Source of the DNA: a virus
IMG/VR virus record: IMGVR_UViG_3300037193_002936
Location: 1-41,649 of that record
Length of the DNA: 41,649 nucleotides
Strand: one strand, 5' to 3'
A program made the translations under genes and the position numbers. Below the pieces are notes generated by a model. The model made no database searches. It saw only the letters and a program-made list of their open reading frames with translations, and was not told where the DNA came from. This document shows positions 1 to 41,649 of this stretch, piece by piece. The number at the start of each line of letters is the position of its first letter. The stretch's first letter is position 1.

Positions 1-971
1 CCATCCCAGTATCCTTTCGTGATTGGAGGCATTACTGGCGCCCACTTATGAAACGAAATATGGAACTCACGGAATTGAGATGATCCAAGTTTTAAAAACA
101 AATCGCTAATGAGATCAACATCAATTAACCGAGGTGAGTTATTCCTGTCGGTAAAAGCAATCCAGTTATCCAGCTTGGCTAACTTCACAAAATAATTCTC
201 ACTCCAATTAAGTCCGCTCCATCTGAGAAGTTCATAGCTTACATCTTCAACAAAATCATACTGAACAATAGTATGATTCCCATTCTCATTCCAGTTACAC
301 TGGTAAATCTTTAAAAACTCAGTGTCTTCATATTTACCGATGGTTTTTGATCTTCCGGATGGACGAGACCCAGACGTCCAGCCAGTTAAACTAACATCAA
401 AAAGAGTGAAAAAGTTAAGTCCTCCGATTAATCCAACGACCTGGAATCCTATACCATTACAATTTGATGGTATTGTTACATTGGATGATCCTGATACTGT
501 TCCGGTAAGAGTATTAAGAACTTGTGTTGAGAGGATAGTTGTATTGTTTAGAAACACAACTTTAAATTCCATAGCAACAGCAACAGTGTAATTGTAAGAT
601 ATCCTTAAAACATCTCCTTCAGATAACCCAGGTAACGTTTGGTATAAAATGGATTGCGCTGTTGGAGAAATGAATACTGAATTGTTGATATAAACCCACT
701 GGCCTACACCAACAATAATATTGCTCCATCCAGTCATGCTCCCCTGGAAGCTTGGATTGGTGAATGTCTCACCTCGGACACGATAAGATGTAGACTCCAC
801 CGTACTTTTTATGTTCTCACCGTCACCGAAATTATTGGAACGACTTGAACCTATTCTAAGATTACGCGCATACCTATAATCACCATTAGCAAACAATGAT
901 GCTCCTCCGGCGCCTAACGCAGGAGTTATAATACTGTCATCCTGGTTCATTCCGCCAAGCGGAGTGAACAT
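1..971 (-). CDS. Large virion protein, muzzle/stabilisation-like (3' truncated)
   Basis: An open frame of 323 codons starts at the ATG at 971 and runs off the left edge, so the C-terminus is missing. The N-terminus has a GGMN motif, then GDYRYARNLR and GDGENI. This opening pattern is one I associate with the large tail muzzle or 'stabilisation' proteins of crAss-like podoviruses, so the family call is from memory of a pattern. Residues about 70-200 are rich in Gly, Ser, Thr and Asn and look like a beta jelly-roll insertion. It is the last leftward gene seen, directly after three connector-like genes, which fits a tail-tip or tail-barrel component. No hydrophobic segment is visible. Confidence 0.6.
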   Translation of the reverse strand, partial: MFTPLGGMNQDDSIITPALGAGGASLFANGDYRYARNLRIGSSRSNNFGDGENIKSTVESTSYRVRGETFTNPSFQGSMTGWSNIIVGVGQWVYINNSVFISPTAQSILYQTLPGLSEGDVLRISYNYTVAVAMEFKVVFLNNTTILSTQVLNTLTGTVSGSSNVTIPSNCNGIGFQVVGLIGGLNFFTLFDVSLTGWTSGSRPSGRSKTIGKYEDTEFLKIYQCNWNENGNHTIVQYDFVEDVSYELLRWSGLNWSENYFVKLAKLDNWIAFTDRNNSPRLIDVDLISDLFLKLGSSQFREFHISFHKWAPVMPPITKGYWD

Positions 972-994
972 TGCTTGCTTGTTCTTTTCCAAGA

Positions 995-1204
995 TTAATC
1001 TTCAAGAGGGTTTGTTTCTGAATACTTCTTCACGCAATGATACTTGTCGCCATCGTACCACGATTTCTCTACAACAAACCCATTGCTTATTTCTTCGACT
1101 CGGAACGTTGGCTTTTGGGTAGTGTCTTTTCCAGACACAACAGAAATCTTGTTTGTCTTTGCCTTGGATTTGGCTTTTTTTGATTTGTTAGAATATGTTT
1201 GCAT
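995..1204 (-). CDS. Small basic hypothetical protein
   Basis: 69 aa. The first 25 residues are rich in Lys and Ser and probably disordered; the rest has a beta-rich pattern (FRVEEISNGFVVEKSWY). It lies between the connector-like gene (5-bp gap) and the large virion protein (23-bp gap), so it is very likely co-transcribed with them. Function is not recognised. Position suggests a minor virion or assembly protein. Confidence 0.6.
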   Translation of the reverse strand: MQTYSNKSKKAKSKAKTNKISVVSGKDTTQKPTFRVEEISNGFVVEKSWYDGDKYHCVKKYSETNPLED

Positions 1205-1209
1205 GATGA

Positions 1210-1980
1210 TTATAGTTTAGTCGTCATTCTGGCTTCTGCCCTACTCATGGTTAATATGTCTCGTGGACTCAAATCATTGAATCTGCCACGTAATTTCTTT
1301 CCGGCAAAGTGTACATCCCTGGCTGCATCTTCCTTAGAATAATTAGTTGCCTTTGGATTGTTCTTCTTCTCATACATCATATCCATAAAAGCCATCACGT
1401 ATTCATATTCATACGGATGGATTATGGTTTCTTTACACGGATCAATCCCATCGGTAATGTATTCTAGGTACACCGTTGAGTACGAATAATCGTAATCCAG
1501 CAGAAGTTCTTTGCAATCACCATGATCAAACACCTTAAAATGCCCTTTGCTTGGCAATCCTCCGCCGATTGAAGCTAATGTGTTCCCGTTGAAATTGTAA
1601 AAGTAATATCCTCCATATTGACCAAAATCGGTCCCGTTTGGAAGATGTTGGCTTAACAGACCGCGTACCGTGTCTTCATGGGCCGACCTTTCTTGAGAAG
1701 CGAGTTCATCATTAACCGCCAGAGTGATCACATACTGCCCTCTTTTAACAGCCACCTTAGTCCAGTCTACAAACCCTGCTGGGAGGACCACTGTTTTTCG
1801 TTCAGTTACAGTAAGAATTTCTGTCTTTGGGTGCTGGAATATGTCTAGCCTTATTTCTCGGACAGCACGGATTCCCCATTTTAGCGCTTTATGCCAAAAT
1901 GATTGGTGAAGATCATTGTCGTCAATGAAATCGTCGACAATACTTCCTAGTGCATAGTATTTATTTTTATCATTACTCAT
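1210..1980 (-). CDS. Putative connector/ring protein 1
   Basis: 256 aa, starting at an ATG whose first bases overlap the TGA of the upstream gene (ATGA). A soluble alpha/beta protein with an N-terminal helical part and a central beta-rich part; no signal peptide or membrane segment. It is the third of three similar-sized genes (221, 216 and 256 aa) between the membrane-protein cluster and the large virion protein. In crAss-like phages this position is occupied by ring or adaptor proteins that join portal to tail, which is the basis of the call. The sequence itself shows no diagnostic motif. Confidence 0.5.
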   Translation of the reverse strand: MSNDKNKYYALGSIVDDFIDDNDLHQSFWHKALKWGIRAVREIRLDIFQHPKTEILTVTERKTVVLPAGFVDWTKVAVKRGQYVITLAVNDELASQERSAHEDTVRGLLSQHLPNGTDFGQYGGYYFYNFNGNTLASIGGGLPSKGHFKVFDHGDCKELLLDYDYSYSTVYLEYITDGIDPCKETIIHPYEYEYVMAFMDMMYEKKNNPKATNYSKEDAARDVHFAGKKLRGRFNDLSPRDILTMSRAEARMTTKL

Positions 1981-2627
1981 GCTTGATCTTTACCATCACG
2001 TACGGTGTCTGTTGGAGAATTACGTTTATCCGAAAAATACTTTATAGCAAGTTCAATAACCTGTGCTTCAAAATTAGAAGGGATAGGATAGGGAGCGGTA
2101 AGCGATATATCTGCGGAACTTCTAACCACCAGCCTTACCCCCATATTTCCATATCTCTTCTTTACGTCGCACTTTGTAAAGAAAAATCGAGTTCCTTTAG
2201 GGTATCCACTCAGTCTACCTTCCACGTTGCCGGCATACAGATTCGCATAACGCCTAACATCAGAATGAGACATGATCACAACTGAATGGTCTTGTCCATT
2301 CAGTTGATAGTTTAATGGCCAGATTTCTTCTATCCCTCGGTTCCTTGGAAGAGCAGCATAATTGGACGGGAATTCCATGTAACTCGGAAGATCATTATCC
2401 TGATCTATCACCTCAACCTCATCCCACGTCGTTATAAATCCTTCATCGATTGCCGTACCGGCAAGTTTCCAGTTGTCAAAATAATTTTGTTCAGCAAATT
2501 TATTAACGATATCATCTATAACAGGAAAAACCTCTTGTTCACGAATCTTAAAATCCTGATTCGGATAAGAGTTTTGAAGCCCTGTGATCACCCGTTGAGC
2601 ATAATATCGTTTGTTATGATATGCCAT
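1977..2627 (-). CDS. Putative connector/ring protein 2
   Basis: 216 aa. The N-terminus (YYAQRVITGLQNSYPNQDFKI) looks like an amphipathic helix opening, as is common in head-tail connector proteins; the remainder mixes helix and strand. It overlaps the next gene by 4 bp and follows the 221-aa gene after one base, so the three are probably translated in step. The structural role is inferred from position and size only. Confidence 0.5.
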   Translation of the reverse strand: MAYHNKRYYAQRVITGLQNSYPNQDFKIREQEVFPVIDDIVNKFAEQNYFDNWKLAGTAIDEGFITTWDEVEVIDQDNDLPSYMEFPSNYAALPRNRGIEEIWPLNYQLNGQDHSVVIMSHSDVRRYANLYAGNVEGRLSGYPKGTRFFFTKCDVKKRYGNMGVRLVVRSSADISLTAPYPIPSNFEAQVIELAIKYFSDKRNSPTDTVRDGKDQA

Positions 2628-2628
2628 C

Positions 2629-3294
2629 TTACGTGCCTTGTGCCTGCTTTAATTGTGCGTACTGCAAAAGCTGAGGTTTGTCTAAGTTGATCCCTACTTT
2701 TTCCAAAATAAGGATTGTGACATCCAACATGTTGATTGGAGAGAAAGTGAAATCAACTGATGCTGCCTCATTGAAAACCTCTTCATTATTCACAACACTG
2801 AATCCCCATACCGGATCCGATGGATATTTCACATAGCTCATTTTAAACGAACCGATGCTGTATGGATCAATGAATCCGTATGGATTCCGGAATATAAGGA
2901 TCGGAAAGTCTTCTGTTGGAGGATATATCTGGCTGTGCTTAACTCTTGGGTACTCATCACTGTCAATCTCCTCGATCACAGAGAAATCGTTTTTGTGCCA
3001 CGCATCAGGCCACATAAACCCATACGGGTAAACAAAATTTCCTTGATTGGTGATGGATATGGTTTCTGGGCCGTAAACAAATGGACGAAGATCGACATCT
3101 ATGCGGCGGTTTGACTTGTATCCGAATGGAGGAACGCCGCGTTCATTGAGAGCCTTAATATTACCTAACCGAATGGAGATGAATTCCAACTGGGCAATTT
3201 TTGCCAATAAATTAAATCTGGCCGGAGGAACGTACCCCCGGCCATTTTTATCGGCAACGAAATTGACAAGTTTGTATACTTCATCAATAATCAT
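2629..3294 (-). CDS. Putative connector/ring protein 3
   Basis: 221 aa. Helical N-terminus (EVYKLVNFVADKNGRGYVPPARFNLLAKIAQLEFI) followed by a Pro/Tyr-rich beta region. An N-terminal helical 'stack' before a beta domain is a common plan for phage ring and adaptor proteins. The start overlaps the upstream gene by 4 bp. No catalytic motif seen; structural role inferred from gene order. Confidence 0.5.
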   Translation of the reverse strand: MIIDEVYKLVNFVADKNGRGYVPPARFNLLAKIAQLEFISIRLGNIKALNERGVPPFGYKSNRRIDVDLRPFVYGPETISITNQGNFVYPYGFMWPDAWHKNDFSVIEEIDSDEYPRVKHSQIYPPTEDFPILIFRNPYGFIDPYSIGSFKMSYVKYPSDPVWGFSVVNNEEVFNEAASVDFTFSPINMLDVTILILEKVGINLDKPQLLQYAQLKQAQGT

Positions 3295-3737
3295 TCTGCT
3301 CCATTTTGAGAGACAAGTTCTGGTTTGTTTATCAATGGATCGTCATCCTCTCGGATTACTATTCCAACAAATTGCTGGAACCATGCGGCCTCCAAGTCAT
3401 CCGGAACAGATGTCGCGAAGTGAGGATTTTCAATGGTGACCTCTTCCCGGCCAAGTTCACGCATCTTTTTCTGGAATTCTTTTGCCTTAATCGGGTCAAC
3501 AGCGATGCTCTTTTTGTCATCCATAAGCACAAATTTCTTTGTGTCTTTGTCGATCAATGCACAATCAACGCGGATGTCATTCTCTTTGTCGGCATAATCC
3601 TCAGCCATTCGCTGAGTCTTCTTAATGAATTTTTCAAGAGCATAATGCAGCGGAGTCCTTTCCGGATTTTTGTTGATGTACTGTTGTCCCACTGCTCTTG
3701 CCAGGATCAGTTCATCGTAAGTGAGTTTCAAAGCCAT
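3291..3737 (-). CDS. Hypothetical phage protein, DUF1617-like layout
   Basis: 148 aa, charged and soluble. Residues 1-60 look helical (LTYDELILARAVGQQYI, then a Lys-rich helix), followed by a beta hairpin with acidic turns and a short helix 'AKEFQKKMRELGREEVTIE'. This order of parts recalls the DUF1617 phage family, but I cannot test it and give it low weight. It is translationally coupled (4-bp overlap) to the connector-like gene downstream, so a virion or assembly role is plausible. Confidence 0.5.
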   Translation of the reverse strand: MALKLTYDELILARAVGQQYINKNPERTPLHYALEKFIKKTQRMAEDYADKENDIRVDCALIDKDTKKFVLMDDKKSIAVDPIKAKEFQKKMRELGREEVTIENPHFATSVPDDLEAAWFQQFVGIVIREDDDPLINKPELVSQNGAE

Positions 3738-3795
3738 AATGTGTATGATTATTTATTCAAAAATAGCGATTTAAAGGCTAATTTCAACTTGTGCC

Positions 3796-4146
3796 TTATT
3801 TTACATATTGAGAAAGAATTGAGACCAAACTTAAGATTACAGCCAATATCGAAATCCATCTTTCTATTCTGGCACTACTGCTTTTTTGCTGCTGTTCTAT
3901 GCGATCCATTCTAACCGACAGCCCTTTTTCATCGTCACGCAGCAATCGCTCTACAATTTCATTGTCACGTTGCATTTTTTCGAACAGCTTTTCCATAAGG
4001 TCAATCCGTTTCCCGTGGCCGCCATAAACCCGCTGCTCAGACTCAAGATGGCTAATAATCCTACCCAACTGGTCTTTTACATTTTGCCGGTACTCCTCCA
4101 ATCTGGCTAATCTTGTCTCAGTGCTTTCATTTGGCATTTTTGTCAA
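3796..4146 (-). CDS. Coiled-coil protein with C-terminal membrane anchor
   Basis: 116 aa. Residues about 8-90 are strongly charged with heptad-like spacing (RLARLEEYRQNVKDQLGRI; RLLRDDEKGLSVRMDRIEQQQ), predicting a long coiled coil. Residues 95-113 form one hydrophobic segment (WISILAVILSLVSILSQYV), giving a tail-anchored inner-membrane protein. The layout resembles XhlA/hemolysin-type phage lysis accessory proteins. It overlaps the next small membrane protein gene by 20 bp and belongs to a cluster of four membrane proteins, which supports a holin-accessory or lysis role by context only. Confidence 0.55.
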   Translation of the reverse strand: MTKMPNESTETRLARLEEYRQNVKDQLGRIISHLESEQRVYGGHGKRIDLMEKLFEKMQRDNEIVERLLRDDEKGLSVRMDRIEQQQKSSSARIERWISILAVILSLVSILSQYVK

Positions 4147-4378
4147 ATCTATCCTTCAAATGATCGATGTCATCTTCTGCATCGGAGATGCGGTGCTCAT
4201 GGACTTTAGTGACCTGGATGAGTTCGTTTATGTTTTTGGTTAGTTCCTCAAAAAGTCGCTCAGTCCGTGAAATGTATCTGTTCACAATCCAAACAAGGAT
4301 ACTAACCAAAACAATACAGATAGCGTACCAAAAGTAAGCGTCCGGAGAAGGCGGAGGAGAAGATGCTAATGTTTCCAT
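4127..4378 (-). CDS. Small membrane protein with cytoplasmic coiled coil
   Basis: 83 aa. One transmembrane segment at residues 17-35 (WYAICIVLVSILVWIVNRY) is followed by a charged heptad-type coiled coil to the C-terminus (RLFEELTKNINELIQV; HRISDAEDDIDHLKDRF). Its topology is the mirror image of its neighbour, which has the coiled coil first and the anchor last. The two overlap by 20 bp and may pair at the membrane. Candidate lysis or membrane-remodelling component; no specific family recognised. Confidence 0.55.
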   Translation of the reverse strand: METLASSPPPSPDAYFWYAICIVLVSILVWIVNRYISRTERLFEELTKNINELIQVTKVHEHRISDAEDDIDHLKDRFDKNAK

Positions 4379-4761
4379 TTGAGATAAGTTATTAAGGCAA
4401 TTATAATCATTAAGACCCCTTTTATCATGCCGAATTCAATCGGGATTGATCCGATGTAGAATAAGGCTTCCTGATAAATGAGAAGATAGTCCGGCAAATC
4501 CAGTATGTACAGAACTAAGATTGCAGTGATCTCATTTTTGAACTTTTCGATCAAAAATGTAATGCCACAATAAATCATTATGATCTCTGCAATGCGGCAT
4601 ATGAACCAGAGATGCATTCGCAATGTCAATGGCTGATCATGAAACCAGAAAAAATCAAATGTGACGGTACTCTCGTGAAATACCGTCCACATTTTAGAAA
4701 TGACATAAGCTCCACAAAAAAACAGGATTGCTTTCGCTTCCCTGGGTACCTGGTTTTTCAT
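4366..4761 (-). CDS. Multi-spanning membrane protein, holin candidate
   Basis: 131 aa with about four hydrophobic segments (roughly residues 9-26, 48-67, 71-93 and 106-126) and a short Lys/His C-terminal tail. Size and charge distribution fit a phage holin, and the gene sits among three other small membrane proteins near the tail genes. No holin family motif is recognisable, and no endolysin is visible beside it, so the function remains a contextual guess. It overlaps the 83-aa gene by 13 bp. Confidence 0.5.
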   Translation of the reverse strand: MKNQVPREAKAILFFCGAYVISKMWTVFHESTVTFDFFWFHDQPLTLRMHLWFICRIAEIIMIYCGITFLIEKFKNEITAILVLYILDLPDYLLIYQEALFYIGSIPIEFGMIKGVLMIIIALITYLKWKH

Positions 4762-4763
4762 CT

Positions 4764-4874
4764 CTATTTCGGGTTACCACCTCCGGGGGGGTCCGTTGGG
4801 GGATTGGGAGGGCCTTCTGTGGTCACTTTTTTAGGTTTCTCCGGCTTCTCCGTCTTTGTTTTTTTCTTCGACAT
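4764..4874 (-). CDS. Small Lys/Pro-rich ORF overlapping the 60-aa membrane protein
   Basis: 36 codons from the ATG at 4874 to a TAG at 4764. The N-terminus is Lys/Thr-rich (MSKKKTKTEKPEKPKK) and the C-terminus is Pro/Gly-rich (GPPNPPTDPPGGG). The first 44 bases overlap the end of the 60-aa gene in another frame, and it fills the otherwise empty gap before the holin candidate. Overlap of a proline-rich frame with an i-spanin-like gene is reminiscent of o-spanins, but there is no lipobox or signal peptide, so that identity is not supported. Confidence 0.35.
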   Translation of the reverse strand: MSKKKTKTEKPEKPKKVTTEGPPNPPTDPPGGGNPK

Positions 4875-5013
4875 ACTGTGAATTTTTAATGGATAGATAA
4901 TAATCGATGGCCTTTTCCAGTTCCTTTATCTTCAGTTTGCTTTTTCTGATCCTATAGGTGAAATAGGTCAGCACAACGGAAACAGAGAAACAACATAGCA
5001 CCAGAAAAAGCAT
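4831..5013 (-). CDS. Small single-pass membrane protein, i-spanin-like layout
   Basis: 60 aa. One N-terminal transmembrane segment (residues 1-20, LFLVLCCFSVSVVLTYF), a basic stretch (YRIRKSKLK), then a charged helix and an acidic tail. This is the layout of an inner-membrane spanin subunit, but a protein this short would not span the periplasm, so another small-membrane role is equally possible. It is first in the cluster of four membrane proteins. Confidence 0.5.
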   Translation of the reverse strand: MLFLVLCCFSVSVVLTYFTYRIRKSKLKIKELEKAIDYYLSIKNSQYVEEKNKDGEAGET

Positions 5014-5051
5014 AATACCGAATTTAAAAACCGTATAACTAATATACGAAT

Positions 5052-5774
5052 TTACAAATCATGCTCATAAAACGTTCCGTCAACCGTATATCTTACGCGT
5101 TGACCATTTACAATTTCAATTTTGGTCACTGGCTCGATGTTGTCCCCCACAGAATCCTTCAAAAATGGCTTTACCCAGGCCCAATAACTTTCCGGATCAG
5201 TTGATGAGAACGCCAAATTCCAAATATCATGGCCCAATCCAGGGTATACTTTCAATGCAGCATCGGCCCCCATTGATTTTAGTACATTGACCGTGCCTTC
5301 AACACTTGTCATTTTAACTTTTCCATCTGCGCTTCCGTGCCAGCCTTTAATGTGCACATTTTTATAAAAATCGTACTTTTTAGGTACATCAGCGCCACAG
5401 CAACAACCTGCGGAAAAGAAGAAATTGTTTTCGTATGACATTAGGTAGAACACGCCATAGCCACCAAGACTAAGCCCAGCGATGTGATAACGCGGTGCCT
5501 TATACGATTCTAGCACTGGTTTTATAGCACTCCAGAACGCTTGGTAATACCCTCCTTGTGAAAGAGGTAGCTGAGGAGCAATGACAATGGCTGGCGCTTC
5601 AAATCCCATCTTTAATTGTTCTGGAATTTCATTTCTTTCCACCAGATTTATATCTGATCCTCGCTCTCCCCATCCATGAAGAAATAGTATCACGTGGTAC
5701 TGTTTCTCTTGATAGTCATTCGGCAAATACTCAATGTATTCACCCATGCTATATTTTTTTACCGATCTTATCAT
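5052..5774 (-). CDS. Alpha/beta-hydrolase esterase (virion-region)
   Basis: 240 aa, a single alpha/beta-hydrolase domain of the esterase D / dienelactone hydrolase / PHB-depolymerase-like kind. The nucleophile elbow is GLSLGG (Ser102), the oxyanion-hole region is FLHGWGERG (residues 31-39), and the probable acid and base are Asp150 (GSADGKV) and His182 (GLGHDIW), so the triad looks complete. It probably cleaves ester bonds such as acetyl groups on surface polysaccharide. No signal peptide. The gene lies 3 bp after an SGNH esterase and next to the fibre gene, suggesting a virion-borne or secreted surface-processing enzyme. The C-terminal about 30 residues form a small beta add-on (YTVDGTFYEHDL). 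Confidence 0.8.
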   Translation of the reverse strand: MIRSVKKYSMGEYIEYLPNDYQEKQYHVILFLHGWGERGSDINLVERNEIPEQLKMGFEAPAIVIAPQLPLSQGGYYQAFWSAIKPVLESYKAPRYHIAGLSLGGYGVFYLMSYENNFFFSAGCCCGADVPKKYDFYKNVHIKGWHGSADGKVKMTSVEGTVNVLKSMGADAALKVYPGLGHDIWNLAFSSTDPESYWAWVKPFLKDSVGDNIEPVTKIEIVNGQRVRYTVDGTFYEHDL

Positions 5775-5777
5775 AAA

Positions 5778-7313
5778 TCACCAATTATTATTTAATGCTT
5801 CTAATGTGTTGTAAAGATTAAGTTGATTAAATAGAGATGCTTTTCCGGAAACTATATATTCAAATGAAAAATCTAAAAAGTTAGCAGATCCGTTTGACGA
5901 CCCTATGTATGTTACAGTAGTTGGCAGTCCATTAGAAGAAACTACGGCTGTTCCAATCAGAACTCCATTTTGATATATTTCTTTGTTTGCAGAGTTTACC
6001 CTTCGAATACTATAAAAGGAATTATCCTGAAGTTTGGTCTGTCCTACAATAGTATTAGTCGTAGCATCATTTACCCGCCAATAAACTAAGCTCGTGTTTA
6101 ATTGGCCAATGATTATTTGTGGAGTCCCTTGTCGTGATAATCCTACCCTTGTAGTTCCGCCTGCAACACTACGATTTTGCTTTATCTTAATACCATCAAA
6201 TAAATCATTTTGAGACATTACGACTTGTGCAGTCGTTGGATTAAAATTTATCATCCAGTATGAGCTTGTTCCATTAGTGGATACTGAGTCGTTGGAAGCA
6301 AACGTCGTACTGAATTTCTTAGCAGAATGATTAAATGTATAATCAAAATAAGTATCAACTTCTGCCGTTATTTTACCACGGAAAAAATATTCTAAGTTGA
6401 AATAATTTTCTCCCAAAGTATCAATAAAGCTCTTAATAAGTTCTTTTTGTGCAGTTGTTAACTCTGTATAGTGACAAGAAATTATTGACCTTACCCATTT
6501 ATTATCGTACTGATACAAATCAAACCACCGAGCAAATTGCTTTCCTATTTCGTTGTTTCCTGTTTGGGTTGGATGAAGGTTGTCAACACCGAGATAACCA
6601 GCACCCCCAGCATGTGATAGATCAGCAGCAAAATGACAATTATTATTGTTTCGCATGGCTGTCTTCAGATATTGTCGGACTGTTACTAATCTGGCGGAGT
6701 TATCACTTGCAGCATTTCTACCAATTTGTGCCCATAGTAGGGGCACATCCGGATAATCTGCAGTTAACCGATTAATCAAGTCCTGTACTTGTGGTTGAAC
6801 GAGAGTCGGTAAATCGAAAGTTGTTGTGGTGTCATTAACACCAAGTATGATAAGAATCGCTCTTGGCTTAGTGACGCCAACGGCATTAAGTGCTCCCTGT
6901 AATTTCGTTTTCCCTTGTGAGTACTTTAGATCAGTTGACATCCATGTGTTCCCATCAGTTTCGTAAAAGTTTGCACCAGGCGAACCACTATTTACCACTG
7001 CGACTTTATAACCTCTTGTTTGCGTATACGTTAGTCCGAATTGTTTCCAAGGACTGCCATTCTGAACTCCAGCAAGATCATTGGTTGTAAGTTCAACAAG
7101 ACTAGTTCCATTCCACTCCCAAAATGTGCCTGCTGGTGTAGTGGGTCCAGGCCCAGTATTGTTGTTGGTTCCAAAAGATATAGAATCACCTATAATCCAA
7201 AATACTTGCCTATTGTCAGTGGATGTATTGCTGGCATTATCTCCATCATCATTGATAGAGGGGGTTGAAATCATTCTCTGAAGAATACGAGATATGGTAG
7301 AAACAAATGCCAT
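5778..7313 (-). CDS. SGNH hydrolase fused to LamG-like beta-sandwich
   Basis: 511 aa. Residues 36-270 form an SGNH/GDSL hydrolase: block I GDSISFG (Ser44), block III ILGVND (residues 156-161), block V DNLHP (Asp244, His247). The Gly of block II is probably in NSGSPGAN (108-115). Such domains deacetylate cell-surface glycans. Residues about 280-511 are beta-rich with strands typical of concanavalin/LamG sandwiches (FEYIVSGKASLFNQLNLYNTLEALNNN at the end), likely glycan-binding or trimerising. The N-terminal 35 residues are polar and may attach to the fibre encoded just upstream (15-bp gap). Best read as a tail-spike or fibre-tip depolymerising esterase. Confidence 0.82.
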   Translation of the reverse strand: MAFVSTISRILQRMISTPSINDDGDNASNTSTDNRQVFWIIGDSISFGTNNNTGPGPTTPAGTFWEWNGTSLVELTTNDLAGVQNGSPWKQFGLTYTQTRGYKVAVVNSGSPGANFYETDGNTWMSTDLKYSQGKTKLQGALNAVGVTKPRAILIILGVNDTTTTFDLPTLVQPQVQDLINRLTADYPDVPLLWAQIGRNAASDNSARLVTVRQYLKTAMRNNNNCHFAADLSHAGGAGYLGVDNLHPTQTGNNEIGKQFARWFDLYQYDNKWVRSIISCHYTELTTAQKELIKSFIDTLGENYFNLEYFFRGKITAEVDTYFDYTFNHSAKKFSTTFASNDSVSTNGTSSYWMINFNPTTAQVVMSQNDLFDGIKIKQNRSVAGGTTRVGLSRQGTPQIIIGQLNTSLVYWRVNDATTNTIVGQTKLQDNSFYSIRRVNSANKEIYQNGVLIGTAVVSSNGLPTTVTYIGSSNGSANFLDFSFEYIVSGKASLFNQLNLYNTLEALNNNW

Positions 7314-7328
7314 TGTTAATCAATAATT

Positions 7329-10300
7329 TTAAGCAATTAGTCCGGTTAATTTCAGGTCACTTATTAAGGTCCCCAACACATCAGCCAGTTCATCAAGCGT
7401 TGTGCTGTCCGCATTATACGATCTATCGGTTGTAACATTGGTTAATGAGTATGGACTTCCATTATTCGGAGCGTATAGTTTAATTATATCTCCTGCTTCG
7501 TTACGTATATGAAGTACAGAGTTAATTACTATGTCAGCGGCATACACATACACTCCGTTTGCAGGATTAGCGGTTGGCGCTCCAGTGGCGTTACCGATGT
7601 GAATAATCCTTTGACCAGATTGAAAGTTTACGCTTGTCCTGTTAAATAATCCTATATTACCTAGAGAAGTACCAACTCCACCATCAAGGTATAAATTCCC
7701 ACCCACTGCACCTGATATATCTGCACCATAAATAGCACCATGAGAAGCATCGGCGAACTCAATATTATTTGAACCTATTTTAACAAAATTTACTGACGAA
7801 CTTGGTTGGATGTGCACTTTGCCACTAACGCCAAATGGTTTAATGATTATATTACTTGGAGAGGTCGATGAAGATGCTGAAATAGTCCTATCCCCCGCTA
7901 ATCCAGTATCTCCTAATACAATATCTCCATTGGTAGAACTGAACACCTTAGTTCCAATAATGTTGGTGCCATTAGATTTTGTTATTTCATTATTCGCAGC
8001 ACTATTAGTGATTCCTCCCTGTTGGTCTAGTTGATAACGTGTAGACCCAATGGTAAAATATAGATGAGAACTATGATACTCCATTGCTCCATCGGCTGGT
8101 GTAGTTAATGCCGTGCCGGACTGAATATACAGTGGGGCTGTACCAGCAGTTGCAGTCCCGGCCCTGAATGTTTGAGAGCCGGCAAATGTTTTTGATCCTA
8201 AAACATAGCCACGATCTGTGAGTGATCTGTCTGTTGTGACATATCCAGCATTTAAGTATTCTATCCCCTTTTTTGTAGTTCTGTTATCAACAAACGTGAA
8301 TGTTAGATTATTTGCATCGCCTTCTAAACTAAAATTTTGAGATCCGTTTTGAAAAATACACCTACCTACTCCATCAGAACTAAATATAATTGATGCCTCT
8401 ACCGTTCCACTGAATACCCCTTTCAATATTACAGATTCTGATCCACCGCTAGAATCTACTACGAATGAAGCATAATTGGTGGCACTTGCCACTGTTCCTC
8501 GTATTTCGAACATATTGCTAGAGAAATTATCCTCTACTTCAATCAATGTTGATCCTACGGTACCTGGAATTAAACCACCTAATTTCAATCCGCCGGAAGA
8601 TAGTGTCAAGCCACTGCTAACCGTTATTTCCTCAACAGCACCAGCACTAGCGGTTGTTCTTCCAAGCATGCGATCAGTATTCATCGTCATCGATGAAATA
8701 CCAATGGTGCCAAATCCAATAGATGTTCCTGACCTTCTAAGGACGGTATTGTCTGACGAAGCGGTTATATCTGCAATATTTCCTGTTGTATTTGGAGATC
8801 GGCCCAGTACAGACAATCCAACAGACTGCCGAATCTTATCATTTGATACGCCATTCGCTGCGATTCCTATCGTCACATTTGACCCAGCACCGCCATCCGT
8901 TAAGGACAGAACACCAGACTCCGGTGTTAATACACGCTCATTCGTTAACGTACTATTAACTGCTAATGTGACGTATTGTGCGTCTACTGGCGCCGTTGAT
9001 GCCCAAGATGGAATACCTGCGGCAACAGTAAGTACCTGTCCTGTGGAACCTATCGGTAACCTTGTAAAATATCCTGTTGTTGCTGCGCGGTAATGAATAT
9101 CGCCTGTTGCATCAGCACCTACGTTGACCTGTATTCCTGCGGAACTAACGTTTATTGCAAATGAAGTTGAAGGGACTGATATTTGAACTGATGAGTTTCC
9201 TCGTACATTATTTATGGACGACGCCGTTGACGTAATTACAGATGCATTGATGTCAAAATTTGCATCAGCAGATAGCAGCACATTGTTAGCGTCAAGGTTA
9301 AAGTCATAAGTACTAGCCCCTGTAATTGATGTGTTCCCTGTTAATGTTCCTCCTAACTTTAACGTAGTCTCTGTATTGCCTGCGTCATCCGCGGCGGTTA
9401 ACCCATTGCTGACATTAAGCGTTGTTCTCGCTGTTAAGGCCGACCCGTTTTGTTCTATGGTTGAGTATCCGCCAGCACCGCCTGTAGCATTTAGAACAGT
9501 TCCGGATATCGACAGATTCGTGCCAATTTCAAGCCACGTTGTCTGGCCTGCGCTATCATCCCAGAACAGTATACGATCGGCGCCAGGATCAGAAAGGCTG
9601 GCTCCTGTGCCTCCATCTGCCAATGAAACATCTGTGCCTCCTACACGATAAATTGCAGCGCCACCCACTGTAACACTAGTCGATAAGTCCATGGTTGGCG
9701 TATTGCCAGCCGTAAGGGTTGCAAATGTCGTATACGCTGCTCCATCAACATCGTAGGCTTGCAGCAAAACTGTATTTGTGTTCGATGTGCTGGTTCTTAA
9801 TGCTCCTCCGGTAGACAACGTTACACTGGATATTCCAGACGCATTATTTGAGTCATCGATGATGATGCCTGAATTTTGAATGGAATTACCTGCAGTACCA
9901 TTCCACCTAACGATGGCATTATCTGTTGAAGAAACTGGGCCTGAAACGTTACCTGGAGTAGGGGGTGTTTGCCAGGTCGGATGACCAGATACAATGGTCA
10001 ATACAGACCCATCAACACCCGCTGATACCTGTTGGGCTGTATTTCCTGCTCCTCCAATCCAAATAGAATGGAACGTCAGGTTATTGGTAAGACGGTTGTT
10101 AAGCTGATCCTGTATATCGGCATTTACATTGATCAGGTAGTTGATCTTTGTAGATGTCAAATTCGCCGTATCAATACCACTCAGTACATTAAGTTCTGTT
10201 GCTGTTGTGGATATGTCTGTGACGTCTGACAACACAAATGTATGCCACTCCGTATTGTAGTTCGTGTTGTCAATTTTTCGTAGGTATTGATTTGTTGTTC

Positions 10301-11510
10301 CTCCTGACGGAATACCATTGGCTGCGGCAGAACCCCAAGACACGGTAGTTCCATTTGAAGTTAGTACTTGTCCGTTTGTTCCTATTGCAAGATTAACCCA
10401 ATCAGTTCCATTGTAATAGATCAAATCACCTTGAGCAGGAGTGGAAATATCGACAACAAGTCGTTCATTGAGTTGAGCCTGTACGGATGAGGTTACATCC
10501 AAATACGTCAATGTCGTGGCTGATGTTGTGCTGTGTGTAGGTATACCGTTTCCATCCGACACCAAAACCATATTTGGTGTTATTGCGCTGGCATCCGTCA
10601 TTACTCCAGACGCATCGTTAATGACAATTCGGTTTATGTTGCCTGCGGCCAATTTAGATCTGCCTATTCCGGCTATAGTGCTTATATCCGAATTTATTAT
10701 GACTCCAGCGCTGATAATAAATTGACCAGTGTTGTCAAACACAACATCCCCAGAAGGAGCAACAGCCTCGGCAATGTTAGATGCATTGCCAACGAAGAAG
10801 AATCCATTTAAAAGCGATGTCGACATCTTCGCGTTTAACTGCGACTGGATGCTCTGTCCAGTATTGATGCCAACAAGGGTATTAGACTCTGCTGTAGACC
10901 ATAATGCTCCGTCAAGTTTATTTACTTCTGCTGCACTGGAGGTAACATCAGAAACTTGAGATAAAGTCAATGTGTCCCATATTACATCGTATGGTGTATT
11001 GGAGTTTTTTATCAAGAACTGACCTGATGAACCTCCAGCCGGGATGCCATTACCAATAACGCTTTGCCATTGAATAGACAAGGGAGTGGACACCAAAACA
11101 TCTCCATCGCTACCTTTAGCCAATGATGACCATGCTCCATTATGGAAATACAGAAGGTCTCCTTCTGATCCACCAACAGGAAGGGAAGACCCGCAGCAAC
11201 TTTCTGTGACAAAAGAATGTATCGGATTGGGGAGTGCAGGAAATGATGTTATTCCTGCTGCCTTTTTCAAGCAAAGTAACAACTTGTTTAAGGTGCTATC
11301 ACTTTGCCCGATGGTCCCCACAATAGCGTCACCATCTTCATTGATCAATATGTGTTCCATCAAAATATTATACAGGGATGTTACCTGGATAAGCTGTTTG
11401 ATGGTTTTGGGTTGCTTGGGGGTTCTTGCCTGATCAACGATATCAGAGCCTAAAGAAGCTATCTTTAAGTTTGCTTCAGAAAGAATACTGAATGCATCTT
11501 TTATCAGCAT
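7329..11510 (-). CDS. Giant repetitive fibre protein
   Basis: 1393 aa, rich in Gly, Ser, Thr, Asn and Val and poor in Cys, as expected of trimeric beta-helical phage fibres. A helical N-terminal region (residues 1-100) probably docks on the particle. The middle contains repeated modules: three copies of a block with DVT...ELN..L...., at about residues 180, 330 and 420, each followed by a Gln/Asn-rich QLN.RL turn and a GDLIYYNG/GSVLT strand. Near the C-terminus is the common fibre motif LTTPADGAMEYHSSHLYFT, and the last 30 residues (DRSYNADSTTLDELADVLGTL) match a C-terminal module I have seen in many phage fibres. It overlaps the upstream gene by 7 bp. Head fibre or tail fibre cannot be decided. 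Confidence 0.8.
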   Translation of the reverse strand: MLIKDAFSILSEANLKIASLGSDIVDQARTPKQPKTIKQLIQVTSLYNILMEHILINEDGDAIVGTIGQSDSTLNKLLLCLKKAAGITSFPALPNPIHSFVTESCCGSSLPVGGSEGDLLYFHNGAWSSLAKGSDGDVLVSTPLSIQWQSVIGNGIPAGGSSGQFLIKNSNTPYDVIWDTLTLSQVSDVTSSAAEVNKLDGALWSTAESNTLVGINTGQSIQSQLNAKMSTSLLNGFFFVGNASNIAEAVAPSGDVVFDNTGQFIISAGVIINSDISTIAGIGRSKLAAGNINRIVINDASGVMTDASAITPNMVLVSDGNGIPTHSTTSATTLTYLDVTSSVQAQLNERLVVDISTPAQGDLIYYNGTDWVNLAIGTNGQVLTSNGTTVSWGSAAANGIPSGGTTNQYLRKIDNTNYNTEWHTFVLSDVTDISTTATELNVLSGIDTANLTSTKINYLINVNADIQDQLNNRLTNNLTFHSIWIGGAGNTAQQVSAGVDGSVLTIVSGHPTWQTPPTPGNVSGPVSSTDNAIVRWNGTAGNSIQNSGIIIDDSNNASGISSVTLSTGGALRTSTSNTNTVLLQAYDVDGAAYTTFATLTAGNTPTMDLSTSVTVGGAAIYRVGGTDVSLADGGTGASLSDPGADRILFWDDSAGQTTWLEIGTNLSISGTVLNATGGAGGYSTIEQNGSALTARTTLNVSNGLTAADDAGNTETTLKLGGTLTGNTSITGASTYDFNLDANNVLLSADANFDINASVITSTASSINNVRGNSSVQISVPSTSFAINVSSAGIQVNVGADATGDIHYRAATTGYFTRLPIGSTGQVLTVAAGIPSWASTAPVDAQYVTLAVNSTLTNERVLTPESGVLSLTDGGAGSNVTIGIAANGVSNDKIRQSVGLSVLGRSPNTTGNIADITASSDNTVLRRSGTSIGFGTIGISSMTMNTDRMLGRTTASAGAVEEITVSSGLTLSSGGLKLGGLIPGTVGSTLIEVEDNFSSNMFEIRGTVASATNYASFVVDSSGGSESVILKGVFSGTVEASIIFSSDGVGRCIFQNGSQNFSLEGDANNLTFTFVDNRTTKKGIEYLNAGYVTTDRSLTDRGYVLGSKTFAGSQTFRAGTATAGTAPLYIQSGTALTTPADGAMEYHSSHLYFTIGSTRYQLDQQGGITNSAANNEITKSNGTNIIGTKVFSSTNGDIVLGDTGLAGDRTISASSSTSPSNIIIKPFGVSGKVHIQPSSSVNFVKIGSNNIEFADASHGAIYGADISGAVGGNLYLDGGVGTSLGNIGLFNRTSVNFQSGQRIIHIGNATGAPTANPANGVYVYAADIVINSVLHIRNEAGDIIKLYAPNNGSPYSLTNVTTDRSYNADSTTLDELADVLGTLISDLKLTGLIA

Positions 11511-12181
11511 TGCGTACAGTCTGTTTCAAGTTGTCGAATAATCTTTTCAAATAACTCCGGATTACCATTAGCAAAATTTATATCCGCAGATTGTTTCATG
11601 TACAGTAGTTGCTGATTCCGGTTCCGGTTTTTTTCATCACATTCACATCCAGCATCAGAAAACTTATCGCGTATGCAGTTATTGGTTAAATACTCTGCAT
11701 TGAAATTCTTATAGTACACATCGATATTCGTGTTGTCCAAATTGCTTGGTAAATCTGTTATTGACAATTCTACCCAAAAATTTGTATTGGTTGGTAGATT
11801 ACCTGTGGTTGGAGCAATGCACTTGTATACTTTATTGGTGGGTTGATAATACACAATGCTGGCGTATTGAGTCACAGCACTACCGCTGGATTGTTGCTCT
11901 ACGTAAGCGGTGGCATTGTTGTATGGTTGAATTCTTGGAATAATTAATTCGTACCACCCATCAATTTCAGTCTCTACAGTGTATTGAAGAGCCGTTAAAA
12001 CGCTCCCCTGATCTGGATTGTTAAAGGTTCGATTGCCAGCCGAATTTGTTTTTGACCATAACGCATATTCAGCGGCATCGTCCCGATCTTGGTTTGGAGT
12101 TCCATAGACCGTTGTATTGACAGCAATCGCGGTCTCACCGCCATCCTGCTGAGTTATAGTGAATGATCTGGTTAAGGCCAT
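11504..12181 (-). CDS. Fibre-associated virion protein with CBM5/12-like patch
   Basis: 225 aa. An N-terminal beta domain (residues 1-100, with GWYELIIPRIQPYN) is followed by a short module at about 105-142 (YASIVYYQPTNKVYKC ... TNFWVEL) that resembles chitin/cellulose-binding CBM5/12 repeats with their aromatic residues. The C-terminal 60 residues are helical and Cys-rich (CIRDKFSDAGCECDE; C-terminal CTQC). The stop overlaps the start of the giant fibre gene by 7 bp, so this is probably a fibre attachment or adaptor protein made with it. A terminator lies just upstream, so these genes likely use their own promoter or read-through. Confidence 0.6.
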   Translation of the reverse strand: MALTRSFTITQQDGGETAIAVNTTVYGTPNQDRDDAAEYALWSKTNSAGNRTFNNPDQGSVLTALQYTVETEIDGWYELIIPRIQPYNNATAYVEQQSSGSAVTQYASIVYYQPTNKVYKCIAPTTGNLPTNTNFWVELSITDLPSNLDNTNIDVYYKNFNAEYLTNNCIRDKFSDAGCECDEKNRNRNQQLLYMKQSADINFANGNPELFEKIIRQLETDCTQC

Positions 12182-12183
12182 CA

Positions 12184-12211
12184 GAAAAAAGGGCTTGTTA
12201 ATACAAGCCCT
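12184..12211 (-). terminator. Rho-independent terminator after the 347-aa gene
   Basis: On the minus strand, an 8-bp perfect stem AGGGCTTG/CAAGCCCT with a 6-base loop is followed by six T. It lies 26 bp past the stop of the 347-aa gene and 2 bp before the start of the next gene. Confidence 0.8.
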
Positions 12212-12237
12212 AATTTACAACATAAAACCCACAGTTT

Positions 12238-13281
12238 TTAGTCCCAGTAATTCAACTGGCTTTGAAGGACCTCGTAATGCTTTCTGTAATCTTCCTTCTT
12301 AAAAAGCTTTATCAGTGCTTCTGTGGGTTCCTCCCCGGGCAAATGGGATCCGATCCTTTCCCCATCGGTGCTAAAAAACCACGCTCTTTTGTCGACTTCA
12401 TAATCGATAAGACCGATCTGGATGGCATCGATTACCGCGATCTTAATAGCAGATTCGTTGCTCTTGTTGAGCTTGAAGAAATCACGCGGATGTTTGCGGG
12501 CAAATTTTCTCAAGTCGTATTTCACGCTATCCTGACCATCCAAATTTCTTCCGGCTGTTGGAATGCCAGCCGCATGGGCATACTCAATAATTTCGTCTGG
12601 CTTACGTAATGCCACCACAACAGATTCGGCCTCAAAAGCCAAGTCCATTCCAGCCTGCGTCTCAGCCCATGCCCTACGATCAATATCTACTCTTCTGAAC
12701 GCGGCGGCTTGACCACTGGATGATCTCCACTTATTTGAGGCGTTTAATGGATGTAATTCCAAGAGAACGTATTGGAGGTAATTCTTTTCAATCGCCACAT
12801 CCTTCCATCCGTTTTCCAACGTAATATCCTCAACATATTCCTCTACAACCTGCTTCCCGTCTCTCAACACAAGTTCTGTTCGTGTAACGTTTTTCAGTAG
12901 TTTATGCCTCTTTAACACATCCTGATCAAATGGATCATAGATGGTGAATGTGCCTGGAATAATGCATGGTGGAGCGATGATATACTCACCAGTTAATGGA
13001 TCAACTTGATTGGTTCCAATAACCTCGTATCTGGCCACCTTGCGCTTGGTTATTGGCGGAAGCATTTGAGAACTTAATCCCTGTAGTTGGATCGGGATAT
13101 TTTTCAGTCTTTTCCCATCCTCACGATATCGGCGCACTTCCGATGCTGATGCGGTTTCTTGTGTTGCAGCATCAGGTGTTTCTTCTATTTTGGATTTTGG
13201 GACAAAAGATTTCGTTTTGTCATCATCCAAGTCATCAAGTGACAGCAATGGACTCTGATCCTTTTTACTATTGTTTGACAT
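12238..13281 (-). CDS. Conserved head-region protein of unknown function
   Basis: 347 aa. The N-terminal about 45 residues are acidic and disordered (LLSLDDLDDDKTK; EETPDAATQETASASE). The middle is a beta-rich domain (ITKRKVARYEVIGT, GTFTIYDPFDQD), and the C-terminal third is helical and ends in NYWD. No enzyme motif. It lies between the major capsid protein and the fibre genes with a terminator on each side, so it is expressed as its own unit. That place fits a decoration, head-closure or internal head protein; the sequence does not tell which. Confidence 0.55.
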   Translation of the reverse strand: MSNNSKKDQSPLLSLDDLDDDKTKSFVPKSKIEETPDAATQETASASEVRRYREDGKRLKNIPIQLQGLSSQMLPPITKRKVARYEVIGTNQVDPLTGEYIIAPPCIIPGTFTIYDPFDQDVLKRHKLLKNVTRTELVLRDGKQVVEEYVEDITLENGWKDVAIEKNYLQYVLLELHPLNASNKWRSSSGQAAAFRRVDIDRRAWAETQAGMDLAFEAESVVVALRKPDEIIEYAHAAGIPTAGRNLDGQDSVKYDLRKFARKHPRDFFKLNKSNESAIKIAVIDAIQIGLIDYEVDKRAWFFSTDGERIGSHLPGEEPTEALIKLFKKEDYRKHYEVLQSQLNYWD

Positions 13282-13332
13282 ATTTTAAGGTTTAAAATTT
13301 TATTGACATTTGTAAATTTTATGGCCAAAAAT

Positions 13333-13361
13333 AAAAGGCCGGGACGGGTCCCGAACCTTTT
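13333..13361 (-). terminator. Rho-independent terminator after the capsid gene
   Basis: Minus strand: a long hairpin with outer pairs AAAAGG/CCTTTT and inner pairs CGGGA/TCCCG around loop CCCG, with one bulge, followed by ATTTTT. It lies 19 bp after the capsid stop codon. The terminator tail overlaps a TATTTTTG octamer (13326-13333), which could serve as -7 box for the next gene. Confidence 0.8.
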
Positions 13362-13379
13362 ATGTTTTTCAAACAACGC

Positions 13380-14831
13380 TTAGGCGCTTTGTAGACGTTG
13401 TCCAAGAATAAACTTGGAGGCTGCCACAACCCGGGTTCCTTTTCTTGTGCGAAGGTGGATTCGCTTAACCGCTTGGTCGTCAGTCGGCACATCTGCGTCT
13501 GCTCCTGTTTGCCAGATTTTGTAGTGACCACGGGATCCACCACCCATCTGACGTTTCCACATAATTGTGAACGCATTACGCATAATGCCGGTTTTCGCAT
13601 CCTTGGTCTTATCCATAGGAGCGATGATGAAATACCATGGATAGTTAAACCCAGGCAAAGCAGTCACATCCGGATGGTTCAGAATCATCAATTCCTTCAT
13701 GTTGAACACAAAACCACCAATTTTGATGGTGTCAATGTTCAAGTCTACCGCATGACGATTGTAAACTACGGAACCATTCACACCAAACTGGGTGATGATA
13801 TCTTTCGCTTTCAGCAAAAATTCATATCCGCATTGCATCAAGCACTCACGGCCCTGATGCAGTTTTCTGCGCAGACGTATGATCTGTTCGAACAGGCCCA
13901 ACGTTGGGTTGTTGTCGTAATACAGCTTAGGGGCATTGAGCTCTAGGTTAGGCATATACCCCTGGGTAGTTGAGATGGTTACGGCATTGTTGTTCTTGTC
14001 AAATCCAGGGATTGCTGATCCGCGGGGTGTCAGGAACAATGCCGAGGACTCCATAAACGCGAATCGAACTTCGGTGTCAGAAAATCCTTTCGGATATACG
14101 AAATTCAGCACCTTACCATGCCATTCCAGCGGATAAGTCTCGTTCCTGGCCTGCCAGTCGGTGATGTCGTAGTAATCTGACATCGTCATCAGGTAATTGG
14201 TGAACGTCTTGGACGTCGGCACCACGCCTGTTTGCATGCCATAAGTAGCTTCTTCAAATGCAGAGCCAATGACCGCGAACTGATCACCACCATACACACC
14301 AGCAGCGTTGGTGATTGTATTGGCCAGAGAAGGGAAGGATGAGTCTACCTTGACGATATACAGGCGATGTGCGCCATCATATCCTGCTGTCCTCTTGCCG
14401 TTAATCCTCCAAACACCTTTGTTTTTGAATTGGATCAACTGACCTACGCGCGGATAGGAGTACTTCAGCGCGTTTGCTCCCGTTTGTGGACTGTGAGATT
14501 GTGCTGCCAGTTGAACATAATCCAGACCGTCATACAAGGCGGGATCACCATTGCCTACAGATGCCGTTCCATAAACGTTCGCCTGAGTTGCATTCGTGTT
14601 GACGTAAGGCGCGTCAAAACGCTTGTTTGCCTCATGGTGGATGATTTCTTCACCCATTACTTCTTCCATGAGTCCCATTTTAAACATCTCTCCGATATCT
14701 GTTTCCAGCGGATTAACGTCAAACAGGGTTGCTCCAACCTGGGGCTTCAGCAGGAAGCTCATATTGGAAATGAGGGGATACTCTTCGCGTGCTGCGACAG
14801 AGAAATCGTTAAATGTATTTACTTCAGCCAT
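13380..14831 (-). CDS. Major capsid protein
   Basis: 483 aa. Opens with an N-arm-like helix, then a region rich in Gly/Asn/Ala and long beta strands typical of HK97-fold shells (YPLEWHGKVLNFVYPKGF; IIAPMDKTKD). No signal peptide, membrane segment or enzyme motif. Its placement directly after the acidic scaffold candidate and portal, with its own strong terminator, is the classic capsid position. I base the call on order, size and composition, since the fold cannot be proved here. A structure prediction showing an HK97 P-domain and A-domain would settle it. A 59-bp gap to the upstream gene leaves room for a separate ribosome loading site. Confidence 0.78.
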   Translation of the reverse strand: MAEVNTFNDFSVAAREEYPLISNMSFLLKPQVGATLFDVNPLETDIGEMFKMGLMEEVMGEEIIHHEANKRFDAPYVNTNATQANVYGTASVGNGDPALYDGLDYVQLAAQSHSPQTGANALKYSYPRVGQLIQFKNKGVWRINGKRTAGYDGAHRLYIVKVDSSFPSLANTITNAAGVYGGDQFAVIGSAFEEATYGMQTGVVPTSKTFTNYLMTMSDYYDITDWQARNETYPLEWHGKVLNFVYPKGFSDTEVRFAFMESSALFLTPRGSAIPGFDKNNNAVTISTTQGYMPNLELNAPKLYYDNNPTLGLFEQIIRLRRKLHQGRECLMQCGYEFLLKAKDIITQFGVNGSVVYNRHAVDLNIDTIKIGGFVFNMKELMILNHPDVTALPGFNYPWYFIIAPMDKTKDAKTGIMRNAFTIMWKRQMGGGSRGHYKIWQTGADADVPTDDQAVKRIHLRTRKGTRVVAASKFILGQRLQSA

Positions 14832-14890
14832 TGTTTTCGTAAGTTTCGGATGTCTCCATCAACTTCCGAGGTGCACACGTTGGCCAGCGA

Positions 14891-16153
14891 TTACGCTGAT
14901 TGTTTCAAAGCCTTTTGTTTCGCTAAACGCTCAAATTGATCCATCGGGTCCATGGACTTAGCGTCTCCACTGGACTTGGCTTTACGCTTCGGTTTTTTGG
15001 TGGCAATTTCATCTGCCTTGATCATGTGAGCGTGTTTCTTTGCGAATTTTAACGCTTCTTCGGTGATCCTAGTCCCTGCTACCAGGTTTGCGGCTTGAAT
15101 AAATCTTTCCTCTGCATTAAACCCTCCGATTACCTTCCCATTTTTGTCATAGGACGCTGGGTTTTTGAGAAAGTTGTCAACGACAGATTTGATCTTTTTC
15201 AGTTCTTCATCATTGAATTTGAAATGAAAAGGATGCTTGTCGTTCTCATCTATCTCAAAAGTAAGAGTGTGAATATCCTGGAAATGTTCAGCGAATTCGT
15301 CCATGTTCTTTGCGATGTTGGACTGCAACTCTTCGTTCACTTCCGGAGTTTTTTCCTCTTTATTTTCGCTTTTTAGCTTAAACTCTTGTTGTTTTTCCTT
15401 GATGAATTTCTTCGCTCGGGCAAGTTCAATATCCAGATCGCTCTCGATATCTTCTTTCTTCTCTTGAAGTTGCTCACGCGTCCCCTCAAAATTATCCTCA
15501 TCAATTACATACTTACGATCGTAGTCGCGCTGAAATTTTTTACGAGCTCGGTCAATGGACAGTTCTGGGTGTCTCATGATGAACTCTTGCTCAAGGACAA
15601 GGCGAGTGTCTGTTTTATCCACTTCCATGCCTACCAGTGTGGCAAGCATATGAAGTCCATCAGGAATTTTTTCAGGATCATAATCCTTTAGGATGTCATA
15701 GACTTTTTTCTGTGATTCACTTTTGAAAACCGGTTCCTTTGGGGCTTTTTTTGCCTCCTCAAGTTCTTTTTTTAGGTTCTCATTTTCATCCAAAAGTTCA
15801 GTGGCACGATCAAGCACTTCTTTGAATTGCTCTTCATTTTCAATGCCATATTCCTCGCCGAACTTATTTTTTATGAATTCATCCGGATCCGTTGAGTCAT
15901 CTTCCTCCTCATCTTCTGCTTCCGCTTCTTCTCCGTCAGACTCAGCCTCTTCTTCGGTTTCTTCTTCCGTTTCCTCGGGATCGGATTCTTCTTCACTCTC
16001 TTCCTCTGCTTCTGCGGGAGATTCTTCTTCCTCCTCTTCCTCCTCGTCATTTTCGTCTTCTGACGGGTCTGGTTTGGCTGGAGTTTCTGGTTGCTGTTGG
16101 GGTCTTTCGACTTCCTCTAAAGTGTCAAGTGAGATAATTTTGTCAGTAGCCAT
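14891..16153 (-). CDS. Capsid scaffold / assembly protein candidate
   Basis: 420 aa, extremely acidic at the N-terminus: residues about 25-95 are almost only Glu, Asp, Ser and Ala. The middle is a highly charged helical region (ELLDENENLKKELEEAKK; ELARAKKFIKEKQQEFKL) with coiled-coil character and the end is basic (KKPKRKAKSS). A long helical charged protein just before the capsid gene is the hallmark of a scaffolding protein. No Ser-protease motif was found, so a protease-scaffold fusion is not supported. Confidence 0.7.
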   Translation of the reverse strand: MATDKIISLDTLEEVERPQQQPETPAKPDPSEDENDEEEEEEEESPAEAEEESEEESDPEETEEETEEEAESDGEEAEAEDEEEDDSTDPDEFIKNKFGEEYGIENEEQFKEVLDRATELLDENENLKKELEEAKKAPKEPVFKSESQKKVYDILKDYDPEKIPDGLHMLATLVGMEVDKTDTRLVLEQEFIMRHPELSIDRARKKFQRDYDRKYVIDEDNFEGTREQLQEKKEDIESDLDIELARAKKFIKEKQQEFKLKSENKEEKTPEVNEELQSNIAKNMDEFAEHFQDIHTLTFEIDENDKHPFHFKFNDEELKKIKSVVDNFLKNPASYDKNGKVIGGFNAEERFIQAANLVAGTRITEEALKFAKKHAHMIKADEIATKKPKRKAKSSGDAKSMDPMDQFERLAKQKALKQSA

Positions 16154-16197
16154 CTTGAAATATTTTTATCAAAAATCGTGAATTGCCGCTATAAAAA

Positions 16198-16225
16198 CAA
16201 AAGCCCCAAGGCGGAGGGGCTTTTG
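16198..16225 (-). terminator. Rho-independent terminator after the portal gene
   Basis: Minus strand: a 10-bp perfect stem CAAAAGCCCC/GGGGCTTTTG with an 8-base loop is followed by TTTTT. It lies about 60 bp after the portal stop and 45 bp before the scaffold start. Confidence 0.85.
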
Positions 16226-16261
16226 TGAAGTCAACAACAAGTACAACCATAATACTTAAGA

Positions 16262-16269
16262 CAAATATA
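16262..16269 (-). promoter_or_regulatory. Possible -7 box (TATATTTG) between portal and scaffold
   Basis: TATATTTG on the minus strand matches the Bacteroidota consensus TAnnTTTG, in the 128-bp gap between portal and scaffold. No good -33 TTTG is visible at the usual distance, and the strong terminator lies downstream, so a transcript would need to pass it. The motif occurs by chance often enough that this is weak evidence. Confidence 0.25.
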
Positions 16270-16281
16270 ATGGAAAATGTT

Positions 16282-18648
16282 TTAATCTTCTGGCGATTTG
16301 TCCTCCCTCTTCTCAACCTTTAATGCTTCCACCTTATTTCTTAAGGCCTGTTTTACAATCTCATCAATGCTTTGCTGTTTGCTGATCTCCTTTTTCACTT
16401 GCTGCTCCACTCCTTTTATGATCGAATCGAGTTGCTTTTCTTTCATCATCAGGAGTTCGCTGATCTTGCCTTGCAGAATTATATTTTCTCGGTCAGCGGC
16501 TGCTTTAGCTTGTATTTCTGCCAATTTTCCTTGTGTCTTGTCAGCGGCAGCAACCCGGTTAGCCTCCATGGCGGCCTGATTATTTGCTGATTGCATTTGA
16601 GCAACCTTGCGCTCATTGATTTTGATCCGGATGCCGAGAATTTGCCTAGCCTTCTTAAGGTTGCGGATTTCACGAATGTAGGCCACATCCAGATGTGTAA
16701 CGGTGCCTTTCTCAAGCCCAATGGACAGTTGATTATAAAAATCAATCCATTCCTCCGGACCCGGGGCCCGTTTTACAAATAACCCATAGTCACAATAAGC
16801 CACTTCATCGGGGACTGAAAAGTGCATCCCGAGGGCTGAGATAAAGCCCTCAATCCCGATGCCATCCCTTTTTGCTTCCTGGATTAATTGGAGCAATGAT
16901 TCGCTGCCGCGTTTAAATAGATACTCGTATCCGTTAAAAAGATACTCCATATCCATATTTCCTGCCATCTGAGACATCTGCGCGACCTTTACAGCAAGTC
17001 GATCAGGTTGATTGACTGATTCGGCTATTCCTGTATTGGTCATCTGCTCCAACATCTGGATGGCAGTCGTGAATGCATTAAAATAATCTGCAAGCTGAAG
17101 ACCTGTGGGATTACTATCAATGGCACTGTTGCTATACCGCTGATCATACTTATTGACTGGTGATCGCTTAATTAAGCGCCCGGTTTGTAAGAAATGCTCG
17201 TAAACATCTCTTGGTCTCCATTTCCTTCCGCCGGCGCCCAAGGCTACTTCTTCAAGCTGCGTAAAGTCTATTTCCTGAACACCCATCCATCCCTTAGCCA
17301 GAATCTCTTTTATCTTGTTCCATGTCACATTCACCATAAGCAATGGCTCGATCATTTGTGACACGAAACTTACCGTGCGACCTTCTTTATAGTTTGGAGA
17401 AAATGTGATGATTGGCAATTTGGCGTCTACCAGATTAGTCCGCGGGAAGTTCTTTTTGCCGTAATCGTAAACAATATCGCTATCCAAAACCCATGTGCCG
17501 CCATACACGGACGTGTATTCATTTCGGATAATTCTGGATTTGCCATTTTTGAAATTCTCATCATCTTCCCTGGGCTTCCATTTAAGCCCCCGTTCCATCA
17601 TTGTTGTGTTGCCATAATTATTCTCTCGGGTGATGTATAACCGCTCATCTTGGCTGAGAAAATAGAAACGAAGAACTGGTATGTAATTAAGCCCGTCATA
17701 CTTTTGATTTTCGCGGGCTGGGTGATAAGCGTTTTCAATGCTGTTTTGATATGAAAAATGCTGAACAACTTTTTCGATCTCTTCTTCCGTTAATGAGGCG
17801 CGGGCTTCCTTTCGGAACTCATTTACTGTCGGGAAATCAAAAAATCCTGCATACTCTTGGCCGTCAAAATTCTCATCCTCCACATAGCTGCCGATGAAAT
17901 ATTTAGGATTTATTTTATCTGCTCGTGGGACGCCATTTGCATCTCGATATGTGTGAAGATGGCCTCTTCCTAATGTAACCATATCCCAAGCCACCATACG
18001 CATCTTCTGCTTGAAGTCATTGATCTCATGAGCCAATGAGATCGCCAGTTCTCCATTGATTGCTTTTTTAAGCTTCGGGTTGGTTAACATTTCAAACATT
18101 AACTCATCCGGATACTCAGGAAGGATGTCGACATCAAGGTCAGGGAAGAAATCCCTGGGGTTCATCTTCATGTCTTCAATCCACGTTCGGTATTCATAGA
18201 AAGCTTGAATAGAAGCCTCGTATGTCTTTTTCTCATGGACCGATGCTGCATCAATAGCTTCGATCGATACATCGTAATCAACGGCCATGATTTTAGAGAC
18301 TGCTCTATTTATATATTTTGGAGCGAGGTTAAGAACCTGTACGTCAATATAGGCTAGGCTTGCCGCTCCTTCATCTTGAGCATCGTCATTTGGGTCCTTG
18401 AAAAAGCCGAGCATTTTTCGAATAGAGTCAACACTTTGCCTGCCTTGAGCCACTTCAATGAGTGCTTGGTACTCATTGTCGTCCCAAAAATGGTATCCTC
18501 CGTACCGACTAGAACTATAGTACATTCCTTTTACATAATGCAGTCCATACTCAGGACGTTCCTTGGCTTTAGGAGATACAAATTCATTCGGGAACACTGA
18601 TCCTTTGACCATGAAATCGCTATCAACTAATTCTTCGGAGTCGGTCAT
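16282..18648 (-). CDS. Portal protein
   Basis: 788 aa, the size expected for portals of crAss-like podoviruses. The order is typical: an N-terminal alpha/beta part, a central stretch containing DMVTLGRGHLHTYRD and a conserved beta core (LPIITFSPNYKEGRTVSFVSQMIEPLL), then the long helical stem and wing (LQLADYFNAFTTAIQMLEQMTN, ... SVNQPDRLAVKVAQMSQMAGNM). The last 130 residues are a long charged coiled coil (residues about 650-788), as in portal barrels. The gene is 3-4 bp into its upstream neighbour (overlap with the 107-aa gene) and just downstream of TerL. Confidence 0.85.
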   Translation of the reverse strand: MTDSEELVDSDFMVKGSVFPNEFVSPKAKERPEYGLHYVKGMYYSSSRYGGYHFWDDNEYQALIEVAQGRQSVDSIRKMLGFFKDPNDDAQDEGAASLAYIDVQVLNLAPKYINRAVSKIMAVDYDVSIEAIDAASVHEKKTYEASIQAFYEYRTWIEDMKMNPRDFFPDLDVDILPEYPDELMFEMLTNPKLKKAINGELAISLAHEINDFKQKMRMVAWDMVTLGRGHLHTYRDANGVPRADKINPKYFIGSYVEDENFDGQEYAGFFDFPTVNEFRKEARASLTEEEIEKVVQHFSYQNSIENAYHPARENQKYDGLNYIPVLRFYFLSQDERLYITRENNYGNTTMMERGLKWKPREDDENFKNGKSRIIRNEYTSVYGGTWVLDSDIVYDYGKKNFPRTNLVDAKLPIITFSPNYKEGRTVSFVSQMIEPLLMVNVTWNKIKEILAKGWMGVQEIDFTQLEEVALGAGGRKWRPRDVYEHFLQTGRLIKRSPVNKYDQRYSNSAIDSNPTGLQLADYFNAFTTAIQMLEQMTNTGIAESVNQPDRLAVKVAQMSQMAGNMDMEYLFNGYEYLFKRGSESLLQLIQEAKRDGIGIEGFISALGMHFSVPDEVAYCDYGLFVKRAPGPEEWIDFYNQLSIGLEKGTVTHLDVAYIREIRNLKKARQILGIRIKINERKVAQMQSANNQAAMEANRVAAADKTQGKLAEIQAKAAADRENIILQGKISELLMMKEKQLDSIIKGVEQQVKKEISKQQSIDEIVKQALRNKVEALKVEKREDKSPED

Positions 18649-18968
18649 GGGAATAGGAGTTTAAATATTTTACTGGGTATGGCCATTTTTCCGCCATTCT
18701 GATCCACAAATTGGTAATCGCCTCGTTTGCCTCCATCAAAATCAGAATCTCTTTGCCTGTATCGAATCGATCTTGGAGAAGATATCGCGGCCGCGAAATT
18801 GAACGTGCCAGAAGACAAGTCCTTGAATAGTTTTTGCAAAGCAAAAAATGGCGCTCCGGAGTTGCAATAATGCCAATCGTTAACATGATCAGGGTTGATC
18901 TCGATCTCACTTTCTTCTAAAACCTGATAAAGGTTCTTTCGGAGCTTGGCAACCTTGGCTGTCTGCAT
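18645..18968 (-). CDS. Small hypothetical protein between TerL and portal
   Basis: 107 aa, mixed charge. It begins with a Lys/Leu-rich helix (KVAKLRKNLYQVLEESEIEI) and has DHVNDWHYCNSGAPFFALQKLFKDL in the middle. It overlaps the portal start by 4 bp and follows TerL by 28 bp, so it is part of the packaging operon. No family recognised; packaging-accessory role possible. Confidence 0.6.
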   Translation of the reverse strand: MQTAKVAKLRKNLYQVLEESEIEINPDHVNDWHYCNSGAPFFALQKLFKDLSSGTFNFAAAISSPRSIRYRQRDSDFDGGKRGDYQFVDQNGGKMAIPSKIFKLLFP

Positions 18969-18996
18969 TTTCTGAGGATTAACTCAAAAATACGAA

Positions 18997-21159
18997 TTAC
19001 CTTACAACATTTCCATATTGGTCGAATCCTGGCATGAAATCATGAATATCCATTAACGGAATAGTGTTCATTTTTGGCGCTATTTTACAACCTAGTTCAG
19101 TGAATCCAGCGGCGACGGAATAGTCGTATTCTGTTGTCTTCTTTGGATTAAATACCAAAAGATCCTCAACAAGTTCAATAAATGGAATGGTGTGTCCGAA
19201 GTACTCAACATATGTCGCAAGGGCCCCGGTGTATTCTTGAATGGTAATCTGGCTTGCTGGAGTGCCATCCATGTGTACATTCTTTCGATAACCTCCTGTT
19301 TCTGGCACATACTTGCTGAGGATGAAATCGCCACACCCTTGTTCATGGAAGTAGTTAATAACGCCTGGTTTCTGAGATTCCGGGTGTAGGCTACATCCAA
19401 AAAACCAACACATCATCAAAGCCCGTTCATAGAACACATTTGGATCATTGGGCCGAACATCCATCATTGCAACGTATCGGTTGGTCTTATACGGGTATTG
19501 CTCATCCCGTCGCTGCTCCATTATTTCTTGTGTAAGGAACCCATCGATGGATGTGTCATACTTCCTTTTTATGAAAAGGACGGGGCGTGATCTGCGTGTA
19601 CTGATAAACTCATCCGTTCCCGACTTACCCTCTACCTGGACACCATGGTCAATCGGGTCGACTCCCGCGATAAATTTTTGATCATTCCCTGGACTATGCT
19701 TCGACTGGCCCGGGGCCAGTCGGGTATTTACAAGGTTGGTTTCTTTTGGATCACTTGGAAGGGAATGGATTACCGCCCACCCGGTGTGCGGATTGTGTCT
19801 GAATCTCACTTCCCCAAATCGTTTATTGTTCAACCAGTAAAACTCACCGCGGGAAACAATCGGTTCAGTCATCTCATACAATCCCGTTTTCCTGTTCTCC
19901 AGAATAACCGCATTAAATTCGCACGATGCCGGGTTTGTATAAAATATCTCGCGAATGGTTAATGGATACTTGCGAATGTGCCCCGCCAGCTTGCTTGGGC
20001 TGTTTTTGAATGCGGCCCGGCGCTGGAGCAGTTTGGCTCTGGCTTCTTCTCTTTTAGGAAATCCCCACTCATCAAAAAAACCTTTCAACGCACAGTCACC
20101 AGGAAGAAAGGCGGAGTAAAGATTGCTCTTTGTTCTGCCGTCGGGCTGTTTTTTGTCAAAATCAGAGTCATAGAACAGGTTTTTATAGGCCTTTCCGCCG
20201 CGGTCTTTCATGTTCAAATTCTCCACCGTCGTGCCCATCAGGCATTTGCCTATAAACTCCAATCCGTCCATTAAACACGGTAACACTATATCCCATCGGC
20301 CTTCGCCATCTTCGCTGTACAAGCTGGTTTTTTTCAGTTTGCCGGGCTCTTCGCACAAATAGGTGTTCAGGATATCACCATCGTAGGCCCCCTCGCTTGA
20401 CTCCCTGTATTCAATTATGGACTCCAAAGACTCTACTTCGCTGGCTGAACTCCTGCTTTCTCGTCTCCGCGGAGGCACGTCAAATTCAATTTGCGAGGTC
20501 TGTTTGGTGTCCGTATTGTAAGATGGCTGGTAGTAGTACGGTAATTTGTAGAATGGTTTTTTGACGAACTTGTTATAGAACTTCTTGATCTTATCATCCG
20601 TCTCCCCTTGCATCCCGCTGAAATGATTGTAATTGCTGATGGTCCGAAAAGTAGCCCATGATCCCATCAATACGGATTTACCGTACCGGCGTACTGTGTT
20701 GAAGCATCCGCCGGCAGAATTTGGATCCTCCTCCCAGTACTGAATCCAGTATGTTATTTCCTTGTCCGTGTCCCTGAATGAAGGACTACCGAAATACGGG
20801 CGCCATGCGGATAGGTATTTGTAATAGAATGGCGTCAGGTAAGTCGGCACCCCTTTATTGAATATGTATACCCCGTTTGTGCCTCTCTCCCATTCTTGGT
20901 GTTCCCATTCAGCAAGTTCACTTCCTTCCAATGGATGGACATAGTCTGGGTTCTTTACCCTTCGGGTAAGCATTTCCTTGACGGCCTTTTGAAGATGCGG
21001 AGGCATTTCCGGACGAACCCACTTCTGTTCCTTTTTAAACAGAATCTTATCATCGGAAGGTATTTCTGGGAGATACACCTCCGGTATGCCGGGCCCCGAG
21101 ATACCAGTGATGAGCCACTGGAATTTGTAAATGTTCGCGTTGGGCGGCTTGTTATACAT
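18997..21159 (-). CDS. terL: Terminase large subunit (TerL)
   Basis: 720 aa. The ATPase part carries a Walker A of the packaging type, TVRRYGKS (residues 155-162), and a candidate Walker B / catalytic region ILNTYLCEEPGK (263-274) with acidic Glu270-271. The C-terminal RNase H-like nuclease has KFIAGVDPIDHG (catalytic Asp501) and a second acidic position in YVAMMDVRP (Asp567). TerL couples ATP hydrolysis to DNA translocation into the prohead and cuts the concatemer. Length fits crAss-like TerL. It overlaps the upstream gene by 8 bp and precedes the portal, the usual packaging order. Confidence 0.9.
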   Translation of the reverse strand: MYNKPPNANIYKFQWLITGISGPGIPEVYLPEIPSDDKILFKKEQKWVRPEMPPHLQKAVKEMLTRRVKNPDYVHPLEGSELAEWEHQEWERGTNGVYIFNKGVPTYLTPFYYKYLSAWRPYFGSPSFRDTDKEITYWIQYWEEDPNSAGGCFNTVRRYGKSVLMGSWATFRTISNYNHFSGMQGETDDKIKKFYNKFVKKPFYKLPYYYQPSYNTDTKQTSQIEFDVPPRRRESRSSASEVESLESIIEYRESSEGAYDGDILNTYLCEEPGKLKKTSLYSEDGEGRWDIVLPCLMDGLEFIGKCLMGTTVENLNMKDRGGKAYKNLFYDSDFDKKQPDGRTKSNLYSAFLPGDCALKGFFDEWGFPKREEARAKLLQRRAAFKNSPSKLAGHIRKYPLTIREIFYTNPASCEFNAVILENRKTGLYEMTEPIVSRGEFYWLNNKRFGEVRFRHNPHTGWAVIHSLPSDPKETNLVNTRLAPGQSKHSPGNDQKFIAGVDPIDHGVQVEGKSGTDEFISTRRSRPVLFIKRKYDTSIDGFLTQEIMEQRRDEQYPYKTNRYVAMMDVRPNDPNVFYERALMMCWFFGCSLHPESQKPGVINYFHEQGCGDFILSKYVPETGGYRKNVHMDGTPASQITIQEYTGALATYVEYFGHTIPFIELVEDLLVFNPKKTTEYDYSVAAGFTELGCKIAPKMNTIPLMDIHDFMPGFDQYGNVVR

Positions 21160-21694
21160 TAGATGATTTCATCATTTTGATCCGCTGCTCAGGGCTCAAT
21201 AATTGCCGAACTTTAAGGTCAGCCATATCCTTGGTGTCGACGCTGTAAAGTTCTGCCCGGAGCCGATTGATGCGCTGCCGCAGGTTGTCGCTAATGGCCA
21301 GCAGCGAATCCCGCTTTTTGTATTTTGCCTCCACATCTTCATCAGTAAATGAAATAGGTGTCATCAATACCTTCTGAAGATCCAGAAAGGTCTGCAGGTC
21401 CGTCATGTACTGCTGATGATCAATGCTGCTTTGAAAGTATGATTGGAAATGAAAAATGAGATTGTTCATCTCAGGATCTTTCATGTCCATTATTGCTATC
21501 ATTTGTGCATCGGCTGGATCAAGACCAGCTTTTACACAAGCCTCTACCTTGCGCTCATTTAGGTTTTGGATGCTGTTAAGCTGTGATTCCTTACTGTAAA
21601 CGAGTTCAATGTATTTGAGTAATAATGCTTTATCTTTGTGTTTGAACGCTTTGCACACGTCAAAGTCACTAAATTTATTAACCATAGAAGCCAT
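21152..21694 (-). CDS. Terminase small-subunit candidate
   Basis: 180 aa, all-helical and charged, with no membrane segment. Residues 45-60 (NERKVEACVKAGLDPADAQMIAIMD) could form a DNA-binding helix pair, and the C-terminal half (KKRDSLLAISDNLRQRINRLRAELY) is a likely oligomerising helix. Gene order, directly upstream of and overlapping TerL by 8 bp, is the main ground for calling it the small terminase; no HTH is proved. The first Met at 21694 shares the sequence CATG with the start of the opposite plus-strand gene; an internal Met (MVNK) 9 bp further could be the true start. Confidence 0.5.
   Translation of the reverse strand: MASMVNKFSDFDVCKAFKHKDKALLLKYIELVYSKESQLNSIQNLNERKVEACVKAGLDPADAQMIAIMDMKDPEMNNLIFHFQSYFQSSIDHQQYMTDLQTFLDLQKVLMTPISFTDEDVEAKYKKRDSLLAISDNLRQRINRLRAELYSVDTKDMADLKVRQLLSPEQRIKMMKSSNV
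21631..21638 (+). promoter_or_regulatory. Possible -7 box for the plus-strand gene at 21693
   Basis: TATCTTTG on the plus strand fits TAnnTTTG and lies 54 bp before the ATG at 21693, inside the small-terminase candidate. A TTTG at 21614-21617 is too near (13 bp) for a textbook -33 element. Supports, but does not prove, independent transcription of the plus gene. Confidence 0.35.
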
Positions 21695-22199
21695 GAAAAT
21701 CTACTCAAATGTAACTGATCCAGGTAAGAAAAAGAAAATCACTAAAACCACCGTCAAAAAAGTGGGGTCTGCACCAAAGAAAGAAAGCGGTGTAGAGATG
21801 ACCTTTGAGCGAGGGAAAACAACAAGAGAGTATACTCCCGCAGACGTGAGGACTGGAGATAAGCGATATGGTCCGGAGAGTAAAACCAAACCCACTCCTG
21901 CTTTTGTAAAAGAAGCCCAGGCAAAGAAAAAGGACATCGTGATGAAAGGAGGTAAGCCTTACCGCGCTGGTTACACAGAGGTAAAAGAAGATGCTCCAAA
22001 ATTCTCATCCAAAATAAAAGTTACTCCCGACGTTCGTCCGGTAAAAACAACTACCACCACAGTTACAAAAGAAAAGAAGGCTTCTGGGAAATCCGGAAGT
22101 AAACTTAAGCCAATGGCGATGACATATGGAACGGATAGTCCAACAAAAGGCGGAGGAACCAAGTATAAGAAAAAAGTGAGGTCGCTTATGAAGCGCTAA
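21693..22199 (+). CDS. Lone plus-strand basic, disordered protein
   Basis: 168 aa from the ATG at 21693; the frame is open further upstream but this start avoids deep overlap and matches an MKIYSNVTDPGKKKK opening. Very rich in Lys, Thr, Ser and Pro, with KKKK, TTTTT and GKSGSKLK stretches, so it is disordered and strongly positively charged (nucleic-acid binding or virion-associated). It is the only rightward gene in 33 kb. Its start shares CATG with the start of the opposite small-terminase candidate and its stop overlaps the stop of the CAP-domain gene. The composition is unlike an accidental frame. No family recognised. Confidence 0.6.
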   Translation: MKIYSNVTDPGKKKKITKTTVKKVGSAPKKESGVEMTFERGKTTREYTPADVRTGDKRYGPESKTKPTPAFVKEAQAKKKDIVMKGGKPYRAGYTEVKEDAPKFSSKIKVTPDVRPVKTTTTTVTKEKKASGKSGSKLKPMAMTYGTDSPTKGGGTKYKKKVRSLMKR

Positions 22200-22570
22200 T
22201 CCGTAAGGCGTGCGCAAGCTTTTCCGTTCATCCAGGCATATCCTATCTTACGTGCTTTGCGGCTGAGAATTATTTTTCGATGCGCAGGGCTTTCCATCCA
22301 GCACTCTAACGATGATGGGCAGTTGGCTAGTACTTCTGCCCTATATTTTTCTCCATTCCGAGGAGTTGACTTTCCATGAATCAATGATCTGTGCTTACTG
22401 GTTGCCAATAACCATTGCTTAGATTCTTTTTCAAGTACAGTATCCACAGCAAGAGGCTTGAGAAGATGCTTCGACCGTATATCGTTTAGTTCATTATAGA
22501 ATGATTGATTGTTTTGCCCATGGGATACAATCGTTGATGAAATGACTAGTATGATAGTTAAAATCTTCAT
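22196..22570 (-). CDS. Secreted CAP-domain protein
   Basis: 124 aa. Residues 1-18 form a signal peptide (MKILTIILVISSTIVSHG). The rest matches the CAP/SCP/PR-1 pattern: an early helix with N.IR..H..KPL (residues 28-41), candidate cavity residues His65 (LIHGK) and Glu74 (NGEK), and the signature WMESPAHRKIIL (91-102) close to the usual WMNSPGHRANIL, followed by KIGYAWM. It is short for the family (usually about 130-150 residues after the signal), so the last strand may be reduced. CAP proteins are exported; bacterial ones have unclear roles, some in cell-wall or lipid interaction. A secreted phage copy could act at lysis or on host envelope. Confidence 0.7.
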   Translation of the reverse strand: MKILTIILVISSTIVSHGQNNQSFYNELNDIRSKHLLKPLAVDTVLEKESKQWLLATSKHRSLIHGKSTPRNGEKYRAEVLANCPSSLECWMESPAHRKIILSRKARKIGYAWMNGKACARLTD

Positions 22571-22743
22571 GATTTATGAAGCGTATCCCCAATCACAAAA
22601 ATCCATATCAAAATCATAAAGAATCCAAGAGAATAACGTGCTTCTGCCGGCCATTCATTCGTCACAAAAGACCAATGGCATAGAGAGAAAATTAAATAAA
22701 TAACGACTGAGTAAATAGTTGATACCAGCAATATTCTCTTCAT
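22567..22743 (-). CDS. Small two-span membrane protein
   Basis: 58 codons from the ATG at 22743. Two hydrophobic segments: residues 4-20 (ILLVSTIYSVVIYLIFS) and about 36-53 (LGFFMILIWIFVIGD). It overlaps the flanking genes by 4 bp on each side (ATGA), so it is translated with them. Function unknown. Confidence 0.6.
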   Translation of the reverse strand: MKRILLVSTIYSVVIYLIFSLCHWSFVTNEWPAEARYSLGFFMILIWIFVIGDTLHKS

Positions 22744-23231
22744 ATAAAAAACAGTGTTAGTCCTCCGATCAGAATGATTGCATTAACAATCAGGCGCCCC
22801 TTCCATCCAAGTTTACGCCACCACCATGTTTTATCAGGCCATGCAAAGTTGGATAGGTGAGAAACCACATGCATGAAAATTTCTTTCCGTTTAGAATGCG
22901 GATATGTTACATATACTCTCAGATACCTCTGTATTCCTGTAATTCGATTCTTCAGATGCACATAGTTGATCCAGTATGGGAATATCGAAGCGTATAACGA
23001 TGCCGAAACAATGGAATACTTGGCAATCAATAACAACGCCAAGATCAATGAACTACCTGCTGATGGCCAATGCATGACACACCAAGAAACAAATCCGGCT
23101 CCTATCATCACCCCAATAAAAACAATGAACGTAGGGTCCGGATGCTTAACCCCGTATCTATCCCTCCATACCTTCAAGGCAGTAGGGGAGAAGAGAATCA
23201 ATAGGGAGAGGGTGGTGATAAATAAACTCAT
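22740..23231 (-). CDS. Multi-span membrane protein
   Basis: 163 aa with about four hydrophobic stretches: residues 1-15, 36-55, 58-82 and 145-163. A Lys/Arg-rich cytoplasmic-type loop with conserved-looking Trp/His lies between (YPHSKRKEIFMHVV; WPDKTWWWRKLGWKGR). Overlaps both neighbours by 4 bp. No transporter or holin family is recognised; possible host-membrane modifier. Confidence 0.6.
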   Translation of the reverse strand: MSLFITTLSLLILFSPTALKVWRDRYGVKHPDPTFIVFIGVMIGAGFVSWCVMHWPSAGSSLILALLLIAKYSIVSASLYASIFPYWINYVHLKNRITGIQRYLRVYVTYPHSKRKEIFMHVVSHLSNFAWPDKTWWWRKLGWKGRLIVNAIILIGGLTLFFI

Positions 23232-23422
23232 ACAATTTTCCTTTTAAACCAAAAAGACAACTCGAATCCGAACAGACTGATGCGCCAGCTATACTCCTCA
23301 TGAGAGAACCACCGTGTATGAATACCAATCAAGACCCAGTCACAAGGTCTCGAATAACGATTCCTTGCCGCCCAACGATTGTGAAAATGCCATTCTGTGA
23401 AGGCATGCCTATACCGTCTCAT
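23228..23422 (-). CDS. Small Trp/Arg-rich protein
   Basis: 64 aa, unusually rich in Trp, His and Arg (MRRYRHAFTEWHFHNRWAARNR), with no clear membrane segment. The start overlaps the upstream gene by 4 bp at a GAAACTGTATGAG junction. Function unknown. Confidence 0.5.
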   Translation of the reverse strand: MRRYRHAFTEWHFHNRWAARNRYSRPCDWVLIGIHTRWFSHEEYSWRISLFGFELSFWFKRKIV

Positions 23423-23430
23423 ACAGTTTC
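23418..23430 (-). repeat. Gene-junction repeat, copy 1
   Basis: GAAACTGTATGAG (minus strand) at the junction of the 55-aa and 64-aa genes; the stop and start overlap inside it. Confidence 0.75.
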
Positions 23431-23586
23431 AAGCTTGTGTTTATACTCCTCCATCGCGATCAATGCTTTCACAAGATTACCGTCCTCGGAATCTTTCATA
23501 AGGAATTTGATCTTATTAATGATTACCGTGCATGCGGCTTTTCGCCTTCCGGCTTTAAATACTGGTTCAGGGGGATGGCCTCTCAT
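23419..23586 (-). CDS. Small hypothetical protein ending in ETV
   Basis: 55 codons from the ATG at 23586 to TGA at 23419. Opening MRGHPPEPVFKAGRRKAACTVI, then a helix ending HKLETV. Both junctions carry GAAACTGTATGAG, in which the upstream stop and this or the next start overlap as ATGA. No family recognised. Confidence 0.55.
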   Translation of the reverse strand: MRGHPPEPVFKAGRRKAACTVIINKIKFLMKDSEDGNLVKALIAMEEYKHKLETV

Positions 23587-23594
23587 ACAGTTTC
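23582..23594 (-). repeat. Gene-junction repeat, copy 2
   Basis: Same 13 bases GAAACTGTATGAG at the junction of the 78-aa and 55-aa genes. Confidence 0.75.
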
Positions 23595-23819
23595 CGTAAA
23601 TGGTTTATTCTCATCACCGTTTTGTACGATCGTAACTTTAACTGGTAGGATTTTAAAACCCTCATCAGTCAATGCTTTGAATTCCTTGCCAAGTCCAGCA
23701 GATGCGAGCATATTGATAAATCCGACACATGTAGGGAAATCAAGGCATAAAGTGCTTAGTTGTGGCGTACCGTCAGGGGCGACGAGTACATACATTGGTT
23801 CTTTCTTGAATTCTTCCAT
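23583..23819 (-). CDS. Small hypothetical protein ending in ETV
   Basis: 78 aa from the ATG at 23819, chosen because the upstream gene stops at 23821; a longer frame would overlap it. Beta-rich start (MYVLVAPDGTPQLSTL), a helix (CVGFINMLASAGLGKEFKAL) and a strand end (ILPVKVTIVQ). The C-terminus is FTETV, shared in form with two neighbours. Function unknown. Confidence 0.6.
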   Translation of the reverse strand: MEEFKKEPMYVLVAPDGTPQLSTLCLDFPTCVGFINMLASAGLGKEFKALTDEGFKILPVKVTIVQNGDENKPFTETV

Positions 23820-23820
23820 T

Positions 23821-24039
23821 TTATTTTTGATTATTAGGACCCCAATCCAGCAAACCACCATTTTCCATGTGCTCAGACCATCCAGAAGCTCGGACTCGTT
23901 CTTTTTTTAGTTTTGCCGTAACCTTTTTCACATGAATTTCTGATGGATTTTCTGCGGGAAAAGCAACGGCCTCTTTTCTACTATTGGCTTCAACCTCATA
24001 GTATTCTACCACATATCTTGTGACACGATAAAGGCTCAT
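23821..24039 (-). CDS. Small hypothetical protein
   Basis: 72 aa if the ATG at 24039 is used; that Met overlaps the upstream TGA as ATGA at a GAAACTGTATGAG junction, so it is preferred to a Met 24 bp upstream. Contains YRVTRYVVEYYEVEANSRKEA, a strand-helix pattern seen in small phage proteins with a 'VEA.s.eEA' motif. Function unknown. Confidence 0.55.
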   Translation of the reverse strand: MSLYRVTRYVVEYYEVEANSRKEAVAFPAENPSEIHVKKVTAKLKKERVRASGWSEHMENGGLLDWGPNNQK

Positions 24040-24047
24040 ACAGTTTC
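24035..24047 (-). repeat. Gene-junction repeat, copy 3
   Basis: Same 13 bases GAAACTGTATGAG at the junction of the second ETV-ending 72-aa gene (24036-24254) and the 72-aa gene starting at 24039. Confidence 0.75.
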
Positions 24048-24254
24048 TGGAGTCAGAATCCATTTTAACAAGGATTCTTTCGTGTCAAATTCTTGCTTTT
24101 CACCCTTTTCAAAGGTTAGAAACCAAAGATCGTGTTCTTCCGAATACCAGAAATCTTTCACGTTTGAGAGACCATGATTATTTTTCAATTCCTTGAGTTC
24201 TTGCATATGGGAATTCACGCAAGTTTTAATGAAGTGTTTCTGTGCTTCTGTCAT
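24036..24254 (-). CDS. Small hypothetical protein ending in ETV
   Basis: 72 aa, acidic and helical, with a Trp-rich middle (DFWYSEEHDLWFLTFEKGEK) and C-terminus ILTPETV. The stop is part of a GAAACTGTATGAG junction. Function unknown. Confidence 0.55.
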   Translation of the reverse strand: MTEAQKHFIKTCVNSHMQELKELKNNHGLSNVKDFWYSEEHDLWFLTFEKGEKQEFDTKESLLKWILTPETV

Positions 24255-24267
24255 ACTTTTATGTGGT

Positions 24268-24573
24268 TTATTTTATGTTTGAAACATATACTCCTCCTGG
24301 TCGACCCTTCTCATCAACTGTTACTGTAGATAGCCACGGAGGACAATTAAATAACTCATATGTTTTAGACAAATCAGAAAACCCATCTATTTTTCTGGTT
24401 ACTCCATCTTTTGATGGATGTAACAACAGTCTATAACTGCCAATCTGAACACGAACTGAATTAAGGTGATTTTTGTGAATCAGTTTTTTACACTCATCTA
24501 ACGAATCAACTTCTATCTTTCCATCAAAATAAGATTCAGTATAAACCACAATTTGTAATTCATCACGTTTCAC
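24268..24573 (-). CDS. Small hypothetical protein
   Basis: 101 aa with alternating strand/helix pattern (ELQIVVYTESYFDGKIEVDSLDECKKLI; SVRVQIGSYRLLLHPS). No membrane segment or motif recognised. Follows the 87-aa membrane protein gene after 11 bp. Confidence 0.6.
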   Translation of the reverse strand: MKRDELQIVVYTESYFDGKIEVDSLDECKKLIHKNHLNSVRVQIGSYRLLLHPSKDGVTRKIDGFSDLSKTYELFNCPPWLSTVTVDEKGRPGGVYVSNIK

Positions 24574-24584
24574 TCTAATGAAAA

Positions 24585-24848
24585 TTATAAATCAGTTATC
24601 ATTCCTGTGTCCTTGAAAAACCTTTTTACATGATGAACCACTCGCCCATCACTGAATGTAATGGTGTTCCTTCGAAATGCATACACCTTAGTGTCGATGT
24701 ACACAACTTCATCTGACACGATAAATGAATCTTCTGGCTTGTAGAATTTCTTTCCTGAGTAAAAACCAAAAATCATAGCTAACGACGAACAGATCAAAAT
24801 CATAAAGATTTTGTCATTGATGATTGATTGTACTTTTTCCGGTATCAT
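24585..24848 (-). CDS. Small single-pass membrane protein
   Basis: 87 aa. One hydrophobic segment at residues 14-31 (IFMILICSSLAMIFGFYSG) then a beta-rich outside part (IVSDEVVYIDTKVYAFRRNTITFSDG). It overlaps the upstream 60-aa membrane protein by 4 bp. Function unknown. Confidence 0.6.
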   Translation of the reverse strand: MIPEKVQSIINDKIFMILICSSLAMIFGFYSGKKFYKPEDSFIVSDEVVYIDTKVYAFRRNTITFSDGRVVHHVKRFFKDTGMITDL

Positions 24849-25027
24849 GTTTTTCGCCTTTTAAATTGAATCATTAGTCCAATGAAGACAGCCGTATTCA
24901 GCATGATCATTGTGAACAGCACTATCCATGCTTCATCCGTATTAGAATAAAAAGATATAGACAGCATTATCACCGTTGCAATCCATAACGGCCATGAGTT
25001 TCTGCAGTAAAATTTTAGTGCTTTCAT
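24845..25027 (-). CDS. Small two-span membrane protein
   Basis: 60 aa with hydrophobic stretches at residues about 12-29 (WPLWIATVIMLSISFYS) and 33-54 (WIVLFTMIMLNTAVFIGLMI), and basic residues at both ends. It is the first gene after the 0.3-kb gap. Function unknown. Confidence 0.55.
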   Translation of the reverse strand: MKALKFYCRNSWPLWIATVIMLSISFYSNTDEAWIVLFTMIMLNTAVFIGLMIQFKRRKT

Positions 25028-25095
25028 ATTGTGTCAATAAAAAACACGAACGCATCAGAGAAAAGACCCTCTCTATAAAACTCCGCGCGTCCGTG

Positions 25096-25185
25096 CTAAA
25101 GAACATGGCATCTCAACCACAGATCGATAATACCCCACTGAAATGAAGAAAGATGATTGAGAATGCCAATATTTTCAAAGAACAT
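25096..25185 (-). CDS. Candidate 29-aa ORF
   Basis: Minus-strand frame from the ATG at 25185 to TAG at 25096, encoding MFFENIGILNHLSSFQWG and then a hydrophobic end with Trp. The frame stays open for 26 more codons upstream without a start codon, which is odd for chance sequence. A second frame (25196-25288, 30 codons) overlaps it. Either could be a tiny membrane peptide or the by-product of a structured RNA. Confidence 0.2.
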   Translation of the reverse strand: MFFENIGILNHLSSFQWGIIDLWLRCHVL

Positions 25186-25206
25186 GTCTGCTGTATCAGC
25201 GTAGAA

Positions 25207-25229
25207 GCTCTGGAACGGGTGTCCAGAGC
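25207..25229. other. Stem-loop
   Basis: Perfect 7-bp stem GCTCTGG/CCAGAGC with a 9-base loop. On the plus strand it is followed by TTGTTTTG, loosely like a terminator; on the minus strand it has no T run. Genes on both sides run leftward, so a plus-strand terminator has no obvious user. Confidence 0.35.
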
Positions 25230-25321
25230 CTTGTTTTGAAAACGGCTGTATGCCGAATCCGTTCTAGACCATCCAACGCCGTCTGCATTGGTATAACAAT
25301 ATTAAGATATTTAAATGTCAT

Positions 25322-25588
25322 TCACAAATTTAAAGCGATAAAATCTTCCCATTTGTCGATCACATACACCTCAAATCCATGAGATCGTATAAGGCCGTGT
25401 ATGTATTCCTGTAGCGGCTCTGCTGTTCGCCCTGTCGCTTTTATTTCTAAGAACACTATTCTTCTCTTCTTGATCGCGGTGGTGTCCGGCCATCCGTTAA
25501 CAGAACAAAGAATGGTTTTATTAACAAGCCACTTTTTTCGCTTTAGATGCCGATGAATTCTGGACTGAAGTTTTGATTCAGCAGCCAT
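25322..25588 (-). CDS. VRR-NUC nuclease
   Basis: 88 aa, a single VRR-NUC (PD-(D/E)XK-like) domain: GWPD (Asp35), then FLEIKATG with Glu48 and Lys50, and the family's conserved Gln60 in LQEY. Such small phage nucleases are usually paired with a SNF2-type helicase and act on branched DNA. The start overlaps the helicase gene by one base (TAATG), so the pair is translationally coupled. Confidence 0.85.
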   Translation of the reverse strand: MAAESKLQSRIHRHLKRKKWLVNKTILCSVNGWPDTTAIKKRRIVFLEIKATGRTAEPLQEYIHGLIRSHGFEVYVIDKWEDFIALNL

Positions 25589-26823
25589 TATTTAACTCCA
25601 AAGTCTTTTTTGAAGTATGACAACGTATACGGCTTCTTTTTGCTTACTGCATTATAGACGTGCTTCTCAAGTCCATTTCTACTGAATATCCAAAACAACT
25701 TGCTGGCCTTTGTCCTTGTCTGTGATTGCATCCGTGCTCTTACCTGGAAATAGGTGGTAGCAGAAAAATCAATGTTGTACATCACCAGCGAATCCGCTGT
25801 ACTCAAATTGACACCCATTCGGCCGCTGACTACCTGGCAGATGAAGACTACATCATTCCGATCATTGAATACCTCTGGAATGTCTGTGTGCATAGGAAAC
25901 ATTCTCCGGAGAAGATTGCCTTCCTCGATGAATTTGTAGTAGATAGCAATCTTTTGACCGGCGAACTTATTTTTAATGAATCTTGCCTTACTTTCATCCA
26001 GTGTATGACGTACACCGTCATCCGATATAACGGTACCGCTGCTGATCTGATGAAACAACTGCTGCATTTTTGCTGGCGTGTCGGCAACAATATAATTGCC
26101 TGCCTTCATCCGATAAACCTTGTCCTTTTTGAGGATAGCCATTAACTTATACAATCGCTCATCGATGTCAACCCAAATAATCTCCTCGTCTACCTCAGAT
26201 TTGAATCCAGCTTCCTGTTGGCTTAATGTCACTATGTAATGCGATAGTACCTCCTTGATCTCGTTGTCTTTCGCACTGGAGTAATCGTTAAATGACAGTC
26301 CTTTGAAAAACTTCTTTCCAATGTTAACATAGTCCTTAGCCCATGCGTAGAAGTTTTTGTATGGAGAGAATGGGCTATAATAACTGATCCACAGTTGATG
26401 ATATATTTGAGAATAAGATTCAGGAGAAGGAGTGCCAGACATAAGGATTACTGGACTCTTCCCGACGACTTTTTTTATAGCCTTACAGTATACTCCAGGT
26501 TTTGGATAGGCTGAGATCGATGTGGCCTCATCACAAATGAATCCATCATACAATGGGTGCAATTTGGCGGCTTGCTCATAATTGAGAACATCAAACACTT
26601 GGAAGGTATGACCTAATTTTTGATAGTCTGACTTGATGCTTGATATCGCCATCTTCTTCGTTATAAAACAAACCTTCCTCCATCCTATCTCCTTCGCGAT
26701 AGTCATCGCCATAATGGTTTTACCGGTCCTCACTTCTGCTGCCAGATAAAGCAGGTTGTATCGCTTGAGTATCTCAAGCCCTTTGTCAACGGTACGGCGT
26801 TGGTCTTCTCGAAGTTGAATCAT
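25588..26823 (-). CDS. SNF2/DEAD-type helicase
   Basis: 411 aa. Motif I is AAEVRTGKT (residues 28-36), motif II is DEAT (98-101), motif III is MSGTP (128-132), and motifs V/VI are in VVSGRMGVNLSTADSLVMYN and QVRARMQSQTRTK near residues 330-375. This is the complete two-lobed superfamily-2 layout of phage SNF2-like helicases, short at the C-terminus. It probably remodels or unwinds replication or recombination intermediates with the VRR-NUC nuclease encoded next to it. The start overlaps the upstream gene by 4 bp. Confidence 0.85.
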   Translation of the reverse strand: MIQLREDQRRTVDKGLEILKRYNLLYLAAEVRTGKTIMAMTIAKEIGWRKVCFITKKMAISSIKSDYQKLGHTFQVFDVLNYEQAAKLHPLYDGFICDEATSISAYPKPGVYCKAIKKVVGKSPVILMSGTPSPESYSQIYHQLWISYYSPFSPYKNFYAWAKDYVNIGKKFFKGLSFNDYSSAKDNEIKEVLSHYIVTLSQQEAGFKSEVDEEIIWVDIDERLYKLMAILKKDKVYRMKAGNYIVADTPAKMQQLFHQISSGTVISDDGVRHTLDESKARFIKNKFAGQKIAIYYKFIEEGNLLRRMFPMHTDIPEVFNDRNDVVFICQVVSGRMGVNLSTADSLVMYNIDFSATTYFQVRARMQSQTRTKASKLFWIFSRNGLEKHVYNAVSKKKPYTLSYFKKDFGVK

Positions 26824-27161
26824 CCTTCTTTGTGTGATGTACTGGCGATTGTAAGTGTTTTTGGTGTGTTATATTGTCCGTGCTGTTTTAATGGAATACT
26901 CGCACGAACCTCATAATCCGACACTGATGAATAAAGATGGTTATCCTCATCAAGTAACTGGCATCCTATTGGAACAGGTTCTTTTGTTTCCATGATAATA
27001 TCGATTACCAGATTAGGATACTCAAGCGGGGCTTGAATTGTGGTTTCATAACTCCCGCCTTCAACTTCTTTGTCTTCAATACGTACAGGGACTGTTTTGT
27101 GGGTTACAATTCTGAAGCTGACTTTTGATACTCGTTCTATTGCTACTATTTCTAATATCAT
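26820..27161 (-). CDS. Hypothetical beta-rich protein
   Basis: 113 aa, predominantly strand (VSFRIVTHKTVPVRI; NLVIDIIMETKEPVPIG), with no membrane segment or motif. It overlaps both the HAD phosphatase gene and the helicase gene by 4 bp, so it is made together with them. Function unknown. Confidence 0.6.
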   Translation of the reverse strand: MILEIVAIERVSKVSFRIVTHKTVPVRIEDKEVEGGSYETTIQAPLEYPNLVIDIIMETKEPVPIGCQLLDEDNHLYSSVSDYEVRASIPLKQHGQYNTPKTLTIASTSHKEG

Positions 27162-27565
27162 ACGAATGCTTTTTTTAATGGCTTGTGATTACTCATTAAC
27201 ACTCCTTTTGCGATAAGCATGTCCTCAACAGATTCCCAATCAACAAAAGGCTTTTTGTGAAAGTCCAGATCGTGGGTTAAAGGAATGCCTAAGTTGTGAT
27301 CATCGATCACAACGTGTCCATAGATTTTTCTGCTTCCTGTCTCAAACATAGGATTACTGTTGACTGCGAACAATTCAATATCCCTGTTTTTAAACCACTC
27401 CAGTGCATCGTCAAGAAGATTGTCGGCCCGCATAGTGAAAAGGATCAAATCATGGCCTTCTTGGCGAAGGCGCTTTAGTATGCGCACAGCACCAGGTATT
27501 TCATCACCCATAAATGGATAATCGTTACTCACTACGGTAGCATCAAAATCAATGAGGATTTGCAT
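27158..27565 (-). CDS. HAD-superfamily phosphatase
   Basis: 135 aa. HAD motif I is IDFDAT (Asp6, Asp8), with Ala where Gly is usual; motif II is LFTMR (Thr44); the Lys is probably Lys80; and motif IV is VVIDDH (Asp88, Asp89). The layout, with no large cap, matches small HAD hydrolases common in Bacteroidota and their phages rather than the longer GmhB. Because it is the third gene of a coupled set after HldE-type kinase and adenylyltransferase, it could supply the heptose 1,7-bisphosphate phosphatase step, but specificity is not shown. The start overlaps the kinase stop by one base (TAATG). Confidence 0.8.
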   Translation of the reverse strand: MQILIDFDATVVSNDYPFMGDEIPGAVRILKRLRQEGHDLILFTMRADNLLDDALEWFKNRDIELFAVNSNPMFETGSRKIYGHVVIDDHNLGIPLTHDLDFHKKPFVDWESVEDMLIAKGVLMSNHKPLKKAFV

Positions 27566-28419
27566 TAGAAAGTCAGATTTAGGATGTCTTCTTTTGTAAT
27601 GGAGTACACACCAGGATGCTTACAAACCTCTGCTGCAGCAGCGTTCGCCAGTTTTATTCCTTCTTTTAGATCAATGTCCAGCGCAAGACACACAGCAAGA
27701 ATTGCTGTCACGGTATCTCCTGCGCCACACACATCAACAATAGGAACGGATACGCCGTGAGCGCCATATGATCCTTCTCTGTCCGTGACATATATACCTT
27801 TTTCGCCACGAGTGATAACCAGATTGTCGATATCAAACTCATCGCAGAATTGACTTTCTCCTGTATCGTCCTCATTCTTATATTCAGTCCACTCCTTTGC
27901 GTTACATTTTACGATGTTTGCATGCCTGTAATGCCAGAAGTCCCTTTTTGCGTCAGCGATGACTGGTATTTTCTTATCAATGCATAGGTGTATTACTTCA
28001 CTAGCTATTTCTTCATCGATGGTGCCTTTGTGATAATTGGAAAGCACAACACAATTCATGTGTGGCAATATATTTTCAAAAGACTCTCTCCAATCAGTGC
28101 TTCTCCATTCTAAGGGAGGAGCAATTATATCTTCATCAATCCTGACGATATGATGATTCCCAGCCATTATCCTGGTTTTGACCACCCTACTGTTTGGGCT
28201 GTGAAAGAATTGTGTGTGCACCCCAATATTTTCCAGGTTTTTTGTCACGTTCCCGGCTCCGCCAGAAGAGTATCGCTGTTCTATGAACCGAAGAACAGGC
28301 ACAGGTGCTTCTGGACTTATTCGTTCCATCTCGCCGATGATGTATCGGTCTTGGATGTAGTCACCAATAACAGCAATACTTACGTTGCTGGCGCGTTCGA
28401 TAAATTCTTGTGTATTCAT
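27565..28419 (-). CDS. HldE N-domain type heptose-7-phosphate kinase (PfkB family)
   Basis: 284 aa, close in order of motifs to the kinase domain of HldE: VIGDYIQDRY (residues 17-26), RISPEAPVPVL (33-43), the PfkB glycine patch SGGAGN (52-57), TRIMAGNHHIVRIDED (82-97), DAKRD (156-160), LVITRGEKG (200-208) and the catalytic DVCGAGDT (229-236, base Asp235). The RISPEAPVPV motif is characteristic of HldE/RfaE rather than of ribokinase. It is about 30 residues shorter than the usual domain, mainly around residue 72. Expected reaction: phosphorylation of D-glycero-D-manno-heptose 7-phosphate at C1. Overlaps the adenylyltransferase gene by 4 bp. Confidence 0.82.
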   Translation of the reverse strand: MNTQEFIERASNVSIAVIGDYIQDRYIIGEMERISPEAPVPVLRFIEQRYSSGGAGNVTKNLENIGVHTQFFHSPNSRVVKTRIMAGNHHIVRIDEDIIAPPLEWRSTDWRESFENILPHMNCVVLSNYHKGTIDEEIASEVIHLCIDKKIPVIADAKRDFWHYRHANIVKCNAKEWTEYKNEDDTGESQFCDEFDIDNLVITRGEKGIYVTDREGSYGAHGVSVPIVDVCGAGDTVTAILAVCLALDIDLKEGIKLANAAAAEVCKHPGVYSITKEDILNLTF

Positions 28420-28838
28420 GGTTTTTTGCTTTGACAGGCTTTAATAATATCAGTTGTGGAGAAGTTGTCGTCTCTCCTGAAATATATGACAGCATGTTTA
28501 TCTGATCCTATTACATTTTTGCCTTGATAATCGGACCCGACGATGATATAATCTGGCTGAACATCAGAAATGATGGTTCTTAGACAAATATCATCGTAGT
28601 GCGTATATATTTTTTTAATCAATGGTTTCCCATTCATTCGGATAGAAGCTATTGCCTTCCAACGCTGCCATTCACCCATAATTGGACGTCCGTCTCCTTT
28701 GTCTTTCCTAATCTTCTCATCTGTGTCGATCGACACGAATATTTCTCCATGTTCTCCTGCGATCTGCCGACAGAAAAGAAGAAGATTGAAATGTCCTACG
28801 TGGAGGCAGTCAAATGCTCCGGCTACAAATACTTTCAT
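28416..28838 (-). CDS. HldE C-domain type nucleotidyltransferase (heptose-1-phosphate adenylyltransferase-like)
   Basis: 140 aa, a complete cytidylyltransferase-fold domain: GAFDCLHVGH (residues 7-16, HxGH), VGSDYQG (100-106), and the closing FSTTDIIK (126-133), which resembles the (S/T)TT.II of HldE. RP(I)xxxxxRW...IASI (51-66) also fits. Expected reaction: ATP + heptose 1-phosphate to ADP-heptose; glycerol-phosphate (TagD-like) specificity cannot be excluded. It is separate from the kinase, as in HldA/HldC organisms, but translationally coupled to it. It follows SSB after 3 bp. Confidence 0.82.
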   Translation of the reverse strand: MKVFVAGAFDCLHVGHFNLLLFCRQIAGEHGEIFVSIDTDEKIRKDKGDGRPIMGEWQRWKAIASIRMNGKPLIKKIYTHYDDICLRTIISDVQPDYIIVGSDYQGKNVIGSDKHAVIYFRRDDNFSTTDIIKACQSKKP

Positions 28839-28841
28839 ACA

Positions 28842-29273
28842 TTAAAAAGGTAAGTCATCCTCTCCCATGAACGTACTCGTAGTGCTTGATGGGGGTGCAC
28901 TTGAGGCAGAATTGCTATCAGGACTATTACTTGATCCTCCTGATTTATTGCCTCCAATCAATACAAGATTATCGACAAGAATCTCTGTTACGTATCGGGT
29001 AACACCGTCCTTTTCCCACGATCTTGTCTTCAGTTTACCTTCCACGTACACCATATCTCCTTTTTTGAGATATTTTGCTGCAATATCTCCAACACCGCGC
29101 CAGGCGACGATGTTATGCCATTCGGTGGTTTCCTTTTTTTCTCCAGTGACTTTATCCTTCCAGGTTTCGGACGTAGCAATGCTGAAGTTGGTGACCGTTT
29201 GATTATTTGCTTGTCTTGACTCGGGATCTTTTCCAAGTCTTCCTAGAAGTTGAGCGCGATTTAAACCTGCCAT
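28842..29273 (-). CDS. ssb: Single-stranded DNA-binding protein
   Basis: 143 aa. OB fold with the usual opening NRAQLLGRLGKDPE (residues 5-18), FSIATSETWKDK, TEWHNIVAWR and GDMVYVEGKLKTRSW. A Ser/Gly-rich linker (residues about 108-134) leads to the acidic tip MGEDDLPF that binds partner proteins. Covers single-stranded DNA in replication and in RecT-driven annealing. Encoded between the nuclease and the heptose cassette. Confidence 0.92.
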   Translation of the reverse strand: MAGLNRAQLLGRLGKDPESRQANNQTVTNFSIATSETWKDKVTGEKKETTEWHNIVAWRGVGDIAAKYLKKGDMVYVEGKLKTRSWEKDGVTRYVTEILVDNLVLIGGNKSGGSSNSPDSNSASSAPPSSTTSTFMGEDDLPF

Positions 29274-29295
29274 AATTTTATTTATAATTTTTGTA

Positions 29296-29892
29296 TTATT
29301 CTAATCCTAATTGTTTCCATACCCACTCTCCACGACTTACTCGTGCCTCCCCAGATTTATACAGTGGATGATCACGGTCAATCAATCGCTTAAATAATAA
29401 TTTTGGGTTCTTCTTTGAAGCTCCAGCGATGAGGTATTGATCTAAGCCTGTAACATTGAGATACCAATATGCGGACTGATCATACCCGAGAGACGTAAGC
29501 GCTTCATAAAACGCCTTATCAGTCGTAACGGACAGTCCTTTATATTCAAAAATAGTTGACAGCATCCTGCTATCCCCATCCGTTTTGCATCGAACGCCTT
29601 TGAATCCCATCCTGTTCACACGATACCATTCATGCTCACGACGGAAGTCATGCATCATTATTAATTTCTGGCACAATGAGTCCTCCAATACTGTTTGAGC
29701 CATCTGCCGGGCCAATAGGTAATCTTTATGAGTCCGTTCCGCTTTATGTGGCTCAAGCAAAGCATGATGATTGAGTGTCCCCACCTCAAATATTGCCGCC
29801 AGATTATCTGACTTCGATGGAACCCCATAATACTTGTCTATCGCCGCCTTAAGGTCTGAATTGGACACATAATCGTGATCGTAATAGCTCAT
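29296..29892 (-). CDS. RecE/RecB-like PD-(D/E)XK exonuclease
   Basis: 198 aa from the ATG at 29892, which overlaps the upstream TGA as ATGA. The N-terminal part has SNSDLKAAI and VGTLNHHALLE (residues 38-46), as in RecE/DUF3799-type nucleases with a conserved His. The core is GVRCKTDGD (Asp105) and IFEYKGL (Glu116, Lys118), followed by a helix with GYDQSAYWYL (residues 136-145), the typical Gln-containing motif after the active site. It should resect duplex ends to give tails for RecT. It is small for RecE, about the size of phage RecB-nuclease-like exonucleases. Confidence 0.75.
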   Translation of the reverse strand: MSYYDHDYVSNSDLKAAIDKYYGVPSKSDNLAAIFEVGTLNHHALLEPHKAERTHKDYLLARQMAQTVLEDSLCQKLIMMHDFRREHEWYRVNRMGFKGVRCKTDGDSRMLSTIFEYKGLSVTTDKAFYEALTSLGYDQSAYWYLNVTGLDQYLIAGASKKNPKLLFKRLIDRDHPLYKSGEARVSRGEWVWKQLGLE

Positions 29893-30461
29893 GTGATCAC
29901 CTTGGTTTCTACCATCTTTATAAAGCACTTCATCGTGGCCCTACAATCGCTTAATGCGTCGTGAGCTCCAACAAAATCCTCATCGAAAAGATAACGATGC
30001 AGTTCTTCCAGCTTTGGCCATTTGTATCCATAATTGCCGGGTATCTTACAAAGATCAACAGAAGCCTTCATCGTGCATATCTTTCTGGTCGACACCGATG
30101 CACGTACTTTGTATCGGATCATCTCTGAACCAAGTACGCTATGGTCAAAACTAAGATTATGCGCGATCATGACACGACTTTTATTGATGTCATTGACTAA
30201 TGCCTCCAGGGCGACTTTCATGGGGATGCCTTCTTTCTCGCAGCGCTCCGTGGAATATTGTTTCTCAACCCAAAATGGTTCCTTCGGCACAGTCCATCCG
30301 TCGGGCTTGATGAAGAATTTGTTTTCTGAAAATGTTTTAAGGTCTTCCGACAAAAAAATCCATCCGAGTTGTATGACTCGTGGCCAATTTTCCAGTTCAA
30401 ACATGCTGGCCTTGTAGTTCTTCGGGAGACCATTAGTCTCTGTGTCAAAAAATATGTACAT
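29889..30461 (-). CDS. DEDDh 3'-5' exonuclease (DnaQ-like)
   Basis: 190 aa. Exo I is FFDTETNG (Asp6, Glu8), Exo II is HNLSFDHSVL (Asp106), and Exo III is HDALSDC (His167, Asp172), so all five DEDDh positions are present. It removes nucleotides from 3' ends, either as proofreading or in recombination. No polymerase is fused or visible nearby in this window. Overlaps the RecE-like gene by 4 bp and follows the coiled-coil gene after 5 bp. Confidence 0.87.
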   Translation of the reverse strand: MYIFFDTETNGLPKNYKASMFELENWPRVIQLGWIFLSEDLKTFSENKFFIKPDGWTVPKEPFWVEKQYSTERCEKEGIPMKVALEALVNDINKSRVMIAHNLSFDHSVLGSEMIRYKVRASVSTRKICTMKASVDLCKIPGNYGYKWPKLEELHRYLFDEDFVGAHDALSDCRATMKCFIKMVETKVIT

Positions 30462-30466
30462 GTGTT

Positions 30467-31714
30467 TTATTTTCTAACGATAACTTTTGACACCTCTTTT
30501 ATTTCGACGCCCTCAATGTCAACCGAGCAGTTCTTAACAAAGAAGCTGATCCACCAATCGGCACCATCAACATAAACCGGAAAATTATGTTCATCAAACA
30601 TTGGTTGCTTTTGCTTGTTCATCTTCTGGATGCCAGGGAATTTCGGATGCATAAAGCAATGGTACATGATCTCAGCCAAGGCCTTAACCGGTTTATCTTC
30701 CTTGAATCGAAGGATTAATTTCACCGGGCCTGCTTCCTCCAACTGTTGCGTAACAATCTGCTCAACGAACTCATTGCCCATTTTATCAAGTTCTGCCTTC
30801 CGCCTGATCTCTGCTTCCTGTTCTTCTTGTTTCTTTCTTATTTCTTCCTGGCGGCGGTTTTCTTCCTCTTCTGCCTTTTGTTTTTGCTCAGACTCAATTC
30901 TTGCTCGATCCTCCTCACTCTTTGCATTACTTAACGCGATGAGTTTTTGCTTGATGTCCGGAATGGACGCAATATATTCGTTGAGTACAGGAACAACCAC
31001 TTTCATAACTTCTTCATTCCACTTCTCGTATGGTTCTTCTGTAGACAACTTCTCCATAAGGGCCTTGTATTCCTCTTCCGTAAGTAGATTACGGTTATAT
31101 TCTGTCGCAAAGCACGATATGTAATCTTCTTGTTTAAGAATCGGTTTGAACTTTTTGAATTGTGTCGCTTTTGCATCAAATTCTTCCAGTGTCACATTGG
31201 AAAAATATTCATTGCTTCCTTTATGCACCTTTTGTAGTCTGGCGATCACCATGTCAGCAAGATTCTTTTTGATCCGGACAGAAATCTCCACTTTATGATT
31301 CTCCTTCTCTTTCTGCCGGGCTGCCTCTTCTGCGGCTTTTTTGTTGGCATCCAATATTTCTTGGTTGTACGCCCCGATACGACTACGCATGGACACAACC
31401 AGATTATCTTTTGCGTTTTGATCAATATCCTTTTCGAAGGTCATCAAAAAATCCTTGATTTTGTCGGTTTGATCAGTGACCTCTTTACGAAGAGCATAAA
31501 TTTGATTGTATGTATTACGTACAGCAACGAGCAGAGAATTCGCTTTTTCAGACCACTGCTTTTTCTCTTCGGTTGTTTGTGGATTGGTGTCCAAATGTGC
31601 CTGTAAAGCAGCAACAGCTTTATCGCGGCCTGCGGCCATTCGTGGCGCTCGTTCTTGTATCTGAACGAGTATAGGCTCTAGTTTAATCGGGAGAAGTTCT
31701 TTTTGTTCTGACAT
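30467..31714 (-). CDS. Long coiled-coil protein of the recombination operon
   Basis: 415 aa. Residues 30-145 are helical (EKANSLLVAVRNTYNQIYALRKEV; AARQKEKENHK); residues 260-320 are an extreme Glu/Lys/Arg/Gln coiled coil (EEENRRQEEIRKKQEEQEAEI); and the C-terminal about 90 residues form a compact beta domain ending IKEVSKVIVRK. It resembles proteins found beside RecT or other recombinases in some Bacteroidota phages, a link I cannot check. No ATPase motif. Possible structural partner of the annealing or nuclease proteins. Confidence 0.55.
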   Translation of the reverse strand: MSEQKELLPIKLEPILVQIQERAPRMAAGRDKAVAALQAHLDTNPQTTEEKKQWSEKANSLLVAVRNTYNQIYALRKEVTDQTDKIKDFLMTFEKDIDQNAKDNLVVSMRSRIGAYNQEILDANKKAAEEAARQKEKENHKVEISVRIKKNLADMVIARLQKVHKGSNEYFSNVTLEEFDAKATQFKKFKPILKQEDYISCFATEYNRNLLTEEEYKALMEKLSTEEPYEKWNEEVMKVVVPVLNEYIASIPDIKQKLIALSNAKSEEDRARIESEQKQKAEEEENRRQEEIRKKQEEQEAEIRRKAELDKMGNEFVEQIVTQQLEEAGPVKLILRFKEDKPVKALAEIMYHCFMHPKFPGIQKMNKQKQPMFDEHNFPVYVDGADWWISFFVKNCSVDIEGVEIKEVSKVIVRK

Positions 31715-31715
31715 A

Positions 31716-31901
31716 TCAAAATAATTTCAGTTGCGATTTATGGTTGTCGTATTCCTCGATCCAAAGATCCACCTCACGTTCATGCATTTTGCTTTGGATC
31801 AAATATGTTTCTGCTTCCTGCTTATTGCCAGCACGTCGCGCAGCGAAGTAATGCGTTTGAGCGTCACGCATCTTTTTTACAAGGTCAATAAATTCTTCCA
31901 T
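31716..31901 (-). CDS. Small helical hypothetical protein
   Basis: 61 aa, charged helical (EEFIDLVKKMRDAQTHYFAARRAGNKQEAETYLIQ). The 'ARRAGNKQEAETYL' part looks like a small helix hairpin. It follows the 94-aa gene with a 25-bp overlap and precedes the coiled-coil gene after one base. Function unknown. Confidence 0.55.
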   Translation of the reverse strand: MEEFIDLVKKMRDAQTHYFAARRAGNKQEAETYLIQSKMHEREVDLWIEEYDNHKSQLKLF

Positions 31902-32161
31902 TGGATAGTGTCTAAAATTTGATCCCTGTATTGTTTGCCATACGACTCAAAAATATGCTCACTAAGTAAATGGTGAATTCTGTCTGGTTTCATTCCATTT
32001 GATTTCAATTCCTCAATAAGTGCTGGCCATGAAATCTGATAATTCTTTTCCTTACACTTATCAAAAATTATTGACAGAGGAAGTCCGGTTTCATAGTACA
32101 TCTTCGCGAGTCCTGAAACAACATATCTACCATCTGTAGTCTTACCAATTATATTAAACAT
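31877..32161 (-). CDS. Small hypothetical protein after the tRNA-like element
   Basis: 94 aa from the ATG at 32161 (MFNIIGKTTDG). A longer frame exists upstream but runs through the tRNA-like element, so its extra residues are probably not real. Helical pattern with two amphipathic helices (WPALIEELKSNGMKPDRIHHLLSEHI). Overlaps the 61-aa gene by 25 bp. Function unknown. Confidence 0.5.
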   Translation of the reverse strand: MFNIIGKTTDGRYVVSGLAKMYYETGLPLSIIFDKCKEKNYQISWPALIEELKSNGMKPDRIHHLLSEHIFESYGKQYRDQILDTIQWKNLLTL

Positions 32162-32163
32162 AG

Positions 32164-32322
32164 GAAGGATGGCGGGACTCGAACCCGCAATGGAACTTAT
32201 ACTATCTCGTCCTACTGGCCAAGCACAGTTACCATTATCTGAAATTTCCTGGTTATCAGTCAGGTGTAATACCATGCAATCACGTTCACTGCATGGGCGT
32301 CTACCAATTCCGCCACATCCTT
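32164..32322 (-). tRNA. tRNA-Leu-like element interrupted by about 75 bp
   Basis: Minus strand. The 5' part has acceptor AAGGATG, then TG and a D arm of tRNA-Leu type (GCGGAATTGGTAGACGC). The 3' part has a T arm GCGGG/TTCGAGT/CCCGC and acceptor CATCCTT, which pairs 7/7 with the 5' strand; an extra G/C pair extends it. The middle is far too long: the element is 159 nt against about 85 for tRNA-Leu. The first piece after the D arm can fold as a 9-bp stem with a 7-base loop (GAACGTG, no U33), then a smaller CCTG/CAGG hairpin and about 60 unpaired-looking bases. No CCA end is encoded. An inserted, decayed or processed tRNA cannot be told apart. Confidence 0.5.
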
Positions 32323-32329
32323 CAGTATC

Positions 32330-33205
32330 TTACATGAAACTGTTCGGCGTATCCTTGTCCTCCGGAAGCGGATTAACCTCACCTGTTTCCGTGTCTACAG
32401 TCTCTGTTTTTATTTCCATGAAAGTTGATGGTTGCACAGAAACATCCGAGTATGATGTTTCATTAACCTCGTCTTCATCCTCTTCATTGGCTTCAGAATA
32501 CACAACAACCCCATCGGTATACTTGTGATATCTGTTAAATGCGCGGTTTGTTGCGGTCTTTTTGCACATCTCTCCAGGGAAACTATTCCATGCACTATCA
32601 TCCGCTTTTGTCTTAGTCTTGGACCTGGCCTTAACAAGGTCATCATGATAAACCACAACATCAGTCCATGTCCCGTCCGACCACTGTATGCGTTGATATG
32701 CCGCACGGATGTTGTCCATGGAGATGTGATCATTTGATTTTTCTGTTGAAATGTGCTTAATCACAACGTTGTTGAGTTTGTCATGGACGAACTCTTCTCC
32801 TTTCATCACGAGAATGGCTTCAGGGAATCTTTTAACAGTTTTCATATTCTCCATCTGCTTCCGCTTGCCTGATGGAGAAGAATCGACTTTAAGTCCTACT
32901 ATTTTGCCATCTTTTTTTTGTGGTATCAAGTACAAGCTTTTATCCCTGAAGGACAGGCCTGTAGTCCCTGCCTTTACAATGGCAGCGAAATGCCAAAATT
33001 TTTCCAGACTATGTAAATCTGGCTTGTCCGCTATTGCTTCTAGGTATGCGAATCGCTCCTGCTCAAAATAATTCTCTCCATCCTTTCTTCCGGTGGTGAG
33101 TTCATAATTTTTTATAAAACGATCCCTTACCATGGGAAGGGTAAAAAGGTCCTTTACCGTTTTGGCCTGAGAAAGCTGCTGATCCAGTTTTGTGAGTTGC
33201 GACAT
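32330..33205 (-). CDS. RecT-like single-strand annealing protein
   Basis: 291 aa. Family hallmarks: GLSFRDKSLYLIPQKKDGKI (residues 78-97) and, near residue 205, DSAWNSFPGEMCKKTATNRAF, the conserved 'SAW...F.gEM..K...rra' block of RecT. The C-terminal about 60 residues are acidic and disordered (NEEDEDEVNE, ending PEDKDTPNSFM). It anneals complementary single strands, working with the RecE-like exonuclease and SSB of the same strand. It is the first leftward gene after the divergent promoter region. Confidence 0.88.
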   Translation of the reverse strand: MSQLTKLDQQLSQAKTVKDLFTLPMVRDRFIKNYELTTGRKDGENYFEQERFAYLEAIADKPDLHSLEKFWHFAAIVKAGTTGLSFRDKSLYLIPQKKDGKIVGLKVDSSPSGKRKQMENMKTVKRFPEAILVMKGEEFVHDKLNNVVIKHISTEKSNDHISMDNIRAAYQRIQWSDGTWTDVVVYHDDLVKARSKTKTKADDSAWNSFPGEMCKKTATNRAFNRYHKYTDGVVVYSEANEEDEDEVNETSYSDVSVQPSTFMEIKTETVDTETGEVNPLPEDKDTPNSFM

Positions 33206-33240
33206 ATTCGTTATCGGTTTATTGTCTGTTTTTGTTACAC

Positions 33241-33248
33241 CAAAAGTA
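33241..33248 (-). promoter_or_regulatory. Putative -7 box for recT
   Basis: TACTTTTG on the minus strand matches TAnnTTTG and lies 35 bp before the recT ATG, in an AT-rich divergent region. No clear -33 TTTG at the usual distance. Confidence 0.4.
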
Positions 33249-33296
33249 ATATTAAAATATTTATATATACTATATTTTTGTGGAATATTTTTTCTA

Positions 33297-33304
33297 TATA
33301 TTTG
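33297..33304 (+). promoter_or_regulatory. Putative -7 box for the rightward genes
   Basis: TATATTTG on the plus strand matches TAnnTTTG, with TTTG at 33277-33280 as possible -33 (spacing 16, shorter than the usual 19-21). The ATG at 33319 follows after 14 bp, so the leader is short. This favours that start over a GTG at 33280, which lies upstream of the box. Confidence 0.45.
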
Positions 33305-33318
33305 TCAAAACAAACGCG

Positions 33319-33510
33319 ATGAGTATTATAAACATAAATAAGTTGGTAGACATTGTTGGTAAAAACCACTATTCCTACATACGCGTGAAAAACATGCTGA
33401 ATGGACTTAAAGGTAGGTCTACAAAAAAAGAAATTCAACAAGTCAAAAAAGTAATACAGCAGGAACTGAGCGATCTGGTTACAAAGCTTGAAAAGCTAGA
33501 AAACGAATAA
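33319..33510 (+). CDS. Small HTH-like DNA-binding protein
   Basis: 63 aa from the ATG at 33319. The pattern ININKLVDIVGKNHYSYIRVKNMLNG can form a helix-turn-helix, followed by a Lys/Glu-rich helix (KKEIQQVKKVIQQELSDLVTKLEKL) for dimerisation. The leftward protein at 34054-34290 has the same layout (V.ELANKA.VDY.KLYN.LNG ... Q..Q.V..FY.EM..LL.KL). First gene of the rightward arm, likely an early regulator. Confidence 0.55.
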   Translation: MSIININKLVDIVGKNHYSYIRVKNMLNGLKGRSTKKEIQQVKKVIQQELSDLVTKLEKLENE

Positions 33511-33533
33511 AAAACATCACTAAATCATAAACA

Positions 33534-34082
33534 ATGAAGCACAGAAGCTTACCTCAAACCATGACACCAGAAAATCTGGCCCAATGGATCAAAGAGAACG
33601 CCGCTGAGACGTTCGAACATACCGAAAAGATTGACCTAGAAGAAGACGTCGTTCACGAACTGGAACGCCAGAGTTCTCTCGCTTCCCGCGCAATAGATCG
33701 CTTGGAGAAACTCAAAAAGTCATTTGTCGATACCATAAAAAATGGAACCCCATCGCCTGATAACCCAGTAGATTTTACGATTTATCCCACAAAAGGAACC
33801 AATGTTTTAAAGGCAAACCGAGAGTTTGCTGATAAACAACTGGAACAGGGGTACAAAGAAGAGATCACGTCCATTTACATGATCCCTTATCCGGAAGACT
33901 CCCTGATGGTTGCCGTGGATATCCAGGGTTTTGAGTGGCCAGAATACACCAAAGAAATGACCATTGAGCAGATCAATAAGCACAAGCCTATCCTTCGCGT
34001 CGACAAAAAGAAAAAGGAGGATAATGGCCAGATGTCATTTATGTCGGATGGGCCTACTGATGAGTCTGACCTTGATCTTTAA
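33534..34082 (+). CDS. Hypothetical soluble protein
   Basis: 182 aa, helical first half (LEEDVVHELERQSSLASRAIDRLEKLKKSFVD), then a beta region (DFTIYPTKGT) and an acidic tail (QMSFMSDGPTDESDLDL). Its 3' end overlaps the convergent regulator gene by 29 bp. Function unknown. Confidence 0.6.
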   Translation: MKHRSLPQTMTPENLAQWIKENAAETFEHTEKIDLEEDVVHELERQSSLASRAIDRLEKLKKSFVDTIKNGTPSPDNPVDFTIYPTKGTNVLKANREFADKQLEQGYKEEITSIYMIPYPEDSLMVAVDIQGFEWPEYTKEMTIEQINKHKPILRVDKKKKEDNGQMSFMSDGPTDESDLDL

Positions 34083-34290
34083 GGGGTCGGATTTTCATGT
34101 AAAATCCGAGCTTTTGAAGTAACGTGGACATCTCATCATAGAAAGCGTTTACAAGCTGAGTTTTTTCCTGGTGCGTAAGCGAACTATAGGTGCCGTTCAG
34201 ATTATTATAAAGCTTCGGATAATCCACATTGGCTTTATTGGCCAACTCTCGGACGGAGATCATGGATGATTTCTTCGTGTTTTTTGCCAT
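34054..34290 (-). CDS. Small HTH-like protein on the opposite strand
   Basis: 78 aa from the ATG at 34290; a TTG two codons upstream could also be used. SVRELANKANVDYPKLYNNLNG is an XRE-like helix-turn-helix, followed by a helix QEKTQLVNAFYDEMSTLLQKLGF. It is the only leftward gene in the right arm, divergent from 34353 and convergent with 33534-34082. A TAnnTTTG box ends just before its ATG. Likely repressor or antagonist of the right-arm promoter system. Confidence 0.6.
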   Translation of the reverse strand: MAKNTKKSSMISVRELANKANVDYPKLYNNLNGTYSSLTHQEKTQLVNAFYDEMSTLLQKLGFYMKIRPLKDQGQTHQ

Positions 34291-34293
34291 GCG

Positions 34294-34301
34294 CAAAGAT
34301 A
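34294..34301 (-). promoter_or_regulatory. Putative -7 box overlapping the start of the leftward regulator
   Basis: TATCTTTG on the minus strand matches TAnnTTTG and ends 4 bp before the ATG at 34290. A start of transcription at the expected distance would fall at or next to the ATG, so the mRNA could be leaderless. Confidence 0.4.
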
Positions 34302-34352
34302 TTCAGATATTTTAACATTTAAAAATATACACATAACCAACAACCACTACTT

Positions 34353-34733
34353 ATGCAAACCGAACAATTTGAAATTTGGGCTATTGTTGAACTCATGGGC
34401 CGTCAACGCATAGCCGGAAAAGTATCCGAACGCGTGATCGCTGGCACCGGCTTTCTGGATGTTCACGTTCCTGAAACAAAGAGCAACCCATCTTTTAACC
34501 GATTCATTGCTCCCGGATCCGTTTACGCTATCAATCCCGTGGATGAGGCTACAGCCCGTCAATATGCAGAGAATCTGCAGGTGAAGCCAATCGACTCTTG
34601 GGATATCCACAAGTTCATGGAGAAGGCTGAACAGAGGAAACTGGAGTTACAAGCCAATGCCGATAATGACAATTCTCGTGGAGATGTTATTTATGAATCG
34701 GATGACGATGAAAATCCTTTTGGTGAGGACTAA
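34353..34733 (+). CDS. Conserved phage protein (AIVELMG family)
   Basis: 126 aa. Pattern F.IWAIVELMGRQRIAGKVSE and later GSVYAINPVDEATARQYAENLQV, which I recall from a widespread but uncharacterised phage/bacterial family with the form 'WAIVELMGh.r..G.v.e'. The C-terminal 40 residues are acidic and disordered (EDD..NPFGED). No catalytic residues identified. Leads the accessory gene series. Confidence 0.6.
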   Translation: MQTEQFEIWAIVELMGRQRIAGKVSERVIAGTGFLDVHVPETKSNPSFNRFIAPGSVYAINPVDEATARQYAENLQVKPIDSWDIHKFMEKAEQRKLELQANADNDNSRGDVIYESDDDENPFGED

Positions 34734-34736
34734 TTT

Positions 34737-34976
34737 ATGTGGCACTGGATTATCATCGAGTACGAAAAAAGGAGCAGTAACTTAACCCTACCAGGTTATT
34801 TGACCTCATCTGCCGTGTCTCCCTGCCACAATGTTGTCCACAAAGAGTCTTTTGATCCATTGGACAACACGAGTCAATTTGATGCCTTTGTTCGGTGTGA
34901 AGATTGGCTTGAAAAAAACAGATCACAAGGCAGCAAATATTTTATAACCGAGGGCTACGACTATGAATCAAAATAG
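34737..34976 (+). CDS. Small hypothetical protein
   Basis: 79 aa, from an ATG 3 bp after the previous stop. Trp/Ile-rich N-terminus (MWHWIIIEYEKRSSNL), then FDAFVRCEDWLEKNRS. Function unknown. Overlaps the following 43-aa gene by 14 bp. Confidence 0.5.
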   Translation: MWHWIIIEYEKRSSNLTLPGYLTSSAVSPCHNVVHKESFDPLDNTSQFDAFVRCEDWLEKNRSQGSKYFITEGYDYESK

Positions 34977-35094
34977 GTCTGCATGGCAATCTCGCGTTGC
35001 CATTTATCACCTCCGATGCTTTTTGATGGCGGCGGGTATCGGGATGGTAATCGCTATAGTAATAGTCACTACTTTATTTTTGATATTCGGATGA
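34963..35094 (+). CDS. Small single-pass membrane protein
   Basis: 43 codons from the ATG at 34963. One strongly hydrophobic segment at residues 22-42 (LMAAGIGMVIAIVIVTTLFLIF). The stop overlaps the ATG of the next gene as ATGA, which argues for real coding and fixes the next start. Function unknown. Confidence 0.5.
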   Translation: MNQNRSAWQSRVAIYHLRCFLMAAGIGMVIAIVIVTTLFLIFG

Positions 35095-35579
35095 GTACAT
35101 CAACAATCACTTGGGTGGTAAACCACAAGAAAAGTATAATTCCTTTGTACGTTGGATGTGCTGTGAGTTATTATAACTCATATCGAAAGGCTGATGATGT
35201 TGGTCTTCTTGAAGGCATCCTTATCAATCATAAGAAGCCTGTTAAAGTACGCTGGGTTCATACTGAATCCCAGAATTTAACTTATCTCTATCCATGTAGT
35301 TATGAAGAGGTAAAATTGATTCTTAGACCCCTATCGGATATGACAGGAGATGAATGTATCAAAGTTGCGTCTATCTTGGGAGTATCATCTCATTTGTCGA
35401 ATGAATCAAAAATATTTCAGGTCAAAGAATTGATGGCCGATATATTTCATAAACAGACAAACATTCCCGGGTATAGGTGGATGCAGCTAACCAAGTATTT
35501 ACTATCCAAAGGTTTCGATCTATTCGACCTTATAGGTGCCGGTCTGGCCATTGACAAAACAAAAATGCAAGGAGTATGA
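35091..35579 (+). CDS. Hypothetical protein with LLSKGFDLFDLIGAGLAIDK tail
   Basis: 162 aa from the ATG at 35091, chosen by the ATGA overlap over a longer frame. The central LRPLSDMTGDECIKVA and the C-terminal DLFDLIGAGLAIDKTK resemble a family common in Bacteroidota phages and elements, including a second copy just downstream. Function unknown. Confidence 0.6.
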   Translation: MSTSTITWVVNHKKSIIPLYVGCAVSYYNSYRKADDVGLLEGILINHKKPVKVRWVHTESQNLTYLYPCSYEEVKLILRPLSDMTGDECIKVASILGVSSHLSNESKIFQVKELMADIFHKQTNIPGYRWMQLTKYLLSKGFDLFDLIGAGLAIDKTKMQGV

Positions 35580-35953
35580 CCAAAGACATTAAAGATTACA
35601 TCCATTTTCTCCATGGTTACGATGTTATGACGCCATATGGTGTGTGTAAGTTCCTATACTACCGATGTGATCTTGATCCAAAAAAGTATAATCCTGTCAT
35701 TGTTATGAGAAGTGATGACATGACATTTGCTTTCCTTCTCAAAGAGATTCAGTTTATAATGCGCTCTATAGATGACATGACCGAAGAAGAGAGAAAAGAA
35801 TACAATCATCGGAAACAACGAAAGGGATATATGCCGGAAATTCATGCCGACAACACTTTCTGGCTTATTTCCAGAAAATTTGACGTTTTCGGGCTGATCG
35901 ACGTCGGTATAGCTATTGACAAAACGAAAATTACAACACATGATAAACATTAG
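35576..35953 (+). CDS. Paralogue of the upstream LAIDK-type protein
   Basis: 125 aa. Shares with its neighbour the block SIDDMTEEERKEY (against PLSDMTGDECI) and the tail ISRKFDVFGLIDVGIAIDKTK. Lengths differ mainly before the common block, so it is a shortened or differently fused relative. Overlaps the upstream gene by 4 bp. Function unknown. Confidence 0.6.
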   Translation: MTKDIKDYIHFLHGYDVMTPYGVCKFLYYRCDLDPKKYNPVIVMRSDDMTFAFLLKEIQFIMRSIDDMTEEERKEYNHRKQRKGYMPEIHADNTFWLISRKFDVFGLIDVGIAIDKTKITTHDKH

Positions 35954-36197
35954 TAGGACCGGATCTACAATTAAGATAACTATTGATGTAGATTTATATG
36001 CCACAAAGGCGATCATCTCAGAATTCGAATGCGGCAATAATTTGTATGCCGAACTTTTGGAGATGCATTTAAAGAAAAAACTTCATGAAACGGTGTACGA
36101 AGTTCGCGAAGAGGAATATGAGCGAGGATGGAAAGACGCCAAGCATCACAAAGTAAAGAGAAATTGGTTTCATTACGAACTTAAAAAAGTTTTGTAA
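35940..36197 (+). CDS. Small hypothetical protein
   Basis: 85 aa from the ATG at 35940 (MINISRTGSTIKI). Begins beta-rich, ends in a charged helix (EEEYERGWKDAKHHKVKRNWF), a motif also seen in other small phage proteins. The start overlaps the end of the upstream gene by 14 bp. Function unknown. Confidence 0.55.
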   Translation: MINISRTGSTIKITIDVDLYATKAIISEFECGNNLYAELLEMHLKKKLHETVYEVREEEYERGWKDAKHHKVKRNWFHYELKKVL

Positions 36198-36727
36198 TGA
36201 TTCTCGGCTTCTATCAACACATCAATAAAGCTCCTACCTTTTTCAAGGAAAAAATTCTTTCTTGTGCTGGCATTCCATGTGATTCCCTTATTGCAGACGG
36301 GTCCGTTGTAAAAAAGTTGTATAGACCCAAAAAACATACCATCCGAGAAGATAAGCCTGATCGATGGAGGTCAGGTCTCTCCATCCAAATGGTGTACCGC
36401 GGAGACAAATATAAAATCATTGACCGGATCAACGATGGTGTGGACTCGCTCTGCGTGGTAAAACATACACAACGCATCACTATACGCTGGCGAAGGCCTA
36501 AATGGATGCTCAAAGAATATGGACGGATAGAAGATTTTCCTCCGTTCACGCTTAGTCCTGGTAATCAGTACTTGTTCGTATACATTGATGATAGATTAAT
36601 CGGAGCCAAGGCACTTCGTGATATAGCGATCAACGATGGATTTGATGGCATCACGTCGTTCCTGAAATACTTCAGAAAAAGCATTAAGAATTGGAAATTG
36701 ATACACTGGACTGATTTAAAGTATTGA
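36197..36727 (+). CDS. ASCH/PUA-like domain protein
   Basis: 176 aa. Contains KKHTIREDKPDRWRSGLSIQM near residues 46-66, a pattern of ASCH-type domains (HTIRxG-like), and ends with KLIHWTDLKY, also typical of a phage family I have met in Bacteroidota phages. ASCH domains bind RNA or modified bases; the role here is not known. Overlaps the previous stop by one base. Confidence 0.6.
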   Translation: MILGFYQHINKAPTFFKEKILSCAGIPCDSLIADGSVVKKLYRPKKHTIREDKPDRWRSGLSIQMVYRGDKYKIIDRINDGVDSLCVVKHTQRITIRWRRPKWMLKEYGRIEDFPPFTLSPGNQYLFVYIDDRLIGAKALRDIAINDGFDGITSFLKYFRKSIKNWKLIHWTDLKY

Positions 36728-36729
36728 TA

Positions 36730-37185
36730 ATGTACGAATGGATTGCATTAGAAGAATCAACGCTCGAATATGTGATAGCATATTATCGATGTAGTGCAGA
36801 AAATCCACATTCCGAAGTGTTGAGTATGTTGACAAACAAATACCCTGACCATGACATCAAAGATGTGCGAATTACAGGAGGCAATCTAAGTGTATCTTGT
36901 TTTGATCGTCGTCTGGAAATTTATGCAAGGCCGTTATCATCCGATGAGATTTTAGGGCGGTGTTTGAAACATTTTATATCATCACTTGATGTTGTGGGTG
37001 CTACTCATAAAACGACCACTCATCACCCAGATGAATGTCCTGAATGTAAACGTAACATTCGAGGATGGAAACCTGTGTTTGGTGACTTCGCACCAGAATG
37101 GTGGGCAACAATGAGAGAAAGTGGTATTGATCCATCTACAGGTCATTTATCATCATGCACTAATAAAACATATAAACTAAAATAA
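36730..37185 (+). CDS. Hypothetical protein with CPEC motif
   Basis: 151 aa from the ATG at 36730; a TTG 6 bp upstream is possible but overlaps the previous stop. Beta/alpha N-terminal half (EWIALEESTLEYVIAYYRC), then HHPDECPECKRNIRG with one CxxC that could bind zinc only with other ligands. Function unknown. Confidence 0.55.
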   Translation: MYEWIALEESTLEYVIAYYRCSAENPHSEVLSMLTNKYPDHDIKDVRITGGNLSVSCFDRRLEIYARPLSSDEILGRCLKHFISSLDVVGATHKTTTHHPDECPECKRNIRGWKPVFGDFAPEWWATMRESGIDPSTGHLSSCTNKTYKLK

Positions 37186-37187
37186 TT

Positions 37188-37397
37188 ATGGCGGCAAAAT
37201 CTGACGACAAATTTAAAATTTTTCACAAATCAGAAAAGGATGGGAATCATACACTTATCATCCATCCAATGGTTGCAAACGAAGGATATTCTCCAAGAGA
37301 AATATCCATTACTGAAGAGCAGTGGAATGCATTAAGGTACCACTTCGTTATTGGCTATAGCAACTTCGGTGATGACAAATTATTTTACGTTCATTGA
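37188..37397 (+). CDS. Small hypothetical protein
   Basis: 69 aa from the ATG at 37188, 2 bp after the previous stop. Strand-rich (HTLIIHPMVANEGYSPREISITEEQW). Function unknown. Confidence 0.55.
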   Translation: MAAKSDDKFKIFHKSEKDGNHTLIIHPMVANEGYSPREISITEEQWNALRYHFVIGYSNFGDDKLFYVH

Positions 37398-37400
37398 TAA

Positions 37401-37898
37401 ATGACCGACCTTAATACCCATACCGGCGCAATATTCTCTGACGATAGAAAGTACAGGTACGCTCTCTGGCGCAAATGGGACTTCCGCCATCCATGCATCT
37501 TGTTCATTGGCCTTAATCCTTCCCGGGCCAATGAACATTACAACGATCCGACGATCACGCGCTGCATTGACTTTGCCAAGCGATGGGGGTACGGCGGCTT
37601 ATATTTCGGCAACTTATTCGCCTATCGATCACCGTTTCCCAATGACTTGTTGATCCCCTCAGACCCCGTAGGTGTTAACACCGATGAATGGCTTTCCGTA
37701 ATGAACGCTGATTCGAAAATAACAGTGTTCGCCTGGGGACAATGGCCACATCAGATTGTGCGCGATCGCGCAAAAGACGTAGAGAATATGTTCTCAGGCA
37801 CGTATTGCTTTGGATATACAAAGAACAAGTTTCCGAAACATCCACTTTACCTTCCTAAAATCACTGAACTCATTCCATATGAAACCAAAAAGATTTAA
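37401..37898 (+). CDS. DUF1643 family protein
   Basis: 165 aa. Opens with AIFSDDRKYRYALWR and carries the family hallmarks FIGLNPSRAN, DPTITRCIDFAKRWG and NLFAYRS. The family is common in phages and bacteria, with no agreed function. The 3' end overlaps the next gene by 20 bp. Confidence 0.85.
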   Translation: MTDLNTHTGAIFSDDRKYRYALWRKWDFRHPCILFIGLNPSRANEHYNDPTITRCIDFAKRWGYGGLYFGNLFAYRSPFPNDLLIPSDPVGVNTDEWLSVMNADSKITVFAWGQWPHQIVRDRAKDVENMFSGTYCFGYTKNKFPKHPLYLPKITELIPYETKKI

Positions 37899-38151
37899 AC
37901 CAAGACAACAAGTTGTATGTGTCGCAAAAAGTTGGCGAGATATGACGCCTGTACATTCTCGTGACGCTAAGAGTCCATCGTTTAATGAAATTGTCACTGT
38001 TAACGGTTATGTATGCTGGTTTATGGGATTCTGGGCAATTTCTTTAGAAGGATATCAGGACCTGTATGATGAAAATGACTTTGAGCCGCTTGTTGAAGAC
38101 CGTGTTCTTGAAAAAGAATTGTCAGAAATTTCCCAGCCTGAATGCGTGTAA
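37879..38151 (+). CDS. Small hypothetical protein
   Basis: 90 aa from the ATG at 37879 (MKPKRFKPRQQVVCV), preferred over a longer frame that would deeply overlap DUF1643. Beta-rich with a Trp/Gly core (NGYVCWFMGFWAISLEGYQDLYDEN). Last gene before the terminator region. Function unknown. Confidence 0.55.
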   Translation: MKPKRFKPRQQVVCVAKSWRDMTPVHSRDAKSPSFNEIVTVNGYVCWFMGFWAISLEGYQDLYDENDFEPLVEDRVLEKELSEISQPECV

Positions 38152-38383
38152 ACGCAACTTCCAAAAAATCCACACTTAACATTTTATAAACATTGAAATT
38201 TTTTAATACCTTCATCGGACGGCTTCTAAACTATTTATTGTATGGCTACACCCATCCACTCGGGCTCCGGCTGACCGTCCCTTGTAACTCTTTTGCTTTA
38301 AGGTGATGATCTCACCTTTTTTTATCCAGAACCACTATTTTTTTTAAGCAAATGCAGGATCATTTAAATAATTACGTGTGCTT
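38152..38383. other. Gap of 232 bp ahead of the helicase gene
   Basis: Contains the terminator at 38300-38323, AT-rich tracts on both sides, and a long-range complement GGACGG...CCGTCC (38216-38280) that could enclose a structured RNA. A 10-codon frame (MATPIHSGSG) lies inside. No TAnnTTTG box was seen before the helicase. Candidate region for a promoter, an attenuator or a replication origin; the sequence does not decide. Confidence 0.4.
38300..38323 (+). terminator. Rho-independent terminator after the accessory series
   Basis: Plus strand: 7-bp stem AAGGTGA/TCACCTT, loop TGATC, then five further T. It closes the accessory gene series and separates it from the replication helicase. Confidence 0.75.
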
Positions 38384-39904
38384 ATGAGACTCCAGGTAAA
38401 AGACATCGCGGAGTCACTCGGGAAACTACCAGCCCAGGCTGTTGAAATAGAGGAGACCGTTTTAGCTGCTATTATCTTAGAAAAACAGGCAATCAAAAAG
38501 GTTGTTAAGCTTCTTCATCCAGAACATTTTTATACAGAAAGTCATCAGGAAGTTTACAAGGCTATTTTAAGTCTGCATGCCCACAACAAGCCGATCGACA
38601 TGAGATCGGTTGTGCATGAACTCAAATCAACAGGCAAATTAGAGCTCGTTGGAGGCCATTTTTTCATAGCTGAACTCACAACAAAAGCAAATTCATCCGA
38701 AAACTTAGAGTATCACTCCCAAATTATCATTGAGTGCTACATCAAACGCGAAATTGCAATCATCGGAGCCAGACTCAATCAGAAAGGATTCGAAGATGGC
38801 GCTGATCCGCTCCAGGTTCTCGACGAAAACATTGAAAAACTTCAGTTGCTCAAGGAAAAGTCGATCAATGAGCCACTTGAAGAGAAAATTAAGACGCTTT
38901 GGAAGGAGCGCATGGTCGTCGAGCAGCCTCCGGATGAAGAAGTTCTCATATCTATCGACCAAGTGCCTGTCGCTACCGTCGGAAACCACTCTTTACTCAC
39001 CGGAAAAAAGAAATCTCGCAAGTCCCTCTTCATCGTGTGGCTCGCAAAACTATTTTTTAAGCAAAACAATGCTGTTGCTGATGAGATGATGCTCTTTGAT
39101 ACTGAGCAAGGGAAGCCACATGTATGGAAAATACTTAAAAAGATTAAAAAAATAACAGGTTTCGACATCCCGGTATTCTTCTTACGCGGCATGAGTCCAA
39201 AAGATCGTCGTGATTTCATCCTCAACACAATCAAAATGTGGAAGAAGAAACCAAAAATGATCATCATCGACGGTATCAGAGATTTAATGAGCAACATTAA
39301 CGATGCTGACGAGACCACTGAACTCATTGTGTGGCTGGAAGACATCACTATCCATTACCACATCCATATCATCAATGTCCTTCACCTCAACAAAACCGAT
39401 GACAATGCGCGGGGACACATTGGGACAGAACTCGCCAACAAAGCGGAGATCACATACGAACTCAAAAAAGATGAAGAGAAAGGATGCACAATCGTGCGAT
39501 GCGAATCGTCGCGTGAAAGAGACTTTGACACCTTTGCTTTCACCCATGGTGTGGATGAACTACCGGAAGTTTTAGGAACCCCCATCAAAGGAAGTTCGAT
39601 ATCTGTTGATCAACGTAAAAAATTACTGATCGCCGCCTTTGAGGAAGGGGCCATGAAATATGCCGATGTCATCAACGAATTGAAGGCGCAATTCGATGTA
39701 GGAAAAAGCAAGGCAGAGTCCCTACTCCGCGAATTCCAACGCATGGGATGGATCGTTAAAAGCGGAGCGCCCCGAGATCCCAAGGCACTTTACAAATTAA
39801 TGATCTCGGAAAACGGACATGATGCGCCGCCCCCCATAGAAGAACCTATTCAACAACAACAGCTACAATTCCATGAAGAAGAAGACGAACCACTCCCTTT
39901 CTGA
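38384..39904 (+). CDS. Replicative helicase: DnaB N-domain fused to RecA/RepA-type ATPase
   Basis: 506 aa from the ATG at 38384; a GTG 6 bp upstream is an alternative. Residues 15-115 match the DnaB N-terminal helical domain (EIEETVLAAIILEKQAI; DMRSVVHELKSTGKLELVGG). The ATPase has the Bacteroidota-type Walker A LLTGKKKSRKS (residues 204-214, with Arg before the Lys), FDTEQ (238-242), Walker B MIIIDGIRDL (292-301) and GHIGTEL. A winged-helix-like part (residues about 400-475) is followed by an acidic tail ending EEEDEPLPF, which resembles an SSB tip. It unwinds DNA at the fork; no primase domain is fused. Confidence 0.82.
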   Translation: MRLQVKDIAESLGKLPAQAVEIEETVLAAIILEKQAIKKVVKLLHPEHFYTESHQEVYKAILSLHAHNKPIDMRSVVHELKSTGKLELVGGHFFIAELTTKANSSENLEYHSQIIIECYIKREIAIIGARLNQKGFEDGADPLQVLDENIEKLQLLKEKSINEPLEEKIKTLWKERMVVEQPPDEEVLISIDQVPVATVGNHSLLTGKKKSRKSLFIVWLAKLFFKQNNAVADEMMLFDTEQGKPHVWKILKKIKKITGFDIPVFFLRGMSPKDRRDFILNTIKMWKKKPKMIIIDGIRDLMSNINDADETTELIVWLEDITIHYHIHIINVLHLNKTDDNARGHIGTELANKAEITYELKKDEEKGCTIVRCESSRERDFDTFAFTHGVDELPEVLGTPIKGSSISVDQRKKLLIAAFEEGAMKYADVINELKAQFDVGKSKAESLLREFQRMGWIVKSGAPRDPKALYKLMISENGHDAPPPIEEPIQQQQLQFHEEEDEPLPF

Positions 39905-40079
39905 GAAACGAAAGAGATGCCCTCATCCCGCCTGGCGGTTTAAACAAACCAAAAAAGGATGCAAGCGAACGTGTACTACCTGCCACCTCTCCATCACAGA
40001 AGTGGCGTCCGGAGTTTTTGGGAACAAAAACACCAATGAAATCCTTCAGGCTATGGAAAAAGTATTGAAAGTCAAATGA
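39873..40079 (+). CDS. Small Cys-rich protein, possible zinc finger
   Basis: 68 aa overlapping the helicase 3' end by 32 bp. Basic N-terminus (MKKKTNHSLSEKRKRCPHPAWRF) and Cys/His spacing C-P-H-P ... C-K-R-T-C-T-T-C-H that could bind one zinc. Possibly a DNA-binding accessory. The overlap in another frame leaves some doubt. Confidence 0.5.
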   Translation: MKKKTNHSLSEKRKRCPHPAWRFKQTKKGCKRTCTTCHLSITEVASGVFGNKNTNEILQAMEKVLKVK

Positions 40080-40267
40080 CCACCAATCAGTTCCTGATCC
40101 AAACATTGCTGTTGCGTCTGCAGTTCAGCCACCTCGCCAATACACACTGGGAGCCACTGCCGTCATACCAAGATTGCGTCCTTCGGTTGATTATGCGGCT
40201 GATGGACATTCCAATCGTAAGTAAAATAGATTTTGGGCCTCCGCCAGATTTTATGAATCCTGAATAA
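40076..40267 (+). CDS. Small hypothetical protein
   Basis: 63 aa, starting with a 4-bp ATGA overlap with the previous stop. Helical (FLIQTLLLRLQFSHLANTHW; CVLRLIMRLMDIPIV). Function unknown. Confidence 0.5.
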   Translation: MTTNQFLIQTLLLRLQFSHLANTHWEPLPSYQDCVLRLIMRLMDIPIVSKIDFGPPPDFMNPE

Positions 40268-40277
40268 ACTCACACGA

Positions 40278-41342
40278 ATGAATCATGTGGCTCATACCTT
40301 CAAACCACTCTCTCTACTCAGCCTTTGCACAGGACTGCGTGCACTCGAAAGAGGTATTGCAAGAGCAGTTGCAACATTACGGGGATCATCAGAAAGTGAT
40401 CAATGGAGAGAAGAAGACATTCTCAAACCTGCCGCTTATGTGGAGATCGAATCCATTGCCGCCTACAATCTGGTTGCGCAAATGGAGCAACGTGTACTGG
40501 CTCCCGCTCCTGTTTGGACGGACCTTAAAACATTCCCATGGCACGCTTTTCACGGAAAAATACACGTCCTCACTGGCGGATATCCATGCCAGCCCTTCAG
40601 CCAAGCAGGCCTACAACAAGGCATTCTTGACCCCCGTCACCTCTACCCTTACATCGAACACGGAGTCGATGCAGTTAGACCTGTTTGCTGCTTCTTCGAA
40701 AACGTCGCCAACCACCTCAATCTCGGATACCGAGAGGTCAAACATTCTCTGGAATCGCTTGGTTACGCGGTTAAAGAGGGAATATTCTCAGCGCAAGAGG
40801 TTGGCGCTCCGCACATTCGCAAGAGGCTCTTCATCCTTGCAGTGGCCAACGCCTACAGCGGTGAATCGCGTGAGGGACGAAGAAACTTTGCAGAAATGTT
40901 TGGAATACCGCAAGGTCAACGCCAACCAAAACACTGTGCCTCTTTATCTGGAAGAGACTGTGCGATTGTGGACAACACCCACGGTCAAAGGAAATTACAA
41001 TCGCAAGGGATTGTCCAAAGCATCGGGGGACGGCTTGATGACCCAAGTGAAGGAGTTGGCTTGGCCAACTCCTTCAGCGCGGGATTGGAGGAGTGGCAAA
41101 AGCAATCAACACAACAAAAACGCTCGACCACTCAACGAGGTAGTGATGAAAGAGGATGGCCCGCGCGACCAGGACAGTCTCAACACTCCTGGGAACACCC
41201 TCGTCTTGAATCCCGCATGGGTTTTACAGCTAATGGGTACGACTTTACAGAAGACCTTCTTCGCATGGCGGGAAATGCCGTCGTTGAACAAACAGCAGAG
41301 CTCGCCTTCCTCACCCTTCTCCAAAAACACAGACTAACATGA
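40278..41342 (+). CDS. Cytosine-C5 DNA methyltransferase
   Basis: 354 aa. Motif I-like LSLCTGLRALERG (residues 14-26), a motif II-like acidic turn in AAYVEIE (52-58), motif IV GGYPCQPFSQAG (100-111, catalytic Cys104), motif VI FENV (140-143), motif VIII QEVGAPHIRKRLFI (173-186) and motif X MAGNAV (330-335). Residues 187-315 replace the usual recognition region with short repeated pieces (ANAYSG, DNTHGQ, ANSFSA) and a polar stretch. This region is exactly where another long frame runs. It probably methylates cytosine in the phage's own DNA, protecting it from host restriction or marking it. Confidence 0.87.
   Translation: MNHVAHTFKPLSLLSLCTGLRALERGIARAVATLRGSSESDQWREEDILKPAAYVEIESIAAYNLVAQMEQRVLAPAPVWTDLKTFPWHAFHGKIHVLTGGYPCQPFSQAGLQQGILDPRHLYPYIEHGVDAVRPVCCFFENVANHLNLGYREVKHSLESLGYAVKEGIFSAQEVGAPHIRKRLFILAVANAYSGESREGRRNFAEMFGIPQGQRQPKHCASLSGRDCAIVDNTHGQRKLQSQGIVQSIGGRLDDPSEGVGLANSFSAGLEEWQKQSTQQKRSTTQRGSDERGWPARPGQSQHSWEHPRLESRMGFTANGYDFTEDLLRMAGNAVVEQTAELAFLTLLQKHRLT
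40285..41337 (+). CDS. Overprinted frame inside the methyltransferase gene
   Basis: 350 codons in the +1 frame, starting 7 bp after the methyltransferase ATG and stopping 5 bp before its stop. It has recognisable family features: SLADIHASPSAKQAY (residues 96-110), LDLFAASSKTSPTTS (131-145), WNRLVTRLKREYSQRKRLAL (156-175), three WPTP-like units (WPTPT 187, WTTPT 229, WPTPS 260) and LNPAWVLQLMGTT (308-320). I recall this protein type from many phages, also lying across cytosine methyltransferase genes. Its function is unknown. Two open frames of this length over the same DNA are rare by chance, so I rate it likely real. Confidence 0.65.
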   Translation: MWLIPSNHSLYSAFAQDCVHSKEVLQEQLQHYGDHQKVINGEKKTFSNLPLMWRSNPLPPTIWLRKWSNVYWLPLLFGRTLKHSHGTLFTEKYTSSLADIHASPSAKQAYNKAFLTPVTSTLTSNTESMQLDLFAASSKTSPTTSISDTERSNILWNRLVTRLKREYSQRKRLALRTFARGSSSLQWPTPTAVNRVRDEETLQKCLEYRKVNANQNTVPLYLEETVRLWTTPTVKGNYNRKGLSKASGDGLMTQVKELAWPTPSARDWRSGKSNQHNKNARPLNEVVMKEDGPRDQDSLNTPGNTLVLNPAWVLQLMGTTLQKTFFAWREMPSLNKQQSSPSSPFSKNTD

Positions 41343-41649
41343 CACTCCTCCCCGCCCCCGACAACATGAACCTCCTCAAGCGCCTCATCTCCGATGACGG
41401 CAAAATAGAGATGGGCCTCCACCCCGTCGTATACGGCTGGCGCGTCCGTGCCGGATTCATCGGCAATGGATGGGTTGAAATAGATTGGTGCTGCGGTGAT
41501 CGCCCTACGATCGTATGGGGCACATACCTACTGCTGCGCGACCTCCTCCAGGCTGGTCACAAGCTCCGAGACCTGCCAGGCATGAGCAAAGTCAAACCCT
41601 GGATCAACGACCCCACATTCGTCAAACACATCCTCTCCCTGGGCATCCG
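41339..41649 (+). CDS. Hypothetical protein (3' truncated by window edge)
   Basis: 103 complete codons from the ATG at 41339, which overlaps the methyltransferase TGA as ATGA; it runs off the right edge. Mixed alpha/beta, with DWCCGD and a helix YLLLRDLLQAGHKLRDL. Strongly GC-rich third positions (CTC, GCC, CGC), unlike the AT-rich left arm. Function unknown. Confidence 0.6.
   Translation, partial: MTLLPAPDNMNLLKRLISDDGKIEMGLHPVVYGWRVRAGFIGNGWVEIDWCCGDRPTIVWGTYLLLRDLLQAGHKLRDLPGMSKVKPWINDPTFVKHILSLGI

Follow-up and report, generated by a model that had tools for sequence, protein, structure and literature searches.

The window, which comprises the 41,649 nucleotides of the viral record IMGVR_UViG_3300037193_002936, holds two co-extensive reading frames on its plus strand, one coding for a C5-cytosine methyltransferase (alpha) and the other, in the +1 frame, for a protein with features of its own (beta). 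The initial annotation had proposed that a complete second gene is overprinted on the methyltransferase, and its description of the locus was borne out: the frames encode 354 and 350 amino acids in a +1 relation and overlap over 1,053 nt, motifs I, IV, VI, VIII, and X could all be located in the alpha sequence, and the +1 protein carries the segments WPTPTA, WTTPTV, WPTPSA, LDLFAASSKTS, and LNPAWVLQLMG. The pairing of the three WxTP units with VANAYS, VDNTHG, and LANSFS in alpha also holds, with the tryptophan codons at 40843, 40969, and 41062. The features of the locus are the following:

40278..41342, plus strand: alpha ORF, C5-cytosine methyltransferase of 354 aa (frame 0), with a homologous internal start GTG at 40287
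40285..41337, plus strand: beta ORF, overprinted 350-aa protein of the phrog_1008 family (+1 frame)
40278..40289, plus strand: overlapping start region ATGAATCATGTG, with the alpha ATG at 40278 (or GTG at 40287) and the beta ATG at 40285
40317..40334, plus strand: alpha motif I, LSLCTG, from sequence
40575..40601, plus strand: alpha motif IV, GGYPCQPFS, with the catalytic Cys, from sequence
40689..40706, plus strand: alpha motif VI, CFFENV, from sequence
40803..40838, plus strand: alpha motif VIII, GAPHIRKRLFIL, from sequence
41256..41285, plus strand: alpha motif X, LLRMAGNAVV, from sequence
40285..40839, plus strand: beta N-terminal region, MWLIP...WLRKW...GRTLK...LDLFAASSKTS, overlapping alpha motifs I-VIII
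40843..40860, plus strand: beta WxTP unit 1, WPTPTA, read as ANAYS in alpha
40969..40986, plus strand: beta WxTP unit 2, WTTPTV, read as DNTHG in alpha
41062..41079, plus strand: beta WxTP unit 3, WPTPSA, read as ANSFS in alpha
41206..41238, plus strand: beta motif-IX-like element, LNPAWVLQLMG (family consensus GKLNPRWVETLMGLPVGWT)

When the synonymous codons of the window's methyltransferase were shuffled 20,000 times, the open +1 run had a mean of 117 codons and a maximum of 340, and was never as long as the 351 codons observed. Upstream of the pair, at 38378-39904, lies a GTG-started ORF of 508 aa with similarity to DnaB-like replicative helicases (phrog_19, 1.1e-20).

Alpha is a C5-cytosine methyltransferase, with motifs I, IV, VI, VIII, and X and the Rossmann fold present. 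Searches of both proteins against phage databases had been recommended, and for the frame-0 protein they returned phrog_363 (2e-41), in addition to PF00145 (8e-23). In its AF2 model, which resembles M.HaeIII and M.HhaI, the Rossmann core reaches a pLDDT of ~90 (blocks mostly 85–95) and the motif X helix is confidently modelled. The structural matches of alpha include PDB 8yf3, a DNA cytosine C5-carboxymethyltransferase with bound carboxy-SAM. Residues 221–286, however, score below 50, and therefore no recognition domain is predicted there; this middle part of alpha is apparently an unconserved linker, disordered according to the model. Motif IX is likewise missing from the chain, as no window in 70 alphas scored above the shuffled level, so that neither this motif nor a target-recognition domain was found in alpha.

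The corresponding search with the window's beta returned phrog_1008 (3.9e-10), a phage family labelled 'DNA methyltransferase', which is matched by 69 of 70 beta homologues (best 7.9e-38). Pfam, NCBIfam, and PDB, including the methyltransferases of the latter, gave no match to beta, and its identification as an HNH or other known domain was rejected on these grounds. The predicted model of beta is too poor for a structure search (mean pLDDT 57, pTM 0.25), and its fold lends no support to a role as a methyltransferase subunit. Members of the family hold from one to eight WxTP modules per protein, as well as the element GKLNPRWVETLMGLPVGWT, which resembles motif IX of M.HhaI, RKLHPRECARVMGYPDSY. 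Upon scoring for canonical motif IX, the best window coincided with this LNPxWVxxLMG element in 54 of the 70 betas, although in the window's own beta it falls elsewhere; the same scoring revealed no comparable site in the 70 alphas. A profile comparison relates the beta element to its counterpart in actinophages at 94% probability. However, when canonical motif IX-X was compared with the beta and actinophage profiles at the profile–profile level, significance was not reached, and the correspondence between the LNPxWVxxLMG element and motif IX is therefore suggestive.

Conservation of the second frame was assessed in relatives chosen without regard to it. IMG/VR was scanned with a profile of the methyltransferase frame only, which yielded 80 loci; the analysed set, which also took in the window and the two relatives closest to it, comprised 82 loci (75 non-redundant). 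This broader, alpha-based set was used since a search for close relatives with the window's beta gave two loci. Frequent second-frame stops in relatives had been named beforehand as evidence against a second gene, but the +1 frame is open over nearly the whole gene in all 82 loci and ends near the methyltransferase stop, while the +2 frame holds 5 to 23 stops. Over the ~170 codons of motifs I-VIII, the 75 non-redundant loci contain 2 stops in the +1 frame versus the 320 expected from codon permutation, and the open +1 length is individually significant in 73 of them. Simple stop counts inside HMM hits were set aside because the alignments overrun the ORF ends. L264, a canonical M.HhaI-like phage enzyme (2.4e-69 to M.HhaI) with motif IX in frame 0, has no +1 ORF; its +1 frame holds 12 stops, and the longest run is 58 codons.

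Both frames are under purifying selection. Fourfold-synonymous differences in frame 0 amount to 0.13 in the 5' half and 0.15 in the 3' half of the gene, versus 0.33 in the genes that flank it in the same 19 genome pairs, and this more than twofold reduction, together with the near-absence of stops, upholds the proposal of a complete second gene under selection. A codon-permutation test for excess conservation of the +1 protein, with both frame-0 proteins left unchanged, gave Stouffer z values of 13.0 and 10.1 across 34 disjoint pairs, the z over the beta N-terminal region being positive in 34 of 34. Controls in the wrong frame and in flanking genes exhibit a small positive bias (Stouffer z 3–5), and therefore it is the effect size that counts, and not the sign alone. 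Absence of purifying selection in the second frame, the other outcome that would have spoken against the gene, is contradicted by the beta third positions, which vary at conserved beta residues. Thus, 73 of 75 loci retain the beta segment W-I-[ILV]-P through synonymous codon changes, with third positions varying freely, while alpha has T, N, S, H, C, I, or Y at the overlapping residue. In all 73 homologues, the second beta residue, a tryptophan, is overlapped by a frame-0 GTG (52) or ATG (21), and beta begins with ATG in 67 of these 73, which implies that the starts of the two proteins are only a few bases apart. These overlapping, conserved start codons support the translation of both frames, as far as this can be read from sequence.

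The balance between the two frames changes along the gene. According to column scores, conservation is highest in frame 0 over most of motifs I-VIII and over motif X, and highest in the +1 frame at the start, around beta residues 61–75, and at the WxTP units; in the segment between these units, neither frame is conserved. In the first WxTP unit, beta-frame positions 1 and 2 are 87–100% conserved (except for the second residue, which is variable and whose first base is at 62%) and the wobble position about 40%. Similarly, nucleotide identity at conserved beta residues of the 3' half is 0.90, 0.94, and 0.64 at beta codon positions 1, 2, and 3. The initial annotation had also suggested that the repeats in the variable region of the methyltransferase mirror the units of the second protein, with selection possibly shaping both. 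Constraint on both frames is indeed observed, but in the 3' half it acts mainly on the +1 frame, and the repeated alpha pieces are for this reason interpreted as largely a by-product of the conserved WxTP modules.

The module segment also behaves differently from the rest of the gene. In 16 pairs of loci with less than 6% difference in motifs I-VIII, this segment differs by 27% on average and by up to 58%, and its length can change greatly within such a pair (e.g., 115 versus 217 codons), while the motif X part is again just 2–5% different in several of these near-identical pairs. At the sequence level, an exchange of recognition domains would be expected to leave such a pattern.

Scans with the beta profile, covering 80 viral and 80 bacterial loci (one genome per species), found the alpha methyltransferase in all 160; none of these beta-selected loci holds a methyltransferase-free copy of beta. 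The two ORFs overlap by more than 60 nt in 154 of the 160, and beta is in the +1 frame in all 154. Other arrangements of the same parts are found in actinophages. Frame 0 ends after motif VIII in Samy, Eesa, Colucci, and Bartimeaus, where the ORF of the beta family holds the modules along with motif X and an element of the EWMMG type, whereas in Babsiella and Phinally several modules, the EWMMG-type element, and motif X are in one chain with motifs I-VIII. The methyltransferase profile phrog_116 is matched in its C-terminal part by the Samy and Bartimeaus betas, and all of these forms come together in phrog_1008. In Mycobacterium phage Babsiella, gp54/gp55 (L009:439-2286, 779-1282) carry PTP-type modules partly in frame 0 and partly in +1 of one and the same gene, as if these had moved between frames. 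This gene context supports beta as part of the enzyme more strongly than the motif IX resemblance does; beta looks like the missing recognition part of the methyltransferase, and not like an unrelated passenger.

The two frames are almost certainly conserved coding sequences, and their overlap is not attributed to chance. A non-functional +1 shadow, with conservation reflecting that of the methyltransferase plus codon bias, might be invoked given that the alpha motifs are highly conserved, that conservation of a protein can seemingly extend to its +1 shadow, and that the permutation test is slightly positive in wrong-frame controls. However, a shadow or chance ORF was rejected on account of the stop counts (2 versus 320 expected), the suppressed synonymous change, and the wobble of beta third positions where alpha residues vary; beta ORFs moreover persist past the frame-0 stop in Samy and Bartimeaus, and the motif-IX-bearing L264 has no +1 ORF, all of which makes this explanation highly improbable. 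Programmed +1 ribosomal frameshifting after motif VIII, as the only entry into the +1 frame and leading to a single trans-frame methyltransferase, would fit the split actinophage genes, whose frame-0 ORF ends just past motif VIII with the remainder of the enzyme in +1. In window-type loci, on the other hand, the +1 frame is open and constrained upstream of that junction, from its own conserved start, and in the window a return to frame 0 through a further shift would be required to reach motif X; at the junction itself, only module codons are conserved and there is no conserved slippery sequence. The constrained 5' half and the lack of such a site disfavour frameshifting as the sole use of the +1 frame, and it is considered improbable.

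Beta could also be an independent protein, such as a regulator, an inhibitor, or an anti-restriction factor, overprinted on the methyltransferase and acting outside the enzyme. Its lack of a recognisable Pfam domain or a confident fold is compatible with this, as is an N-terminal half with no counterpart in known split methyltransferases. Nevertheless, beta never occurs without the methyltransferase in the 160 loci, its modules and motif-IX-like element are inside the methyltransferase chain of some actinophages (and accompanied by motif X in the split ones), and its module segment is swapped in cassette fashion like a recognition domain, so that an independent role appears rather unlikely. 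The locus instead probably encodes both polypeptides of a single split C5-cytosine methyltransferase within one stretch of nucleotides, and a fairly likely division of labor is that alpha would be catalytic and beta responsible for recognition. Under this model, alpha would contribute the catalytic Rossmann domain (motifs I-VIII) and the motif X helix. Beta would initiate at its own ATG, a few bases from the alpha start, and consist of an N-terminal region with no assigned fold, from one to eight WxTP modules, and the motif-IX-like element. We infer that both frames are translated, that the WxTP modules act as exchangeable target-recognition modules, that alpha and beta physically assemble into the active methyltransferase, and that this enzyme modifies the phage's own DNA, protecting it against host restriction.

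In its broadest form, the proposal is that of a widespread and ancient class of phage methyltransferases, composed of two obligate subunits encoded on the same nucleotides, one catalytic and the other of exchangeable specificity, where a single cassette swap replaces the modules while both frames stay open. The chances for and against this generalization seem evenly balanced. If correct, few same-strand gene overlaps in double-stranded DNA phages would match these in size and breadth of conservation, and phage enzymes annotated as single 'DNA methyltransferases' would represent one half of a two-part enzyme, with phrog_1008 as the hidden half. This would explain the disordered look of their recognition region and would call for caution in annotating or expressing one frame alone. 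The family would also provide an unusually well-sampled natural case of long dual coding, suited to measuring overprinting, constraint, and module exchange over many genomes.

At least 75 distinct relatives of the phage enzyme show the same arrangement, annotated only as 'DNA methyltransferase', and no description of this methyltransferase overlap was found in the open-access literature. Betas of the same family, in the same +1 phase, are present in Escherichia phage K1G (gp34/gp35), Xanthomonas phage PhiXhv-28, and Paenibacillus phage Leyra (61/62), whose records annotate both overlapping ORFs but describe no second protein of distinct role. These betas are shorter and start near or after motif IV, whereas window-type betas start at the methyltransferase start. 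For Pseudomonas phage PMG1 (L265:1406-2167), the label 'DNA methyltransferase' is given to the +1 (beta) frame alone, and the catalytic frame is left unannotated.

Another protein hidden out of frame within a phage methylase gene is the ShiLan domain, an HNH endonuclease (PMC11855218). Unlike this mobile insertion, the overlap in the window spans the core gene and is common to the whole family sampled, and Pfam detects no ShiLan-type HNH domain in the beta frame. An element resembling that described in actinophages was observed in Staphylococcus phage CUB-EPI_14 (L260:2585-3067), where an HNH endonuclease ORF (PF01844, 2.3e-5) lies out of frame in a C5 methyltransferase gene. A different +1 ORF of about 140–165 codons overlaps the methyltransferases of Streptococcus phage MM1 (ORF14, L262:1460-1885) and Lactococcus phage CHPC148 (L261), both of which hold motif IX in frame 0 despite the +1 ORF. 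This ORF carries the segment SDILEE.VDE.YFLS, which sits in frame 0 in L260 and L264, and is possibly a second, independent frame transposition.

In the multispecific methyltransferases of the Bacillus phages SPbeta and phi3T, exchangeable recognition modules are arranged in tandem from motif VIII to motif IX. The locus described here, with one to eight WxTP units per beta and its cassette exchange, may resemble them. However, the modules of the Bacillus phage enzymes are in the enzyme's own frame, while those of the window are in the overlapping one.

The closest parallels are the two-polypeptide C5 methyltransferases. The two genes of M.EcoHK31I overlap in different frames, and M.EaeI is presumably a two-polypeptide enzyme of the same kind. 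M.EcoHK31I holds motifs I-VIII and X on its large polypeptide and only motif IX on a second, smaller one, whereas in M.AquI motifs I-VIII are on one polypeptide and the distal variable region with motifs IX-X on the other (PMC3404938). The window's locus is like the former in having motifs I-VIII and X on alpha, and may be so in having a candidate motif IX on the second polypeptide; our claim is that it would work like a split C5 methyltransferase, with no claim of membership in the M.EcoHK31I family. It differs from M.EcoHK31I in that the conserved modules are in the +1 protein, while the recognition domain of M.EcoHK31I is predicted in the large subunit, and in the co-extensive overlap (1,053 nt) with overlapping starts. 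The split actinophage forms, such as those of Samy and Bartimeaus, share the layout of M.AquI; unlike M.AquI, the window's enzyme keeps motif X on alpha, and beta reaches back over all of alpha. The overlap would thus belong to an enzyme of the two-polypeptide M.AquI/M.EcoHK31I type, unusual for its full co-extensive overlap.
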